Shown: positions 1-64,000 of the stretch, in pieces
Layout: the number at the start of each line of letters is the position of its first letter
How positions within the stretch are numbered: position 1 is the first letter of the stretch
From: Sphingomonas sp. MA1305
GTDB lineage: Bacteria; Pseudomonadota; Alphaproteobacteria; Sphingomonadales; Sphingomonadaceae
Assembly (NCBI RefSeq): GCF_016107325.1
Contig: NZ_RCVT01000001.1
Coordinates: 1,054,001 to 1,118,000 of the forward strand
Reading direction: 5' to 3'
Length of the DNA: 64,000 nucleotides
Program-made: the position numbers and the translations under genes
Notes under the pieces: generated by a model
The model's input: only the letters and a program-made list of their open reading frames with translations
Databases searched by the model: none
What the model was told of the DNA's origin: nothing

Positions 1-549
1 GCCCGGCTCGGCATTGGGATCGTAATCCTCGGTGAAGCCGGCCTCGTCGCGCTCGAACATCTGCGCCATGACGTCGACGCCCTGCGCCTGCATCTCGGCC
101 TCTTCCGGCGAACGGGCGACGTTGACCTTGACGGTCACCGCCACCTCGGGGTGCAGCGCGACGCGCACGTCGTACACGCCGATCGCCTTGATCGGCTTGT
201 CGAGCACGACCTGGCTCTTGGTCACCTTGTGGCCGGCCGCTTCCAGCGCCTCGACCAGATCGCGCACCGCGACCGAGCCGTACAGCTGGCCGGTGTTCGA
301 CGCCTGACGGATCAGAGTGACCTGCGCGTCCTTGAACGAGCCGGCTTCCTTCTCCGCGTCCGAACGGCGCGACGCATTGTCGGCCTCGATGCGAGCGCGG
401 TTCGCCTCGAACACCTTGCGGTTGGCTTCGTTGGCGCGCAGCGCCTTCTTGTTGGGCAGCAGGTAGTTGCGGGCGAAGCCGTCCTTCACCTTGACCACGT
501 CGCCGATGGCGCCGAGCTTCTCGACGCGCTCCAGCAGAATAACGTCCAT
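1..549 (-). CDS. rplI: 50S ribosomal protein L9, C-terminus cut by window edge
   Basis: L9 binds 23S rRNA and bridges neighbouring ribosomes on a message. The reverse strand opens with MDVILLERVEKLGAIGDVVK, the conserved L9 N-domain with its GD-VKVKDGFARNYLLP loop at about residues 18-32, followed by the Lys/Arg/Glu-rich connecting helix and the C-domain (AVTVKVNVARSPEEAE). The frame is still open at base 1, so 183 codons are visible and the acidic tail common in this order is incomplete. It is the last visible gene of rpsF-rpsR-rplI, 12 bases after rpsR, with an AGGAGC ribosome-binding site just upstream. Confidence 0.95.
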   Translation of the reverse strand, partial: MDVILLERVEKLGAIGDVVKVKDGFARNYLLPNKKALRANEANRKVFEANRARIEADNASRRSDAEKEAGSFKDAQVTLIRQASNTGQLYGSVAVRDLVEALEAAGHKVTKSQVVLDKPIKAIGVYDVRVALHPEVAVTVKVNVARSPEEAEMQAQGVDVMAQMFERDEAGFTEDYDPNAEPG

Positions 550-561
550 AGGGGTCGCTCC

Positions 562-786
562 TTACTTCACGACGTAGGGCAGCAGGCCCAGGTGACGGGC
601 GCGCTTGATCGCCTGGGCGAGCTCGCGCTGCTTCTTGGCGCTCACCGAGGTGATGCGCGACGGGACGATCTTGCCACGCTCGGACACGAAGCCCTGCAGC
701 AGGCGGACGTCCTTATAGTCGATCCGCGGCGCATCCTTGGCGCTGAACGGGCACGACTTGCGGCGGCGGAAAAACGGGCGAGCCAT
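562..786 (-). CDS. rpsR: 30S ribosomal protein S18
   Basis: A 74-residue protein beginning [20 protein letters not shown] and containing [19 protein letters not shown] and the [20 protein letters not shown] helix typical of S18, which pairs with S6 on the 30S platform. The length is normal for the family. Its ATG overlaps the rpsF stop (TAATG on the reverse strand), so it is translationally coupled to rpsF. Confidence 0.97.
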
Positions 787-1220
787 TATGCGGCCTCCTC
801 TTCACGGTCACGACGGGGGCCACGGTCGCCGCGCGGCGCGCCGTCACGGCCACTCTCGCGACCACCTTCACGGTCGCTGCGACGCTCGCGGTCGCGCTCC
901 TGCTTGCGCATCATCACGGTCGGGCCCTGCTCATGTTCGTCAACCTTGACGGTCATGTAGCGGATCACGTCCTCGTTGATCTGCGTCTGGCGCTCCAGCT
1001 CGGCAACGACCGAACCCGGTGCGTCGATCTCGAGCATGACGTAATGCGCCTTGCGATTCTTCGCGATCCGATAGGCGAGGCTGCGCAGGCCCCAGGTCTC
1101 GGTCTTGACGACCTTGCCGCCATTGTCTTCGATGATCTTGGTGGCGTTTTCCGCCAGCGCGTCCACCTGCGCCTGTGCCAGATCCTGGCGCGCAAGGAAC
1201 GTGTGCTCGTACAGAGCCAT
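786..1220 (-). CDS. rpsF: 30S ribosomal protein S6
   Basis: 144 residues starting [20 protein letters not shown]. The S6 ferredoxin-like fold is visible as [38 protein letters not shown] and the conserved [12 protein letters not shown] near residue 95. The last 35 or so residues form an Arg/Asp/Glu-rich low-complexity tail, usual in alphaproteobacterial S6. The ATG at 1220 was chosen because it starts the conserved domain and has AAGG upstream; longer in-frame upstream sequence is not S6-like. First gene of rpsF-rpsR-rplI. Confidence 0.96.
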
Positions 1221-1371
1221 GCCTTGTCCTTCGTTGGCCGATCGCTGACACCGCCCCATGCGATGCCCCTCCGGCTGTCGTCCATGCAATCGGGGCGGCA
1301 GGCAACGCCCACCGCCCCGTTCCATCCGGCCGCCCTTAGCCTCGGACGGCCGGAAAGGCAAGCCTCACGTC

Positions 1372-1703
1372 TTAGCGGAAGAGGCCGGGCCGCACCTCGA
1401 CGATCGTCCCGTTCGGACGGACCAGGATCGCGTCGCGGCCCGACCGCGCCCAGTAGAAGCCGCGCTGCGGCGCGCGCAGCCGATAGGTGCGATATTCGTT
1501 GATCGGCGATAGTTCGGCGCATAGCGGCGGTCGAACCGCTGGCCGGCGCGCCAAGTGCGCGTGGTCACGACGGTGGTGCCGTTCGGGCGCTCACGGACGG
1601 TGGTCACCTCGCGGCGCTGCTGCGGCGCGGCCTCCGCGGCGGTGGCGGCGAGCGGGCCGGCGATCAGCGTGGCGGCGATGGCGGAGAGGATGATCTTCTT
1701 CAT
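1372..1703 (-). pseudogene. RcnB-like small secreted protein with a one-base frameshift
   Basis: The first frame, from ATG 1703, gives a signal peptide (MKKIILSAIAATLIAGPLAA, then TAAEAA) and a basic segment ending TWRAGQRFDRRYAPNYR. The typical RcnB-like C-terminus, EYRTYRLRAPQRGFYWARSG then ILVRPNGTIVEVRPGLFR, follows in the next frame and stops at 1372. Adding one base near 1506-1509 joins the two into a 110-residue protein of normal size. RcnB-type proteins are small periplasmic proteins; RcnB itself takes part in metal homeostasis. Whether this is a real mutation or a base-calling error cannot be told from the sequence. No partner genes are nearby. Confidence 0.75.
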
Positions 1704-1899
1704 GATGTCGTACTCCCATTACGAACTGGCGCCGTCATCCGGCGTCGAGTGACAAGATGGAGTCCGGTTGTCGCAGACCTCTCCCGTCCGACCCCGAAAA
1801 CGGTCGCATGGTGTCGCAACTCCAGAAGGTTCGTTCAGGTTGCACGAGGACCGCAGCGGCCCTAGGGGCGCCTGCCATAACTCGAACAGGAGCGGCATC

Positions 1900-2859
1900 A
1901 TGCGGGCGTTCATCTTTCCCGGCCAGGGTAGCCAGGCGGTCGGCATGGGCAAGGCGCTGGCCGATGCCAGCCCGGTCGCACGCGAGGTATTTGGCGAAGT
2001 CGACGAGGCGCTGGGCCAGACCCTGTTCCGGTTGATGACGGAAGGGCCAGCCGATGCGCTGACCCTGACCGAAAACGCCCAGCCGGCGATCATGGCCAAT
2101 GCCGTGGCGACGCTGCGCGTGCTGGAGCGCGAGGGCAACGTCCGGCTGGCCGACAAGGCGGATTTCGTCGCCGGCCATTCGCTCGGCGAATATAGCGCGC
2201 TCTGCGCCGCCGAGGCGTTCGACCTCGCCACCACCGCGCGGCTGCTCAAGCGTCGCGGCCAGGCGATGCAGGCGGCGGTGCCGGTGGGCGAGGGGGCGAT
2301 GGCGGCGCTGCTCGGCGCCGACCTCAACAAGGCGCGGACGATCGCGGGCGCTGCGGTCGATTCGATCCTTGCGGAGGGTGGTGAGGAGCTCGTCTGCACC
2401 GTCGCCAACGACAACGACCCGTCGCAGGTCGTCATCTCCGGCCACCGGGTCGCGGTGGAGCGCGCCGTCGCCCTGGCGAAGGAACTGGGAGCCAAGCGCG
2501 CGCTGCTGCTGCCGGTGTCGGCGCCCTTCCACTGCCCGCTCATGCAGCCGGCCGCCGACGCAATGGATGCGGCGCTGGCCGACGCGCGCATCGCCGCGCC
2601 GCTGGTGCCGGTCTATGCCAATGTCGATGCCGCGCCGATCGCCGATCCCGGCGCGATACGCGCCTCGCTGGTGGCGCAGGTCACCGGTATGGTCCGCTGG
2701 CGCGAGTCGGTGCTGGCGATGGCGGACGCGGGCGTCACGCAGTTCGTCGAATTCGGCGGCAAGGTACTCGCCCCGATGGTCAAGCGCATCGCGCCGGACG
2801 TCGAGGCGATCAGCGTGGTGACGATGGACGATCTGGAGGATTGGCTTAAGAAGGCTTGA
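1900..2859 (+). CDS. fabD: Malonyl-CoA:ACP transacylase
   Basis: Transfers malonyl from CoA to acyl carrier protein for fatty-acid elongation. The 319-residue protein starts MRAFIFPGQGSQAVGMGKAL with the family's N-terminal signature, carries the nucleophile motif GHSLGEYSAL (Ser94), and has the SAPFHCPLM histidine motif near residue 205. The ATG at 1900 has AGGAG nine bases upstream; the frame extends further upstream but without FabD similarity. First gene of fabD-fabG-acpP-fabF, although separated from fabG by the repeat-bounded GxxExxY gene. Confidence 0.97.
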   Translation: MRAFIFPGQGSQAVGMGKALADASPVAREVFGEVDEALGQTLFRLMTEGPADALTLTENAQPAIMANAVATLRVLEREGNVRLADKADFVAGHSLGEYSALCAAEAFDLATTARLLKRRGQAMQAAVPVGEGAMAALLGADLNKARTIAGAAVDSILAEGGEELVCTVANDNDPSQVVISGHRVAVERAVALAKELGAKRALLLPVSAPFHCPLMQPAADAMDAALADARIAAPLVPVYANVDAAPIADPGAIRASLVAQVTGMVRWRESVLAMADAGVTQFVEFGGKVLAPMVKRIAPDVEAISVVTMDDLEDWLKKA

Positions 2860-2862
2860 TGG

Positions 2863-2888
2863 TCACGCGGAGGCGCGGAGGCGCGGAG
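2863..2888. repeat. Left arm of 26-bp inverted repeat bounding the GxxExxY gene
   Basis: Contains three tandem CGCGGAGG-type octamers starting right after the fabD stop. Its exact reverse complement lies at 3280-3305. The GGAG at its inner end sits five bases before the GTG start at 2894 and looks like the ribosome-binding site of the enclosed gene. Confidence 0.85.
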
Positions 2889-2893
2889 AAGAC

Positions 2894-3325
2894 GTGAGGG
2901 ATATCGACGCCGTCAGCGGCGACGTTCTTGACCTGGCGCTTCGTCTCCACCGGGAGCTCGGTCCGGGTATGCTTGAAAGCGTGTACGAAACGGTACTTGC
3001 CCGGCGCCTCACCGCAATGGGGTATGATATCGTCAGGCAGCGTCCCGTGGATATCGTTTCCGACGGCCAACGCTTCGCTGGCGCCTTTCGGGTCGACCTC
3101 CTCGTTGACGCACGTCTTGTCGTCGAGGTTAAATCGATTGAGCGGCTGACTGCCGCTCATGCCAAGCAACTGCTGACCTATCTCAGATTATTGAATCAGC
3201 CCGTAGGGCTGCTCATCAACTTCGGAGGCGCAACGCTGAAGGAGGGCGTGAAGAGGGTGGTGAACGACTATTCTTCTTCCTCCGCGCCTCCGCGCCTCCG
3301 CGTGAACAAGAATTTTGGAGGCTAG
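2894..3325 (+). CDS. GxxExxY family protein
   Basis: 143 residues with the family hallmarks: an N-terminal helix DAVSGDVLDLALRLHRELGP, the naming motif GMLESVY at about residues 26-32, and the PDDEXK-like strand pair FRVDLLVDARLVVEVKS near 67-83. The fold class suggests a nuclease-like core, but no function is established. The start is GTG at 2894, preceded by GGAGAAGAC from the left repeat. The last residues (SSAPPRLRV) are encoded by the right repeat. The stop TAG abuts the fabG ATG. The gene and its repeats interrupt fabD-fabG, which suggests insertion as a unit. Confidence 0.88.
   Translation: MRDIDAVSGDVLDLALRLHRELGPGMLESVYETVLARRLTAMGYDIVRQRPVDIVSDGQRFAGAFRVDLLVDARLVVEVKSIERLTAAHAKQLLTYLRLLNQPVGLLINFGGATLKEGVKRVVNDYSSSSAPPRLRVNKNFGG
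3280..3305. repeat. Right arm of 26-bp inverted repeat bounding the GxxExxY gene
   Basis: Exact reverse complement of 2863-2888, read as CTCCGCG octamers and ending in CGTGA. It is translated as the C-terminal residues of the GxxExxY protein. In a fabD-to-fabG transcript the two arms could pair into a long stem enclosing about 390 bases. Confidence 0.85.
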
Positions 3326-4066
3326 ATGTTCGATCTGACGGGAATGACCGCACTGGTGACGGGTGCGTCTGGGGGCATCGGCTCCGCGATTGCCAAGGGT
3401 CTGGCGGCGCAGGGGGCGCGGCTGGCGGTGTCGGGGAGCAATGCCGACAAGCTGGAGGCGTTTCGGGCCGAGCTCGGCGGCGATCACGTCGCCGTGCCAT
3501 GCAACCTGTCGGACGGTGCCGCCGTCGACGCGTTGGTGCCGCAGGCGCTCGCGGCGCTCGGCGGCAAGCTCGACATCCTCGTCAACAATGCGGGCGTGAC
3601 GCGCGACAATCTGGCGATGCGGATGAAGGATGACGAATGGGATCAGGTGATCCGAGTCAATCTGGAGGCTGCCTTCCGCCTGATCCGTGCTGCCGCCAAG
3701 CCGATGATGAAGGCGCGCTTCGGGCGCGTCGTGTCGATCACCTCCGTCGTCGGTCAGACCGGCAATCCGGGCCAGGCCAATTATGCCGCCTCTAAGGCCG
3801 GACTGGTCGGCATGTCCAAGGCGCTGGCGCAGGAGCTCGCCAGCCGTAACATCACCGTCAACTGCGTCGCACCGGGCTTCATCCGCTCGGCGATGACCGA
3901 CGTGCTGCCGGAGGCGCAGAAGAGTGCGCTGCTCGGCCGCATCCCGGCGGGCGACCTCGGCACGGGCGAGGACATCGCCGCCGCGGTCGTCTATCTCGCC
4001 AGCCGCGAAGCCGGCTATGTCACCGGCCAGACGCTGCACGTCAACGGCGGCATGGCGATGATCTAA
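3326..4066 (+). CDS. fabG: 3-oxoacyl-ACP reductase
   Basis: NADPH-dependent reduction of 3-oxoacyl-ACP in fatty-acid elongation. The 246-residue short-chain dehydrogenase has the cofactor motif TGASGGIG (12-19), NNAG at 87-90, and the catalytic Ser140, Tyr153 and Lys157 (ITSVVG, YAASK). It ends in the FabG signature TGQTLHVNGGMAMI. The ATG directly follows the GxxExxY stop, with TGGAGG seven bases upstream. The family is broad, but its place between fabD and acpP makes FabG secure. Confidence 0.96.
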   Translation: MFDLTGMTALVTGASGGIGSAIAKGLAAQGARLAVSGSNADKLEAFRAELGGDHVAVPCNLSDGAAVDALVPQALAALGGKLDILVNNAGVTRDNLAMRMKDDEWDQVIRVNLEAAFRLIRAAAKPMMKARFGRVVSITSVVGQTGNPGQANYAASKAGLVGMSKALAQELASRNITVNCVAPGFIRSAMTDVLPEAQKSALLGRIPAGDLGTGEDIAAAVVYLASREAGYVTGQTLHVNGGMAMI

Positions 4067-4075
4067 GTTGCTAAG

Positions 4076-4101
4076 AAGACTGGCGAACGCGGACCAGTCT
4101 T
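4076..4101. other. Hairpin between fabG and acpP
   Basis: AAGACTGG (4076-4083) pairs perfectly with CCAGTCTT (4094-4101) across a ten-base loop, just after the fabG stop. There is no T-run, so it is more likely an mRNA-stability or attenuation structure than a simple terminator. It could help set the high acpP level relative to fabG; that is inference. Confidence 0.5.
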
Positions 4102-4188
4102 AACAGACGCTTGCCAGCCGCACGGCCCCGTTCTACGGGCATGCGGGCAATTTTGACAAAACCCCCCAATCTGAAGAGGGATATGAAC

Positions 4189-4425
4189 ATGAGCGAGACC
4201 GCCGACCGCGTGAAGAAGATCGTCGTCGAGCATCTCGGCGTCGAAGCCGACAAGGTGACCGAGGATGCGAGCTTCATCGACGACCTCGGTGCCGACAGCC
4301 TCGACATCGTCGAGCTCGTCATGGCGTTCGAGGAAGAGTTCGGGGTCGAGATCCCGGACGATGCCGCCGAGAAGATCACGACCGTGAAGGACGCGATCAC
4401 CTATATCGACGAGCACAAGGGCTAA
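4189..4425 (+). CDS. acpP: Acyl carrier protein
   Basis: Carries growing acyl chains on a 4'-phosphopantetheine arm. The 78-residue acidic protein contains the attachment motif [11 protein letters not shown] with Ser37, followed by helix II/III sequence [17 protein letters not shown]. The start at 4189 ([10 protein letters not shown]) matches the usual ACP length and places GAGG nine bases upstream; an ATG two codons earlier would leave too little space. Followed by a strong terminator. Confidence 0.97.
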
Positions 4426-4461
4426 GCCCTCGCCCGATGTCGACATCGGGCCGGAATTGAG

Positions 4462-4500
4462 CGGCTCCCCGTCCCCGGCTCGAGGGCGGGGAGCCGTTTT
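4462..4500 (+). terminator. Intrinsic terminator after acpP
   Basis: CGGCTCCCCG (4462-4471) pairs perfectly with CGGGGAGCCG (4487-4496), followed by TTTT. It lies 36 bases past the acpP stop and would separate abundant acpP mRNA from fabF. Confidence 0.85.
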
Positions 4501-4594
4501 GCGTTGAATGTCGTCGCCGCTCCGCATCGTCGCGGGGTCACCCAGCGCGGGGATGCCGGTCGCGACCGGCAGGGCGCCTGAGAGGAAGAAGAGC

Positions 4595-5851
4595 ATGCGT
4601 CGCGTCGTCGTCACCGGTCTCGGTCTGGTCACTCCGCTGGGTGCGGACGTGGAGACCGCGTGGGCCAATCTGATCGCGGGTAAGTCGGGCGCCGGCCCGA
4701 TTACGCGGTTCGATACCCAGGGGCAGAAATGCACCATCGCGTGCGAGGTGAAGCCCAAGGACCATGACTATGGCTTCGACCCCGACAAGCGCGTCGATCA
4801 CAAGATCCAGCGCCAGGTCGATCCGTTCATCGTCTACGGCATCGACGCCGCCGGCCAGGCGCTGGAGGATGCCGGCCTGACCGAGATGGACGAGGCGACG
4901 AAGCTGCGCGCCGGCGTGTCGATCGGTTCTGGCATCGGCGGCCTGCCCGGCATCGAGATCGAATCGGTCAATCTGCACGAACGCGGCCCCGGCCGGGTCA
5001 GCCCGCACTTCGTCCATGGCCGGCTGATCAACCTGATCTCCGGTCAGGTCAGCATCAAATACGGGCTGATGGGGCCGAATCACGCCGTCGTCACCGCCTG
5101 CTCGACCGGCGCGCATTCGATCGGCGATGCCGCCCGGATGATCCGCGACGACGATGCCGACATCATGCTGGCGGGCGGTGCGGAAAGCACGATCAACCCG
5201 CTCGGCGTCGCCGGCTTCGCCCAGGCGCGGGCGCTCAACACGAGCATGAACGACCGCCCGACCGAGGCGAGCCGACCCTATGACCGCAATCGCGACGGCT
5301 TCGTGATGGGCGAGGGCGCGGGCGTCGTCGTGCTCGAGGAATATGAGCACGCCAAGGCGCGCGGCGCCAAAATCTATGCCGAGGTGGTCGGCTACGGCCT
5401 GTCGGGCGATGCCTATCACGTCACCGCGCCGCATCCGGAGGGCAAGGGCGCGGAGAATGCGATGCGCATGGCGCTGCGCAAGGCGGGGATGGAGCCTTCG
5501 GACATCGATTACATCAATGCCCATGGCACCTCGACCATGGCGGACACGATAGAACTCGCCGCGGCCAAGCGGGTGTTCGGTGACGACCTGTCGGGGGCGT
5601 CCATGTCGAGCACCAAGTCGGCGATCGGCCATCTGCTCGGCGGCGCCGGCGCGGTGGAGAGCATCTTCTGCATCCTCGCGCTGCGCGACCAGATCGTGCC
5701 ACCGACGCTCAACCTGGACGATCCCGACGAGGGGACCGAGGGCGTCGACCTGGTGCCGCACACCGCCAAGAAGCGCGAGGTCAAGGCGGTGCTGAACAAC
5801 TCGTTCGGCTTCGGCGGGACCAATGCGTCGTTGGTGATGAAGGCGATCTGA
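4595..5851 (+). CDS. fabF: Beta-ketoacyl-ACP synthase II
   Basis: Condenses malonyl-ACP with acyl-ACP. The 418-residue protein starts MRRVVVTGLGLVTPLG, has the nucleophile in VVTACSTGAHSIGDA (Cys169), and both catalytic histidines in INAHGTST (near 308) and SAIGHLLGGAGA (near 345). It ends NNSFGFGGTNASL, typical of FabF. The ATG at 4595 has GAGGAA ten bases upstream. It follows acpP and is 22 bases from mltG. Confidence 0.96.
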   Translation: MRRVVVTGLGLVTPLGADVETAWANLIAGKSGAGPITRFDTQGQKCTIACEVKPKDHDYGFDPDKRVDHKIQRQVDPFIVYGIDAAGQALEDAGLTEMDEATKLRAGVSIGSGIGGLPGIEIESVNLHERGPGRVSPHFVHGRLINLISGQVSIKYGLMGPNHAVVTACSTGAHSIGDAARMIRDDDADIMLAGGAESTINPLGVAGFAQARALNTSMNDRPTEASRPYDRNRDGFVMGEGAGVVVLEEYEHAKARGAKIYAEVVGYGLSGDAYHVTAPHPEGKGAENAMRMALRKAGMEPSDIDYINAHGTSTMADTIELAAAKRVFGDDLSGASMSSTKSAIGHLLGGAGAVESIFCILALRDQIVPPTLNLDDPDEGTEGVDLVPHTAKKREVKAVLNNSFGFGGTNASLVMKAI

Positions 5852-5873
5852 TCCGCACGGCGGGGAGACGGAC

Positions 5874-6842
5874 GTGCGCAAGGTCGGCTGTGTCGGATTG
5901 CTGGTCGCCCTGGTGGCGATCGTCGCCGCCTTCTGGGTGGTGCATGGCTGGGGCGGCAGCGGCCCGGCGCCGCGCACGCTGACGGTGCAGGTGGCGGAGG
6001 GTAGCACGCTCGCCGGCGCCGCCCGCGAGCTGGAGAAGGCAGGCGCGATCCCCTCCGCCGGCCGCTTCCGCCTGCTCGCGCGGCTGTTCGGCTCGGGCGA
6101 GCCGATCAAGGCCGGCGAATATCGCATTCCGCCGCATACCAGCCAGTCCGACATCCTCAAGATGCTGCAGGGCGGCAAGGTGCTGCAGCGGCTCGTCGTC
6201 GTGCCGGAGGGCTATCCGTCGGTGCTCGTCCACGACGCACTGATGAAGGCCGAGGGTCTGGTCGGCCCGGTACCGGTGCCGGCGGAAGGATCGGTGCTGC
6301 CGGACAGCTATGCCTTCCAGCGTGGCGACACGCGCGCCTCCGTCGTCACCCGGATGCAGACGGCGATGCGCACCTACCTCCAGTCCGCCTGGGCGAAGCG
6401 CAAGCCCGGCATCGCGGTGTCGACGCCCGAACAGGCGGTCATCCTCGCCTCGATCGTCGAGAAGGAGACGGGCAAGCCGTCCGAGCGGCGGATGGTCGCC
6501 GCCGTCTACGGCAACCGCCTGAAGGCCGGCATGCCGCTTCAGGCCGATCCGACGGTCATCTATCCGATCACCAAGGGGCGCCCGCTCGGCCGCCGCATCC
6601 TGCGCTCCGAGCTGCGCGCCAAGAACGGCTACAACACCTATGCCGAGACCGGTCTGCCGGTCGGGCCGATCGCCAATCCGGGCCGCGCCTCAATCGACGC
6701 GGTGCTCGATCCGGCGCAATCGAAGGCGCTGTATTTCGTCGCCGACGGCACCGGCGGTCACGTCTTCGCCGACACGCTCGCCAAGCATAATGCCAATGTC
6801 CAAAAATGGTACGCCATCCGCCGTGCGCGGGGGGAGATGTAG
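5874..6842 (+). CDS. mltG: Endolytic murein transglycosylase
   Basis: Cuts nascent glycan strands at the inner membrane. The 322-residue protein starts at GTG 5874 behind CGGGGAG, has one N-terminal membrane segment (residues 5-25), a LysM-like part (LTVQVAEGSTLAGAARELEK) and the YceG domain with the catalytic-Glu motif LASIVEKETG (about 191-200) and GLPVGPIANPG. The order fabF-mltG is common in alphaproteobacteria and links envelope lipid and wall synthesis. Confidence 0.95.
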   Translation: MRKVGCVGLLVALVAIVAAFWVVHGWGGSGPAPRTLTVQVAEGSTLAGAARELEKAGAIPSAGRFRLLARLFGSGEPIKAGEYRIPPHTSQSDILKMLQGGKVLQRLVVVPEGYPSVLVHDALMKAEGLVGPVPVPAEGSVLPDSYAFQRGDTRASVVTRMQTAMRTYLQSAWAKRKPGIAVSTPEQAVILASIVEKETGKPSERRMVAAVYGNRLKAGMPLQADPTVIYPITKGRPLGRRILRSELRAKNGYNTYAETGLPVGPIANPGRASIDAVLDPAQSKALYFVADGTGGHVFADTLAKHNANVQKWYAIRRARGEM

Positions 6843-6844
6843 GC

Positions 6845-7219
6845 GTGTTCGGCGTGGTCCTCGCACTCGCCGCCGCCGCAACGCCCGCCATCAACGGGGA
6901 CGAGGGCTTCAGCCCCAAGATGCTGCGGAAGCGCTGCGCAACCGCTGCGACCTCGCCTGACTTCGCGCGAGACAGCGATTTCTGCCTTCAGCACGTTTAT
7001 GCGATAGCCAACCGGATCGATGCGTACCGGGCGGCGCATCAAATGCCGCAATGCGTGCCGCCGACTGCGAAGCCGGACCGGTTGCGTTTGGTGGCGGTCC
7101 GCGCGCTGCGCTTTGACCATGAGAGTGGCGATTGGGTGGAAGCGGTGGGCAATGCGCTTCTCGCTGAATTCAGCTGCACGAGCGATCGCCTGCCCGAAAC
7201 GCCGCCACGCCGTCGTTGA
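6845..7219 (+). CDS. Rap1a/Tai-like small secreted protein
   Basis: From GTG 6845, two bases after mltG and behind GGGGGAG, this is a 124-residue protein with a short signal peptide (FGVVLALAAAATPA). The mature part has the cysteine and helix spacing of Rap1a/Tai-type proteins: LRKRC, then FCLQHVYAIANRIDA, QCVPPTAKPDRLRLVAVRAL and a final NALLAEFSC. Rap1a and Tai4 are immunity proteins against type VI amidase effectors, but many family members are isolated and of unknown role. No effector is visible nearby, so an immunity function is not claimed. Confidence 0.65.
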   Translation: MFGVVLALAAAATPAINGDEGFSPKMLRKRCATAATSPDFARDSDFCLQHVYAIANRIDAYRAAHQMPQCVPPTAKPDRLRLVAVRALRFDHESGDWVEAVGNALLAEFSCTSDRLPETPPRRR

Positions 7220-7300
7220 TCCCAGCATGGGGGCGTCGGCTGAATGCTGATCACCGGGCCGGCGGGACGCATCGTATGATGCTCCCCGCCGTCACGATCC

Positions 7301-7906
7301 TCAGCCGCGCAATGCGCTCGCTGCGCGCGCGTTGGTCTCCACCTCTGCCATGCTGCCGCCGGTCACCCAGCTGCCGCCGACGCAGAGCACGGGCTTGAAC
7401 GCCAGCCACTCGGGCGCAGACGCCTCGGTGATGCCGCCGGTCGGGCAGAAGCGGCATTGGTAGAAGGGGGCGGCGAGCGCCTTCAGCGCCTTCAGGCCGC
7501 CGCTGGTTTCGGCGGGGAAGAACTTGAAGTGGGTGAGGCCAAGATCGAGGCCGCGCATGATGTCGCCCGCCGTCGCGGTGCCGGGAAGATAGGCGACGCC
7601 GGCGTCGAGGATCGGCCTAGCGAGCCGCTCGGTCAGGCCGGGCGAGACGATGAATTCGACACCGGCATCGATCACGTCGCGCGCCTGCGCCTCGTTGACC
7701 ACGGTGCCGGCGCCGACGATCGCCCCCGGCACCTGCTTCATCTCGGCGATCGCCTCCATCGCGGCGCCGGTACGCAGCGTCACCTCGAGCACCTTGAGAC
7801 CGCCGGCGACGAGCGCCTCGGCCAGGGGCCGGGCAGTGGCGGCGTCGTCGATCACCAGAACCGGGATCACGGCGCTGGTCTGCATGATGGTGGCGATGTC
7901 GGTCAT
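7301..7906 (-). CDS. eda: KDPG/KHG aldolase
   Basis: Splits 2-keto-3-deoxy-6-phosphogluconate into pyruvate and glyceraldehyde-3-phosphate, the last Entner-Doudoroff step. The 201-residue protein has LKVLEVTLRTGAAMEAI (Glu41), the GAGTVV motif and the Schiff-base lysine in HFKFFPAE (Lys128), then CPTGGI and GGSWVT, all family hallmarks. It is the last gene of zwf-pgl-edd-glk-eda and starts nine bases after glk. Confidence 0.96.
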   Translation of the reverse strand: MTDIATIMQTSAVIPVLVIDDAATARPLAEALVAGGLKVLEVTLRTGAAMEAIAEMKQVPGAIVGAGTVVNEAQARDVIDAGVEFIVSPGLTERLARPILDAGVAYLPGTATAGDIMRGLDLGLTHFKFFPAETSGGLKALKALAAPFYQCRFCPTGGITEASAPEWLAFKPVLCVGGSWVTGGSMAEVETNARAASALRG

Positions 7907-7915
7907 GTTAGGTCC

Positions 7916-8887
7916 TTATTGGCCGGTATGCTGCTGGGCGAAGGCGGCGGCGGCGCCGAACAGGCCGGGCTGGGGATGGGTGATGAGCTTCACCGGAATG
8001 CCGGCCATCATCGACTGGAAGCGGCCCTTGGCGACGAAGCGCTGGTCGAAGCCGGAACGGATCAGTTTGTCCTTGATGCGCAGGCCGAGACCGCCGGCGA
8101 TCACCACGCCCTTGGCCCCGTGGGTCAGCGCCAGGTCGCCGGCGACCGCGCCAAGCGACAGGCAGAAGCGATCGAGCGCGGCAAGCGCGATCGAATCGGT
8201 GCCGTCGAGGGCTTCGGTCCAGATCGTCTTGTCGTCGCGGCTGGGGACGGGGCGCGCTTCCATCTCCGCCAGCGTCTCGTAGATCGCGACGATGCCGGGG
8301 CCCGAGCAGATCCGCTCGGCCGAGACGCGGGTGAAGGTGCGGCGCAGGCGGCGGACGATCGCATCCTCGATCGCGTCGAGCGGCGAAAAGTCCATATGGC
8401 CGCCCTCGGTCGGCAGGACATAATAACGATTGTCGGTCTGGAAGACCTGCGCGACGCCCAGGCCGGTGCCGGGCCCGCAAACGGTGGTGATGCCGTCGGT
8501 CGGGATCGGCGTGTCCGGTCCGCAGAGATGGACGAAATGCTGCTGCGGCAATTGCGCGACCGCATGGCCGACCGCGCCGAAATCGTTGATCACCGTATAA
8601 ATGTCGGCGCCGAGCCGTTCCGGGATCAGCGACGGGCGGATCACCCAGGGATTGTTGGTCAGCCGGATCACATCGCCGGTGATCGGCGAGGCGACGGAGA
8701 TCGCCGCCGCCTTGGGTAGGTCACCGCCATGCGTAGCGGCGAAGGCCTGCCATGCCGTCTGCAGACTAGCATGGTCTTCGGTGCGCAGCGTCATCGGCTC
8801 GCCGAGCGAGACGACGCGGCCGCCCTCGACCTCCGCGATCGCGAAACGGGCATGCGTGCCCCCGATGTCCACCGCTACGACGTGCAT
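7916..8887 (-). CDS. glk: Glucokinase
   Basis: ATP-dependent phosphorylation of glucose, feeding zwf. The 323-residue protein starts with the phosphate-binding motif VAVDIGGTHARFAIAE, has VINDFGAVGHAV, GPGTGLGVA, LPTEGGHMDFSP (the Glk signature) and the C-terminal GVVIAGGLGLRI. GGAGGG lies six bases before the ATG. It sits between edd and eda, consistent with co-expression of the pathway. Confidence 0.94.
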   Translation of the reverse strand: MHVVAVDIGGTHARFAIAEVEGGRVVSLGEPMTLRTEDHASLQTAWQAFAATHGGDLPKAAAISVASPITGDVIRLTNNPWVIRPSLIPERLGADIYTVINDFGAVGHAVAQLPQQHFVHLCGPDTPIPTDGITTVCGPGTGLGVAQVFQTDNRYYVLPTEGGHMDFSPLDAIEDAIVRRLRRTFTRVSAERICSGPGIVAIYETLAEMEARPVPSRDDKTIWTEALDGTDSIALAALDRFCLSLGAVAGDLALTHGAKGVVIAGGLGLRIKDKLIRSGFDQRFVAKGRFQSMMAGIPVKLITHPQPGLFGAAAAFAQQHTGQ

Positions 8888-8909
8888 TCATCCCTCCATA
8901 TATCGTTGT

Positions 8910-9006
8910 TCACCCTTACCCTTCGGGCGCTTCGCGCCTCCCTCCCTCTCCCGCTGGGAGAGGGAAGGGGCCCATCGCCGGATGGCGATGGCAAGGGTGA
9001 GGGTGA
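8910..9006. repeat. Composite palindromic (REP-like) element between edd and glk
   Basis: Outer arms at 8910-8923 (TCACCCTTACCCTT) and 8993-9006 pair with one mismatch. Inside are three further hairpins: GGCGCTTCGCGCC at 8926-8938, CCCTCTCCC...GGGAGAGGG around 8944-8964, and CCATCGCC...GGCGATGG at 8972-8991. Such elements are dispersed in many proteobacterial genomes. Here it would lie in the mRNA between two ED-pathway genes and may stabilise or truncate transcripts. Confidence 0.75.
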
Positions 9007-9015
9007 TCGCGTTCC

Positions 9016-10827
<1,812 letters not shown>

Positions 10828-10864
10828 GGGGAGGAAATCCGTCCGGTAGAAGTGGGGCGTCCGG

Positions 10865-11569
10865 TCAGGGCGCCCAGTGGATGTCGACGGGCAGCTCGAC
10901 GTCGGCGAGTACCCGGCCGATGGGATAGGGCGAGGACGGCCCCTGGTCGATGGCCTTTTCAATCACTTCGCGCTTCGCCTGTCCCGTCACGGCGATCATC
11001 AGCGCGCGCGCGCTGGCGATCGCGGCGCGCGACAGGGTGACGCGCGCCACCGGCGCCTCCGGCGGCAGCGGATCGGGCATCACGCCCAGCATGCGTCGTT
11101 CCTTGGGGCCGTTGAGCGCCTCGTCGAAATCGGGGCCGGGAAAGATCGACGCGGTATGGCCGTCGCCGCCGACGCCGAGCAGGCAGAGGTCGAGCGGCCA
11201 GTGCAGATCCTGCATCAGCGCATCGGCGGAGCGGCCCGCGGCCTTGTAATCCTCGGTCGCCGCGGGGACGATCGGGATGACACGCGCGCCCTTGGGAATG
11301 AACAGCTTGCCGAGCTGGGTGACGTTGGACAGCGGGTCGCCGAGCGGCACGATCCGCTCATCGCCAGGGACGATCGTCACGCGCTTCCAGTCGAGCTTCG
11401 CCTTGGCGAGCTTCTCATAGGCGGGGAAGGGCGTCTTGCCGCCGGCGAGGGCGATGACTGCGGAGCCGCGCGCATCCAGCGCGCTTTCGATGACGAACTG
11501 GATGTCGCCGGCGATCGCCTCGGCGAGCTCGCCTGCGTCGTCGTATTCCCACCATTCGATTTCGGTCAT
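10865..11569 (-). CDS. pgl: 6-phosphogluconolactonase
   Basis: Hydrolyses 6-phosphogluconolactone made by Zwf. The 234-residue DevB-type protein has ALAGGKTPFPAYEKLA, the VTIVPGDERIVPLGDPLSN motif and LLGVGGDGHTASIFPG, the three classic signatures. It lies between zwf and edd in pathway order; the 127-base gap to zwf holds a palindromic repeat. Confidence 0.95.
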   Translation of the reverse strand: MTEIEWWEYDDAGELAEAIAGDIQFVIESALDARGSAVIALAGGKTPFPAYEKLAKAKLDWKRVTIVPGDERIVPLGDPLSNVTQLGKLFIPKGARVIPIVPAATEDYKAAGRSADALMQDLHWPLDLCLLGVGGDGHTASIFPGPDFDEALNGPKERRMLGVMPDPLPPEAPVARVTLSRAAIASARALMIAVTGQAKREVIEKAIDQGPSSPYPIGRVLADVELPVDIHWAP

Positions 11570-11594
11570 GCGTCGTCCAATCTCTTCAAACTGC

Positions 11595-11687
11595 CGTCAT
11601 CCCCGCGGAGGCGGGGATCCACACACTATGCCGTCGCGGCTCTATCGCAGCCCTGCGCGTCTGGATTCCCGCCTTCGAGGGAATGAC
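11595..11687. repeat. Long inverted repeat between zwf and pgl
   Basis: The left arm (GTCATCCCCGCGGAGGCGGG, from 11597) and right arm (ending GAGGGAATGAC at 11687) are reverse complements at 24 of 30 positions, mostly with G-U compatible changes, and each arm can fold alone. The consensus (GTCATTCCCGCGAAGGCGGG) is a widespread dispersed element in sphingomonads and related genomes. It lies inside the ED operon and could modulate zwf against pgl-edd levels. Confidence 0.8.
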
Positions 11688-11696
11688 AGTAAAAGG

Positions 11697-13160
11697 TCAA
11701 TCGTCCTGCCAGGTCACGCCGTCGCGCTCGGTCAGCGCGATCGCGCCGGCCGGGCCCCAGGTGCCCGCGGCATAATGCTTCGGCCGGGTCTGGTTGGCCG
11801 CCCAGCCGGCGCGGATCGCGTCGATCCACTTCCATTGCGCCTCGACCTCGTCGCGGCGGACGAACAGCGTCTGGTCGCCCTCGATCAGGTCGAGCAGCAA
11901 TCGCTCATAGGCGATGCGCCGCCGCTTGCCGGAGAATTCGGCGTCGAGGCTGAGATTGAGCGGCACTTCGCGCAGCTTGATTCCCTCGCGGTCGAGACCC
12001 GGTTCCTTGGTCATCACCAGCAGCTGGACATATTCTTCCGGCTGCAGACGGATCACCATCGTGTTGGGCTGGAGCAGGCCGCCACGACCGGAGAACATCG
12101 AATGCGGCACCGGCTTGAACTGGATCGCGATCTCGCTGCGGCGCTTCGCCATCCTTTTGCCGGTGCGCAGGTAGAAGGGCACGCCCTGCCAGCGCCAGTT
12201 ATCGATATGTGCCTTGATCGCGACGAAGGTCTCGACGTCGCTGTCATAGCCGAGCTCTTCGTCATAGCCCTTGACGACCTTGCCGCCGACCGCGCCCTCT
12301 TCATACTGGCCGGTGACGGTGCAGGCCTGCACCTCCTCCGGCTTGATCTGGCGCATCGAGCGGAAGACCTTCGCCTTTTCGTCGCGAATCGCGGTGCCGT
12401 CGTACAATGCCGGCGGCTCCATCGCGATCAGCGCGACGAGCTGGAGCATGTGGTTGGCGACCATGTCGCGCAGCGCGCCCGCGCCCTCGTAATAGCCGGC
12501 GCGATCCTCCAGCCCGACGGTTTCGGCGATGGTGATCTGGACGTTGTCGATCCCCTGCGCGTTCCAGATCGGCTCGAACATCGAATTGCCGAAACGCAGC
12601 GCCAGGATGTTCTGGACCGTTTCCTTGCCCAGATAATGGTCGATGCGGAACGTCCGCTCCTCCGGAAAGGCACGCGCGACGGTGTCGTTGATCTCGATCG
12701 ACGAGGCGAGGTCGTAACCGAGCGGCTTTTCCAGCGCGATGCGGACGGTCGGGCCGGTCAGGCCGACCTTCTCCAACCCCTCGACCGCCGACTCGAACAG
12801 CGACGGGGCGGTCGACAGATAGATGGCGAGGCCACCCGCTATGTCGCCGATCTTGTCGGCGAGCGGCTGGAAGCTGTTCGGATCCGACAGGTCGGCGGGC
12901 TGGAACTGGATTCGCTCCATGAAGGTGCCGAGCGCGCTCTCGTCCTTGCGATCGTCGGGCAGGAATTCGTCGAGCGCCTTCTTGACGACGTCGCGATAGC
13001 CGGCGTCGTCCATGTCGCCGCGCGCCGATCCGGTGATCGTCAGCCCCTCCGGCAGCAGCCCGTCGGCATGCAGGCCATAGAGCGAGGGCAGCAGCATGCG
13101 CCGGGCGAGATCGCCGGTCGCGCCGAACAGCAGGAGCTTACCCACGGGCGTGCGCGGCAT
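11697..13160 (-). CDS. zwf: Glucose-6-phosphate dehydrogenase
   Basis: Oxidises glucose-6-phosphate to the lactone using NAD(P)+. The 487-residue protein has the N-terminal dinucleotide motif LLLFGATGDLARRMLLPSLY, ALEKPLGYD, the active-site signature FRIDHYLGKETVQNILALRF and YYEGAGALRDMVANH. AAGGAA lies seven bases upstream, inside the end of argC, from which it is separated by four bases; the two are probably co-transcribed. Confidence 0.97.
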   Translation of the reverse strand: MPRTPVGKLLLFGATGDLARRMLLPSLYGLHADGLLPEGLTITGSARGDMDDAGYRDVVKKALDEFLPDDRKDESALGTFMERIQFQPADLSDPNSFQPLADKIGDIAGGLAIYLSTAPSLFESAVEGLEKVGLTGPTVRIALEKPLGYDLASSIEINDTVARAFPEERTFRIDHYLGKETVQNILALRFGNSMFEPIWNAQGIDNVQITIAETVGLEDRAGYYEGAGALRDMVANHMLQLVALIAMEPPALYDGTAIRDEKAKVFRSMRQIKPEEVQACTVTGQYEEGAVGGKVVKGYDEELGYDSDVETFVAIKAHIDNWRWQGVPFYLRTGKRMAKRRSEIAIQFKPVPHSMFSGRGGLLQPNTMVIRLQPEEYVQLLVMTKEPGLDREGIKLREVPLNLSLDAEFSGKRRRIAYERLLLDLIEGDQTLFVRRDEVEAQWKWIDAIRAGWAANQTRPKHYAAGTWGPAGAIALTERDGVTWQDD

Positions 13161-13164
13161 GTCG

Positions 13165-14103
13165 CTATTCCTTCGTCAGGGTCAGGCCGGCGAGCGGATC
13201 GAGTCCGGCCATGATGTTGAGATTCTGGACGGCGGCGCCGCCGGCGCCCTTGCCGAGATTGTCGAGCGTCGCGATCAGCCGCGCCTGGCCGCTGTCGGCG
13301 TTGCCGCAGACGCGCAGCGTCATCCCGTCGGTGCCGCTATGCTCCTCGATCGTCACCGTCTGCGTATCGCCGCGAGCGACGCGGACCAGTGGCGAGCCGG
13401 CATAGGCCGCGAACAGCGCACCCTCGACGTCCGCCAGCGACGGCGCCGCCGGCAGATGGAGCAGGGGCAGCGGCACCTCGCCGAGCATGCCGCGGAGCAG
13501 GCGAGCAACCGACGGTGCGAAGATCGGCGGATAGGACAGGCCGGCATGCGCGCGCATCTCCGGCAGATGCTTGTGGGCGAGGCCGAGCGCGTAGATGCGG
13601 AAGGCGGTGTCGGTGCCCCCCTCCTCGAATTCGGCGATCATCGCCTTGCCGCCGCCCGAATAGCCCGACACCGCGTTGAACGACAGCGGCCAGTCGGCCG
13701 GGATCAGCCCGGCACGGACGAGCGGGCGGACGAGCGCCAGGAAGGCGGTCGGATAGCAGCCGGGATTGGCGACGAAGCGGGCGGCGGCGATGCGCTGCGC
13801 CTGATCGGGCTCCAACTCGGCGAAACCATAGGTCCAGCCATCGGCGACGCGATGCGCCGTCGAGGCGTCGATCACGCGGGTACGATCGTTGCGGATCAGC
13901 GCCACCGCCTCGCGCGCCGCGTCGTCGGGCAGGCACAGGATGGCGATGTCGCAATCGTTCAGCGCCTCGGCGCGCGCCGCGGCGTCCTTCCGGCGCGCCT
14001 CGTCGAGGGTGACGACGGACAGGTCGCGCCGCCCGGCCAATCTATCGCGGATGTCGAGCCCGGTGGTGCCGACCGCACCGTCGATGAAGACGGCGACGGT
14101 CAT
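13165..14103 (-). CDS. argC: N-acetyl-gamma-glutamyl-phosphate reductase (short type)
   Basis: Reduces N-acetylglutamyl phosphate in arginine synthesis. The 312-residue length and start MTVAVFIDGAVGTTGLDIRD mark the short (type 2) ArgC. The catalytic cysteine is in VANPGCYPTAF (Cys116) and SGYSGGGKAMI follows. Its ATG overlaps the stop of the upstream SH3 gene (ATGA), and zwf follows four bases later, so an arginine gene heads the glucose-catabolism run. Confidence 0.94.
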   Translation of the reverse strand: MTVAVFIDGAVGTTGLDIRDRLAGRRDLSVVTLDEARRKDAAARAEALNDCDIAILCLPDDAAREAVALIRNDRTRVIDASTAHRVADGWTYGFAELEPDQAQRIAAARFVANPGCYPTAFLALVRPLVRAGLIPADWPLSFNAVSGYSGGGKAMIAEFEEGGTDTAFRIYALGLAHKHLPEMRAHAGLSYPPIFAPSVARLLRGMLGEVPLPLLHLPAAPSLADVEGALFAAYAGSPLVRVARGDTQTVTIEEHSGTDGMTLRVCGNADSGQARLIATLDNLGKGAGGAAVQNLNIMAGLDPLAGLTLTKE

Positions 14104-14486
14104 GCGCTGGCATCCAGTGCCGCGCGGTCGACATAGCCCACGACGTCGCGCTCGGGCGCACGGCCCCAGGCATGATCACCGGCCAGTTCGAGCACCTCGA
14201 ACCGATCGCCCTCGGCCAGTTCGGCGAGCGGCGCGGTGCGGTTGCGATCGGCGAATATCGACGCCGCCTGCCGCGCGACCGTCAGGATCGGCGCGGCATA
14301 ATGCGGCGCGAACACCTGCTCGGCGAGGCGCACGTCGGCGAGGTCGCCGCGCACCGCATGCGTGCGGGGATCGAGCACGACCGACGGGCCCGTCAGTGCG
14401 AACGTCTTACGCGATTGCGGCGCGGAGAGGGGCTCGGAGGGGGGCTGGCGGGTCGCCTTCGCCGAGGAAATGCCCGAACTCTTCAA
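14100..14486 (-). CDS. SH3-domain protein
   Basis: The frame encodes up to 128 residues with a bacterial SH3 fold: a conserved stretch LDPRTHAVRGDLADVRLAEQ, then HYAAPILTV, and a C-terminal SH3 part (APLAELAEGDRFEVLELAGD, WGRAPERDVVGYVDR). No signal peptide is clear. The real start is uncertain: ATG 14486 would overlap the MarR gene by 80 bases, and a GTG at 14378 would remove the overlap. It is coupled to argC by an ATGA overlap. The role is unknown. Confidence 0.7.
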   Translation of the reverse strand: MKSSGISSAKATRQPPSEPLSAPQSRKTFALTGPSVVLDPRTHAVRGDLADVRLAEQVFAPHYAAPILTVARQAASIFADRNRTAPLAELAEGDRFEVLELAGDHAWGRAPERDVVGYVDRAALDASA

Positions 14487-14784
14487 GAAAATCTGCCCCT
14501 TCGGATGTGCGAGCGACGAAGATGTTGCGCTTGTCGCTGTCGTCGCGTTGCCGGCGCAGATAGCCGAGTGCGCCCAACCTGTTCAAGGCGCGCGTGACGA
14601 CGGGCTTCGAGACGTTCAGAGCGCGCGCCAGACCGCGGACGGTATGGGGGCCGGGATTGAGGTAGACGAGCATGAGCAAGGCCATCTGCCGGTTGGTCAG
14701 ATCGGGCTCGCCCGAGCGGACGTAATCGACCAGAGCGGTCATCCACGTCGACAGTGATTGCGCGGCGGCTGTTCCCACGTGCAA
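14407..14784 (-). CDS. MarR-family transcriptional regulator
   Basis: A 125-residue winged-helix protein with LTNRQMALLMLVYLNPGPHT, the recognition helix region VRGLARALNVSKPVVTRALN and the wing LGYLRRQRDDSDKRNIFVA. The start is unsettled: TTG 14784, GTG 14778 or ATG 14742, none with a good ribosome-binding site. A dyad at 14779-14800 overlaps the first two and may be its own operator. First gene of the minus-strand run leading to argC and the ED genes; the ligand is unknown. Confidence 0.85.
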   Translation of the reverse strand: MHVGTAAAQSLSTWMTALVDYVRSGEPDLTNRQMALLMLVYLNPGPHTVRGLARALNVSKPVVTRALNRLGALGYLRRQRDDSDKRNIFVARTSEGADFLEEFGHFLGEGDPPAPLRAPLRAAIA

Positions 14785-14800
14785 ATACCCGTATCTGCAC
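14779..14800. promoter_or_regulatory. Dyad at the start of the MarR gene, possible operator
   Basis: GTGCA-A-ATA-CCCG-TAT-C-TGCAC is symmetric at 16 of 18 arm positions. MarR proteins usually bind such 16-22 bp palindromes in their own promoter. If this is the operator, translation probably starts downstream of 14784. Confidence 0.45.
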
Positions 14801-15057
14801 CCATTTTCGGGTGTCGTTTCGCGGTCATAACGCCGCGCCCCGCTGCAGGTTTCCGCGAAAAATTAACGAAAAGGCGGCCGTTGCCGGCCGGTCGGACGGC
14901 AGCGGCGGTTGGCGCGGCCGCGCGGCCGGCTCGGGACGCGAATCGACACTGGTCTGGCGAGGGCGATCCCGGCCCGTGCCGCGGCGACGGAACGCGCGGT
15001 TGATCCCCCCGCCCACCTCGCCTATGTGCGCGCCTTCACCGACAATCGGGACCTTAG

Positions 15058-15441
15058 ATGTTCACCTTCCTTCTCGTCGTCCATGCCATCATCGCTGCCG
15101 CACTCGTGACGGTGATCCTGATGCAGCGGTCGGAGGGCGGTGGCCTCGGCATGGGCGGCAGCCCGTCGGGCCTGATGTCGGCGCGCGGCGCGGCGGACTT
15201 CTTGACCCGCCTGACCTCGATCCTGGCGACGGTGTTCGTCGTCATGTCGATCGCGCTGGCGTTCCTCGCGGCGAGCCGGCAGACGCAGACGATCGATACC
15301 TCGTTGGCGCGGACCGTTCCGGCACCGAAGCAGGATGCGGTGCCCAACACGCCCGCCGATGCGGCGCCGGCGACGCCGAGCAACGCGGCAGCGCCCGCGA
15401 CGGCGCCGGCGGACAACGGCGCGGTTCCGCTCGCCCGCTAA
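15058..15441 (+). CDS. secG: Preprotein translocase subunit SecG
   Basis: Accessory subunit of the SecYEG channel. The 127-residue protein has two membrane segments (about 1-22 and 57-75) around the conserved cytoplasmic loop MQRSEGGGLGMGGSPSGLMS. The Ala/Pro-rich tail from about residue 85 is common in alphaproteobacterial SecG. The usual downstream gene pyrG follows after 89 bases. Confidence 0.93.
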   Translation: MFTFLLVVHAIIAAALVTVILMQRSEGGGLGMGGSPSGLMSARGAADFLTRLTSILATVFVVMSIALAFLAASRQTQTIDTSLARTVPAPKQDAVPNTPADAAPATPSNAAAPATAPADNGAVPLAR

Positions 15442-15530
15442 TCCGGTTCAGCGGTTCGCCGCATAAACGCGCGTCCTCGCGGCGCGCGCTCTTGTCGTTT
15501 GCCCCCAACCCAAGCTAGGCGGTTCTTCCC

Positions 15531-17165
15531 ATGGCGCGGTATATCTTCATCACCGGCGGCGTGGTCTCGTCGCTCGGCAAGGGCCTCATGGCGGCCTCTC
15601 TTGCAGCTCTTCTCCAGGCACGCGGCTACCGCGTCCGGATCCGCAAGTTCGATCCCTATCTCAATGTCGATCCGGGCACGATGAGCCCGTATCAGCACGG
15701 CGAGGTCTATGTGACCGACGACGGGGCGGAGACCGACCTCGACCTCGGCCATTACGAGCGGTTCACCGGCGTCGCGTCGCGCCAGTCGGACAACGTCACT
15801 TCGGGCCGGATCTACAAGTCGATCATCGAGCGCGAACGGCGCGGCGATTACCTCGGCGCGACGGTGCAGGTCATCCCGCACGTCACCGACGCGATCAAGG
15901 CGTTCGCCCGCGCCGAGACGGACGACCTCGACTTCGTGCTCTGCGAGATCGGCGGCACGGTCGGCGACATCGAATCGCTGCCGTTCATCGAGGCGATTCG
16001 CCAGTTGAAGAACGAGGTCGGCCGCGGCAATGCGATCAGCATCCACGTGACGTTGGTGCCCTATATCGCTGCCGCCGGCGAGTTGAAGACCAAGCCAACG
16101 CAGCATTCGGTGCGTGACCTGGCGGCGTTGGGCGTGCAGCCCGACGTGCTGGTCTGCCGCTGCGAACATCCGCTGCCGCCGTCGGAGCGCGCCAAGATCG
16201 CGCTGTTCTGCAACGTGCCCGAGAGCGCGGTGATTCCGGCGCTGGATGCCAAGAGCATCTACGGCGTGCCGCTGCAATATCACGGCGAGGGCCTCGATTC
16301 GGAGGTGCTGCGCGCCTTCGGCATCACGCCGTCCTCGGCGCCCGATCTGTCGCGCTGGACCGACATCATGGACCGGCTGACCAATCCCGAGGGCGAGGTG
16401 ACGGTCGGCGTCGTCGGCAAATATGTCGGCCTGCAGGATGCGTACAAGTCGCTCAACGAGGCGCTCGTCCATGGCGGTATCGCCAACCGGGTGAAGGTCA
16501 ACATCCGGTGGATCGACGCCGAAATGTTCGAGAACGATTCCAGCGAGATCGTCAGCCAGCTCGAGCCGTGCGACGCGATCCTCGTCCCCGGCGCGTTCGG
16601 CGAGCGCGGCGCGGAGGGCAAGATCAAGTCGGTCAAATTCGCCCGCGAGCGCGAGATCCCCTATTTCGGCATCTGCTTCGGCATGCAGATGGCTTGTGTC
16701 GAGGGCGCGCGCGACCTCGCCGGGATCGAGCAGGCGTCGTCGACCGAATTCGGACCGACCGAGGAGCCGGTGGTCGGTCTGATCACCGAATGGATGGGTC
16801 GCGACGGGCTGGAGAAGCGGGAGGCGTCGGGCGATCTTGGCGGCACGATGCGGCTTGGCGCCTATGAGGCGGCGCTGGACGGCAATTCGGTGGTCGCCTC
16901 GATCTATGGCGGCACGACGATCCATGAGCGGCATCGCCACCGCTATGAGGTCAACACCCATTACAAGGACGCGCTCGAAAAGGGCGGGCTGGTGTTCAGC
17001 GGCATGTCGCCCGACGGCACCCTGCCGGAAATCGTCGAGCGGCCGGACCATCCCTGGTTCGTCGGTGTCCAGTTCCATCCGGAGCTGAAGAGCAAGCCGT
17101 TCGACCCGCATCCGCTGTTCGCCAGCTTCATCGCCGCGGCGGTGAAGCAGAGCCGCCTGGTCTGA
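15531..17165 (+). CDS. pyrG: CTP synthase
   Basis: Converts UTP to CTP with glutamine nitrogen. The 544-residue protein has the synthetase domain ([40 protein letters not shown]) and a C-terminal class-I glutamine amidotransferase with [13 protein letters not shown] holding the nucleophile, and [11 protein letters not shown] supplying His/Glu. The length is normal for the family. Confidence 0.98.
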
Positions 17166-17205
17166 CGCCGACGTCGCAAAGCGTTAAGCGCTGAAACGAT
17201 AGGAA

Positions 17206-17226
17206 GGGGACGATTCATTCGTCCCC
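17206..17226. other. Perfect hairpin between pyrG and the next gene
   Basis: GGGGACGA (17206-17213) pairs with TCGTCCCC (17219-17226). No T-run follows; instead the ribosome-binding site CGGAGG and the GTG at 17238 come next, so this may be a leader hairpin of the membrane protein gene rather than a terminator. Confidence 0.5.
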
Positions 17227-17237
17227 CGGAGGCGCTT

Positions 17238-17681
17238 GTGGCACGGCCGCTGTCGCTGAAGCTGTTCGCGTTCCTGTTCGCCGCATCCTGTCTGCTGAGC
17301 GTCGCGCTCGCCATCGCGGCGAGCCGTTCGATGACCTTCAGCGTCGCACTGGCGCCGGCGGCCGCCCGGATGCTGGCGCGTCGGATCTTTTGGATCCGTG
17401 TCGCAGGGATCGGCTTTGCCGCCACCTTGTTCGTCCTCGTCGTCTTCCGGCGCTCGGCCGGAGCGCGGGGAACGCTGCTGCTTCGGTGGTTCATGGGTCT
17501 GGCGACCAGCGTGGCGCTGCTGCGCGCGATTGGGGTCGTGCCTCCGGAGGGGACGACGCCGGTCATGATCGTCGCTTCGATCGCCCAATTGATGATCGAG
17601 GGGCTGGCGATCCTCATCCTGTACAGCCCCGACGCGAGCGACTGGTTCGACCCGCGCTCCCCCGCATTCGTGCGCGGCTGA
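17238..17681 (+). CDS. Four-segment membrane protein of unknown function
   Basis: 147 residues from GTG 17238, behind CGGAGGCG. Four hydrophobic segments are visible at about 8-28, 50-68, 83-98 and 108-128, with short basic loops (RSAGARG, MLARR) and a short C-terminal tail. I do not recognise a named family. It faces the convergent hsp20 gene across an intrinsic terminator. Confidence 0.7.
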   Translation: MARPLSLKLFAFLFAASCLLSVALAIAASRSMTFSVALAPAAARMLARRIFWIRVAGIGFAATLFVLVVFRRSAGARGTLLLRWFMGLATSVALLRAIGVVPPEGTTPVMIVASIAQLMIEGLAILILYSPDASDWFDPRSPAFVRG

Positions 17682-17696
17682 CCCTTGTCGCTGCAT

Positions 17697-17731
17697 ACAA
17701 GAAGGCGCCCGGACCCGTCGGCCCGGACGCC
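17697..17731 (-). terminator. Intrinsic terminator of hsp20
   Basis: Read on the minus strand, a 12-bp stem formed by 17731-17720 and 17715-17704 (two G-U pairs, four-base loop) is followed by TTCTTGT. It lies 40 bases beyond the hsp20 stop and between convergent genes. Confidence 0.8.
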
Positions 17732-17772
17732 CCACGACGTCTGGAAAAGGGAGCTACAGACGCCGATCCGTG

Positions 17773-18243
17773 TTACGCGGCCTGCTGCGTCGCCTCGGTC
17801 TGGTTCTCGACGGCGGCGAGCGGCGCGCCCGTCTTGATCGCGATGCTCTTCGGCTTCATCGCCTCGGGCACTTCGCGGACCAGGTCGATGACGAGCAGAC
17901 CGTCGTTGAGACGGGCATCCTCGACGAAGACGAAGTCGGCGAGTTCGAAGCGGCGTTCGAAGCTGCGGTTCGCGATGCCGACGTGCAGGAAGTTGGCGTT
18001 CGCCGCCTTGTCATCCTTCTTGCCGGCGACGAGCAGCAGATTCTGCTGCGCGGTGATCTCGATCTCGTCGCGGGTGAAGCCGGCCACCGCCAGCGTAATG
18101 CGATAGCGGTCGTCGGCGACGCGCTCGAGATTGAAGGGCGGGTAGTTCTCCGCCGCATTGCTGCGGGCATTGGCCTCGAGCAGGTCGAACAGCCGGTCGA
18201 AACCGATCGTCGAGCGGCGATAGGGGGTCAGGTCGAGTCGCAT
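17773..18243 (-). CDS. Small heat-shock protein, Hsp20 (IbpA-like)
   Basis: ATP-independent holdase that binds unfolding proteins. The 156-residue protein starts MRLDLTPYRRSTIGFDRLFD, has the alpha-crystallin domain from YPPFNLERVADDRYRITLAV to LNDGLLVIDLVREVPE and the family's IxI-like tail region (KSIAIKT). ATG 18243 has GGAGG eight bases upstream. A sigma-32-type promoter lies about 95 bases upstream and the leader may act as an RNA thermometer. Confidence 0.94.
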   Translation of the reverse strand: MRLDLTPYRRSTIGFDRLFDLLEANARSNAAENYPPFNLERVADDRYRITLAVAGFTRDEIEITAQQNLLLVAGKKDDKAANANFLHVGIANRSFERRFELADFVFVEDARLNDGLLVIDLVREVPEAMKPKSIAIKTGAPLAAVENQTEATQQAA

Positions 18244-18330
18244 GTCAAATCCTCCGAAAGAAGCGAGTTGATGTGTTCGGCGCCCGCTCGTGCGCGGCAC
18301 CTCTGCACGGTCCGTATCGGCCCCGTGCGA
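18244..18330 (-). promoter_or_regulatory. Structured hsp20 leader, possible ROSE-type RNA thermometer
   Basis: The roughly 86-base leader can form two strong hairpins (GCACGG...CCGTGC with an inner CCG-ATA-CGG; GGTGCC...GGCGCC) and a weak one in which TTCT pairs with the AGGA of the Shine-Dalgarno in CTTCTTTCGGAGGA. This layout, with stable 5' hairpins and a weak last stem over the ribosome-binding site, is that of ROSE elements on alphaproteobacterial hsp20 genes. Folding was done by eye. Confidence 0.45.
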
Positions 18331-18335
18331 CCCAG

Positions 18336-18363
18336 ATTTGGGAAGGCTTCGGCCCTTTTCAAG
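18336..18363 (-). promoter_or_regulatory. RpoH (sigma-32) type promoter of hsp20
   Basis: On the minus strand, CTTGAAA (18363-18357) is followed after 13 bases by TCCCAAAT (18343-18336). This closely matches the classical heat-shock consensus CTTGAAA N11-16 CCCCATNT, and lies at a sensible distance from the start codon. Confidence 0.7.
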
Positions 18364-18474
18364 GGAGCCGGCGTCGCTGGCCGGCAAGCCGCGCTATGTC
18401 CCGGACAAGCAAGTCCTTCTTTGATCGCCTAGTCAACCAGTGGACGTTGCCGGCGAACGATAAAGGGGTCCTGC

Positions 18475-20955
18475 ATGTCGCTTACGCTCGCAATCCTGTT
18501 GGCGGGTCAGACCGCCGCCGCGTCCGCCGTGCCGACCCAGGATGCGCCGGCGGAGGGGCAGGCGGCACCGACGGCGACGGACGCCAGCGCGCAGCAGGGC
18601 GACATTCTGGTCACCGCGCGGCGGCGTTCCGAATCGGTCCAGCGCGTGCCGATCGCCATGTCGGTGATCGGTGGGGCGGACATCGACAAGACCGGCGCGT
18701 TCAACGTCAACCGGCTGCAGCAGCAACAGCCGGCCCTGCAATTCTACTCCAGCAACCCCCGCAATTCGGCGATCAACATCCGCGGGCTCGGCGCCCCGTT
18801 CGGCCTGACCAACGACGGCATCGAACAGGGCGTCGGCTTCTATGTCGACGGTGTCTATATCGGCCGGATCGGCGCCTCGACCTTCGATTTCGTCGATGTC
18901 GAGCGGGTTGAGGTGCTGCGCGGTCCCCAGGGAACGCTATACGGCAAGAACACCACGGCCGGGGCGCTCAACGTCACCACTCGCGCGCCCAGCTTCACGC
19001 CGGAGGGGCGGGCGGAAATCAGCCTTGGCAATTACCGCTTCGTCCAGGCCAAGGCATCGGTGTCCGGGCCGCTGTCCGACGATATCGCGCTCCGCCTGTC
19101 GGCCTCTGCGACGACGCGCCGCGGGACGATCTACGACACCAGTTCGGGAGAGGATCTGCACCGCCAGCGCAACCTCGGCCTGCGCGGCCAGTTGCTCTGG
19201 CATGCCACCAGCGCGCTCAGCCTGACGTTGTCGGGTGACTTCAACGTCCAGAACCCGCTGTGCTGCGTGCAATATTACGCCCGCGTCGGGACGACGCAGA
19301 GGCCGCTCGCCCGCCAATATGCCGCGCTGGCGGCGGCGCTCAACTATCGGCCGCCGAGCACCGATCCCTTCGACCGGGTCACCGATCTCGATGCCGGCAT
19401 CAATTCCCGGCAGGAGGTCGGCGGCGCGTCGCTGGTCGCCAATTGGGATGTCGGCCCGGCGACGCTGACCTCGGTCAGCGCCTGGCGCTATTGGGACTGG
19501 CAGCCGCAGAACGATCGCGACTTCACCGGCCTGCCGATCACCACCGTGTCGCAGAACCCGTCGCAGCAGAAACAGGTGTCGCAGGAATTCCGGCTCGCCT
19601 CGAACGGCAGCAACCGGCTCGACTATACGGTCGGCGCTTTCCTGTTCCACCAGACGATCCACACCCAGGGATCGCAGGTGCAGGGATCGGCGGCGAGCCG
19701 CTTCCTGCTGTCCGGTTCGGACGCGAACAATCCCAATGTGCTGAACGGCCTGACCTCGACCAACACGATCGACTTCAGCAACGACAGTTTCGCCGTTTTT
19801 GCCAAGCTCAACTGGGCGCTGACCGACGTATTGCACGTCCAGCCCGGCCTGCGCGTCAACTATGACCGCAAGTCAGGCTTCTATGAGTCCGTGGTCAGCA
19901 TCGCCAATGCGCAATATCGCTTCACCGCGACCGCCGACAATGTCGCCGCCCTGCTCGCCGCCCAGCCGACCGCGGCGGCGCGCACCACCTTCCAGAACCA
20001 GATCAACACGCTCGCACCGCAACGCTACAGTCCGCGATTCAGCGCCTGGAACACATCCGGCGACATCACCGTCTCCTACGACGCGACGCCGGACATCCAC
20101 GCTTATGCGACCTATGCCCGCAGCTTCAAATCTGGCGGCATCAACCTGTCCGGCCTGCCGCTCAACAAGGACAGTACCGGCGTCGATCTGTCCACCCAGA
20201 CGGTGAAGCCAGAAAAGGTCAACAATTACGAGATCGGCCTCAAGACGCAGTTCCTCGACCGGCGCCTGACCTTCAACCTCGCCGGCTTCTGGACCGATGT
20301 TTCGGATTATCAGGCGACGGTGAACAACAATGCGATCAACGTGATCCGCGGCTATCTGGCCAATGCGGGGAAGGTGCGTTCGCGCGGGGTGGAATTCGAC
20401 AGCAGTTTCCGTCCCGACAAACACCTCAGCCTGTATCTCAGCGGTGCCTTTACCGACGCCCGATATGTCCGCTTCACCAACGCGCCATGCCCGCCCGAAC
20501 TGACGGGGGGTACCGCCGCCGATGCCACCCACCCGGCTAGCCCGGCGGGGCAGGCGGGCACCGCCACGCAACCGTCGTACAGCCCCGCGCAATGCGACAT
20601 CTCCGGCCAGCGGCTGCCCGGCATCTCGAAATGGGCCTTCTCCTTCGGCGGCGAATACAGCCTGCCGGTGCCGAGTGCCGGCGGCGAGGCCTATGTCGGC
20701 TATGACGGCAGCTATCGCTCGCGCTTCTCGTCCAATCCGTCGCCGTCCACCTATACCTGGATCGAGGGCTATTCGCTCTCCAACGTCCGGCTCGGCTATC
20801 GGCAGAACGGCACCAATGTCTTCGCCTGGGTGCGCAACGTCTTCGACCACCATTATTTCGAATTGCTGTCGACCCAGTCGGGCAGCACCGGGCTGATCGT
20901 CGGCCAGCCGGGCGATCCGCGCACTTATGGCGTGACCGTGTCGAAGTCCTTCTAG
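18475..20955 (+). CDS. TonB-dependent receptor
   Basis: An 826-residue outer-membrane active transporter. It has a signal peptide (cleavage near residues 15-18), a TonB-box-like segment GDILVTARRRSESVQRVPIA, the plug domain with NIRGLG and VERVEVLRGPQGTLYGKNTT (about 142-161), and a 22-strand barrel ending in a C-terminal Phe (VTVSKSF). Two cysteine-bearing loops (LCCVQYY; APCPPEL with AQCDI) stand out. The substrate is unknown and no transporter or regulator gene adjoins it; sphingomonads carry many such receptors for plant polymers, siderophores and aromatics. Confidence 0.93.
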   Translation: MSLTLAILLAGQTAAASAVPTQDAPAEGQAAPTATDASAQQGDILVTARRRSESVQRVPIAMSVIGGADIDKTGAFNVNRLQQQQPALQFYSSNPRNSAINIRGLGAPFGLTNDGIEQGVGFYVDGVYIGRIGASTFDFVDVERVEVLRGPQGTLYGKNTTAGALNVTTRAPSFTPEGRAEISLGNYRFVQAKASVSGPLSDDIALRLSASATTRRGTIYDTSSGEDLHRQRNLGLRGQLLWHATSALSLTLSGDFNVQNPLCCVQYYARVGTTQRPLARQYAALAAALNYRPPSTDPFDRVTDLDAGINSRQEVGGASLVANWDVGPATLTSVSAWRYWDWQPQNDRDFTGLPITTVSQNPSQQKQVSQEFRLASNGSNRLDYTVGAFLFHQTIHTQGSQVQGSAASRFLLSGSDANNPNVLNGLTSTNTIDFSNDSFAVFAKLNWALTDVLHVQPGLRVNYDRKSGFYESVVSIANAQYRFTATADNVAALLAAQPTAAARTTFQNQINTLAPQRYSPRFSAWNTSGDITVSYDATPDIHAYATYARSFKSGGINLSGLPLNKDSTGVDLSTQTVKPEKVNNYEIGLKTQFLDRRLTFNLAGFWTDVSDYQATVNNNAINVIRGYLANAGKVRSRGVEFDSSFRPDKHLSLYLSGAFTDARYVRFTNAPCPPELTGGTAADATHPASPAGQAGTATQPSYSPAQCDISGQRLPGISKWAFSFGGEYSLPVPSAGGEAYVGYDGSYRSRFSSNPSPSTYTWIEGYSLSNVRLGYRQNGTNVFAWVRNVFDHHYFELLSTQSGSTGLIVGQPGDPRTYGVTVSKSF

Positions 20956-21000
20956 GCAGAGCGATCGGCGGCGCCCGACGCGCAGTGTCGGCCGCAGCCG

Positions 21001-21033
21001 GGCCGGGGGAGGGGCGGCCGCCATCCCCCGGCC
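21001..21033 (+). terminator. Strong hairpin after the TonB receptor gene
   Basis: GGCCGGGGGA (21001-21010) pairs perfectly with TCCCCCGGCC (21024-21033) over a 13-base loop, 45 bases past the stop. There is no T-run, so it may be a 3'-end stabiliser or a factor-assisted terminator. Confidence 0.5.
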
Positions 21034-21095
21034 TCGGCCGATGCCGCCGGAAAATACAAAGATTGGGCCACGTTAGGCGATCGTTCAGAATGGAT

Positions 21096-21115
21096 CGGCT
21101 AATCCGGATCAGCCG
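21096..21115. promoter_or_regulatory. 20-bp palindrome, possible operator
   Basis: CGGCTAATCCGGATCAGCCG is self-complementary except for one position pair. It is isolated in the gap between the TonB receptor gene and lolC. Its binding protein is unknown. Confidence 0.35.
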
Positions 21116-21198
21116 GACAAGGGGCGCGATTTGGAAGCTCCCGCCCTTTGCCCGGCTCGGCCGCGGCGGGGAGGGGAGGGCGGCCTTTCAACGGCAAA

Positions 21199-21224
21199 CG
21201 CCCGGACCGTTGCCGATCCGGGCG
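21199..21224. other. Hairpin in the gap upstream of lolC
   Basis: CGCCCGGA (21199-21206) pairs with TCCGGGCG (21217-21224). On the minus strand a short TTT follows; on the plus strand there is no T-run. Weak terminator or structural element. Confidence 0.4.
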
Positions 21225-21467
21225 CCTGCGTGACGAGAAACTCGTCAGCCCCCTTGGTCGTCAGGCCGATCGCGCGTGTTCGCTGCGTCGTCCCGATGTC
21301 GTCCCCGAACCACGGCCGTTGCCTGTGTCTCAGATGAGTTTCTGCTATGGCATGGGCCGGCCTTTGTCATCGGCTATGTCACGTCCGCATCACGATTGCG
21401 CCTGCCCTGTGACGATTCCGCAACATCTCGTTGCGCGCACCGCTGGGCCCGCTTACAGGCTCGCGCC

Positions 21468-22712
21468 ATGATCCTCTCGCGCTATGAACGGATGATCGCC
21501 CGTCGCTACCTGCTGCCGGGCAAGGGCGAGGCGTTCATCTTCCTCGTCGCCTCGATCAGCCTCGTCGCGGTGATGCTCGGCGTCGCCGCGCTCGTCATCG
21601 TGATGAGCGTGATGAACGGTTTCCGGGCAGAGCTGTTCGACAAGATCGTCGGGCTCAATGGCCACGCCGTGATCCAGAGCGTCGGCGGTCGCCTCCCCGA
21701 CTGGCAGGACATCGTCCGCCAGGCGCGTGCGACCCCCGGCGTGACCAGCGCCGTGCCGCTGATCGAACAGCCGCTTGCCGCGACCTACAATGGCCGTGCC
21801 GAGGCGGTGCTGGTCCGCGGCGTGCGGATGAACGACGTGCAGGACGTGATCGGCAAGAAGATCGTGATGGGTTCGCTCGCCTCGGTCACGCCGGGCAGCG
21901 GGCGGATCGCGATCGGCTCCCGCCTCGCCGAGGCGCTGGGCGCGACCGTCGGCAGCGAAATCCAGCTGTTCAATCCGCAGGGACAGACGACGCCGTTCGG
22001 AACGGTGCCGCGGATCGTCAATTATCGGGTCGGGGCGATCTTCGAGATCGGCCTGTACGATTACGACAAGCAGTTCGTGATGATGCCGATCCAGGATGCG
22101 CAGACGCTGCTGCTGATGGGCGATGCGATCGGCATGATCGAATTGCAGACCGTCGATGCCGATCGGGTCGGGCCGATCCTCGCGCCGCTCGCCGACAAGC
22201 TGCCACCCGGTGCGATCATTCAGGACTGGCGGTCGATGAATGCGCAGCTGTTTCAGGCACTGGAGGTCGAGCGCGTCGCGATGTTCACCGTGCTGTCGAT
22301 CATCATTCTGGTCGCAGTGTTCAACATCCTGTCCAGCCTGATCATGCTGGTCCGCGCCAAGACGCGCGACATCGCGATCCTGCGCACCATGGGCGCGACG
22401 CGGGCCGGGATGATGCGCATCTTCGTCACCGTCGGCACGATCATCGGCGCGCTCGGCACGGTGGCGGGCCTGATCCTCGGCGCGGTGTTCCTGTTCTACC
22501 GCCAGGCGGTGGTGAACTTCGTCCAGTTCGTCACCGGCCAGAATCTGTGGGACCCGTCGATCCGCTATCTGACGGAACTGCCGTCCAAGCCCGATCCGGT
22601 CGAGATCGTCGTCATCACCGTGATGGCATTGGGCTTCAGCTTCCTCGCCACCCTCTATCCGGCATGGAAGGCGGCGAGCACCGACCCCGTCCAGGTGCTG
22701 CGCTATGAATGA
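21468..22712 (+). CDS. lolC: Lipoprotein-releasing ABC transporter permease
   Basis: Inner-membrane subunit that hands lipoproteins to LolA. The 414-residue protein starts [20 protein letters not shown], typical of LolC/LolE, has a first membrane segment at about 25-50, a periplasmic domain, and three C-terminal segments with the FtsX-type cytoplasmic loop [20 protein letters not shown]. Sphingomonads often use one gene for both LolC and LolE roles; with no second copy here it is called LolC. It overlaps lolD by eight bases. Confidence 0.92.
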
Positions 22713-23379
22713 CGCCGTCCTCCAGACCCGCGGCCTGACGCGCAGCTTCACCCAGGGCGGCCACACGATCCACGTGCTGCGCGGCGTCGAGCTGTCGGTC
22801 GGCCCCGGCGAGATCGTCGCGCTGGTCGGGCCGTCGGGATCGGGCAAGTCCACCCTGCTGCAGGCGGTCGGCCTGCTCGAAGGCGGGTTCGAAGGCTCGA
22901 TCCGCATCGGCGGCGAGGAGGCGGCGAGCCTCGACGCGCACGGCCGCACCGTGATGCGCCGCGACCGTTTGGGCTTCGTCTATCAATTCCACCATTTGCT
23001 GCCCGACTTCAACGCCACCGAGAATGTCGTGCTGCCGCAGCTGATCCAGGGTGCCGAGCGGAGTGCGGCGGAGACGCGCGCCGCCGGGCTGCTGACCGCG
23101 CTCGGCCTCGGCCACCGCCTGACCCATCGGCCGAGCCAATTGTCGGGCGGCGAGCAGCAGCGCGTCGCCGTCGCCCGCGCGCTCGCCAACCGGCCAATGC
23201 TGGTGCTGGCCGACGAGCCGACCGGCAATCTGGACGAATCGACTGCCGATGTCGTCCTCGCCGAATTCCTGCGGCTGGTCCGCGGCGAGGGCTCGGCGGC
23301 GCTGATCGCGACGCATAACGAGCGGCTGGCGCAGAAGATGGATCGCGTCGTCCGCCTGCACGACGGCGTCTTATCGTGA
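22705..23379 (+). CDS. lolD: Lipoprotein-releasing ABC transporter ATPase
   Basis: Drives lipoprotein extraction with LolC. The 224-residue ATPase has Walker [13 protein letters not shown] (about 42-53), the Q-loop [18 protein letters not shown] that is typical of LolD, signature [15 protein letters not shown] and Walker [13 protein letters not shown]. Overlaps lolC upstream and the acetyltransferase downstream. Confidence 0.96.
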
Positions 23380-23972
23380 CCGGTTGGCGTGACACGCCGA
23401 CCCTGGTCGGTCGCCATGTCACGCTGCGCCCGCTGGTCGAGGGCGATTTGCCGGCGCTGGTCGAGGTCGCGCGCGTCGGCGACCTGTGGGACATCTTCTA
23501 CGCCAACGTCGCGATGATGAAGACGCCGGACCGCTGGTGGGCGGCGGCGTCGGCGGAAAAGGATTATGGCCGCGCCCGCCTGTTCGCGGTGGAGACGCCC
23601 GACGGGCAGCTGGTCGGCACGACCCGGCTGATGCGGATGAACCCGGGCCACCGCCGGCTGGAAATCGGCGGCACCTTCTACGCCAAGGCGGTGCAGCGCA
23701 CCGGCGTCAATACCGAGGCCAAACGGCTGCTGCTGAGCCACGCCTTCGAGACGCTCGACTGCCAGTGCGTGCAGATCCGCACCGACGCGCTCAATCTCCG
23801 TAGTCAGCGGGCGATCGAGCGGCTCGGCGCCAAGAAGGACGGCGTGCTGCGTGGCCATCAGCAGATGGCGGACGGGCGGCTGCGCGACACCATCGTCTAT
23901 TCGATCCTCGACCGTGAATGGCCGGGGGTAAAAGCGAACCTCCAATATTTGCTGGCGAGGCACGACGGATGA
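23376..23972 (+). CDS. GNAT-family N-acetyltransferase (RimJ/RimL-like)
   Basis: 198 residues with the GNAT core: [18 protein letters not shown] at the N-terminus, [31 protein letters not shown] (acetyl-CoA loop region) and the C-terminal [20 protein letters not shown] that is characteristic of RimJ/RimL-like enzymes. The start is GTG 23376, overlapping the lolD stop (GTGA). The acceptor is not predictable; N-terminal protein or small-molecule acetylation are both possible. Confidence 0.88.
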
Positions 23973-24448
23973 CGACCATCACCGACCTTTCCATCCGCGG
24001 CGCCGACGGCGCGCCAGTGGCGCTCGACCGATGGGCCGGGCAGGTGCTGCTGATCGTCAACACCGCCTCGCAATGCGGCTTCACTCCGCAATATGAAGGC
24101 CTGGAGGCGCTCTACCGCCGCTATGCCGACCGCGGCTTCGCGGTGCTCGCCTTCCCGTGCAACCAATTCGGCAGCCAGGAGCCGGGCGATGCGGCGGAGA
24201 TCGCCAGCTTCTGTTCGCTGACCTACGATGTGACCTTCCCGGTCTTCGCCAAGATCGACGTCAACGGCGCCGCCGCCGATCCGCTGTTCGATCGGCTCAA
24301 GGCGGCCGCGCCGGGACTGCTCGGCTCGCAAGCGATCAAGTGGAACTTCACCAAGTTCCTCGTCGACCGGTCCGGCAAGGTCGTCCGCCGCTATGCCCCG
24401 ACCACCAAGCCGGAGGCGCTGGCGGCGGACATTGAGGCGCTGCTCTAG
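23969..24448 (+). CDS. Glutathione peroxidase family protein
   Basis: Reduces peroxides with a thiol cofactor. The 159-residue protein has VNTASQCGFTPQYEGLEALY with cysteine 36 in place of selenocysteine, LAFPCNQFGSQEPG supplying the Gln and a second Cys, and KWNFTKFLVDR supplying the Trp/Asn. These complete the catalytic set. Its ATG overlaps the acetyltransferase stop (ATGA), making it the last gene of lolC-lolD-GNAT-gpx. Confidence 0.94.
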   Translation: MTTITDLSIRGADGAPVALDRWAGQVLLIVNTASQCGFTPQYEGLEALYRRYADRGFAVLAFPCNQFGSQEPGDAAEIASFCSLTYDVTFPVFAKIDVNGAAADPLFDRLKAAAPGLLGSQAIKWNFTKFLVDRSGKVVRRYAPTTKPEALAADIEALL

Positions 24449-24452
24449 CGAC

Positions 24453-25034
24453 TCACACCGCCGGCGTGGCGAAGGCGGGGGCGCCCTTGCGGTGGTTCAG
24501 TGCCGCGGCGATCGAGGTCACGCCGCCGAACAGGAAGCTGATGCCCAGAATGAAGCCGGGCAGCGTCAGCGCCGACCAGGGCAAGGTCATCAGCACGTAG
24601 ACGGCGAGCAGGATGTTGATGACGCCGAGCGCGATCATCAGCCCACGCCCGCGGCGAAAGCGCGCGCCCAGCCCGATCTCCATCGCGCCGCGCACCCCAA
24701 GCCAGATGGCGACCATCAGCGTCAGCGAGAAGGCGCCGGTCGCCGGCTCGAACGCCATCAGCAGTCCGACGATCAGCGACAGCAGGCCGAAACCGATCGC
24801 ATAGCCGCGGCCTTCATGCCCCTTGCCGAAGATGCCGGCGCCGATCGAGACGATGCCCGCCGCGATGAAGAAGGCGCCGATCACCAGCGTTGCCGCCAGC
24901 GTCGCGGCGAACGGCCAGGCGAAGGCGGCGAGGCCCAGTAGAGCGGACACCACACCATAAGCGAGAATCCATCCCCAGCCGGCGCCGGCGGAGCCGGTGG
25001 CGAGCGGGTTGGTGAAGCTGCGCGCGTCGGTCAT
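24453..25034 (-). CDS. HdeD-like membrane protein (DUF308)
   Basis: 193 residues with six hydrophobic segments in three pairs, spaced as in HdeD: GWILAYGVVSALLGLAAFAW, TLVIGAFFIAAGIVSIGAGI, FGLLSLIVGLLMAFEP and so on to LPGFILGISFLFGGV. HdeD is linked to acid resistance in E. coli; its mechanism is unclear. ATG 25034 has GGAGGGA upstream. It converges with the gpx gene with only four bases between the stops. Confidence 0.88.
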   Translation of the reverse strand: MTDARSFTNPLATGSAGAGWGWILAYGVVSALLGLAAFAWPFAATLAATLVIGAFFIAAGIVSIGAGIFGKGHEGRGYAIGFGLLSLIVGLLMAFEPATGAFSLTLMVAIWLGVRGAMEIGLGARFRRGRGLMIALGVINILLAVYVLMTLPWSALTLPGFILGISFLFGGVTSIAAALNHRKGAPAFATPAV

Positions 25035-25128
25035 GTTCGATCCCTCCGTTTCTGACGCAACGGAGTTATCCACCGCCGGTTCCGCGCCGTCCCTGTTCGA
25101 ATCGCCCCCCATCCGCTACATGGGCGCG

Positions 25129-28100
25129 ATGCATTCCGGGTTCGTACCGCTCCGTATCTTTTCGTCCTACACGATGCTGGATGGCGCGATCGAGCCGAAG
25201 GCGATCGCCAAACAGGCCAAGGCGCTGCAATTCCCCGCCGCGGGCCTCACCGACCGCAACGGCCTCTATGCCGCCATGGCCTTTTCCGACGCGGCCAAGA
25301 AGGACGGCGTGCAGCCGGTGATCGGCACGATGCTGTGCGTCGCGCGGCCCGACATGCCGGAGGGGGTGGCCGCGCCGCTCGACTGGCTGGCGCTCTATGC
25401 GCAGGATGCGACCGGCTACGACAATCTCTGCGCCCTGGTCAGCCTGGCGCATCTCGACCGCCCGGTCGAACAGCCGGCGCACGTCGATTTCGCCGCTTTG
25501 ACCGGCCGTACCGACGGGCTGGTCGCGCTGACCGCCGCGGGCGAGGGGACGCTGGCGCGGCTGTTCGCCGAGGGCCAGCCGGCGCGGGCGGAGGCCTATT
25601 GCGACCGGCTGCAGGCGCTGTTCGGCGATCGGTTGTTCGTCGAGCTCGCCCGCCGCGGCGACCCGGTCGAAGAGGCGGCGGAGCAGGCACTGATCGACCT
25701 TGCCTATGCCCGCGACCTGCCGCTGGTCGCGACCAATCCCTGCTGCTTCGCCGACAGCGGCTTTCTCGACGCGCATGACGCGATGCTGTGCATCGCCCAT
25801 TCCACCTATGTCGAAAGCGACGACCGGCCGAAATCCTCGCCCGACGCCTGGCTGAAGCCGGCGGCGGCGATGCGCGAGCTGTTCGCCGACCTGCCCGAGG
25901 CGATCGACAATACCTTGCTCGTCGCGCAGCGCTGCGCGGTGGCGGCGCCGAAGCGCAAGCCGATCCTGCCCAGCCTCGCCGGCGACCGCGAGGGCGAGGC
26001 GATGATGCTGCGCCGCGATGCCCACGCCGGGCTGGAGGCGCGGTTGCGCCGGATCGTCGAGGTCGAGCGCGGCGTCGCGGTGGCGGAGGTGCCGCTCGGC
26101 ACCGTGGCGGAAAGTGCGGCTGCCGCGCCGGTCGGCCCCGCAACCTCGGCCGCCGTCGACGACGTCACCCCCGACTATCTCCGCAGCCGCTTCCCGGAGT
26201 ATTTCGAGCGGCTCGACTTCGAGATCGACGTCATCGTCCAGATGGGTTTCCCCGGCTATTTCCTGATCGTCGCGGATTTCATCAAATGGGCGAAGGATCA
26301 CGACATTCCCGTGGGGCCGGGCCGCGGCTCGGGCGCAGGCAGCGCGGTCGCCTGGGCGCTGACCATCACCGATCTCGATCCGATCAAGCTCGGTCTGCTG
26401 TTCGAACGCTTCCTCAACCCGGAACGCGTGTCGATGCCCGACTTCGACATCGACTTCTGCGAAACCCGGCGTGGCGAGGTGATCCGCTACGTGCAGGAGA
26501 AATACGGCCGCGATCAGGTCGCGCAGATCATCACCTTCGGTAAGCTGAAGGCGCGCGCGGTGCTCAAGGACACCGGCCGCGTGCTGCAGATGAGCTATGG
26601 CCAGGTCGACCGGCTCGCCAAGCTCGTCCCCAATCATCCCACCGATCCCTGGGACCTGAAGCGCGCGCTCAACGGCGTGCCCGAGCTGGCGAAGGAATAC
26701 GCCAACGACAATCAGGTCCGCCGCCTGCTCGACCTCGCCACCAAGCTGGAGGGGCTGCCGCGCCATTCGTCGACCCACGCCGCCGGCGTGGTGATCGGCG
26801 ACCGGCCGCTCGCGCAGCTGGTGCCGCTCTATCGCGATCCGCGCTCGGACATGCCGGTGACGCAGTTCGACATGAAATATGTCGAGGGCGCGGGGCTGGT
26901 GAAGTTCGACTTCCTCGGCCTGAAAACGCTGTCGGTGCTCAAGAAGGCGGTGCAGCTGCTCGCCAAGCGCGGCATCGCGGTCGACCTCGACGCGCTGACC
27001 TGGGACGATGAGGGCGTCTACAAGCTGCTGCAGAAGGGCGACACCGTCGGCGTCTTCCAGCTCGAATCGGAGGGCATGCGGCGCACGCTGTCGGCGGTCC
27101 GCCCGACCAATTTCGGCGACATCGTTGCGCTCGTCTCGCTCTACCGCCCCGGCCCGATGGATAACATCCCGTCCTTCGGCCGCCGCAAGCAGGGCACGGA
27201 AGAGCTGACCTATCCGCATCCCTTGCTCGAGCCGATCCTGAAGGAGACCTACGGGATCTTCGTCTATCAGGAACAGGTGATGCAGGCGGCGCAGGTGCTC
27301 GCCGGCTACAGCCTCGGCGGCGCCGACCTGCTGCGCCGCGCGATGGGCAAGAAGATCAAGGCGGAGATGGACGCCCAGCGCGCCACCTTCGTCGAGGGCT
27401 GCGCCAAGCATAACGGCATCAAGAAGGACTATGCCAACCAGCTGTTCGACCTGATCGACAAGTTCGCCGGCTATGGCTTCAACAAGAGCCACGCGGCGGC
27501 TTATGCGTTGCTCGCCTATCAGACCGCCTGGCTGAAGGCGCATCACCCGCACGAATTCTTCGCCGCGTCGATGTGCTACGACATGGCCTTGACGGACAAG
27601 CTGAGCATCTTCGTCGACGACATGCGCCGCCTCGGCGTCACCGTGGTCGGCCCGGACATCAACGCCAGCGAGGCGGAATTCGACGTGCAGGAGGTCGGCG
27701 AGGGCGAGGAGCGGGGCCTTGCGGTCCGCTATGCTCTCGGTGCGCTCAAGTCGGTCGGCGAGGGCGCGATGGAAAAGCTCGTCGCCGAACGCGAAGCGGC
27801 AGGACCGTTCAAGAGCCTCGACGACCTCGCCGAGCGGGTCGATCCGCGGCTGATCAACAAGCGCCAGCTCGAAACGCTCGCCGCCGCCGGCGCCTTCGAC
27901 TCGATCGAGCCGAACCGCGCGGCGGTCCATGCGGTGGCGGAAACCATCCTCGGCCTCGCCGCGCATACCCATGCCGGGCGGACCAGCGGTCAGGGCGGCC
28001 TGTTCGGTGCGGACGACGTCGCCGGCGACACGATCAAGCTGCCGGCGAACCTGCGCTGGTCGATGGCGCAGGCGATGGAGCAGGAGAAGGAGGCGTTCGG

Positions 28101-28731
28101 CTTCTATTTCTCCGCGCATCCGGTCGACCGCCACGCCCATCTCGCGCGGATGCACGGCGCGCGGCAATATGTCGCGCTGACCGAATTGCGCATTCCGGAA
28201 GACGGCACGCGCGCCGGCGCGACCATGGCGGTGCTGGTCGAGGAGGCGCGCTGGCGCACGTCGGCGCGCGGCAAGCGCTATATGATGGCGACGCTGTCCG
28301 ACGCGAGCGGCCAGTTCATGGCGACCTGTTTCGACGATGGCGTCGCCGCCGATCTGGAAGAGGCGGCGCGCGAGGGTGGCTGCGGGCTGATCACCGTCGA
28401 GCTCGACCGGCGGCCGGGCGAGGAGACGCCGCGCGTCTCGGTCAAGCGCATCCAGCCGTTCGAGAGCCTGGCGACCCACGCGCGCTTCATCATTGAGGCA
28501 CGGGTCGCGGATGCGGCGGCGCTTGGCCGCCTCGCCGAACTGCTCGGGCCGCAGCGCGGCGCGCGCGGCGAGGTGCGCGTGCGGCTGCCGATGGAGGGCG
28601 GCGAGGCGAAGCTGCTGCTCGGCCGCGACTTCCTGCTCGACCTCGAACTGGTCGCCGCGATCGAGGCGATTCCCGGCATCACCGAGGTCGCGCTCGACCG
28701 CGCCGCCTCGCAGCTGCGCTCGGTGGGCTGA
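25129..28731 (+). CDS. dnaE: DNA polymerase III alpha subunit
   Basis: Replicative polymerase. The 1200-residue protein has an N-terminal PHP domain ([20 protein letters not shown]), the palm with [16 protein letters not shown] and the catalytic acidic motif [17 protein letters not shown], the thumb/fingers [15 protein letters not shown] and [20 protein letters not shown], and a C-terminal OB domain. ATG 25129 fits the usual start [12 protein letters not shown] 25120 is possible, and neither has a clear ribosome-binding site. Divergent from the hdeD-like gene. Confidence 0.96.
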
Positions 28732-28735
28732 TCCG

Positions 28736-29263
28736 ATGCCGATCGACGCCGCCCTGCCGTTCCTGCCCGTCCGTATCGCGGTGCTCACCGTCTCCGACAC
28801 GCGCGGCCTCGCCGACGACCGCTCCGGCGACACGTTGGTGGCGCGGATCGCCGACTCGGGGCACGTCCTCGCCGATCGGGTGATCCTGCGCGACGACGTC
28901 GACGCGATCGCGGCGCAGCTCGACCGCTGGATCGACGATCCCGCCGTCGACTGTATCGTCACCACCGGCGGCACCGGCGTCACCGGCCGCGACGTCACCC
29001 CCGAGGCAGTCGAGCGTGTCGCGGACAAGATGATCCCCGGCTTCGGCGAACTGTTCCGCTGGCTCAGCTATGCCAAAATCGGCACCTCGACCGTCCAGTC
29101 GCGCGCCTGCGCCTGCGTCGCGCGCGGCACCTATGTCTTCGCGCTGCCCGGCTCCACCGGGGCGGTGAAGGACGGCTGGGACGGCATCCTCAAGGACCAG
29201 CTCGACAGCCGCCACCGCCCGTGCAACTTCGTGGAACTGATGCCGCGGCTGACCGAGCGGTAG
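28736..29263 (+). CDS. moaB: Molybdenum cofactor biosynthesis protein B
   Basis: MogA/MoaB-like protein acting in molybdopterin adenylylation. The 175-residue protein has [40 protein letters not shown] and the ending [18 protein letters not shown] typical of MoaB. It starts four bases after dnaE; no other moa gene is in the window. Confidence 0.93.
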
Positions 29264-29269
29264 CGCGCG

Positions 29270-29605
29270 TCAGTCGGTCTGGACGACGGCGAGTTCGTGC
29301 CCGTCCGGATCGAAGAAGTGGAAGCGCCGGCCGCCGGGGAAGGCGAAGATGGGCTTGGCGATCCGCCCGCCGGCCTTCTCCACCGCCGCCAATGCGGCAT
29401 TGAGATCGTCGACCGCGATCACCGGTAGCACCGATGCGGTCTTTTCGGCCTCGTCCGCTTGGAAGCCGAGATCGGTATCGCCGCTCGTCGTCGCGGCGTA
29501 GCTCGGCCCGAAGTCCATGATCTCCCACCCGAAGGCCGCCCCATAGAAGGCCTTGGCGCGGCCGGTGTCCGCCACCGGCAGTTCGCAATAGTTGAGTCGT
29601 GCCAC
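29270..29605 (-). CDS. VOC-family (glyoxalase-like) protein
   Basis: 111 residues forming one vicinal-oxygen-chelate half: LNYCELPVADTGRAKAFYGA, DTDLGFQAD and GGRRFHFFDPDGHELAVVQ. Such proteins act as dimers with a metal site, but the substrate cannot be told. GTG 29605 is the start, with GGGAG seven bases upstream. Convergent with moaB (six-base gap). Confidence 0.9.
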   Translation of the reverse strand: MARLNYCELPVADTGRAKAFYGAAFGWEIMDFGPSYAATTSGDTDLGFQADEAEKTASVLPVIAVDDLNAALAAVEKAGGRIAKPIFAFPGGRRFHFFDPDGHELAVVQTD

Positions 29606-29660
29606 GTCACTACTCCCGTGCGTTCTTGCTATGTTCTGACGTTTCTTCTAGTCTCCGGCG

Positions 29661-30737
29661 ATGCCCGAACGCAAGCCACGTCCGGTGCGCGGCGCTACCT
29701 GGAACCGGGAAAGCACGCGCTTTAACCTGCCCCAGACGGAGGTGGATGGCGACTGGCTGGATGCGCGCGCCGATATCGACGGCGCGTCGCCACCGCTGGC
29801 GACGTCGGTGACGGTCGAGCATCCGCGCACGATCATCGCGCGCAACACCTCCCCCGACGTCGGTTTCGACCGGTCGATCAATCCCTATCGCGGCTGCGAA
29901 CACGGCTGCATCTATTGCTTCGCGCGGCCGAGCCACGCCTTCCATGACCTGTCGCCGGGGCTCGACTTCGAAAGCCGCCTGTTCGCCAAACCCGATGCGC
30001 CGGCCTTGCTCCGCGCCGAGCTCGCCAAGCGCCAGTACGAGGTGCGGCCTATGGCGCTCGGCACCAACACCGATCCCTATCAGCCGATCGAGCGCGACTG
30101 GCGGATCACCCGCGGCATATTGGAGGTGTTGCGCGACACCCACCATCCGCTGACCATCACCACCAAATCGGATCGCGTCGCCCGCGACCTCGACATCCTC
30201 GCACCGATGGCGGCGCAGGGGCTGGCGGCGGTGGCGGTGTCGGTCACCTCGCTCGATCCGGTCATCGCCTGCACGCTCGAGCCGCGCGCGCCGCATCCGG
30301 AGCGGCGGCTGGCGGCGGTGCGCGCGCTCGCCGACGCCGGGGTGCCGACCTATGTCTCGATCGCGCCGGTGATCCCGGCGATCACCGATCACGAGCTGGA
30401 GCATCTGGTCGAGCGGGCGGCGCGGGCGGGGGCACGCGCCTGCTTCTTCATCCCCGTCCGCCTGCCGCACGAGGTCGCGCCGTTGTTCCGCGCCTGGCTC
30501 GACGCTCATTATCCCGATCGCGCCGGCAAGGTGATGGCGACGATCCAGTCGCTGCGCGGCGGCCGCGACAACGATCCCGGCTTCTTCACGCGGATGCAGG
30601 GGCAGGGGCCCTGGGCGGAATTGATGCGCACGCGCTTCCGCATCGCCTGCCGCCGCCATGGCCTCGTCAACCATGGAGTGACGCTGCGTTGCGACCTGTT
30701 CCGGCCGCCCGCCGGGCCGCAGGGCGAATTGTTTTAG
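29661..30737 (+). CDS. PA0069-family radical SAM protein
   Basis: 358 residues with the radical-SAM cluster motif YRGCEHGCIYCFARPSHAF (CxxxCxYC, near residues 76-83) and the flanking NPYRGCEHGC typical of the spore-photoproduct-lyase-like group. KSDRVARDLDIL and SIAPVIPAITDHELE continue the TIM-barrel core. The reaction is not known. ATG 29661 is the first plausible start. Confidence 0.9.
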   Translation: MPERKPRPVRGATWNRESTRFNLPQTEVDGDWLDARADIDGASPPLATSVTVEHPRTIIARNTSPDVGFDRSINPYRGCEHGCIYCFARPSHAFHDLSPGLDFESRLFAKPDAPALLRAELAKRQYEVRPMALGTNTDPYQPIERDWRITRGILEVLRDTHHPLTITTKSDRVARDLDILAPMAAQGLAAVAVSVTSLDPVIACTLEPRAPHPERRLAAVRALADAGVPTYVSIAPVIPAITDHELEHLVERAARAGARACFFIPVRLPHEVAPLFRAWLDAHYPDRAGKVMATIQSLRGGRDNDPGFFTRMQGQGPWAELMRTRFRIACRRHGLVNHGVTLRCDLFRPPAGPQGELF

Positions 30738-30772
30738 CGCGCTGGTAACCATCCCGCGCTAGAGGCCGGGCG

Positions 30773-32164
30773 ATGACGCTGCGCCGCGCCTGGCTGATCC
30801 TCTGCCTTGCCGCCGTGGCGCTGCGCCTGCCCGACGTCGGCAATCCGCTGATCGACTATGACGAGCAGATGTACCTGCTGGTCGCCCGCCGGATGTGGGA
30901 CGGCGCCTGGCCGTACATCGACATCTGGGACCGCAAGCCGATCGGGCTGTTCCTCGTCTATGCCGGATCGCAGGCATTCGGTGGCGATCCGATCGTCGCC
31001 TATCATCTGCTCGCGCTGCTCTGCGTCGCCGGGACGGCGATGCTGATCGCAACGTGGCTGACGCGGATCGCATCGCCCTGGTGCGGACTGGTCGGCGGGC
31101 TGGTCTACATGCTGTGGATCGCCTCGCTCGGCGGCCGTGGCGGGCAGGCGCCGGTCTATTACGAGCCGCTCGTCGCCGCCGCGGCCTGGGCGGCGTGGCG
31201 GGCGGCGCGCGGCGGGCGGCGCGGCTGGACGGCGGCGGCGATGCTGCTCGCCGGCGTCGCGCTGCAGATCAAGCCGACCGTGGTGTTCGAGGGCTGCTTC
31301 TTCGGCGCCGCCATCCTGTTCGGCGACTGGCGACGCGGGCGCGCGCTGCTTGCGCTGGCGGGCGAGGCGGCGGCGATGATCGCGCTGGCGCTGGCACCGA
31401 CCCTATTGGCCTATGGCGTCTATGCGGTCTGCGGCCACGGCCAGGCCTGGTGGTTCGCCAATGTCGATTCGATCTTCCTGCGCGGCATCACGCCGAGCGA
31501 CCCGGTGGGCGGCCGGGTGATCAACACCGCGACGATCGTCGCCATCCCGCTGGCGGTGGCGATATATGGCATCGCGCGCCACGCCGGGCCGATGCGCCCG
31601 TTCCTGGCCGGCTGGCTGGCGGCGGCGCTGCTCGGCTGGCTCGCGATCCCGCCCTATCTGGTCCATTATGCGATGCCGCTGATGCTGCCGATCGCGCTTG
31701 GCGCCGGGCTGGCGGTACGCCGCTCCTGGGCGCCGGCGGCGCTGCTCGCGATTCCCGCCGGCTGGTTCCTGTGGCTGTCGGGCTATCCCCATCGCGGCGA
31801 GACGGCGATGGCGCGGCGTGCGGTTGTCGCGTCCGCGCGGCTGATCGACCGTTACCGCGGGCGGGGCTGCGCCTACATCTTCCTCGGGCCGCCCGCCTTC
31901 TACAATGCGAGCGGATCGTGTCTGCCGACTCGTTACCCCTTCTCCGAACATCTCGGCAACATCAGCGAGCGCGGCGCGATCGGCATCGATCCGCAGGTGG
32001 AGGTGGCACGCATCCTGGCGTCGCGCCCGCCGGTGATCGTCTCGCGCCGCCCCGGCAGCGGCGACAATCCCGCCACCGTGGCGCTCGTCCGCACCGCGGT
32101 CCGCAGCCACTATCGCCGGGTCGGCACGACGCTCGGCTACGCCGTCTACGCTCGAACCAACTGA
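30773..32164 (+). CDS. ArnT/PMT-like membrane glycosyltransferase
   Basis: 463 residues with about ten membrane segments. The first periplasmic loop carries LIDYDEQMYLLVARRMWDG, the Asp-Glu pair used by lipid-linked-sugar glycosyltransferases of the ArnT/PMT fold, then DIWDRKPIGLFLVYAG. The C-terminal third is periplasmic. Donor and acceptor are unknown; no lipid A or polysaccharide genes adjoin it. Confidence 0.8.
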   Translation: MTLRRAWLILCLAAVALRLPDVGNPLIDYDEQMYLLVARRMWDGAWPYIDIWDRKPIGLFLVYAGSQAFGGDPIVAYHLLALLCVAGTAMLIATWLTRIASPWCGLVGGLVYMLWIASLGGRGGQAPVYYEPLVAAAAWAAWRAARGGRRGWTAAAMLLAGVALQIKPTVVFEGCFFGAAILFGDWRRGRALLALAGEAAAMIALALAPTLLAYGVYAVCGHGQAWWFANVDSIFLRGITPSDPVGGRVINTATIVAIPLAVAIYGIARHAGPMRPFLAGWLAAALLGWLAIPPYLVHYAMPLMLPIALGAGLAVRRSWAPAALLAIPAGWFLWLSGYPHRGETAMARRAVVASARLIDRYRGRGCAYIFLGPPAFYNASGSCLPTRYPFSEHLGNISERGAIGIDPQVEVARILASRPPVIVSRRPGSGDNPATVALVRTAVRSHYRRVGTTLGYAVYARTN

Positions 32165-32246
32165 TTGAGGTTAAACACTTTTACTGCATCCTCCCAAGGC
32201 AAGGCTCGTTGAGCCGAGACCTATTCCAGCCAAGGAGGACCCTCGC

Positions 32247-32768
32247 ATGGCCACCGTACCGACCGACGTCGTCCGCTCGCTGTTCGTCACCGGCCTGAAG
32301 AACGCCCATGGCGTCGAGCATCAGGCGCTGGCGCTGATCGACCGGCAGCTCGACCATCTTGCCAATTATCCGGAAGTCGAGGCGCAGTTGCGCCGTCACC
32401 GCGGCGAGACGGAGACGCAGATCAGTCGCATCGACGAGATCCTGACCGGCTTCGACGAAACGCCGTCGACGCTGAAGGATCTCGGCCTCAGCATCTCGGG
32501 CAATCTCGCCGCGCTGGCGCACGTCTTCGCCCCGGACGAGATCCTCAAGAACAGCTTCGCCAACCATGCCTTCGAGCATTTCGAGATCGCCAGCTATACC
32601 GGTCTGCTGACGCTCGCCGAGCTCGGCGGCTTCGGCGGCCAGCGCAGCCTGCTCGAACAGTCGCTCGGCGAGGAGCAAAGGATGGCCGCCTGGGTGCTCG
32701 ACAGCCTGCCCGATCTGACCCGCAAATATGCCGACCTGCGCGCCGCGGGCGCGACGGCGAGCCATTGA
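32247..32768 (+). CDS. DUF892 (YciE-like) ferritin-like protein
   Basis: 173 residues, almost all helical, with the DUF892 pattern: SLFVTGLKNAHGVEHQALAL at the start, HRGETETQISRIDEIL, and NHAFEHFEIASYTGLLTLAE. The Glu/His residues are spaced as in ferritin-like di-iron folds. YciE-type proteins are stress-associated but of unclear role. AAGGAGG lies eight bases before the ATG. A 49-residue acidic ORF follows. Confidence 0.88.
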   Translation: MATVPTDVVRSLFVTGLKNAHGVEHQALALIDRQLDHLANYPEVEAQLRRHRGETETQISRIDEILTGFDETPSTLKDLGLSISGNLAALAHVFAPDEILKNSFANHAFEHFEIASYTGLLTLAELGGFGGQRSLLEQSLGEEQRMAAWVLDSLPDLTRKYADLRAAGATASH

Positions 32769-32838
32769 TCGCCTGCCGGATAGACGCCTCGGGATCGCTT
32801 CGCTGGCCTGAACGGTTCTGTCACGGATGGAGGACGAT

Positions 32839-32988
32839 ATGATGACCGATCCCGAACAGCCGACCCCGAACGACGCCGATCGCCAGCGCGAAGGCGCTGA
32901 GGGCACCGACGCTAACCGTGCCGAGACACCGGAATCCGGTGCCGGCTATGGCAATCACGCGCCCGACAACGACGACAACGAAGGCTGA
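32839..32988 (+). CDS. Short acidic hydrophilic protein, unrecognised
   Basis: A 49-codon ORF beginning MMTDPEQPTPNDADRQREGA and ending HAPDNDDNEG. It is rich in Asp, Glu, Asn and Pro, has no hydrophobic stretch, and is probably disordered. A good ribosome-binding site (GGAGG at 32829-32833) stands five bases before the ATG, which is why I regard it as real. It lies 70 bases behind the DUF892 gene on the same strand, so both may belong to a general-stress unit; that is inference. Confidence 0.6.
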   Translation: MMTDPEQPTPNDADRQREGAEGTDANRAETPESGAGYGNHAPDNDDNEG

Positions 32989-33031
32989 CGTCGCTAGCTG
33001 ACCGGCGTCGGGCCAAGCGCCCGGCCGCCGG

Positions 33032-34633
33032 TCACGCCGGCGTGGCGCCGTCGAACCGGAAATCCCGATAGCGGTCGCGCAGGGCGGTCTTGAGCAGCTT
33101 GCCCGTGGCGGTATGCGGCAGATCGTCGACGAACAGGATCGCGTCGGGCAGCCACCACCGTGCCACCACGTCGGCGAGATGCGCGCGGATCGCTGCCGCG
33201 TCGACCGCCGCCTCCGGCTTGCGCACGACCAGCAGCAGCGGCCGTTCGTCCCATTTCGGATGCGCCACACCGATCGCCGCCGCCTCGGCGACACCGGGAC
33301 AGCCGAGCGCCGCATTCTCCAGCTCGACCGAGCTGATCCATTCGCCACCGGACTTGATCACGTCCTTCGACCGATCGGTGATCTGCATCGTACCGTCGGG
33401 ATGGAGGATGGCGACATCGCCGGTGTCGAACCAGCCGTCGGCATCCACCGCGTCCTGCTCGGCGCCGAAATAGCGCTGGATCACCCACGGCCCACGGATA
33501 TGCAGCCGCCCCGCGCTGACGCCGTCGCGCGGCAACGGGCGGTCGTCGGCGTCGCGGATCGTCAGCTCGATCCCATAGGGGACCTGACCCTGGCGGACGA
33601 GCAGGTCGAGCTGCGCCTCCCGCGGCCAGTCGGCGAAGCCCGGCGGCGGCGCGGCGACCGTCGCCACCGGCGAGGTCTCGGTCATGCCCCACAGATGCTT
33701 GACCTCGACCCCCATGTCCATCAGCCGCGCGATCATCGCGCGCGGTGCCGCCGAGCCGCCGATCGTCGCCAGCCGCAGATGCTCGGGCCGCTGCCCGGTG
33801 GCATCGATGTGCGCGAACATCGCCAGCCAGACGGTCGGCACCCCCGACGAGATCGTCACCCGCTCGCGGTTCATCAGGTCGCACAGCACGCCGGCGTCGT
33901 TGACCGCGGACATCACCAGCGTCGCGCCGGCGATCGGCGCCGCGAACGGCGTGCCCCAGGCCGCGGCGTGGAACAGCGGCACCACCGGCAACAACACCGA
34001 TCCGGCGGTCAGGCCGAGCACTGCGGGGGAGGCGACGAGTTGTGCGTGGAGGATACTGGAGCGATGCGTGAACAGCACGCCCTTGGGATTGCCGGTCGTG
34101 CCGCTGGTGTAGCAGAGCATGCACGGATCGCGCTCCGGTCCCGTCCGCCAGGCGTAGTCGCCGTTCTCCGCGGCCAGCAACGCTTCGAAGCCGTCGGCGC
34201 CGTCGCCGTCCATGACGACATAATGGTCGATCGTCGTCCAGCGGGACCGCAGCCGGTCGACGATCGGCTGGAAGGCGCGGTCGTAGAGCAGCACGCGATC
34301 GGCGGCATGGTTGGCGATATAGACCAATTGGTCGTCGAACAGCCGCGGATTGATCGTGTGGATCACGCCGCCCATGCCGATCACGCCATACCAGGCGGCG
34401 AGGTGGTGCGCATGGTTCATCGCCAGCGTCGCGACGCGTTCGCCCGGCGCGATGCCGAGCCGCTCCAGCGCCTGCGCCAGCCGCCGCGCATCGTGCGCGA
34501 TCCCGGCCCAGTCGGTGCGCGTCTCGCGCCCGTCGGCCCAGCGGCTGACGATCGCCCGTGTCGGATGTTCGCGCGCCGCGTGGTCGATGAGCGAGGGAAC
34601 CCGAAGTTCGAAGTCCTGCATCCCGCCCAGCAT
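33032..34633 (-). CDS. Acyl-CoA synthetase (AMP-binding, fatty-acid type)
   Basis: Activates a carboxylic acid to its CoA thioester through an acyl-adenylate. The 533-residue protein has the P-loop motif [19 protein letters not shown], the WGMTETSPV adenine motif, [14 protein letters not shown]-like hinge region ([14 protein letters not shown]) and the C-terminal catalytic lysine in [21 protein letters not shown] 34633 has GGAG ten bases upstream. The close medium/long-chain subfamily is likely, but the substrate is open. Divergent from the methyltransferase gene. Confidence 0.9.
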
Positions 34634-34910
34634 TATCCCACTCCTTCACCGCGACACCGTCGAACGGCACCGTTCAGGCAACCATACCGCCGGCAGGAAA
34701 TCGGACAAGCCGCCCGTGTGAGGTCCCGGCCGTGCAGCGCCGGTCGGCATCGCTGTGATCGCCGATGGAGGTTGGGCGCAGTCCCGACGATCGTGGCGGG
34801 GCGACGCGCGGCCATCGATCGGCCTTTCCCGCTTCGGGCATGTCCGGCGACGGCGGACCATGAACAAATGTTTTGTTGCGGCCGATCCGGGGCTGTCCGA
34901 ACGGCGCCGG

Positions 34911-35771
34911 ATGCCCATGCGCCTCAACCTGCCCATCATCGCCGTCGCGCTGCTGGCGACCGCATGCGCGCAACGACGGACCGGCGCCGCCAATGCCTTG
35001 TCGACGCTGGCCAAGGCGCAAGTCGCCGCTACGCCGGCTGAACGGCGCGCCAACATGGTGGCCGAGATCCGGGCAGGCGTTCGCGATGGCGACCCCATCG
35101 CCGATACGCCAGCGCTCGACCGTGCGCTGGCGGTCATCGGCACCATCCCGCGCGAAGAATTCGTCCCGGTCGAAGGGCGCGCCGCCGCCTATGTCGACCT
35201 TCCTCAGCAGATCGGTTTCGGCCAGACCATCTCCGACCCCTATGTGGTCGCCGTCATGACGGCTGCGCTCGATCTGCCCGCCGATCGTCGCGCCAACGTC
35301 CTCGATATCGGCACCGGTTCCGGTTACCAGGCCGCGGTGCTCGCGCATGTCGCGGCCCGGGTATCGTCGATCGAGATCGTCGCGCCGCTGGCGCGGGCTG
35401 CCGCGGCACGCCTGCACCGCATGGGCTATTCGAACGTCGTCGTGCGCGCTGGTGATGGCTTTGCAGGCTGGCCAGATCGCGGCCCGTTCGACGGTATCAT
35501 CGTCGCCGCGAGCGCCACGGCGCCGCCTCCGCCGTTGATCGAGCAGTTGAAGGTCGGCGGCCGGATCGTGATGCCGATTGGGGCGACCGATATGAGCACG
35601 CAATTGCTGCGCATGACCAAACGCGCCGACGGAAGCCTGGATCGATGCGCCCTCGGACCGGCGTTGTTCGTGCCCTTCACCGGCGGCCGCGTCGCACCAT
35701 TCGCCAGGCATGGCCTGTTCGACCGCACCATCCCCTTGTGCTTCAAGGCGCCGATCGTCGGCATCCTCTAG
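34911..35771 (+). CDS. Exported protein-L-isoaspartate O-methyltransferase
   Basis: 286 residues. The catalytic domain has IPREEFVPVEGRAAAYVDLP, IGFGQTISDPYVVAVMTAAL and the SAM motif NVLDIGTGSGYQAAVLAHVA, all typical of PIMT, which repairs isoaspartyl residues. Unlike the usual cytoplasmic enzyme, the N-terminus (MPMRLNLPIIAVALLATACA) looks like a signal peptide with a possible lipobox cysteine, so a periplasmic form is inferred. ATG 34911 or 34917 may be the start; 34860 is less likely. Confidence 0.88.
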   Translation: MPMRLNLPIIAVALLATACAQRRTGAANALSTLAKAQVAATPAERRANMVAEIRAGVRDGDPIADTPALDRALAVIGTIPREEFVPVEGRAAAYVDLPQQIGFGQTISDPYVVAVMTAALDLPADRRANVLDIGTGSGYQAAVLAHVAARVSSIEIVAPLARAAAARLHRMGYSNVVVRAGDGFAGWPDRGPFDGIIVAASATAPPPPLIEQLKVGGRIVMPIGATDMSTQLLRMTKRADGSLDRCALGPALFVPFTGGRVAPFARHGLFDRTIPLCFKAPIVGIL

Positions 35772-35831
35772 CGGATGCGCTAAATCACCTGCACGAGGCG
35801 GCCAGGTGCGAACCGCGATGCCGGGGCCCGA

Positions 35832-37667
35832 TCAGTCCTTTGCCGTCGTCACCGTGGTCGAACGGGGCGAGACGCTGCCGTTGATCGCGATCGCGGTGGT
35901 CGCCGGGCGGGCGTCCATGCGCACCGCCGCCGCACCGGGCAGGCCCGGAAAGCGCGGCCACAAGCCCTGCGCCAGCGCCGATCGGCTGGCATGTGCCTTT
36001 CGACCCGACTGCGCCTCGTACATCCAATAATTGCGCAGCACCGTGGTGACGTAGCCGCGCGTTTCCCAATAGGGGATGCTCTCGATGTAGAGCAGCGGAT
36101 CGCCGCCGTCGCGGACGATGGCGTTCCATTCGCCGACCGGCTTCGGCCCGGCGTTATAGGCGGCGATCACCTTGGGCAGCAGACCGCCGGTGATGCCCGC
36201 CATGTCGCGCAGCCGCTCCAGATGGCGCTGGCCGATGTCCATGTTGGTCGCCGGCTTGGCGAGCGCCGCCTTGTCGAGCGGCACGCCCTGTTCGCGCGAA
36301 TAATCGGTCGCCGCCGCCGGCATGATCTGCATCAGGCCATAGGCGCCCGCCGGGCTGGTCACCCGGCTGCGGAAGCCGCTCTCCTCAAGCGTGTGGGCAT
36401 AGACCAACGCCTTGTCGACGCGCCAGCCGCTGACCGGCGTCCAGTTCGGCGTCGGATAGCGCGCCTCGGCCGTCGCGGTGACGCCCTGCGGGCAATTGTG
36501 CGCCAGCCATACCGTCGTCGCGGGCAGGCTCAGCGCCTCGGCGACACGGACCAGGCTGCCGAATTCCTCGGGCGCGCCGATCCGCGCCTGCTGGCGGATG
36601 ACGTCGTCGGCAAGATCGGTCTCGCCGATCTCGACCAGCGCCGCCGCGACGCGCAGATTGGGCCGCTTCTCCAGCCGCGCCCAGTCGGCCGCGACGACGC
36701 CGCCGGCCGGCTTGTCCTTGTCGCGGATCAGCAGCGCCTGGCGGGCGAGCTGGCCATAGAAGCTTTCGGAAAATTGTGCCGCCGACTGCAGGCGCGGCTG
36801 CACCTTGTCGGGCCGGCCGCAGACCATGTCGGCGCGCGCCGCCCAATACAGCGCCGCCGCGCGCAGGTCGATGTCGGTCGCGCGCGCCGCGACGCCCTCG
36901 AAGCCGCTTTCCGCCGCGGCGCAGTCGTTCTGCCGCCAGGCGGCGAGCGCGCCCATCCAGCGGCCCTGTACCGCCCAGTCGCCGACGCCGTCGCCGGCCT
37001 TGGCGGCGAGGGCGCGCGTGCTGACGTCGTCGCCGGACAGATAATACATCCAGGCAACCTTGGCCTGCCATTCGGTCTGTGCCTCGGGGCTCAGCCCGCC
37101 GGTCGATTCGAGCAGCGCCTGCGCCTCGCGGCCCATGTCCGCCTTGACGAAGGGCTGCATCTGCGTCGCCAGCGCCGCGGCGATCTCGTCCGATCGGGTC
37201 GTCTTGGCGCGGACCCGGCGCGGCGCACCGTCCTGCCAGATCAGCCGCTGCGCCACCGGCAGCGGCGGCAGGTCGCTTGCGCCGCGCGCCCGCGCCAGCC
37301 GCGCCACATCGGCCGCCTCCGGCAATTCGGGCGCATCGTTGAGCAGCGCGACCAGCGGCTCCAGCTCGACCCTGGGCGATCCCTTGGCGGTATAGAGTTC
37401 GGCGCGTGCGATCGCGTGCAGCGGGCCGGGCTTCATCGCGTCCAGGCCGAGCTGCGCATCCTGCCAGCGGCCGTCGCGGATCGCCTGGAAGACGGCGCGA
37501 TAGCCTTCGCGCTGTTGCGCATCGAGCTGGGCGGGAAGGGCTTCGCTGCCGCGCATCGGGGTCGTCAGGCGGGCGTCGCCGGCGGGCGAGGCCTCGGCCG
37601 CACCCTTCGCCTGTGCCGCCACCGGCACCATCGACATCGCCATCACTAGCGCCAGCTTGCGGGTCAC
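35832..37667 (-). CDS. slt: Soluble lytic murein transglycosylase
   Basis: Cleaves peptidoglycan to 1,6-anhydro products. The 611-residue protein has a signal peptide (VMAMSMVPVAAQA), a long alpha-superhelical region of TPR-like helices, and a C-terminal SLT domain with the catalytic Glu in HTLEESGFRSRVTSPAGAYG, then LMQIMPAAATDY and VIAAYNAGPKPVGEW. The start is GTG 37667, overlapping the stop of the uracil-DNA glycosylase gene (GTGA). Confidence 0.93.
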   Translation of the reverse strand: MTRKLALVMAMSMVPVAAQAKGAAEASPAGDARLTTPMRGSEALPAQLDAQQREGYRAVFQAIRDGRWQDAQLGLDAMKPGPLHAIARAELYTAKGSPRVELEPLVALLNDAPELPEAADVARLARARGASDLPPLPVAQRLIWQDGAPRRVRAKTTRSDEIAAALATQMQPFVKADMGREAQALLESTGGLSPEAQTEWQAKVAWMYYLSGDDVSTRALAAKAGDGVGDWAVQGRWMGALAAWRQNDCAAAESGFEGVAARATDIDLRAAALYWAARADMVCGRPDKVQPRLQSAAQFSESFYGQLARQALLIRDKDKPAGGVVAADWARLEKRPNLRVAAALVEIGETDLADDVIRQQARIGAPEEFGSLVRVAEALSLPATTVWLAHNCPQGVTATAEARYPTPNWTPVSGWRVDKALVYAHTLEESGFRSRVTSPAGAYGLMQIMPAAATDYSREQGVPLDKAALAKPATNMDIGQRHLERLRDMAGITGGLLPKVIAAYNAGPKPVGEWNAIVRDGGDPLLYIESIPYWETRGYVTTVLRNYWMYEAQSGRKAHASRSALAQGLWPRFPGLPGAAAVRMDARPATTAIAINGSVSPRSTTVTTAKD

Positions 37668-38419
37668 GCGGACAATCCCCCGATCAGCAATTGCAGGTCC
37701 TTCCAGGCCTCCGCCTTCGCCACCGGCTTCTCGATCAGGAAGCGCGGGTGAAAGCTGGCGACCACCTCGGTCGTGCCGCGTGTATGGTTAAACGGGTGTA
37801 AAGACCCGCGGCTGCCGGGCATTTCGGCCGACAGAATCGCACGGCTCGCCGCATTGCCGAGCAACAGCAGCCGCTTCGGGCCGACCAGGGCGATGTGGTG
37901 GCGGGCGATCGTGGCGAGTTCGTCCTCGACGTCGCGCGGCATCCGCCCCGCGGTCGGCCGGCGCGCGCAGACCGCGGCGAGGTGTACCGTGTCCCGCGAC
38001 TGGCCGATCGCCGCGAGCATCCGGTCGAACAGCCGGCCGGCGGCGCCGCTGAGCAGCGTGCCGGCATCGCCGTCGTCCTTGTCCGGGCAGTCGACCAACA
38101 CCATCAGCGCGGCATCGGCCGGGCCGCTCGACGCTACGGAAATCCCGTGCCAGCGCGCCTCCGGCACCGCCTCGCCGAGCCGCCAGGCGAGGAAGGCGTC
38201 GAGCGCGTCGGGCATCGTCGCGGCGGGCGGCGGGGCAGGGGCGGCGACGGGCGCGCTGCCGGCCGGGGCGGGGCGCGGCAAGGCCGGCGCTTCGGGCATC
38301 GGCGCGTGCAGCCAGTCGCGCGGTGCCTCGTCGACGAGCACGTCGACGCCCGCCTCCTGCCACCAGTCCAGCGTCGCCGCGGCTGCGCTTATCCAGTCGA
38401 GATGCTGATCGGCCCCCAC
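37664..38419 (-). CDS. Uracil-DNA glycosylase (family 4-like)
   Basis: Removes uracil from DNA. The 251-residue protein has a variable Ala/Pro-rich N-terminal part, LMVLVDCPDKDDGDAGTLLS, VHLAAVCARRPTAGRMPR, the core strand GPKRLLLLGNAASRAIL and the C-terminal motif VVASFHPRFLIEKPVAKAEA. GTG 38419 (MGADQHLDWISA in translation) has AAGG seven bases upstream; a TTG at 38455 lies inside a dyad and is less likely. Coupled to slt. Confidence 0.87.
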   Translation of the reverse strand: MGADQHLDWISAAAATLDWWQEAGVDVLVDEAPRDWLHAPMPEAPALPRPAPAGSAPVAAPAPPPAATMPDALDAFLAWRLGEAVPEARWHGISVASSGPADAALMVLVDCPDKDDGDAGTLLSGAAGRLFDRMLAAIGQSRDTVHLAAVCARRPTAGRMPRDVEDELATIARHHIALVGPKRLLLLGNAASRAILSAEMPGSRGSLHPFNHTRGTTEVVASFHPRFLIEKPVAKAEAWKDLQLLIGGLSA

Positions 38420-38438
38420 GGGCGGCCTTGTTCCCGCG

Positions 38439-38456
38439 GTTGACGTTTTCGTCAAC
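38439..38456. promoter_or_regulatory. Perfect dyad between divergent udg and etf-qo genes
   Basis: GTTGACG-TTTT-CGTCAAC, a perfect 7-bp inverted repeat with four-base loop, lies in the 139-base divergent gap. It resembles a repressor operator and its TTGAC could form part of a -35 element on either strand. Confidence 0.45.
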
Positions 38457-38558
38457 TTGTCCGATCGCGTTCGGGAGACAAGACGTTGCCGGCCCGCGCC
38501 CGATCGCTGTCAGCGATCGTTGTCGTTACGGAAAGCCGCCGGCCCCGGGAGTGAGATG

Positions 38559-40214
38559 ATGTCGAACCGCGAATCGATGCCCTATGACGTGGTGATCGTC
38601 GGCGCCGGCCCCGCCGGCCTGACCGCCGCGATCCGTTTCAAGCAGATCGCCGCCGAACAGGGTGCCGACCTCAGCGTCTGCGTGCTGGAGAAGGGCTCGG
38701 AGGTCGGGGCGCATATCCTGTCGGGTGCGGTGATCGACCCGCGCACGCTCGACGAGCTGCTGCCCGACTGGCGCGAGGACGGCTGCCCGCTCGCCGAGGT
38801 GCCGGTGACCGAGAATCTGCATTGGGTGCTGTCGGCGAAGAAGAAGACGGTGCTGCCGCACCTGTGGACGCCACCCTTCCTGCACAACAAGGGCACCTAT
38901 ACCGGCAGCCTCGGCAATCTCTGCCGCTGGCTGGGGGGCAAGGCGGAGGAGCTGGGTGTCGAGATCTTCCCCGGATTCGCCGCGGCGGAGGTGTTGTTCG
39001 ACGACCAGGGCCGGGTGATGGGCGTCGCCACCGGCGACATGGGCGTCGCCCGCGACGGCACGCACAAGCCGGACTATCAGCCCGGTCTCGAACTCCACGC
39101 CAAATACACCTTCTTCGCCGAAGGCTGCCGCGGCCATCTGACCAAGGAGGTGATCCGCACCTTCGACCTTGCGCGCGACAGCGACCCGCAGGTCTACGGC
39201 CTCGGCGTCAAGGAATTGTGGGACATCGATCCGGCGCTGCACCAGCCCGGCCGCGTCATCCACACCCAGGGCTGGCCGCTCGGCGACGACGCCAATGGCG
39301 GCGGCTGGATCTACCATCAGGCGAACGGCCAGGTCAGCCTCGGCTTCGTTACCTGGCTCAACTATTCCAACCCCTACACCTCCCCGTTCCAGGAGATGCA
39401 GAAGTGGAAGACGCATCCGGAGGTCGCGGCGCTGCTCAAGGGCGGCAAGCGCGTCTCCTACGGCGCGCGCGCGATCAGCGACGGCGGGCTGCAGTCGATC
39501 CCGAAGCTGGTCTTCCCCGGCGGCGCGCTGATCGGCGACAGCGCCGGCTTCCTCAACGTGCCGCGGATCAAGGGCACGCATACCGCGATGAAGAGCGGCA
39601 TGATGGCCGCCGAGGCCGCGGTCGACGCGATCCTGTCGCAGCGCCAGCACGACGAACTCGCCGCCTATCCGGAGGCGTTCGAGCAATCGTGGGTGAAGAA
39701 GGAGCTGTCGATCGTCCGCAACGTCGTGCCGCTGGTCAAGAAGTTCGGCGACTTCCTCGGCTCGGGCCTTGCCGGCGTGACGATGTGGCTGGAGCATTTC
39801 GGCATCCGCATGCCGTTCACCATGCGTCACCATCCCGATCACGAGACGCTGTGGCGCAAGGACATGGTCAAGCCGCCGGTCTATCCCAAGCCCGACGGCG
39901 TGCTGACCTTCGACCGGCTGTCGTCGGTGTTCCTGTCCAACACCAATCACGAGGAGGACCAGCCGGTCCATCTGACGCTGAAGGACCCGGACGTTCCGAT
40001 CAGCTACGACCTGCCGCTGTACGACGAACCGGCGCAACGCTATTGCCCGGCCGGTGTTTACGAGGTGGTGGGTGTCGAGGAGGGCGATCCGAAGTTCGTG
40101 ATCAACGCCCAGAATTGCGTCCACTGCAAGACCTGCGACATCAAGGACCCGACCCAGAACATCAACTGGGTTGTGCCGGAGGGCGGTGGAGGCCCCAATT
40201 ATCCCAACATGTAA
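38559..40214 (+). CDS. Electron-transfer flavoprotein-ubiquinone oxidoreductase
   Basis: Passes electrons from ETF (fatty-acid and amino-acid oxidation) to ubiquinone at the inner membrane. The 551-residue protein has the FAD motif YDVVIVGAGPAGLTAAIRFK, GDSAGFLNVPRIKGTHTAMK, and the 4Fe-4S ligands in YCPAGVYEV and INAQNCVHCKTCDIKDPTQN, ending GGGGPNYPNM as is usual. ATG 38559 sits seven bases after CGGGAG; ATG 38556 is equally in frame. Confidence 0.95.
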   Translation: MSNRESMPYDVVIVGAGPAGLTAAIRFKQIAAEQGADLSVCVLEKGSEVGAHILSGAVIDPRTLDELLPDWREDGCPLAEVPVTENLHWVLSAKKKTVLPHLWTPPFLHNKGTYTGSLGNLCRWLGGKAEELGVEIFPGFAAAEVLFDDQGRVMGVATGDMGVARDGTHKPDYQPGLELHAKYTFFAEGCRGHLTKEVIRTFDLARDSDPQVYGLGVKELWDIDPALHQPGRVIHTQGWPLGDDANGGGWIYHQANGQVSLGFVTWLNYSNPYTSPFQEMQKWKTHPEVAALLKGGKRVSYGARAISDGGLQSIPKLVFPGGALIGDSAGFLNVPRIKGTHTAMKSGMMAAEAAVDAILSQRQHDELAAYPEAFEQSWVKKELSIVRNVVPLVKKFGDFLGSGLAGVTMWLEHFGIRMPFTMRHHPDHETLWRKDMVKPPVYPKPDGVLTFDRLSSVFLSNTNHEEDQPVHLTLKDPDVPISYDLPLYDEPAQRYCPAGVYEVVGVEEGDPKFVINAQNCVHCKTCDIKDPTQNINWVVPEGGGGPNYPNM

Positions 40215-41808
40215 GCTCCTGTTGTTGACGTCGGTTGCGAGCATCGTCGCGCAGCCGGCCCTTGCCGATACCCGCGACGTCGGGCGTGGCCTGTCCGCCT
40301 ATATGACCGCGCGCGCCGCCGATGCGGGCGGGCGGGTCGATGTCGCCGCCGCCGGCTATGGCCAGGCGCTCGCGGCGGCGCCGGCGGACACCGGCATCGC
40401 GCTGCGCGCCTTTCGCGAGGCGCTGGCCGCCGGCGACCTGTCGCTCGCCAACCGCGCCGCCGCGACGTTGAAGGGCAGTGCGCAGGCGCCCGGCGACCTC
40501 GCCCTGCTGCCGCTCGCCGAAGCGGCGGCGCGCGGCGATACCGCAGCCGCCGCCACCGCGGTCGCGGGCCTCGACGGTACGCCGCTCGCCGTGCTGACCC
40601 CGTCGCTGCGCGGCTGGATCGCCTTTGCCGAGGGCAAGGACCCGGCGCCGGCCTTGGCCGCGGCAGCGGCGCTGAAGCAGCCGATCGCCGAACGCCTCGC
40701 CGCCGAAACGGGCGCGCTGTTGCAGATCGCGCGCGGCAAGACCGACGACGGTCTCGCCGCGGTGCAGGCGCTGCAGGCGACCGGCGCGCCGATCGACTTG
40801 CGCCTCGCCGCGGCGCAATTGCTGTTCGCCCGCGGCGAGGCGCAGCCGGCGCGTACCCTGATCGCCGGCGACGATCCGGTGCTCGCCGCCTTCCGCACCG
40901 GCATCGCCGCCAGGCCGACGCTCGGCTTCGGCGTGTCGCGTCTGCTCGCCCGCATCGCCGGCGACCTGGCCGGGCAGGGGGCGTCGCCGCTGACGACCTC
41001 GCTCGCCCGCACCGCGCTGATCGCCGATCCCGCCAACGACCGCGCGCGCCTGTTGCTCGCCAGCGCGCTCGCCGCCGACGGCGCGACCGATGCCGCGCTG
41101 GCGCAGCTTGCCGCCGTGCCGACGACCAGCCCCTTTGCGTCCTCCGCCGCCGCGGCGCGCGTCACCGCGCTCGCCGGTGCCGGTCGCGAGGCGGAGGCGC
41201 TGGCCCTCGCCAAGACCCAGGCCGAGCGACCGGAGTCCACCGACGGCGACTGGCAGCGCTACGGCGACCGGCTCGTCGCCGCGTCGCGCTATGCGGAGGC
41301 GGCACCCTGGTACCGTCGGGTGCTGGATGCCGGCGGCACCGGCGAGTGGACGCTGTGGCTGCAATATGGCGGCGCGCTCGATCAGGCCGGCGACTGGAAG
41401 CGGGCGCGGCCGGCGCTGGAACGCGCCGTCCAGCTCGGGCCGGCGGAACCGCTGGCGCTCAACTATCTTGGCTATGCCAAGGCGGCGCACAGCGAGGACG
41501 TGCCCACCGCGACGCGGATGCTCGAACGCGCGCATGCGCTCAAGCCCGACGACACGTCGATCACCGATTCGCTCGGCTGGGTCTATCATCTCGGCGGCCA
41601 GACCGCCCGCGGCCTGCCGCTGGTCGAGGCGGCGGCGATCGGCGAGCCCGACAATGCCGAGATCGGCGAACATCTCGGCGATCTCTTCTGGACGCTCGGC
41701 CGCCGCTACGAGGCGCGCTATGCCTGGCGCGCCGCGCAGGTCGTCGCCGACGCCGGCGACAGCCAGCGCCTCGCCGGCAAGATCGCCAATGGATTGCCGC
41801 GGCGATGA
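40186..41808 (+). CDS. Exported TPR-repeat protein
   Basis: About 540 residues. After a signal peptide (CKLLLLTSVASIVAQPALA) the protein is Ala-rich and helical throughout, with TPR-like pairs such as AAAGYGQALAAAPADTGIAL, WTLWLQYGGALDQAGDWKRA and LEQAVQLGPAEPLALNYLGY-type units near residues 400-460. The start is unclear: GTG 40186, which overlaps the preceding gene by 29 bases, or TTG codons at 40171, 40222 and 40225. The role is unknown. It is coupled to ispE by ATGA. Confidence 0.82.
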   Translation: MEAPIIPTCKLLLLTSVASIVAQPALADTRDVGRGLSAYMTARAADAGGRVDVAAAGYGQALAAAPADTGIALRAFREALAAGDLSLANRAAATLKGSAQAPGDLALLPLAEAAARGDTAAAATAVAGLDGTPLAVLTPSLRGWIAFAEGKDPAPALAAAAALKQPIAERLAAETGALLQIARGKTDDGLAAVQALQATGAPIDLRLAAAQLLFARGEAQPARTLIAGDDPVLAAFRTGIAARPTLGFGVSRLLARIAGDLAGQGASPLTTSLARTALIADPANDRARLLLASALAADGATDAALAQLAAVPTTSPFASSAAAARVTALAGAGREAEALALAKTQAERPESTDGDWQRYGDRLVAASRYAEAAPWYRRVLDAGGTGEWTLWLQYGGALDQAGDWKRARPALERAVQLGPAEPLALNYLGYAKAAHSEDVPTATRMLERAHALKPDDTSITDSLGWVYHLGGQTARGLPLVEAAAIGEPDNAEIGEHLGDLFWTLGRRYEARYAWRAAQVVADAGDSQRLAGKIANGLPRR

Positions 41809-42629
41809 TCGTCGAGCCCGCACCGGCGAAGATCAACCTCGCCCTCCACGTCCGCCGCCGACGCGCCGACGGCTATCACGAGCTCGAGACGCTGTTCGCC
41901 TTCGCCCGCGACGGCGACACGATCACCGTCGTGCCGGCGGCGGAGGACGATTTCATCATCACCGGACCGTTCGCGGCGGCTTTGCAGCCGGCGCCCGACA
42001 ATCTCGTGCTGCGGGCCCGCGATGCCTTCCGCGCGACCTTCGGCGGCGGAGCGGTGGCGATCACGCTCGACAAGCATCTGCCGATCGCCTCCGGCATCGG
42101 CGGCGGTTCGGCGGACGCGGCGGCAACGCTGCGCGCGCTCGCCCGGCTGGCGGAAACGGCGAGCGACGACCCGCGGCTGTTCGCCATCGCGGCGGCGCTC
42201 GGCGCCGACGTGCCCGCCTGTCTCGACGGGCGGACGACATTGGGTACCGGCCGGGGCGAGGCGCTGGTCGCGGTCGCCGGGCTCGCCGGCACGCCGCTGC
42301 TGCTGGTCAATCCCGGCGTCGCCGTATCGACCGCGGCGGTGTTCGCCCGTTGGGACGGCATTGACCGCGGACCGCTCGCGGTCGGCGCGGACCTGCTCGC
42401 CGCCGCCCACGCCGGCCGCAACGACCTGGAGCCGCCCGCCACCGCGCTCGCCCCCGTCATCGCGGAGGTGCGGGCGCTGCTCGACCGCGCCGAGGGCGGG
42501 ACGCTCGCCCGCATGTCCGGCTCGGGCGCCACCTGCTTCGCGCTGTTCGAGAGCGAGACGGCGCGGGACGCAGCGGCCGAAGCGGCCCGGGGGCGGGGCT
42601 GGTGGGCACTGGCGACCACGCTGGACTGA
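41805..42629 (+). CDS. ispE: 4-diphosphocytidyl-2-C-methyl-D-erythritol kinase
   Basis: GHMP kinase of the MEP isoprenoid pathway. The 274-residue protein has the N-terminal APAKINLALHVRRRRADGYH typical of IspE, the ATP loop PIASGIGGGSADAAATL (93-109), ALGADVPACL and the C-terminal MSGSGATCFALF. Its ATG overlaps the TPR gene stop (ATGA). Confidence 0.95.
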   Translation: MIVEPAPAKINLALHVRRRRADGYHELETLFAFARDGDTITVVPAAEDDFIITGPFAAALQPAPDNLVLRARDAFRATFGGGAVAITLDKHLPIASGIGGGSADAAATLRALARLAETASDDPRLFAIAAALGADVPACLDGRTTLGTGRGEALVAVAGLAGTPLLLVNPGVAVSTAAVFARWDGIDRGPLAVGADLLAAAHAGRNDLEPPATALAPVIAEVRALLDRAEGGTLARMSGSGATCFALFESETARDAAAEAARGRGWWALATTLD

Positions 42630-42679
42630 CCGCCGCACGGCATTGCGGAAAAAATCCTAGGTTCGCTCAGGAACATCCG

Positions 42680-42694
42680 GTTCCCCTCTTGTTC
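42680..42694 (+). promoter_or_regulatory. LexA (SOS) box upstream of recA
   Basis: GTTC-CCCTCTT-GTTC matches the alphaproteobacterial LexA operator GTTC-N7-GTTC exactly, 80 bases before the recA ATG. It is embedded in overlapping palindromes (GGAACATCCGGTTCC at 42670-42684; GTTCCACCGGAAC at 42691-42703). Confidence 0.8.
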
Positions 42695-42773
42695 CACCGG
42701 AACAAAAGATGTACATGGCTGTCAACCGCGTTGCCCCGCGCGCGCGCATCGCCTAAGCGAAGGGAACATCCTT

Positions 42774-43847
42774 ATGGCCGCCAATCTGAAAGTGATCGAC
42801 TCCGGTATGGCTACCGCAAACGCAGACCGTCAGAAGGCGCTCGACGCCGCCCTCGCGCAGATCGACCGCGCCTTCGGCAAGGGGTCGGCGATGAAGCTGG
42901 GCCAGAAGGAGGCGATGCAGGTCGAGGCGATCTCGACCGGCTCGCTGGGTCTCGACATCGCGCTTGGCGTCGGCGGCCTGCCGCGCGGCCGCGTCATCGA
43001 GGTCTATGGGCCGGAAAGCTCGGGCAAGACGACGCTCGCGCTGCACGTCATCGCCGAGGCGCAGAAGAACGGCGGCACCGCCGCCTTCGTCGACGCCGAA
43101 CATGCGCTCGACCCGGTCTATGCCAAGAAGCTCGGCGTCAACATCGACGAGCTGATCGTGTCGCAGCCGGATACCGGCGAACAGGCGCTCGAGATCACCG
43201 ATACCTTGGTGCGCTCCAACGCCATCGACGTGCTGGTCGTCGACTCGGTCGCGGCGCTGGTGCCCCGCGCGGAGATCGAAGGCGAGATGGGCGACAGCCA
43301 CGTCGGTCTGCAGGCGCGGCTGATGTCGCAGTCCTTGCGCAAGCTGACCGGTTCGATCAGCCGCTCGCGCTGCATGGTGATCTTCATCAACCAGCTGCGC
43401 ATGAAGATCGGCGTGATGTACGGCAATCCGGAGACGACGACGGGCGGCAACGCGCTGAAGTTCTATGCCTCCGTCCGCCTCGACATCCGTCGCACCGGCC
43501 AGATCAAGGACCGCGAGGACATCGTCGGCAACGCCACGCGCGTGAAGGTCGTGAAGAACAAGGTCGCCCCGCCGTTCAAGCAGGTCGAATTCGACATCAT
43601 GTACGGCGAAGGCATCTCGAAGATCGGCGAGATCCTCGACCTCGGCGTCAAGGCGGGTCTCGTCGAGAAGTCGGGCGCGTGGTTCAGCTACGACAGCACC
43701 CGCATCGGCCAGGGCCGCGAGAATGCGAAGAACTATCTGCGCGAACATCCCGAAATGGCCGACCGCCTCGAAAAGGCGATCCGTCAGCGCACCGACAAGG
43801 TCGCCGAGGAGATGATGACCGGTCCGGATGCCGACGACGATCTGTGA
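42774..43847 (+). CDS. recA: RecA recombinase
   Basis: Strand exchange and LexA cleavage co-factor. The 357-residue protein has Walker [13 protein letters not shown] (79-90), the MAW region [20 protein letters not shown], Walker [21 protein letters not shown] and the L2-loop [20 protein letters not shown], followed by the acidic tail DADDDL. Regulated by the SOS box upstream; followed by a strong terminator. Confidence 0.98.
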
Positions 43848-43870
43848 TCCGACCAGCCGTGCGAAAGGAA

Positions 43871-43906
43871 AGGGGCTCTTCGGCGACGAAGGGCCTCTTT
43901 TCGTTT
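43871..43906 (+). terminator. Intrinsic terminator of recA
   Basis: AGGGGCTCTTCG (43871-43882) pairs with CGAAGGGCCTCT (43887-43898) over a four-base loop with two G-U pairs, followed by TTTTCGTTT. Confidence 0.88.
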
Positions 43907-43989
43907 GCAGCCGCCCCGCCTCCGACGGGCGGCTGGCAGAGCGATGACGGCAGGGTGCTTCGACGCCACTTTCGCGACGTTCCGGTGAG

Positions 43990-44207
43990 GCGTTTCGGTG
44001 CGACCTTCGAGACCTTCCGCGCGAGGGTGCTCTGGTACGACCTTCGAGATCTTCCGCGGGAGGGCGCTTCGGTGAGACCTTCGAGACTTTCCGCGAGGGG
44101 CGCCTCGGTGAGACCTTCGAGACTTTTCGTGAGAGGGCGCTTCGGTGCGACCTTTGAGACTTTTCGCGAGAGGACGCCTGGGTGCGACCTTTGAGACCTT
44201 CCAACGG
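43990..44207. repeat. Tandem array of six degenerate 36-37 bp repeats
   Basis: The anchor GGTGCGACCTTCGAGAC recurs with small changes at 43997, 44034, 44071, 44107, 44144 and 44181, giving spacings of 37, 37, 36, 37 and 37. Each unit continues with a TTCCGCGAGAGGGCGCTTC-like half. A more diverged copy precedes at about 43960. No unique spacers separate the copies, so it is a minisatellite-type array, not a CRISPR. Confidence 0.88.
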
Positions 44208-44319
44208 ACAGATCCTCCCCCCGGGCGACTGAGGCCTCCTCGCGAAAGGAGCGCGCCGGCATAGTCCTTCCGACAGTTGGCGGCGGAGGTTGGCAGCGCA
44301 GCGATCATTGGAGGACGGA

Positions 44320-45171
44320 ATGACGGCGAGCGGCGACTGGACGGGGCGGGTCGGAGACATATGGGCGGAGGAGTGGCGGCGCACCGACCGGTCCTTCGCC
44401 GATCTGGCGCCGCGGCTCGATGCAGCGATCCTCGCCGCCGCGCCGCCGGGCGCGTTCGCGGCGCTCGATCTCGGCTGCGGTGCCGGCGCCACTACCGCGG
44501 CGCTTGCGACGGCGCGCCCGGACGCGGCGATCACCGCCGTCGACCTGTCCCGGCCTCTGCTCGCCGTCGCGCGTCAGCGATGCGCCGCGCTGCCCCATGT
44601 CCACTTCCACCACGGCGACGCCCTGTCGGCGGCGGAAGCGGCCGCGCCGCTCGATCTCGTCCTGTCCCGCCATGGCGTCATGTTCTTCGCCGATCCCACG
44701 GCGGCCTTCGCCCGCCTGGATCGGGCGATGGCGCCCGGCGGCGCCTTGGTGTTCAGCTGCTTCGCGGCCCAGGCGGACAATCCCTGGTCGCTGCTTGTCG
44801 GTCCGCCGGACGCCCCACCCGGCCCCTTTGCCCCCGGCCCCTTTGCCCCCGGCCCCTTTGCCCCCGGCCCCTTTGCCTTTGCCGAACCCGATCGGGTGGC
44901 GGCATGGCTGGCCGCGGCCGGCTGGCAGGCGGCGCAGCCGGTCAAGATCGGTTTCGCCTATCGCGTCGGCGAAGGCGACGATCCGGTCGCCGATGCCATC
45001 GCCTTCCTCGGCCGCATAGGCCCTGCGGCGCGCCTGATGCGCGATGCCGCCGCCGCCGATCGCGCGGCGATGCTGGCGCGACTGCGCGATCGCTTGGCGG
45101 CGCAACGAAATGGGTCCACGATCGATTTTCCCGCTGCGGCCTGGATCTGGTCCGCGCGGGCAAGGGGGTAA
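44320..45171 (+). CDS. SAM-dependent methyltransferase with an internal GPFAP repeat
   Basis: 283 residues of class I methyltransferase: AALDLGCGAGATTAALATAR (SAM motif I), AITAVDLSRPLLAVA, and SRHGVMFFADPTAAFARLDR. Between the core and the C-terminal part, about residues 166-188, the pentapeptide GPFAP is repeated four times, encoded by 15-bp units. Start ATG 44320 has GGAGGA six bases upstream. Substrate unknown. Confidence 0.85.
   Translation: MTASGDWTGRVGDIWAEEWRRTDRSFADLAPRLDAAILAAAPPGAFAALDLGCGAGATTAALATARPDAAITAVDLSRPLLAVARQRCAALPHVHFHHGDALSAAEAAAPLDLVLSRHGVMFFADPTAAFARLDRAMAPGGALVFSCFAAQADNPWSLLVGPPDAPPGPFAPGPFAPGPFAPGPFAFAEPDRVAAWLAAAGWQAAQPVKIGFAYRVGEGDDPVADAIAFLGRIGPAARLMRDAAAADRAAMLARLRDRLAAQRNGSTIDFPAAAWIWSARARG
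44821..44877. repeat. 15-bp tandem repeat inside the methyltransferase gene
   Basis: Four consecutive copies of GGCCCCTTTGCCCCC, the last partial. The DNA identity between units is essentially perfect, a sign of recent slippage. The 15-bp period keeps the frame and adds GPFAP each time. Confidence 0.9.
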
Positions 45172-45176
45172 GCACG

Positions 45177-45812
45177 ATGATCATCGTCCATCATCTCGAG
45201 AACAGCCGGTCGCAGCGGGTGCTGTGGATGCTGGAGGAACTGGGCCTGCCCTATCAGGTCAAGCGCTACGAGCGGAACAAGCAGACGATGCTCGCCCCGC
45301 CGGAGCTGAAGCGCATCCACCCGCTCGGCAAGTCGCCGGTGATCGAGGATCTCGATGCCGATGGCGGCCGGGTGATCGCGGAGACCGGCGCGATCGTCGA
45401 ATATCTGGTCGAGAAGGCGGATGGTCGCCTGGGGCCGCCGGCGCACCGCGACTCGGCGCTCCGCTACCGCTTCTGGCTCCATTATGCCGAGGGCTCGCTG
45501 ATGCCGCCGCTGCTGGTCAAGCTGGTGCTCGGCCGCGTGCCGCTGTTCGGCAAGGCGGCGCAAAAGCGCATCCAGCCGATGATCGACGTGCACCTCGATT
45601 ATGTCGAATCGGAACTGGCGCAGCGAACCTGGTTCGCCGGCGACGCGCTGACCGCGGCGGACGTGATGATGAGCTTCCCGCTCGAGGCGGCGCGCAGCCG
45701 GGCCGGGCTCGACGCGTCACGCCCGCACACGATCGCCTGGCTCGACACGATCCACGCCCGCCCCGCCTATCAGGCGGCGCTGGCGCAGGGTGGGCCCTAT
45801 GCCTATGCCTGA
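45177..45812 (+). CDS. Glutathione S-transferase
   Basis: 211 residues with the thioredoxin-like N-domain (IVHHLENSRSQRVLWMLEEL, SPVIEDLDADGGRVIAETGA giving the cis-Pro and the glutathione-binding ETG) and an all-helical C-domain (WFAGDALTAADVMMSFPLEA, the N-capping-box region). The Ser/Arg pair SRSQR near residue 10 is in the catalytic position. It starts five bases after the methyltransferase stop; its end overlaps the convergent transporter gene by ten bases. Confidence 0.92.
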   Translation: MIIVHHLENSRSQRVLWMLEELGLPYQVKRYERNKQTMLAPPELKRIHPLGKSPVIEDLDADGGRVIAETGAIVEYLVEKADGRLGPPAHRDSALRYRFWLHYAEGSLMPPLLVKLVLGRVPLFGKAAQKRIQPMIDVHLDYVESELAQRTWFAGDALTAADVMMSFPLEAARSRAGLDASRPHTIAWLDTIHARPAYQAALAQGGPYAYA

Positions 45813-47125
45813 CGGAGGCTGTCCGGCGCCTGCGGCGCCGGGCCGCCCGACGGGGCATGCGGCGGCTCGATCGCGACCGGCTCGCGCGGGTCGAAGCCGC
45901 CCTCCCATTTCGCCACCACCGCGCTCGCCACCGCATTGCCGACGACGTTGGTCGCGGTGCGGCCCATGTCGAGGAAATGGTCGACCGCCAGGATCAGCAG
46001 CAGCCCCGCTTCCGGAATGTCGAACACCGGCAGCACCGCGGCGATCACCACCAGGCTGGCGCGCGGCACGCCGGCGATGCCCTTGGACGAGATCATCAGG
46101 AACAGCAGCATGGCGATCTGCGTGCCGAGTGGAATGGCGATGCCATAGGCCTGGGCGATGAACAGCGACGCAAAGGTCATGTAGATCATCGAGCCGTCGA
46201 GGTTGAACGAATAGCCGAGCGGCAGCACGAAGCTGGCGATGCGCGGCGGCACCCCGAACCGGTCGAGCGCCTCCAGCATTCGCGGATAGGCGGCTTCCGA
46301 CGAGGCGGTGGTGAAGGCGACCAGCAACGGCTCACGGATGTAGCGGACCAGGGTTGTGATCCGCCCGCCGATCACCAGGAAGCCGAGGCCGAGCAGCACC
46401 GCCCACAGCACGAGGAGCGCGAGGTAGAAACTGCCCATGAAATAGGCGAGCTGTCCGATCACCCCGGCGCCGCGCTCGGCGAGCGTCGCGGTGACGGCGC
46501 AGAACACCGCGAACGGCGCGACGCGCATGACATAGTCGGTGATCTGCAGCATCACCGCGACCAGTCCGTCGACCGCGCGGATCAGCGGCTGGCCCTTCTC
46601 GCCGACCGCGGTGATCGCGACGCCGACGAAGATCGAGAAGACGACGATCTGCAGGATCTCGTTGGTCGCCATCGCTTCGATCATCGAGGCGGGGACGATA
46701 TGGGTGATGAACTTATCGAGACTGAACGCCGCCGTCGCCACGCCGGCATCGGCGGTGACCGGCGGCAGCGGCAGGTTGATGCCGACGCCCGGGCGCAGCA
46801 GATTGACCAGCACCAGGCCGAGGCTCAGCGAGACCAGGCTCGCGCCGATGAACCAGCCGATCGCCCGCGCGCCGACCCGCCCCAGGGCGGCGGTGTCGCC
46901 CATTTGCGCAATGCCGGAGACGAGGGTGGCGAAGACCAGCGGCGCGATGATCATCTTGATCAGCCGCAGGAAGACGCTGGTGCCGATGGTGAAATAGCCG
47001 GCGATGCTCTTCAGCCGCGCCGCGGCGGCCGGCGTGCCGTCGTCGAGCAGCCCGTTGAGGACCAGGCCGACGACGATGCCCAGCACCAGGCCGATCAGGA
47101 TATAGAAGGTCAGCCGCTTGGCCAT
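45803..47125 (-). CDS. Dicarboxylate/amino-acid:cation symporter (DAACS)
   Basis: A 440-residue inner-membrane carrier of the glutamate/C4-dicarboxylate family. It has eight membrane segments and two hairpin loops; the substrate and sodium sites are visible in AFTTASSEAAYPRMLEALDR and GYSFNLDGSMIYMTFASLFI, then SSKGIAGVPRASLVV. DctA-like and GltP-like functions cannot be separated by eye. ATG 47125 begins MAKRLTFYILIGLVLGIVVG; the frame continues upstream without homology. Confidence 0.92.
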   Translation of the reverse strand: MAKRLTFYILIGLVLGIVVGLVLNGLLDDGTPAAAARLKSIAGYFTIGTSVFLRLIKMIIAPLVFATLVSGIAQMGDTAALGRVGARAIGWFIGASLVSLSLGLVLVNLLRPGVGINLPLPPVTADAGVATAAFSLDKFITHIVPASMIEAMATNEILQIVVFSIFVGVAITAVGEKGQPLIRAVDGLVAVMLQITDYVMRVAPFAVFCAVTATLAERGAGVIGQLAYFMGSFYLALLVLWAVLLGLGFLVIGGRITTLVRYIREPLLVAFTTASSEAAYPRMLEALDRFGVPPRIASFVLPLGYSFNLDGSMIYMTFASLFIAQAYGIAIPLGTQIAMLLFLMISSKGIAGVPRASLVVIAAVLPVFDIPEAGLLLILAVDHFLDMGRTATNVVGNAVASAVVAKWEGGFDPREPVAIEPPHAPSGGPAPQAPDSLRQA

Positions 47126-47200
47126 TCGATGCTCCCCGGTAACGGCGCGACAGAGAGGGGATTGCGGCGCGCGGGTCAAGCGCCCTATCGCTTTGGCAAC

Positions 47201-48457
47201 ATGGCCTTCACGCCCTCCCGCCGCTCGCTGCTTGCTGCCGCCACGCTGCTGCCGCTCGCCTCCGCCGCCATCCTGCGCGCCGCCGAGCCGGACCTGTCGG
47301 CGCTGCGCGACATCACCGGCGATGCGGTGCCGATCGGCCCGGCCGAACGCGCCGACCGGCTGGCCCGTGCGCAGTCGCTGATGAAGGCGGCGGGGATCGG
47401 GGCGATCCTGGTCGAACCGGGCTCCAGCCTGATCTATTTCACCGGCGTGCGCTGGGGGCGCAGCGAGCGGCTGACCGCGGCGGTGATCCCGGTCGAGGGG
47501 CAGCCATGCATCGTCACGCCCTTCTTCGAGGAGCCATCGGTCCGCCAGACGCTGGCGGTGCCGGCCGAGGTGCGCGTCTGGCAGGAGGACGAGGATCCTT
47601 TGCGCACCGTCGCCGGCTTCCTGCGCGACCGCCAGCTGGCCGGTCGTCCCGTCGGCATCGAGGAGAGCGTCCGCTATTTCGTCTCCGACGGGCTCGCCCG
47701 CGCGCTCGGCCACGCGCGGCTCGTCTCGGCCAATCCGGTCGTGCGCGGCTGCCGGATGATCAAGACGCCGGCGGAGATCGCGCTGATGCAGCGTGCCACC
47801 GACGTGACGATCGCCGCCTATCGCTGGCTGCATCCGCGCGTCGAGCCGGGGATGACCGGCGGCGAGATCGCCGCGCTGATGAACGCGGCGACCCGCAAGT
47901 TGGGCGGCGATCCCGAATTCGCGCTGGCGTTGATCGGTCCCGCCGCCGCGCTACCGCATGGCAGCCGTGAGGTGCACCGGGTGACGCCGGGCGAGATCCT
48001 GCTGATGGACTGCGGCTGCACGGTGCAGGGCTATCAGTCCGACGTGTCGCGCACTTGGGTACCGCAGGGCCGCGCGAGCAAGGCGCAGCGCGACGTCTGG
48101 GACCTCGTCGCCCGTGGCCAGCAGACCGCGCTCGCCGCGGCGCGCCTGGGCGCGCCGGCGGGCAGCGTCGACGATGCCGTCCGCGCGCTCTACCAGCGCG
48201 CCGGTTACGGACCGGGCTATCGCCTGCCGGGCCTGTCGCACCGCACCGGCCATGGCATCGGCATGGACGGGCACGAGCCCGTCAACCTCGTCCATGGTGA
48301 GACGACCCCGCTCGCCGCCGGCATGTGCTTCTCCGACGAACCGGGTCTCTACCTCCCCGGCCGGTTCGGCGTCCGGCTCGAGGATTGTTTCCACATGACC
48401 GGCGAGGGGCCGCGCTGGTTCTCGACGCCGCCGACGTCGATCGACGCACCGGTATGA
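47201..48457 (+). CDS. Tat-exported M24-family metallopeptidase (Xaa-Pro type)
   Basis: 418 residues. The N-terminus SRRSLLAAATLLPLASAAI is a twin-arginine signal. A creatinase-N domain (GIGAILVEPGSSLIYFTGVR) precedes the pita-bread fold with metal ligands in LLMDCGCTVQGYQSDVSRTW (two Asp), LSHRTGHGIGMDGHE (His), SDEPGLYLP and VRLEDCF (Glu), so the two-metal site is complete. Likely cleaves peptides with proline next to the N-terminal residue, in the periplasm. Divergent from the transporter gene. Confidence 0.9.
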   Translation: MAFTPSRRSLLAAATLLPLASAAILRAAEPDLSALRDITGDAVPIGPAERADRLARAQSLMKAAGIGAILVEPGSSLIYFTGVRWGRSERLTAAVIPVEGQPCIVTPFFEEPSVRQTLAVPAEVRVWQEDEDPLRTVAGFLRDRQLAGRPVGIEESVRYFVSDGLARALGHARLVSANPVVRGCRMIKTPAEIALMQRATDVTIAAYRWLHPRVEPGMTGGEIAALMNAATRKLGGDPEFALALIGPAAALPHGSREVHRVTPGEILLMDCGCTVQGYQSDVSRTWVPQGRASKAQRDVWDLVARGQQTALAAARLGAPAGSVDDAVRALYQRAGYGPGYRLPGLSHRTGHGIGMDGHEPVNLVHGETTPLAAGMCFSDEPGLYLPGRFGVRLEDCFHMTGEGPRWFSTPPTSIDAPV

Positions 48458-48507
48458 CGACGAGTCGCCTTGAGGCGGGCCGCGCTCTCGCCTAAGTCGC
48501 ATCCCCT

Positions 48508-51153
<2,646 letters not shown>

Positions 51154-51193
51154 CACGTCGCTTCGGCATGGGCCCCGCCAGTGCCAAAGAAAC

Positions 51194-51230
51194 GCCCCCT
51201 GCCGATGGGATCGGAAGGGGGCTTCTTTTT
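51194..51230. terminator. Bidirectional intrinsic terminator
   Basis: GCCCCCT-G-CCGAT pairs with ATCGG-A-AGGGGGC over GGG, followed by TTCTTTTT on the plus strand; the minus strand continues GTTTCTTT. It serves alaS and the convergent gene ending at 51258. Confidence 0.9.
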
Positions 51231-51257
51231 GGTCAACCGGGCAAACCCCGATCAAGG

Positions 51258-51812
51258 TTACTTAGCGGTCGCCGATGCCGTCGCCGCCGCCAGCTGGTCG
51301 GCGGTGACGCCGGCCACGACATTGCCGCTGGCATTCAGGCTGAAGCCGGCGATCGGCAGCTTCACATCGCCCTTGGCCGTGGTCAGCGTCACATATTGCT
51401 CGTCCGCACCCTTGACCGTGCCGAGCGTCGCGCCGTTCAGGCCGGTGACCGGCGTGCCGGCGACCAGCTTCGCCTTCAGCGCGGCCTTGGCCTGCGCCTG
51501 CGACGAGGCGACGGCGGCATCCAGGTCGGCCTTGGTCATCGCCATGGCAAAGCCCTTGTCGGTCTTGCCGATCGATGTCGGCGGCACCGGCACTTGCGCC
51601 GAACCGGTGTTGAGGATGATTGCCTGCGGCGTCACCTGCGCGACGGTGCCGAGCGCGACGCCGGCGGAATCATAGACGGTGGCGCCGACCGTCGGGGTCG
51701 CGGCGGTCGCGCTCGCGCCGCCTTCAACCGTGGACTGCGGCGCGGCCTGCTGGGCCTGAGCCGCGGCGGGCACCAGCATCAGGGTGCCGATCGTCAGGGC
51801 CAAGGTACGCAT
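51258..51812 (-). CDS. Exported PRC-barrel-like protein
   Basis: 184 residues with a signal peptide (LALTIGTLMLVPAAAQA) and two similar beta-rich units: VGATVYDSAGVALGTVAQVT...ILNTGSAQVPVPPTSIG and AGTPVTGLNGATLGTVKGAD...TLTTAKGDVKLPIAGFS, joined by an Ala/Lys helix. The pattern resembles PRC-barrel strands and is typical of small sphingomonad exported proteins; function unknown. ATG 51812 has GGGAG eight bases upstream; ATG 51818 is too close to it. Confidence 0.8.
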   Translation of the reverse strand: MRTLALTIGTLMLVPAAAQAQQAAPQSTVEGGASATAATPTVGATVYDSAGVALGTVAQVTPQAIILNTGSAQVPVPPTSIGKTDKGFAMAMTKADLDAAVASSQAQAKAALKAKLVAGTPVTGLNGATLGTVKGADEQYVTLTTAKGDVKLPIAGFSLNASGNVVAGVTADQLAAATASATAK

Positions 51813-51914
51813 CAACATATCTCCCAATTGTTTCGCGTCGTTGAGACAGAGAAACGATGGGGTGCGTATCGCGGTTCCGCCCGTTTTCTGCGGCGGACGG
51901 AGTGGCGGGCGCGA

Positions 51915-52268
51915 TCAGCCGGTGATCGGCAGCCGTACGCGACCGTCTTCGTCGCGCGTCAGCGGCGAATAGGCGACGATGGTTTCGAGCAGCAGCGGTC
52001 CATACAGGTGCGGGAACTGCTGTCCGCCGCGCGAGGTCTCCCACCGCACCGGGTCGTCCTGCGCTTCCAGGTCGACGGCGGCGACGTAAAGGTCGGTCTG
52101 GCCGGTGAAATGCTTGTCGACCGTTTCGGTCAACTGCGCAGCGGTCGACAGATGGATGTAGCCGTCGGCGAGGTCGATCGGGGCGCCGGCGAAGTGCCCG
52201 TCCCGTTCCAGCGTCGCCATCTCGTCCGCGGTCAGTACCTTATAGGCGGTCAGCGGCTTCTCGCTCAT
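51915..52268 (-). CDS. DUF952 family protein
   Basis: 117 residues: AYKVLTADEMATLERDGHFA, DLADGYIHLSTAAQLTETVD, and a C-terminal VRWETSRGGQQFPHLYGPLL, all features of the small DUF952 family, which has no known function. The ATG overlaps the gyrA stop (ATGA), so it is translated from the gyrA message. Confidence 0.9.
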   Translation of the reverse strand: MSEKPLTAYKVLTADEMATLERDGHFAGAPIDLADGYIHLSTAAQLTETVDKHFTGQTDLYVAAVDLEAQDDPVRWETSRGGQQFPHLYGPLLLETIVAYSPLTRDEDGRVRLPITG

Positions 52269-55075
52269 GCCTCGTCCCCCTCGTCGTCGGTTTCGTCGAC
52301 GCGCTCGTCCATGGTCTGCGGACCCGTGCCGTCGTCGAGCATGATCGCGTCGGAGGTGTCCGCGGCGGGAGCATCGGCACGCTCCTCCGCGACCAGTGCC
52401 TCGGCGGCATTCTCCGGCTCTTCCTCCTCGTCGATCCGCGCGGCGGAGACGACGTGCTCGTCTTTGGCGACGTTGAACAGCGTCACGCCCTGCGTGTTGC
52501 GACCGGTGACGCGGACGTCGCCGACCGACATGCGGATCAGCTTCGCCTGATCGGTGACCAGCATCAGCTGCTCGCCGTTGTGCGCCGGGAAGCTCGCCAC
52601 CACCGGGCCGTTGCGCCCGGCGGAAACGATATTTGTGATCCCCTGGCCGCCGCGACCCGTGCGGCGATATTCATAGGCGGAGGTGCGCTTGCCATAGCCG
52701 TTGGCGGTGACGGTGAGGATGAACTCCTCCGCCGCCTCGAACTCCGCCATACGCTCTGGCGGCAGCGACATTTCGCGGTCGCCTTCCTTCCACGGCGCCG
52801 CCTTGAGATAGGCGTCGCGCTCTTCTGTGGTCGCCGCGAAGCCGCGCAGGATCGACAGGCTGATGACCTCGTCGCCCTCGGCGAGGCTGACGCCGCGCAC
52901 GCCGGTCGAGGTACGGCTCTGGAACTCGCGCACCTCAGTCGCGGCGAAGCGGATCGCCTTGCCAGCCCGGGTGGCGAGCAGGACGTCGTCGTCCTCGGTC
53001 AGCAGGGCGACGCCGATCAGCCGGTCGTCCGATCCCTCGTCGAAGCGCATCGCCAGCTTGCCGTTGGTCGGAACGTTGGCGAAGGCGTCCATCGCGTTGC
53101 GCCGCACCGTGCCGTTGGCGGTCGCAAACATGACGTGCAGATCGCCCCAGCGCGTCTCGTCCTCGGGCAGCGGCAGCACGGTCGAGATCGTCTCGCCGGG
53201 GCTGAGCGGCAGCAGGTTGATCATCGGGCGGCCGCGCGTCGCCGGTCCACCCTCGGGCAGGCGCCAGACCTTCTTGCGATAGACCTTGCCGTGGTTGGAG
53301 AAGAACAGCACCGGCGTGTGGGTGGAGGTGACGAACAGCGAGGTGATCGCATCCTCGTCCTTGGTTGCCATGCCGGCGCGGCCCTTGCCGCCGCGCTTCT
53401 GGGCGCGGAAGGTGTCGAGCGGCGTGCGTTTGATATAGCCCTGCACCGTGACGGTGACGACCATGTCCTCACGCTCGATCAGATCCTCGTCATCGATACC
53501 GTCGGCCGCCGCGGCGATCTCGGTACGCCGCGGCGTGGCGAAGGCGGCGCGGACGTCGACCAATTCCTCGCGCATCACTTCATAGAGCTTGGCGCGGCTG
53601 CCGAGGATGGCGAGCAGCTCGGCAATGGAATCGGCGAGGCCCTTCAGCTCGTCGCCGATCTCGTCGCGGCCGAGCGCGGTCAGGCGATGCAGCCGCAGGT
53701 CGAGGATCGCACGAACCTGCACCTCGGTCAGGCGATAGGTGTCGCCGGTCGCCTGGGTATCGACGGCCTCGACCAGCTTCAGATAGGGCGCGATCTCCGC
53801 CACCGGCCATTCGCGGCCGAGCAGCGCCGCGCGCGCCTCCGCCGGGCTGGCCGAACCGCGAATGATCCGCACCACCTCGTCGAGGTTGGTGACCGCGATC
53901 ACCAGGCCGAGCAAGATGTGCGCCCGGTCGCGCGCCTTGGCGAGTTCGAACTTGGAGCGGCGGGTGATCACCTGCTCGCGAAACTGGACGAAGGACTGGA
54001 TGATGTCCTTGAGGTTCAGCGTCTCCGGTCGGCCACCGCGGATCGCGAGCATATTGGCGGGGAAGGAGCCCTGCGCCGGCGTATGCCGCCACAGCTGGTT
54101 CAGCACCACGTCCGGCGTCGCATCGCGCTTCAGGTCGATGACGATCCGTACGCCCTCACGATTCGATTCGTCGCGGATGTCGCTGACGCCCTCGATCCTT
54201 TTGTCCTTGGCGGCTTCGGCGATCTTTTCGACCAGCGCGTTCTTGCCCTGCTGGAACGGGATTTCCGTCAGCACGATCGACCGGCGGTCACCGCGACCCT
54301 CCTCGACCTCGTGGCGCGAGCGCACGATGATCGAGCCGCGGCCGGTGTTGTAGGCGGAACGTGCGCCGGCGCGGCCGAGGATGATCGCACCGGTCGGGAA
54401 GTCGGGCCCCGGCACGATTTCCATCAGCTCCTCGATCGTGATCGCGCCATTGTCGATATAGGCCAGGCAGGCGTCGACCACCTCGCCGAGATTGTGCGGC
54501 GGTATGTTGGTCGCCATGCCGACCGCGATGCCGCCGGCGCCGTTGACCAGCAAATTGGGGAAGCGCGCCGGCAGAACCTGCGGCTCGCGCTCGCTGGCGT
54601 CGTAATTGGGTTGGAAATCGACGGTATCCTTGTCGAGATCCTCCATCAGATAGTTGGCGGCCCGCGCCAGCCGCGCCTCGGTGTAGCGCATCGCGGCGGG
54701 CGGATCGGGGTCCATCGAACCGAAGTTGCCCTGGCCGTCGATCAGCGGCAGCCGCATCGACCAATCCTGGGTCATGCGGGCCAAAGCGTCGTAGATCGCG
54801 GTGTCGCCGTGCGGGTGATATTTACCGATCACGTCGCCGACGATGCGCGCCGACTTGCGATAGGGCCGGTTGAAGAAGAACCCGCTTTCCTGCGCCGAGA
54901 AAAGGATGCGCCGATGCACTGGCTTCAGCCCGTCGCGCACGTCGGGCAGCGCGCGGGCGACGATCACGCTCATCGCATAGTCGAGGTAGCTCGACTTCAT
55001 TTCGTCGACGATCGAGATCGTCGAGATGCCCTCGGGATGGGCGGGGGGTTCGGCGAGGACGGTCTCGTCGGCCAA
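52265..55075 (-). CDS. gyrA: DNA gyrase subunit A
   Basis: 936 residues. The breakage-reunion domain has [37 protein letters not shown] and the active-site tyrosine in [12 protein letters not shown] (Tyr131). The C-terminal domain has six beta-pinwheel blades with the GyrA box [10 protein letters not shown]. The start is TTG 55075; no in-frame ATG lies between it and the conserved [11 protein letters not shown]. The position matching E. coli Ser83 is Thr92, and Asp87 is conserved (Asp96). An acidic tail of about 70 residues ends the protein. Confidence 0.96.
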
Positions 55076-55242
55076 GGATCATGCTTTCCGAAGATGGGGG
55101 TGTAACGAACCCCTATCTAGGCATGAGTCGCCGGAATGTCACGCGCGCGTGCGCCCGCGAGAGACGCTGCCAGCGCGGTTGGGCCGAAACCCGGCCGCGC
55201 TGGACGATCGGCCGCGCCGCGGCGCGCGGCACGGCGAGATGC

Positions 55243-55542
55243 TTATTTGCAGGCCTTCTTGTTGGCGTTGCCGGCCTTGCTGCAATTGTAGGTCACGGTC
55301 TTGCCAGTCGCGGTCTTGGTCGTGACCATCCGGCCATTGGCCGCGGTCTGCCGGGTCGTCGTCGTGCGGCTGGTCGCCTTGGCGGCAGGAGCGGCGGACG
55401 GACGGGTCGTGGTGGTCGTCTTGGTGGCGACGGTGGTCTTCGCCTGCGCCTTGTGGGTCGGGGTCATGCCCTGTGCCGACGCGGTGCCGGCGGTCAGCAA
55501 TGCGGCGGTGGACAAGATCAGGACGGGAAGCGACTTGGTCAT
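55243..55542 (-). CDS. Small exported Thr/Lys/Ala-rich protein
   Basis: 99 residues. Signal peptide MTKSLPVLILSTAALLTAGT then ASA; the mature part is low-complexity (KTTTTTRPSAAPAAKATS) and ends VTYNCSKAGNANKKACK, with two cysteines that could form a disulfide. ATG 55542 has AAGGAGAG seven bases upstream. I do not recognise a family with a known role; similar exported repeats occur widely in this order. It stands alone between gyrA and the SDR gene. Confidence 0.75.
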   Translation of the reverse strand: MTKSLPVLILSTAALLTAGTASAQGMTPTHKAQAKTTVATKTTTTTRPSAAPAAKATSRTTTTRQTAANGRMVTTKTATGKTVTYNCSKAGNANKKACK

Positions 55543-55666
55543 GGCTCTCTCCTTGCGATGCACCGATCGTCCGTCCGACGGACGTCGTCAGTCAAGGATG
55601 CGCGCGCCCATCTGTCGGCAGCGTGGCTGGCCGATGACATTGGTGTCATCTTCGCTTCCACCCCCT

Positions 55667-56362
55667 TCAGGGCTGGATCTCCTTGCCCTCATAGTCGAAC
55701 AGCCGTCCGCTATCCGTCACCTTCAGTCCGTCGAGGGCATCGAGCAGTTGCGATGCGGCGCGATCGGGCGTGAACAGCGTTCCGGGCCGCACGTTCGCCT
55801 GGAACGGCTTCGATAGGCGGGTATCGACGGTGCCGGGATGCAGGCCGACGACGATCGACCGATCGTTGCGCCGCTTCTCCTCGATCGCCAGCGTTCGGAC
55901 CAGCTGATTGGCCGCCGCCTTGGCCATGCGATAGCCGTACCAGCCGCCGAGGCGGTTGTCGGTGATGCTGCCGACACGGGCGGACAGGATGGCGAAGATG
56001 CTGCGCCCCTGCTTCGGCATCAGCGGCAGCAGATGTTTGGCGACCAGCGCCGGGCCGACCGCATTCACCGCCAGCGTCCGCATCAGCCACGCCGGATCGA
56101 GGTCGCGATAGGTCTTCTCGGGGCCTCGCTCTCCGTCGTGGAGCAGCCCGCTGGCGACGATCACCAGCGACGGTAACGGACCGGCGGCGATCCGCGCCGC
56201 GGCGGCGGCGATGCTTTCCTCGTCCTCGATGTCGATCCGGGCATCGCCGGGGCCACTGCGCGACAGGGCGTGAACGACGTCGTACGTCTCCTCCTCGCGC
56301 AGCGCGGCGACGAGCGCATGGCCGATCCCGCCGGAGGCGCCGATGACCACCGCGGCGCTCAC
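55667..56362 (-). CDS. Short-chain dehydrogenase/reductase (C-factor-like)
   Basis: 231 residues with the dinucleotide motif VIGASGGIGHAL (5-16), the strand IVASGLLHDG in place of NNAG, a serine in ILSARVGSITDN and YGYRMAKAAANQL (YxxxK). Its closest style is the CsgA/C-factor group of small SDRs. GTG 56362 overlaps the yaaA stop (GTGA). Substrate unknown. Confidence 0.88.
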   Translation of the reverse strand: MSAAVVIGASGGIGHALVAALREEETYDVVHALSRSGPGDARIDIEDEESIAAAAARIAAGPLPSLVIVASGLLHDGERGPEKTYRDLDPAWLMRTLAVNAVGPALVAKHLLPLMPKQGRSIFAILSARVGSITDNRLGGWYGYRMAKAAANQLVRTLAIEEKRRNDRSIVVGLHPGTVDTRLSKPFQANVRPGTLFTPDRAASQLLDALDGLKVTDSGRLFDYEGKEIQP

Positions 56363-57099
56363 CGGCGGAACGTCCAGCTGTCGTCGTCGCTGGCGGCGGC
56401 GTCGAAGGCGTAGCCGTCGCTGTCGAAGCCCTGCATCGCCTGCGGATCGGTGACGCGATGCTCCACCATCCAGCTAGCCATCATCCCGCGCGCCTTTTTG
56501 GCGTGGAAACTGATGAAGCGGTCGCCGTCGCGGAAGTCGACGGCGATCACGCGCACGTCCTTGGGCAGGCGGCCGGCGACCGCGGCGAAATATTCCTGGC
56601 TGGCGAGGTTGAGGATGGTGTCGCCACCCTCCGCGCGCAGATCGTCGACCAGCGCGACGGCGATACGATCGCCCCACCAGTCGGTGAGCTTGCTGCGCCG
56701 GGGCGCCCAGCGCGTCCCCATCTCGAGGCGATAGGGGCGCATCAGGTCGAGCGGTCGCAGCAACCCGTACAGGCCCGACAGCAATCGCAGATGATCCTGC
56801 GCGAAGGGCAAGGCTTCCTCGGGCAGAGTCGCCGCTTCCAGCCCGGTGTAGACGTCGCCGGCGAAGGCGAACAAGGCGGGCCGCTCCGGCGCGTCGGCGA
56901 AGTCGCGGAAGCGGTCGGCGTTGAGCTTCGCCAGCGCGGGCGAGATGTGCATCAGCTCCTGCAGCTTCTTCTGCGTCAGGTGCGACGCCGCCTTGGCCAG
57001 CGTCGTCGCCTCGTCAGCAAAGCGTGGCCGGCTGGGTGCGACTGCCGGCAGCGGCGATTCGTAATCCAACGTCTTGGCGGGGGAGAGCAGCGCGATCAT
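56359..57099 (-). CDS. yaaA: Peroxide-stress protein YaaA
   Basis: 246 residues of the UPF0246 family: MIALLSPAKTLDYESPLPAV, ALFAFAGDVYTGLEA, LRLLSGLYGLLRPLDLMRPY, LEMGTR and FHAKKARGMMASWMVEHRV. E. coli YaaA lowers free iron and oxidative DNA damage under peroxide stress and binds DNA. ATG 57099 is the conserved start. It is coupled to the SDR gene. Confidence 0.94.
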   Translation of the reverse strand: MIALLSPAKTLDYESPLPAVAPSRPRFADEATTLAKAASHLTQKKLQELMHISPALAKLNADRFRDFADAPERPALFAFAGDVYTGLEAATLPEEALPFAQDHLRLLSGLYGLLRPLDLMRPYRLEMGTRWAPRRSKLTDWWGDRIAVALVDDLRAEGGDTILNLASQEYFAAVAGRLPKDVRVIAVDFRDGDRFISFHAKKARGMMASWMVEHRVTDPQAMQGFDSDGYAFDAAASDDDSWTFRR

Positions 57100-57269
57100 G
57101 GCTCCGCCGGTAGCCGGCGCGACGATGCCGTTCAATCGCCGTTCAGTGGCTGGCGGCAAGGGCGCGATGGTTAGCCTCGCTTGAACGGCTCGGCAGGGAC
57201 CTCTACAGCAACGCCGCACGTTGCCCTGCCAATCGTTCACTTGGCATGCCCTAAACGGAGAGAGTTCGC

Positions 57270-58586
57270 ATGAAGACCCTTTCGAAGCTGGCGCTGGCCG
57301 CCGCGCTGGCCACCGGCGTGAGTGGCCTTGCCCTCGCGACGCCTGCCGTCGCCAAGGACAAGAAGGAACAGGCCCAGGCTCCCGGCTTCAAGCTGAGCAA
57401 GCCCGTGCTCGCGGTCGCCTCGCAGGCGCAGACGGCGATCTCGCAGAACAACGTCGCCGCGGCGGAGCCGCTGGTCGCGCAGATCGAGGCTGCCGCGACC
57501 ACCGACGACGACAAATATGTCGCTGCCGCGCTGCGCTACGATCTCGAAAACCGCAAGCTCGCCGCGGCACAGGATGCCAATCCCAAGGCGCCGGTCGACG
57601 AGACCGTGCTCGCCAAGCCGCTCGACGCGCTGATCGCGGCGAAGAGCACGCCGGCCGCCGATCGCGGCAAGTATCTGTTCCGTCGCGGCGCGCTGGCGGC
57701 GAACAGCGGCCAGTCGCAGGTCGCGGTGCAATATTTCACCCAGGCGAAGCAGGCCGGCTTCACCAGCCCCGATCTCGACATCCAGCTCGCCAAGCTGAAG
57801 GTGCAGAGCGGCGACGTCGCCGGCGGCCTTACCGATCTCGATCAGGTCGTGACCGCGCAGAAGGCCGCCGGCCAGACCCCGCCGGAAGCCTATTACCGCT
57901 ATGCCATCGCTACCGCCAACGGCAAGGGCATGAAGGCGCAGACGATCGACTGGATGAAAAAGTATCTGGTCGCCTATCCGACGCCGAAGGTGTGGCGCGA
58001 CGTCATCCTGCAGTACGCCTTCGCCCAGAATGCGCCGGTCAAGACCGACAAGCTGCAGCAGATCGACCTGTTCCGCCTGATGCGCGCGAGCAACTCGCTG
58101 GTCGACCAGGCGGCCTATGAGGAATATGCCCAGGCGGTCTACGATCGCGGCAACCCCTATGAGGCGGCGGCGGTGCTGAAGGAAGGCATGGCGTCGGGCA
58201 AGATCCCCGCGACCAGCACCTTCTCCAAGCGGCTGCTCGGCGATGCCAACACCGCGATCAAGAACGAGGGTTCGCTCGCCAGCAGCGAGAAGCAGGCCGC
58301 GGCGGCGAAGGACGGCAAGCTGTCCGCGCAGACCGCCGACGCCTATCTCGGCCAGGGCAATTACGCCAAGGCGATCGAGCTCTACCGTCAGGCGCTGACC
58401 AAGGGCGGCGTCGACAAGGACGAGGTCAACACCCACCTCGCCATCGCCCAGGCACGTTCTGGCGACAAGGCGGGGGCGCAGACCACCTTCGCCTCGATCA
58501 CCACGCAGCCGCGCGCCGACATCGCCGGCCTGTGGACGACGTGGCTGCAGACCGGCACCAGCACGGCCGCGACGCCGGCCGCCTGA
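57270..58586 (+). CDS. Exported TPR-type protein
   Basis: 438 residues. Signal peptide MKTLSKLALAAALATGVSGL, ending LATPAVAK. Helical repeats follow, clearest at KYLFRRGALAANSGQSQVAV, and ADAYLGQGNYAKAIELYRQA (about 346-365), which is a canonical TPR. Lys/Ala/Gln-rich. No catalytic domain is seen; a periplasmic scaffold is plausible. Followed by a strong terminator. Confidence 0.82.
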   Translation: MKTLSKLALAAALATGVSGLALATPAVAKDKKEQAQAPGFKLSKPVLAVASQAQTAISQNNVAAAEPLVAQIEAAATTDDDKYVAAALRYDLENRKLAAAQDANPKAPVDETVLAKPLDALIAAKSTPAADRGKYLFRRGALAANSGQSQVAVQYFTQAKQAGFTSPDLDIQLAKLKVQSGDVAGGLTDLDQVVTAQKAAGQTPPEAYYRYAIATANGKGMKAQTIDWMKKYLVAYPTPKVWRDVILQYAFAQNAPVKTDKLQQIDLFRLMRASNSLVDQAAYEEYAQAVYDRGNPYEAAAVLKEGMASGKIPATSTFSKRLLGDANTAIKNEGSLASSEKQAAAAKDGKLSAQTADAYLGQGNYAKAIELYRQALTKGGVDKDEVNTHLAIAQARSGDKAGAQTTFASITTQPRADIAGLWTTWLQTGTSTAATPAA

Positions 58587-58612
58587 TCAATCGGCCGGTA
58601 CGACGGGGAAAG

Positions 58613-58643
58613 GGCGGTCCCGCGGGGCCGCCCTTTTCATTTG
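58613..58643 (+). terminator. Intrinsic terminator after the TPR gene
   Basis: GGGCGGTCC (58613-58621) pairs with GGGCCGCCC (58626-58634), followed by TTTTCATTT. Confidence 0.88.
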
Positions 58644-58773
58644 GAAGATCGGCGCGGTCGCAGCGATGAGGCCGATTGAGCGACCCGTCGATAGCAAGGG
58701 CTGGACGTGATGGCTGACGGGGCCTCGCGCGAAAGGGGACGACGCGCCGCTAGCGTGGCGATAGGGCTGTCTG

Positions 58774-59427
58774 ATGGACAGTATCGTCGAGGATTTGACC
58801 CCCGATCGCGAGATCGCCGTCGCCAGCGCCGCGCCGACCGATCGCGGTGGGTTGGCGGCGCTGCTCGCGCTCGACCAGCGGTTCGGCGCGATTGTCCGGG
58901 CGGCGCGCGATCCGATGATCGGCCAGATGCGGCTGACATGGTGGCACGATGCCCTCGCCCGGCTGGACCAAGCTCCGCCTCCCGCCGAGCCATTGTTGCA
59001 GGCATTGGCCGCCGAGGTCCTGCCGCATGGCGTCACGGGCGCCGAACTCGCGATGCTGGTCGAGGGATGGGAGATGTTGCTCGAGGGTATGCCTGACGAC
59101 CCCGCCGGTTTCGACGCCTATGCGGCGGCGCGGGGCGGCGCCTTGTTTGCGCTGGCCGGCCGCGTCCTCGGCGCCGATGCCGAAGCATTGCGTACGGCCG
59201 GGCAGGGGTGGGCACTCGCCGATCTCGCGTCGCACAGCAGCGATGACGCGCTGGCCGGGGAGATCCGTCGCCATGCCGACGATCTGCTCCAGCGGGCCTT
59301 CGCGAATCGGTGGGACGCTGCCCGTGCGGTCGGAATACTCGCCTTGCTCGCCCGGCTCGCGCTCGGCGATCGGTCGCCGCTAGCCAAGTCGCTGATCGTG
59401 GTGCGCTTTCGGATGACCGGTCGATAG
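58774..59427 (+). CDS. Squalene/phytoene-synthase-like short protein
   Basis: 217 residues. The segment IVRAARDPMIGQMRLTWWHD matches the squalene/phytoene synthase superfamily (QMRLxWW helix), followed by GVTGAELAMLVEGWEMLLEG and GGALFALAGRVLGA. The two Asp-rich motifs needed for diphosphate binding are absent, and the length is short, so catalysis is doubtful. It recalls the NDUFAF6-type assembly-factor branch; that is inference. Confidence 0.75.
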   Translation: MDSIVEDLTPDREIAVASAAPTDRGGLAALLALDQRFGAIVRAARDPMIGQMRLTWWHDALARLDQAPPPAEPLLQALAAEVLPHGVTGAELAMLVEGWEMLLEGMPDDPAGFDAYAAARGGALFALAGRVLGADAEALRTAGQGWALADLASHSSDDALAGEIRRHADDLLQRAFANRWDAARAVGILALLARLALGDRSPLAKSLIVVRFRMTGR

Positions 59428-59481
59428 GCGTTGCTCGCAGCCTCCGCCGCGCTAGATTTCGGCGCGACCGGAGGGCGGATC

Positions 59482-59967
59482 ATGTGGCGATATCTGACGG
59501 GGGGCGCGGCGATCGCTGCCGCGGCGGTGGCGGCATGGCTGTTGATGCATGGCGGCGGTGCCCCGCAGCCGCTGTTGCCCACCGCGCCCGCTGCGGCCCA
59601 GGCGACCACTTCGGTGTCGGCGGGGGATGCGGGTGTCGTGCCGGAGGCGACGGCGGCGACCCGCGAGGAGAAGCGCTTCGCCCGCTACGACAAGGATCGC
59701 GACGGCAAGGTGACGCGCGACGAATATCTCGCCGCCCGCCGCAAGGCCTTCGCCAAGCTCGATACCAATGGCGACGGCCGGCTGTCGTTCGACGAATGGG
59801 CGATCAAGGCGACGACCAAGTTCGCCGCCGCCGATCGCGATCATTCGGGTGCGATGGACCCGGCGGAATTCGCCACCACCGCGGTCAAGCGGAAGTCGCC
59901 ATCGCGCGCGAAATGTCCGCCGGCGGAGCGTCCGTCGACGGCGCCGGCCGAGACGGAAGACAGCTAA
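59482..59967 (+). CDS. EF-hand calcium-binding membrane-anchored protein
   Basis: 161 residues with an N-terminal membrane anchor or signal ([16 protein letters not shown]) and three EF-hand loops: [24 protein letters not shown] and [12 protein letters not shown], each with the calcium-coordinating spacing. CGGAGGG lies five bases before the ATG. Its last 83 bases overlap the convergent trmFO gene. Confidence 0.87.
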
Positions 59968-61270
59968 GCCAGCCGTCGAAGGCGGTTCGCGCCCGCGCGG
60001 TGTACATCTTCTTGCGGTCGGCCTTCTTGGTGCGCCCTTCGATCGGCGGCATCAGCCCGAAGTTGACGTTCATCGGCTGATAGGTGGCGGCTTCCGCTCC
60101 GCCGGTGATATGGTGCAGCAGCGCGCCCAAGGCGGTCTCCACCGGCGGCGGCGCCAGCGACTGGCCGGCCAGCTCGGCGGCGGCGAAGCGGCCGGCGAGC
60201 AGGCCGATCGCCGCACTTTCGATATAGCCCTCGCAGCCGGTGATCTGCCCGGCAAAGCGTAAATTGGGGCGGTTGCGCAGGCGGAGCGTGGCATCGAGCA
60301 GGTCCGGCGAGCGGATGAAGGTGTTGCGATGCAGCCCGCCCAGCCGGGCGAATTCGGCATTCTCCAGCCCCGGGATGGTGCGGAACAGCCGCACCTGTTC
60401 GGCATGTTTCAGCTTGGTCTGGAAGCCGACGATGTTCCACAGCGTGCCCTGGGCATTGTCCTGCCGCAGCTGCACCACCGCATAAGGCCAGCGACCGGTG
60501 CGCGGGTTGTCCAGGCCGACCGGCTTCATTGGGCCATAGCGCAGCGTGTCGACGCCGCGCTCCGCCATCACCTCGACCGGCATGCAGCCGTCGAAATAGG
60601 GCGTGTTCTTCTCCCACTCCTTGAACTCGGTCTTCTCACCCGCCAGCAGCGCGGCGTGGAAGGCGAGATACTGGTCCCTGTCCATCGGGCAGTTGATGTA
60701 ATCGGCCTCGCCCTTGTTCCAGCGCGACGCCTTCCATGCGATGTCCATGTCAATAGTGTCGAAATGGACGATCGGCGCCAGCGCATCGAAGAAGGCGAGC
60801 GCCTCCGCCCCGGTCGCGCCGCCGATCGCCTCCGCCAGCGCCGGCGCGGTAAGCGGTCCGGTGGCGAGGATCGCCGGTCCTTCCGGCAGGGTGTCGATGC
60901 GCTCGCGCACCAACGTGACATTGGGATGCTGCGCCAGCGCCGCGGTGACGCCCGCCGAATACCCCTCCCGGTCGACCGCCAGTGCTGAGCCGGCAGGCAC
61001 CCGATGCCTGTCCGCCTGCGCCATAATCAGCGATCCCATCGCGCGCATCTCCTGATGCAGCAGGCCGACCGCATTGGACTGGGCATCGTCCGACCGGAAG
61101 CTGTTCGAACAGACCAGTTCGGCGAGACGGTCGGTCTGATGCGCGGCCGTCCCATCGCCGCCGCCGCGCATCTCCGACAACCTGACGCGAAAGCCGGCCT
61201 CGGCGAGCTGCCAGGCGGCTTCGGATCCGGCGAGGCCGCCGCCGACGATATGGATATGATGCGAAGTCAT
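59885..61270 (-). CDS. trmFO: Methylenetetrahydrofolate-tRNA-(uracil-54-C5)-methyltransferase
   Basis: FAD-dependent formation of ribothymidine 54 in tRNA. The 461-residue protein starts [20 protein letters not shown] (FAD site), and has [40 protein letters not shown] with the substrate cysteine and [17 protein letters not shown], all TrmFO hallmarks. ATG 61270 starts the conserved part. The tail, about 27 residues past the conserved core, is encoded opposite the end of the EF-hand gene. Confidence 0.95.
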
Positions 61271-61344
61271 GACTGTGGTGCCGAGCAGGTAAGAGGAAAG
61301 CGCGGGCCTTAGCGGCATGGCGCGGTCGTGCCTATATCGGCGCG

Positions 61345-61779
61345 ATGACGACCATCTACACCATCGGCTACGAGGGCGCGACCATGGCCGACTTCCTTGC
61401 CGCGCTGACCGGCGCGGGCGTGCGCCGCGTCATCGACGTCCGCGCCTTGCCCTCGTCGCGCCGCCCCGGCTTCTCCAAGACGCCGCTCGCCGGCAGCCTG
61501 CGCGAGGCGGGGATCGATTATATCCACCTCAAGGCGCTCGGCACGCCCAAGCGCGGTCGGGATGCGGCCAAGAAGGGCGATGTCGCGACGCTGCGCGCGG
61601 TCTACGACGAGCAGCTCGACCTGCCCGAAGCGCAGGTGGCGGCCGCGGCGATGCTCGACCTTGCCGGCGAGATGCCGAGCGCCTTGCTCTGCTACGAACG
61701 CGAACCCGGCCATTGCCACCGCACCCTGTTGCTCGCCGCGGTGGCGAAGCGGGCGGAGGTCGTCGACCTCTACGTCTGA
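61345..61779 (+). CDS. DUF488 family protein
   Basis: 144 residues: [52 protein letters not shown] and the C-terminal [20 protein letters not shown] with its conserved Cys and two His. These define DUF488, of unknown biochemical role. It is divergent from trmFO and overlaps the convergent antiporter gene by ten bases. Confidence 0.92.
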
Positions 61780-63548
61780 CCCGTCGCCTCGCTCAGCCGG
61801 CGGACGCGGCGGATACGCGGTTCGCGGTCGAGCGCCGCGGCCTGGCGGATCGTCTGGCGCAGCTCGTCGCGCTTCTCGTGGATCGAGGCGATGACCGGAC
61901 CCATCGCCACGCCCAGATCGACCAGGACCGCCTCGGAGAGCTGCAACGAGCTTTCCAGCGTCTCCGGCACCGCGTCGGTGACGCCGGCGCGATAGAGTTC
62001 GGCGGCATGGTCCGGGTCGCGCGCACGGGCGATGATCGGCAGGTCCGGCGCCAGTGCGCGGATCCGCCGGGTCAGCCGCACGGTCAGCACCGGATCGTCC
62101 ATGGTCAGGATCAGCGCGCGCGCTCGCGCAATGCCCAGCCGCTCGATCAGCTCGCCGCGGGCGACGTCGCCGAACACCACGGGATAGCCGGCCTCGCGTG
62201 CCTCACCGACCGCGTCGATGTCGGCTTCGACCGCAATGAACGGCTGTTTGTGCACGCGCAGCAGGTCCGCGACCATCCGGCCGACGCGGCCGAAGCCGAT
62301 CACCACGGCGGCGGTGTCGTCCGGCTCCGGCGTCAGGGCGTCCTGCGCGCGGGCGTCGATCCGCCGCGAGATCACCTGGCCGGCACGCGCGAGCAACGGC
62401 GTGATTGTCAGCCCGATCGCGGTCACTGTCTGCCAAAAGGCGGCGGTGGAGGCGGTGATCAACTGCGCCTGCGTCGCGGTGGCGAGCACGATCAGCGTGG
62501 TTTCGGACGGGCTGCCCATCAGCAGGCCGGTTTCCGCCGCCAGACCGCGGCGCGACTGGGCGACGCGCAGCAGCAGATAGGTGACCACCGACTTGACCAG
62601 CACCACGCCGACCACCGCGGCGAGCAGCCCCGGCCAATTGGCGAGGATCAGCCTGAGATCGAGGCTCATGCCGACGGTGATCAGGAACACGCCGAGCGCC
62701 AGGCCCTTGAACGGCGCGGTGACCAGTTCGACCTCGGTATGATATTCGGTCTCGGCGATCAGCAGCCCCGCGAGCAACGCACCCACGATCGGTGACAGAC
62801 CGGCCGCGGTGGTCGCGACGCTGGCGACGATGACGACGAGCAGCGAGGCGGCGAGGAACAGTTCCGGGCTCTTGGTCCGCGCCGCCTGCGCGAACAGGCG
62901 GGGCAGGAAGATGCGGCCGCCGATGTAGATCGCCGCCACCGTGCCCATGCCGCGCAGCGCCACGCCCGCCAAGCCGACCCAGCCGCCCTCGCTGGCGGTC
63001 GGCGCCATCGCGCCCAATGCGAAGATGATCGGCACCAGCGCCAGATCCTCGAACAGCAGCATCGAGAAGGCGCCGCGCCCGACCGGACTGGTCGTGCCGA
63101 CCAGCGGCAGCACCAAGGCGGTCGACGACAGTGCCAGCGCGAGGCCGAGCCCCGCCGCGCCCGCCCAGGGCTGGCCCAGCAGGTGGAGCGTGACGCCGAT
63201 CAGCGCCGCCGAGCCGAGCAGCTCCGCCGGACCGGTGCCGAACACCTGGCGCCGCAGCGACCAGAGCCGTCGGAACGACAATTCCAGCCCGATCGAGAAC
63301 AGCAGCATGACGATGCCGAGTTCGGCGAACGGCTCGATCGATTCCGGGTTGGAGATGGTCAGATAATAAAGCCAGGGCGCCTGCGGCACGAGGCTGCCGA
63401 GCCCCGCTGGTCCGACCAATATGCCGACCAGGATGAAGCCGATCACCGGGCTGACTTTGAAGCGCGCAAAGGCGGGGATCACCAACCCCGCTGCGCCCAG
63501 GATCACCAGCGTGTCCGAGAAACCTTCATTGTCGAGACCAATTGCCAT
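61770..63548 (-). CDS. CPA2-family monovalent cation:proton antiporter (KefB/KefC-like)
   Basis: 592 residues. About twelve membrane segments include LGIVMLLFSIGLELSFRRLW and ALSSTALVLPLVG, typical of CPA2. A cytoplasmic TrkA-N (RCK) domain follows from AAVVIGFGRVGRMVADLLRV to VVFGDVARGELIERLGIARA, with the Rossmann GxGxxG. The soluble domain suggests nucleotide- or glutathione-linked gating as in Kef; no KefF/KefG partner is adjacent. ATG 63548. Confidence 0.92.
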   Translation of the reverse strand: MAIGLDNEGFSDTLVILGAAGLVIPAFARFKVSPVIGFILVGILVGPAGLGSLVPQAPWLYYLTISNPESIEPFAELGIVMLLFSIGLELSFRRLWSLRRQVFGTGPAELLGSAALIGVTLHLLGQPWAGAAGLGLALALSSTALVLPLVGTTSPVGRGAFSMLLFEDLALVPIIFALGAMAPTASEGGWVGLAGVALRGMGTVAAIYIGGRIFLPRLFAQAARTKSPELFLAASLLVVIVASVATTAAGLSPIVGALLAGLLIAETEYHTEVELVTAPFKGLALGVFLITVGMSLDLRLILANWPGLLAAVVGVVLVKSVVTYLLLRVAQSRRGLAAETGLLMGSPSETTLIVLATATQAQLITASTAAFWQTVTAIGLTITPLLARAGQVISRRIDARAQDALTPEPDDTAAVVIGFGRVGRMVADLLRVHKQPFIAVEADIDAVGEAREAGYPVVFGDVARGELIERLGIARARALILTMDDPVLTVRLTRRIRALAPDLPIIARARDPDHAAELYRAGVTDAVPETLESSLQLSEAVLVDLGVAMGPVIASIHEKRDELRQTIRQAAALDREPRIRRVRRLSEATGQT

Positions 63549-63715
63549 ACCGCGACCTTAATCATGTTGGGCGTCGCTTGTCAGGCATTGATCGTCCGCT
63601 TGCCGCGTCCGGCAATGTTTTGTCGGTGTTGCGCGCGTCAGCCCATTAACCGCTCTTCTTGCAATCGCGGCAAAGATTAGCAGGGCATCATCGTGATCGA
63701 AGGGGAGATTTTCTG

Positions 63716-64000
63716 ATGATCATCATGCTCACCGCACTGCAAGCCGCCGTCATTGCGGCGCCGCCGGCGCCCCCGGCGCCCCCCCAGATCTACCTGACCC
63801 CGATCAGCCCCCCGCCGGGGCAATCGAACCGCAACGGTGTGCCGACGATGCCGGCACCGAAGCGCAGCCGGATCGGTGTGGTGGTGAGGGCGGGCAATCT
63901 GCCGCTGTGGGACGGCGCACTCTGGGTCGCCAGTCGCGGCGTCAGCGTCTGGCGACAGAGCGTGCAGGAGCCGCTGCCCGAACAATGCGGCCCCCGGCCA
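63716..64000 (+). CDS. Unrecognised protein, cut by right window edge
   Basis: An open frame from ATG 63716 (GGGGAG eight bases upstream) runs 95 codons to the window end without a stop. It starts MIIMLTALQAAVIAAPPAPP, probably a signal peptide followed by a Pro-rich stretch (PPAPPAPPQIYLTPISPPPG), then a more ordered segment RSRIGVVVRAGNLPLWDGAL with WVASRGVSVWRQ. The family cannot be named from this part. Confidence 0.65.
   Translation, partial: MIIMLTALQAAVIAAPPAPPAPPQIYLTPISPPPGQSNRNGVPTMPAPKRSRIGVVVRAGNLPLWDGALWVASRGVSVWRQSVQEPLPEQCGPRP

Follow-up and report, generated by a model that had tools for sequence, protein, structure and literature searches.

A GxxExxY nuclease-like gene between fabD and fabG, seemingly the engine of an undescribed family of mobile hairpin DNA

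Introduction

Why should a small gene of the GxxExxY family, enclosed by the two arms of a long inverted repeat, lie between fabD and fabG in Sphingomonas sp. MA1305? The unit was seen in the window, by which we mean the whole 64-kb stretch of DNA that was analysed, and the initial annotation proposed that it is a mobile or domesticated cassette in which repeat and gene co-evolve, and that the arms in addition provide a ribosome binding site and the end of the protein. GxxExxY proteins are annotated by motif only, and in the open-access literature GxxExxY, PF13366 and TIGR04256 returned passing mentions and no paper on this system. Searches of the same literature with the repeat strings and for Sphingomonas palindromes found no paper describing the dispersed hairpins reported below, and those for MITEs with a nuclease and for flanked nuclease families found nothing on this system. 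The cassette proves to be swapped among bacteria, and the genomes of the genus that have the gene are strewn with gene-less hairpins made of its repeat, so that the gene seems to drive a family of mobile DNA not described before.

Results

The unit and its arms

The unit consists of one GxxExxY gene between the arms of a perfect inverted repeat, which is 26 bp long and composed of CGCGGAGG-type units (Table 1), each arm being made of TCA and then three CGCGGAG(G) units; the alignment of the arm pair also scored as 29 nt at 97%. Apart from these arms, the window has no perfect inverted repeat above 16 bp when partners up to 1 kb apart are considered, and no second pair of triple-unit arms was found in the 64 kb. 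When 30 versions of the window were generated from a first-order Markov model, their longest inverted repeats averaged 14.6 bp and never exceeded 16, against the 26 bp observed, which rules out a chance origin. Both the bracketing and the placement of the unit were as first described, with a GTG start, a protein of 143 aa and a TAG stop (3323-3325) that directly adjoins the ATG of fabG at 3326. The flanking genes are those that we take to be fabD, from motif and gene order, and fabG. The tail before fabG is often alike in hosts with different cassettes.

Table 1. Features of the unit and its flanks in the window.
Feature	Position	Strand	Basis
fabD (malonyl-CoA:ACP transacylase), left flank of insertion site	1900..2859	+	ORF; orthologue in 118/121 genus genomes
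Left arm, TCA and three CGCGGAG(G) units	2863..2888	+	Exact two-unit copies dispersed in genome
GGAG at inner edge of left arm, possible Shine-Dalgarno, 5 nt before GTG	2885..2888	+	Sequence
GxxExxY gene, predicted PD-(D/E)XK nuclease superfamily, 143 aa	2894..3325	+	Profile matches, invariant residues, predicted fold
Right arm, reverse complement of left arm, encodes protein C-terminus	3280..3305	+	Sequence; in ORF of 52/54 allelic units
Tail, right arm to fabG, GGAGG ahead of fabG ATG	3306..3325	+	Sequence
fabG (3-oxoacyl-ACP reductase), right flank of insertion site	3326..4066	+	ORF; flank identity comparison

The additional roles proposed for the arms held only in part. The GGAG that could serve as a Shine-Dalgarno sequence is present in the window, but arms of the GAAG type have no GGAG. 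The right arm is translated as SSAPPRLRV and lies inside the ORF in 52 of 54 fabD-fabG units, yet this C-terminus is the low-confidence part of the protein model (block pLDDT 72, 55 and 45), and in other lineages the gene may stop before the right arm (for example L185, L195 and L196). Translational coupling into fabG is possible in the 29 of 55 units whose stop lies at most 5 nt from the fabG ATG, whereas in the remainder the distance reaches up to 52 nt; 55 of 58 units were used here and for dN/dS, with G342, G371 and G395 outside both counts. The double duty of the arms is mostly incidental or only partly conserved, and the GAAG alleles, early stops and low pLDDT led us to reject both the Shine-Dalgarno role and a functional C-terminus as general features.

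As a separate observation, a small secreted-protein gene upstream of fabD (1365-1703, minus strand) has an apparent frameshift that separates its N-terminus from a plausible C-terminus, NEYRTYRLRAPQRGFYWARSGRDAILVRPNGTIVEVRPGLFR, read in a different frame; the gene appears to be a pseudogene or the result of a sequencing error.

A predicted nuclease under purifying selection

The window protein belongs to the GxxExxY family, matching both TIGR04256 (1.8e-33, 115.4 bits against a cut-off of 35) and PF13366 (1.3e-33, 116.3 bits against a cut-off of 22) above the curated cut-offs, and PF13366 is its only Pfam match. Residues invariant in 44 sequences include G23, G25, Y31, D68, E78, K80, H89, Q92, N109 and R121. 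The arrangement D..ExK is the PD-(D/E)XK signature, and Q92-x3-Y96 resembles what we take to be the QxxxY motif of RecB-like nucleases. The AlphaFold model (pLDDT 87.7) gave the Cas4 protein SSO0001 as its top Foldseek match (E 1.3e-3), and a second structure aligner returned Cas4 SSO0001 (Z 9.5), a restriction-endonuclease-like protein (Z 8.4) and the Hjc resolvase (Z 6.9, a value in the range where the notes of that aligner advise caution). Among the weak fold matches were tRNA splicing endonucleases and I-Bth0305I (E 0.43), presumably a PD-(D/E)XK-like homing endonuclease. By its modelled fold and by D68, E78 and K80 the protein is assigned to the PD-(D/E)XK superfamily and predicted to be a nuclease. 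Profile searches with it gave no solved structure up to E 1 and no PHROGs match up to E 0.01. The median dN/dS among fabD-fabG alleles is about 0.16 (188 pairs), and the protein is therefore under purifying selection. A link to defence was considered and set aside, since the only PADLOC matches, to Cas4 and RTasPDDEXK, were weak (best E 0.00083) and we took them to reflect the shared fold.

Arms around GxxExxY genes in other genomes

The best inverted pair across each gene was scored against the same geometry on neighbouring DNA, with a threshold of at least 14. Arms were found at 75 of 80 loci in the named genome collection (1 of 457 control windows), at 24 of 30 among the best loci of a draw across the phylum (0 of 165), and at 15 of 20 further loci from the phylum draw and the genus that had been picked as distant or ill-fitting (1 of 106), the three sets overlapping in a few genomes. 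The 16 of 130 genes that have no arms at this threshold include a few at contig ends. Most of the 80 collection loci are from Sphingomonas, Sphingobium, Novosphingobium and Sphingopyxis, and 63 of them have both fabD and fabG beside the gene while 6 have one of the two.

Several families of Pseudomonadota show bracketing of the same kind. In f35, another family of this phylum, arm units are 8, 9 or 10 nt long with cores such as CACGAAG, CGCAGAG and CACAGAT, and one genome has another arm unit, CACGGACACTCACTGACGCTCACGGACG. What changes is the unit itself; the design, with about three short units to an arm, stays. Three loci on metagenome-assembled (MAG) contigs named Planctomycetota, Pirellula and Brocadiaceae (L147, L151 and L156) have CGCGGAG arms and a protein 54-60% identical, and four others (L148, L150, L152 and L155) have no arms at the threshold of 14; the Planctomycetota-named contigs represent either transfer across phyla or contamination of the assemblies.

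Arms also surround another kind of gene. In f35, four-helix-bundle genes of PF05635 lie between inverted arms at 7 of 13 loci (13 of 25 matches were scored, again with a threshold of 14, and controls once reached 15), and at L158, L160, L169 and L174 these arms are clearly built of 7-nt units (GTGAGAT, GTGAGGG). It is possible that these genes belong to a parallel hairpin system with another protein.

Occupied and empty sites

Only G007, G015 and G020 gave no fabD match, and these three, like G392, are outside the junction classes or the host tree. Among the 118 junctions of fabD and fabG in the genus, 62 carry the unit (broken in three), 37 have a spacer shorter than 45 bp, 17 have other spacers, one holds a decayed gene and one (G392, at fabD) could not be parsed. 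Remnants of the unit were recognised by eye at the junction in G012, G019, G021, G340, G344 and G403, the remnant in G021 being counted among the 37 short spacers. At the order level, the unit is absent from fabD-fabG in 8 outgroups with loci. The number of full-state changes at this site is 23 on the best tree, at least 15 of them forced by starred branches, and empty and filled alleles are interleaved on the host tree so that occupancy changes even among close relatives. The bare junctions in relatives, together with the copies of the repeat elsewhere in the genome that are described below, are the opposite of what a fixed and solitary insertion would give, and the idea of a mobile cassette therefore survives. 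No target-site duplication was seen by eye at fabD-fabG or at the ruvC-yebC site discussed below, the spacers being divergent enough to mask one.

At the same junction, three genomes (G009, G350 and G373; L021, L225 and L240) have an insert of 1.2-1.3 kb instead of the unit. These inserts carry an ORF on the minus strand, which in G009 matches acyltransferase family 3 (PF01757, 1.7e-28).

Exchange of cassettes between hosts

A tree of GxxExxY proteins from 59 intact units, based on a short alignment and with the broken units of G401, G415 and G422 left out, has 3 of 56 splits in common with the FabD+FabG tree, and 27 of its 30 supported splits conflict with supported FabD+FabG splits. The correlation between GxxExxY and host distances is weak (Mantel r 0.29), although above 500 permutations. 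Tree error does not appear to be the whole explanation of this conflict, to judge from direct sequence comparison: of 52 host pairs at least 95.5% identical in FabD+FabG, 39 have units less than 80% identical in DNA and the other 13 have units 86-97% identical. The gene is not inherited vertically, and the 27 conflicting splits and 39 divergent pairs rule out a strictly domesticated insertion. Of the two natures first proposed for the cassette, the mobile one is upheld by the empty sites and the swaps.

Eight swapped pairs, from hosts 97-99% identical in FabD+FabG, were inspected. Their flanks are 88-99% identical and their units 70-75%, the break in identity falls at the arms, and in three of the eight the last 50 bp of fabD drop to 76-80%. 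In the pair G365 and G424, for example, FabD+FabG are 98.8% identical and the tails before fabG nearly equal, while the units, one GGAG-armed and the other GAAG-armed, are 73% identical. What the hosts exchange at this fixed site is an arm-gene-arm cassette, and its breakpoints fall at the arms. Ordinary homologous recombination, in which the host swaps spacer alleles through homology in flanks and arms and the protein has no role, could in principle produce such alleles, as the conserved fabD and fabG flanks would suffice and the alleles have a common arm core, TC.CGC. We nevertheless consider this unlikely, for the near flanks keep the host sequence apart from the three dips just mentioned, swapping is frequent at this site, and the gene is under purifying selection.

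The arms follow the gene rather than the host. When 58 units were assigned to four classes of arm, the arm type changed 6 times on the GxxExxY tree, built for this purpose without the columns coded by the arm and again without the three broken units, and 28 times on the host tree, and shuffled labels gave about 28 changes on either tree. It follows that arms and gene move as one cassette, in keeping with the initial proposal that the two co-evolve. This concordance may be mere linkage, and by itself it is no proof that the protein recognises the arms, because arms and gene are linked. The two arms of a unit also vary together: when each arm was located by an independent anchor on its own side, left and right arms of the same unit have an identity of 0.912, compared with 0.740 for shuffled pairs (sd 0.015, maximum 0.795 in 5000). 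This count covers the 57 of 61 units with an anchor, G024, G420, G422 and G427 being outside it, and G404, whose spacer was not delimited, is outside the unit-identity, arm-type and covariation comparisons. The units change, yet the arms continue to pair.

Gene-less hairpins dispersed in the genome

Matches to CGCGGAGGCGCGGAGG with up to two mismatches occur at 53 places in the source genome and at 54 for the reversed control, so that the distant matches are noise. Exact repeats occur at 10 places, 3 of them within the unit's own arms and 7 elsewhere; the latter look intergenic when judged by eye, and among them are facing pairs separated by about 100 bp. The genome has one PF13366 gene as far as was found. 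The repeat is thus present elsewhere in the genome, and the expectation that each copy would flank a GxxExxY gene fails, being ruled out by the single gene and the several gene-less copies. At five places (L001, L005, L007, L008 and L017) an outer pair of CGCGAAG arms surrounds an inner CGCGGAG pair and a loop.

In four genomes, neighbouring repeats 23-300 bp apart were facing in 23 of 35 pairs, facing away in 4 and on one strand in 8, as counted for 100 of the 105 places among those listed, with intergenic position judged by eye; the median loop of the facing pairs is 84 nt. The short repeats accordingly form intergenic hairpins in pairs, and the dispersed hairpins that were examined have unrelated loops. 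Nesting is also seen between repeat types, a CGC hairpin lying within a CAC hairpin in G403. Two nested hairpins of different arm types, L008 (G000 C3:578433-578553) and L349 (G403 C20:53986-54190), are seemingly at the same site before a dnaE2-like gene (by eye) in two distant members of the genus, which suggests common target hot spots. In G405 and G406, the orthologous hairpins L299 and L304 have loops in opposite orientation, as if flipped through recombination between the arms.

A second intergenic site was followed among relatives, between genes read from the flanks as ruvC and yebC. A GGAG hairpin with a related loop is present there in 9 of 11 very close genomes. G018 has an unrelated palindromic insert. 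In G406 the GGAG hairpin is replaced by another, whose loop is unrelated and whose left arm, CGCGAAGGCGCAAAGGCGCGAAG, is identical to the left arm of the cassette that this genome has at fabD-fabG. What occupies the site is not simply a matter of the resident cassette, because G405 and G024, of the same cassette arm type as G406, keep the GGAG hairpin. The other 19 genomes with ruvC-yebC loci have octamer hairpins in G433 and G017, and short spacers or other sequence in the rest.

Other elements were seen at the ruvC-yebC site. L327, L330, L331, L332, L333 and L339 have palindromes of a different family, TCCTCCCCG...CGGGGAGGA. At L336 and L343 (in G422 and G004) there is a DUF559 gene on the minus strand (PF04480, E 1.8e-26 and 1.2e-28) amid CCCCTCCCC / GGGGAGGGG palindromes, perhaps a third gene-bearing palindrome element.

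The distribution of the hairpins bears on the possibility that the system acts in RNA, the arms forming a long stem for processing or stability of the fabD-fabG transcript and the protein binding or cutting RNA. RNase III removes the classical S23/four-helix-bundle (PF05635) intervening sequences from the 23S rRNA that contains them, and the cassette might be likened to these sequences. Covariation of the arms would also be expected from RNA pairing, and the weak fold matches include tRNA splicing endonucleases. Dispersal of hairpins and exchange of cassettes are, however, events in DNA, and the gene-less hairpins lie in many unrelated places and are nested in one another, so that we regard an explanation at the RNA level as very improbable.

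Gene presence and repeat number

Repeats were counted as the pattern CGCRRMGNCGCRRMGNCGCRRMG in 121 genomes of the genus, 65 of which have a PF13366 gene. The median number of triple-octamer repeats is 28 in the 65 genomes with the gene and 1 in the 56 without it, and at least four copies are present in 60 of the former and 6 of the latter; the reversed-pattern control has means of 2.2 and 0.4, respectively. In this genus repeat number is tied to gene presence. Relatedness was taken into account with independent pairs on the FabD+FabG tree, comparing intact units with the presence of at least four repeats, in a host tree where FabG of G373, G404 and G431 is missing and with the broken units of G401, G415 and G422 and the genomes having only a second-lineage gene scored as absent. 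The 15 pairs on starred branches had repeats changing the same way in 8.4, the opposite way in 0.5 and not differing in 6.1, with a median p of 0.016 (range 0.002-0.125).

Of the six gene-negative genomes with four or more repeats, G344 and G403 (19 and 8 repeats) carry deletion remnants of the unit at fabD-fabG and G020 (27 repeats) is 79% complete; G433 (7), G009 (6) and G350 (4) are outside the pattern. The five gene-positive genomes with fewer than four CGC repeats are G011 and G382, which have only a second-lineage gene (as does G022, with four CGC repeats), and G370, G414 and G426, which have the fabD-fabG unit yet 1-3 repeats and are also outside the pattern.

This second GxxExxY lineage, assigned from sequence, has CAC-type arms and was found in seven genomes of the genus (G011, G022, G364, G382, G389, G401 and, broken, G353), in six of them downstream of one TPP-enzyme gene. 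Repeats of the CAC type, own arms included, are present in all seven and in 4 of the 114 other genomes (p 5e-9), and each of the seven has at least one CAC-type copy away from the gene. Genomes of the genus that have the gene are rich in gene-less hairpins, those that lack it have few, and the second gene lineage goes with a second type of repeat. In lineage 1 there is only a weak tendency for dispersed repeats to match the arm type of the resident cassette (p 0.008, uncorrected for phylogeny): the median GAAG fraction is 0.25 in 24 hosts with GAAG or AAAG arms and 0.17 in 33 others, after leaving out 4 of 61 hosts with fewer than five other repeats, and with G404 outside the comparison.

These associations bear on a reading in which a free-standing nuclease gene of the homing type reinvades fabD-fabG, using the arms for its own recombination, and the dispersed hairpins are old relics or regulatory stem-loops. 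The fixed site, the sharp-edged replacement of alleles between near-identical hosts and the interleaving of empty and filled alleles on the host tree would all fit, as would the second lineage's own fixed site beside the TPP-enzyme gene. We judge homing alone decidedly improbable, in that it leaves both the near-zero number of hairpins in genomes without the gene and the match between repeat type and gene lineage unexplained.

In a draw of 299 genomes across the phylum, repeats were present in 34 of the 57 that have the gene and in 18 of the 242 that lack it, an association driven by which families have both gene and repeats. Within f35 there is no significant link, repeats being present in 28 of 45 genomes with the gene and 14 of 29 without it (p 0.34), in counts that include many incomplete genomes and only the 8-nt spacing. 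The gene might be a passenger, some other host or mobile enzyme moving the octamer hairpins and the GxxExxY gene being cargo between two arms, hence the co-occurrence. The f35 repeats without a detected gene speak for this, as does the occurrence of the arms both with and without the gene; PF05635 genes are bracketed as well, and therefore bracketed genes need not be one enzyme. Yet one would not expect a passenger to predict the number of repeats as strongly as the gene does in the genus, to be bracketed in the same manner in several families of Pseudomonadota, or to retain invariant D, E and K residues and a dN/dS near 0.16, and we think it unlikely that the gene is mere cargo.

Discussion

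On the evidence taken together, the unit is probably the gene-bearing member of a family of mobile hairpin elements run by the nuclease, in a way that resembles REPINs and their RAYTs, the action of the enzyme itself being inferred. The element would be an inverted pair of arms with about three 8-nt units each (CRCRRAG and one spacer base, with units of 9 or 10 nt elsewhere). In most copies the arms would surround about 80 nt of non-coding loop, and as a rule one copy per genome in this genus would enclose the GxxExxY gene. The RecB/Cas4-like PD-(D/E)XK protein may recognise the units of its own arms, probably as a cruciform or a single-strand hairpin, and could cut there. Repair or recombination after cutting might then copy the hairpin to new intergenic sites, or an incoming cassette could replace or invade the resident allele in a homing-like manner.

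A broader reading, which we put forward tentatively and as possible rather than probable, is that GxxExxY proteins serve as the enzymes behind mobile DNA that forms a class of its own. On this view a minimal RecB/Cas4-like nuclease would recognise tandem 8-10-nt units in inverted arms, gene-less hairpins would spread within the genome and the cassette would home into fixed intergenic sites of new hosts. The products would be repeats of the CACGAAG, CGCAGAG and CGCGGAG types in Pseudomonadota, and also in Planctomycetota provided that the MAG contigs can be trusted, with parallel systems in the PF05635 genes with arms of 7-nt units and perhaps in the DUF559 genes with CCCCTCCCC palindromes. Nuclease-driven hairpin elements of this kind would provide a testable role for GxxExxY proteins and a likely source for the dispersed hairpin repeats. 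The fabD-fabG site moreover offers a natural experiment, with different cassette alleles in near-identical hosts.

Comparison with known systems

Pairs of MITEs and insertion sequences are similar in having a gene-bearing copy and non-coding derivatives with the same ends. The GxxExxY unit differs from them in that only PF13366 matches were found and no DDE or HUH transposase, no target-site duplication was seen by eye among the divergent spacers of the two sites compared, and the loops of the dispersed hairpins examined are unrelated. Internal deletion derivatives were found at the cassette's own site, in G012 and G403. The intervening sequence in the 23S rRNA of Coxiella, described in one paper as a selfish, horizontally acquired element with a small ORF (PMC4990558), is comparable in its small ORF, and PF05635 genes in f35 are likewise bracketed by arms. 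Here, in contrast, the protein is of another family, PF13366, its gene lies between fabD and fabG and not inside 23S rRNA, and the PF05635 arms are mostly of 7-nt units.

Homing endonuclease genes are alike in several respects: a nuclease-type gene, a fixed site at a conserved locus, empty and occupied alleles and their sharp-edged replacement. Unlike these, the unit is intergenic, outside any intron or intein, has inverted octamer arms and is accompanied by dispersed gene-less hairpins.

In organisation the system resembles REPINs, in which short palindromic units are paired as inverted repeats, form extragenic hairpins and are linked to a gene, the repeats being commoner in genomes with that gene (PMC3116915, PMC8049555). 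The GxxExxY system has inverted paired hairpins, a link to a gene and more repeats where the gene is present. RAYTs are described as tyrosine transposases, single-copy and vertically inherited (PMC8049555). The window protein gave no match to a Y1-type (HUH) tyrosine transposase, Pfam returning PF13366 only; it is instead a predicted PD-(D/E)XK protein, the arms of its unit are built from octamers in tandem, and horizontal exchange moves the cassette between hosts at one fixed site. With neither a tyrosine transposase nor vertical inheritance, the system is not a member of the REPIN/RAYT group. If our reading is true, there would be a second enzyme class, besides the RAYT transposases, that is able to maintain REPIN-like populations of repeats.
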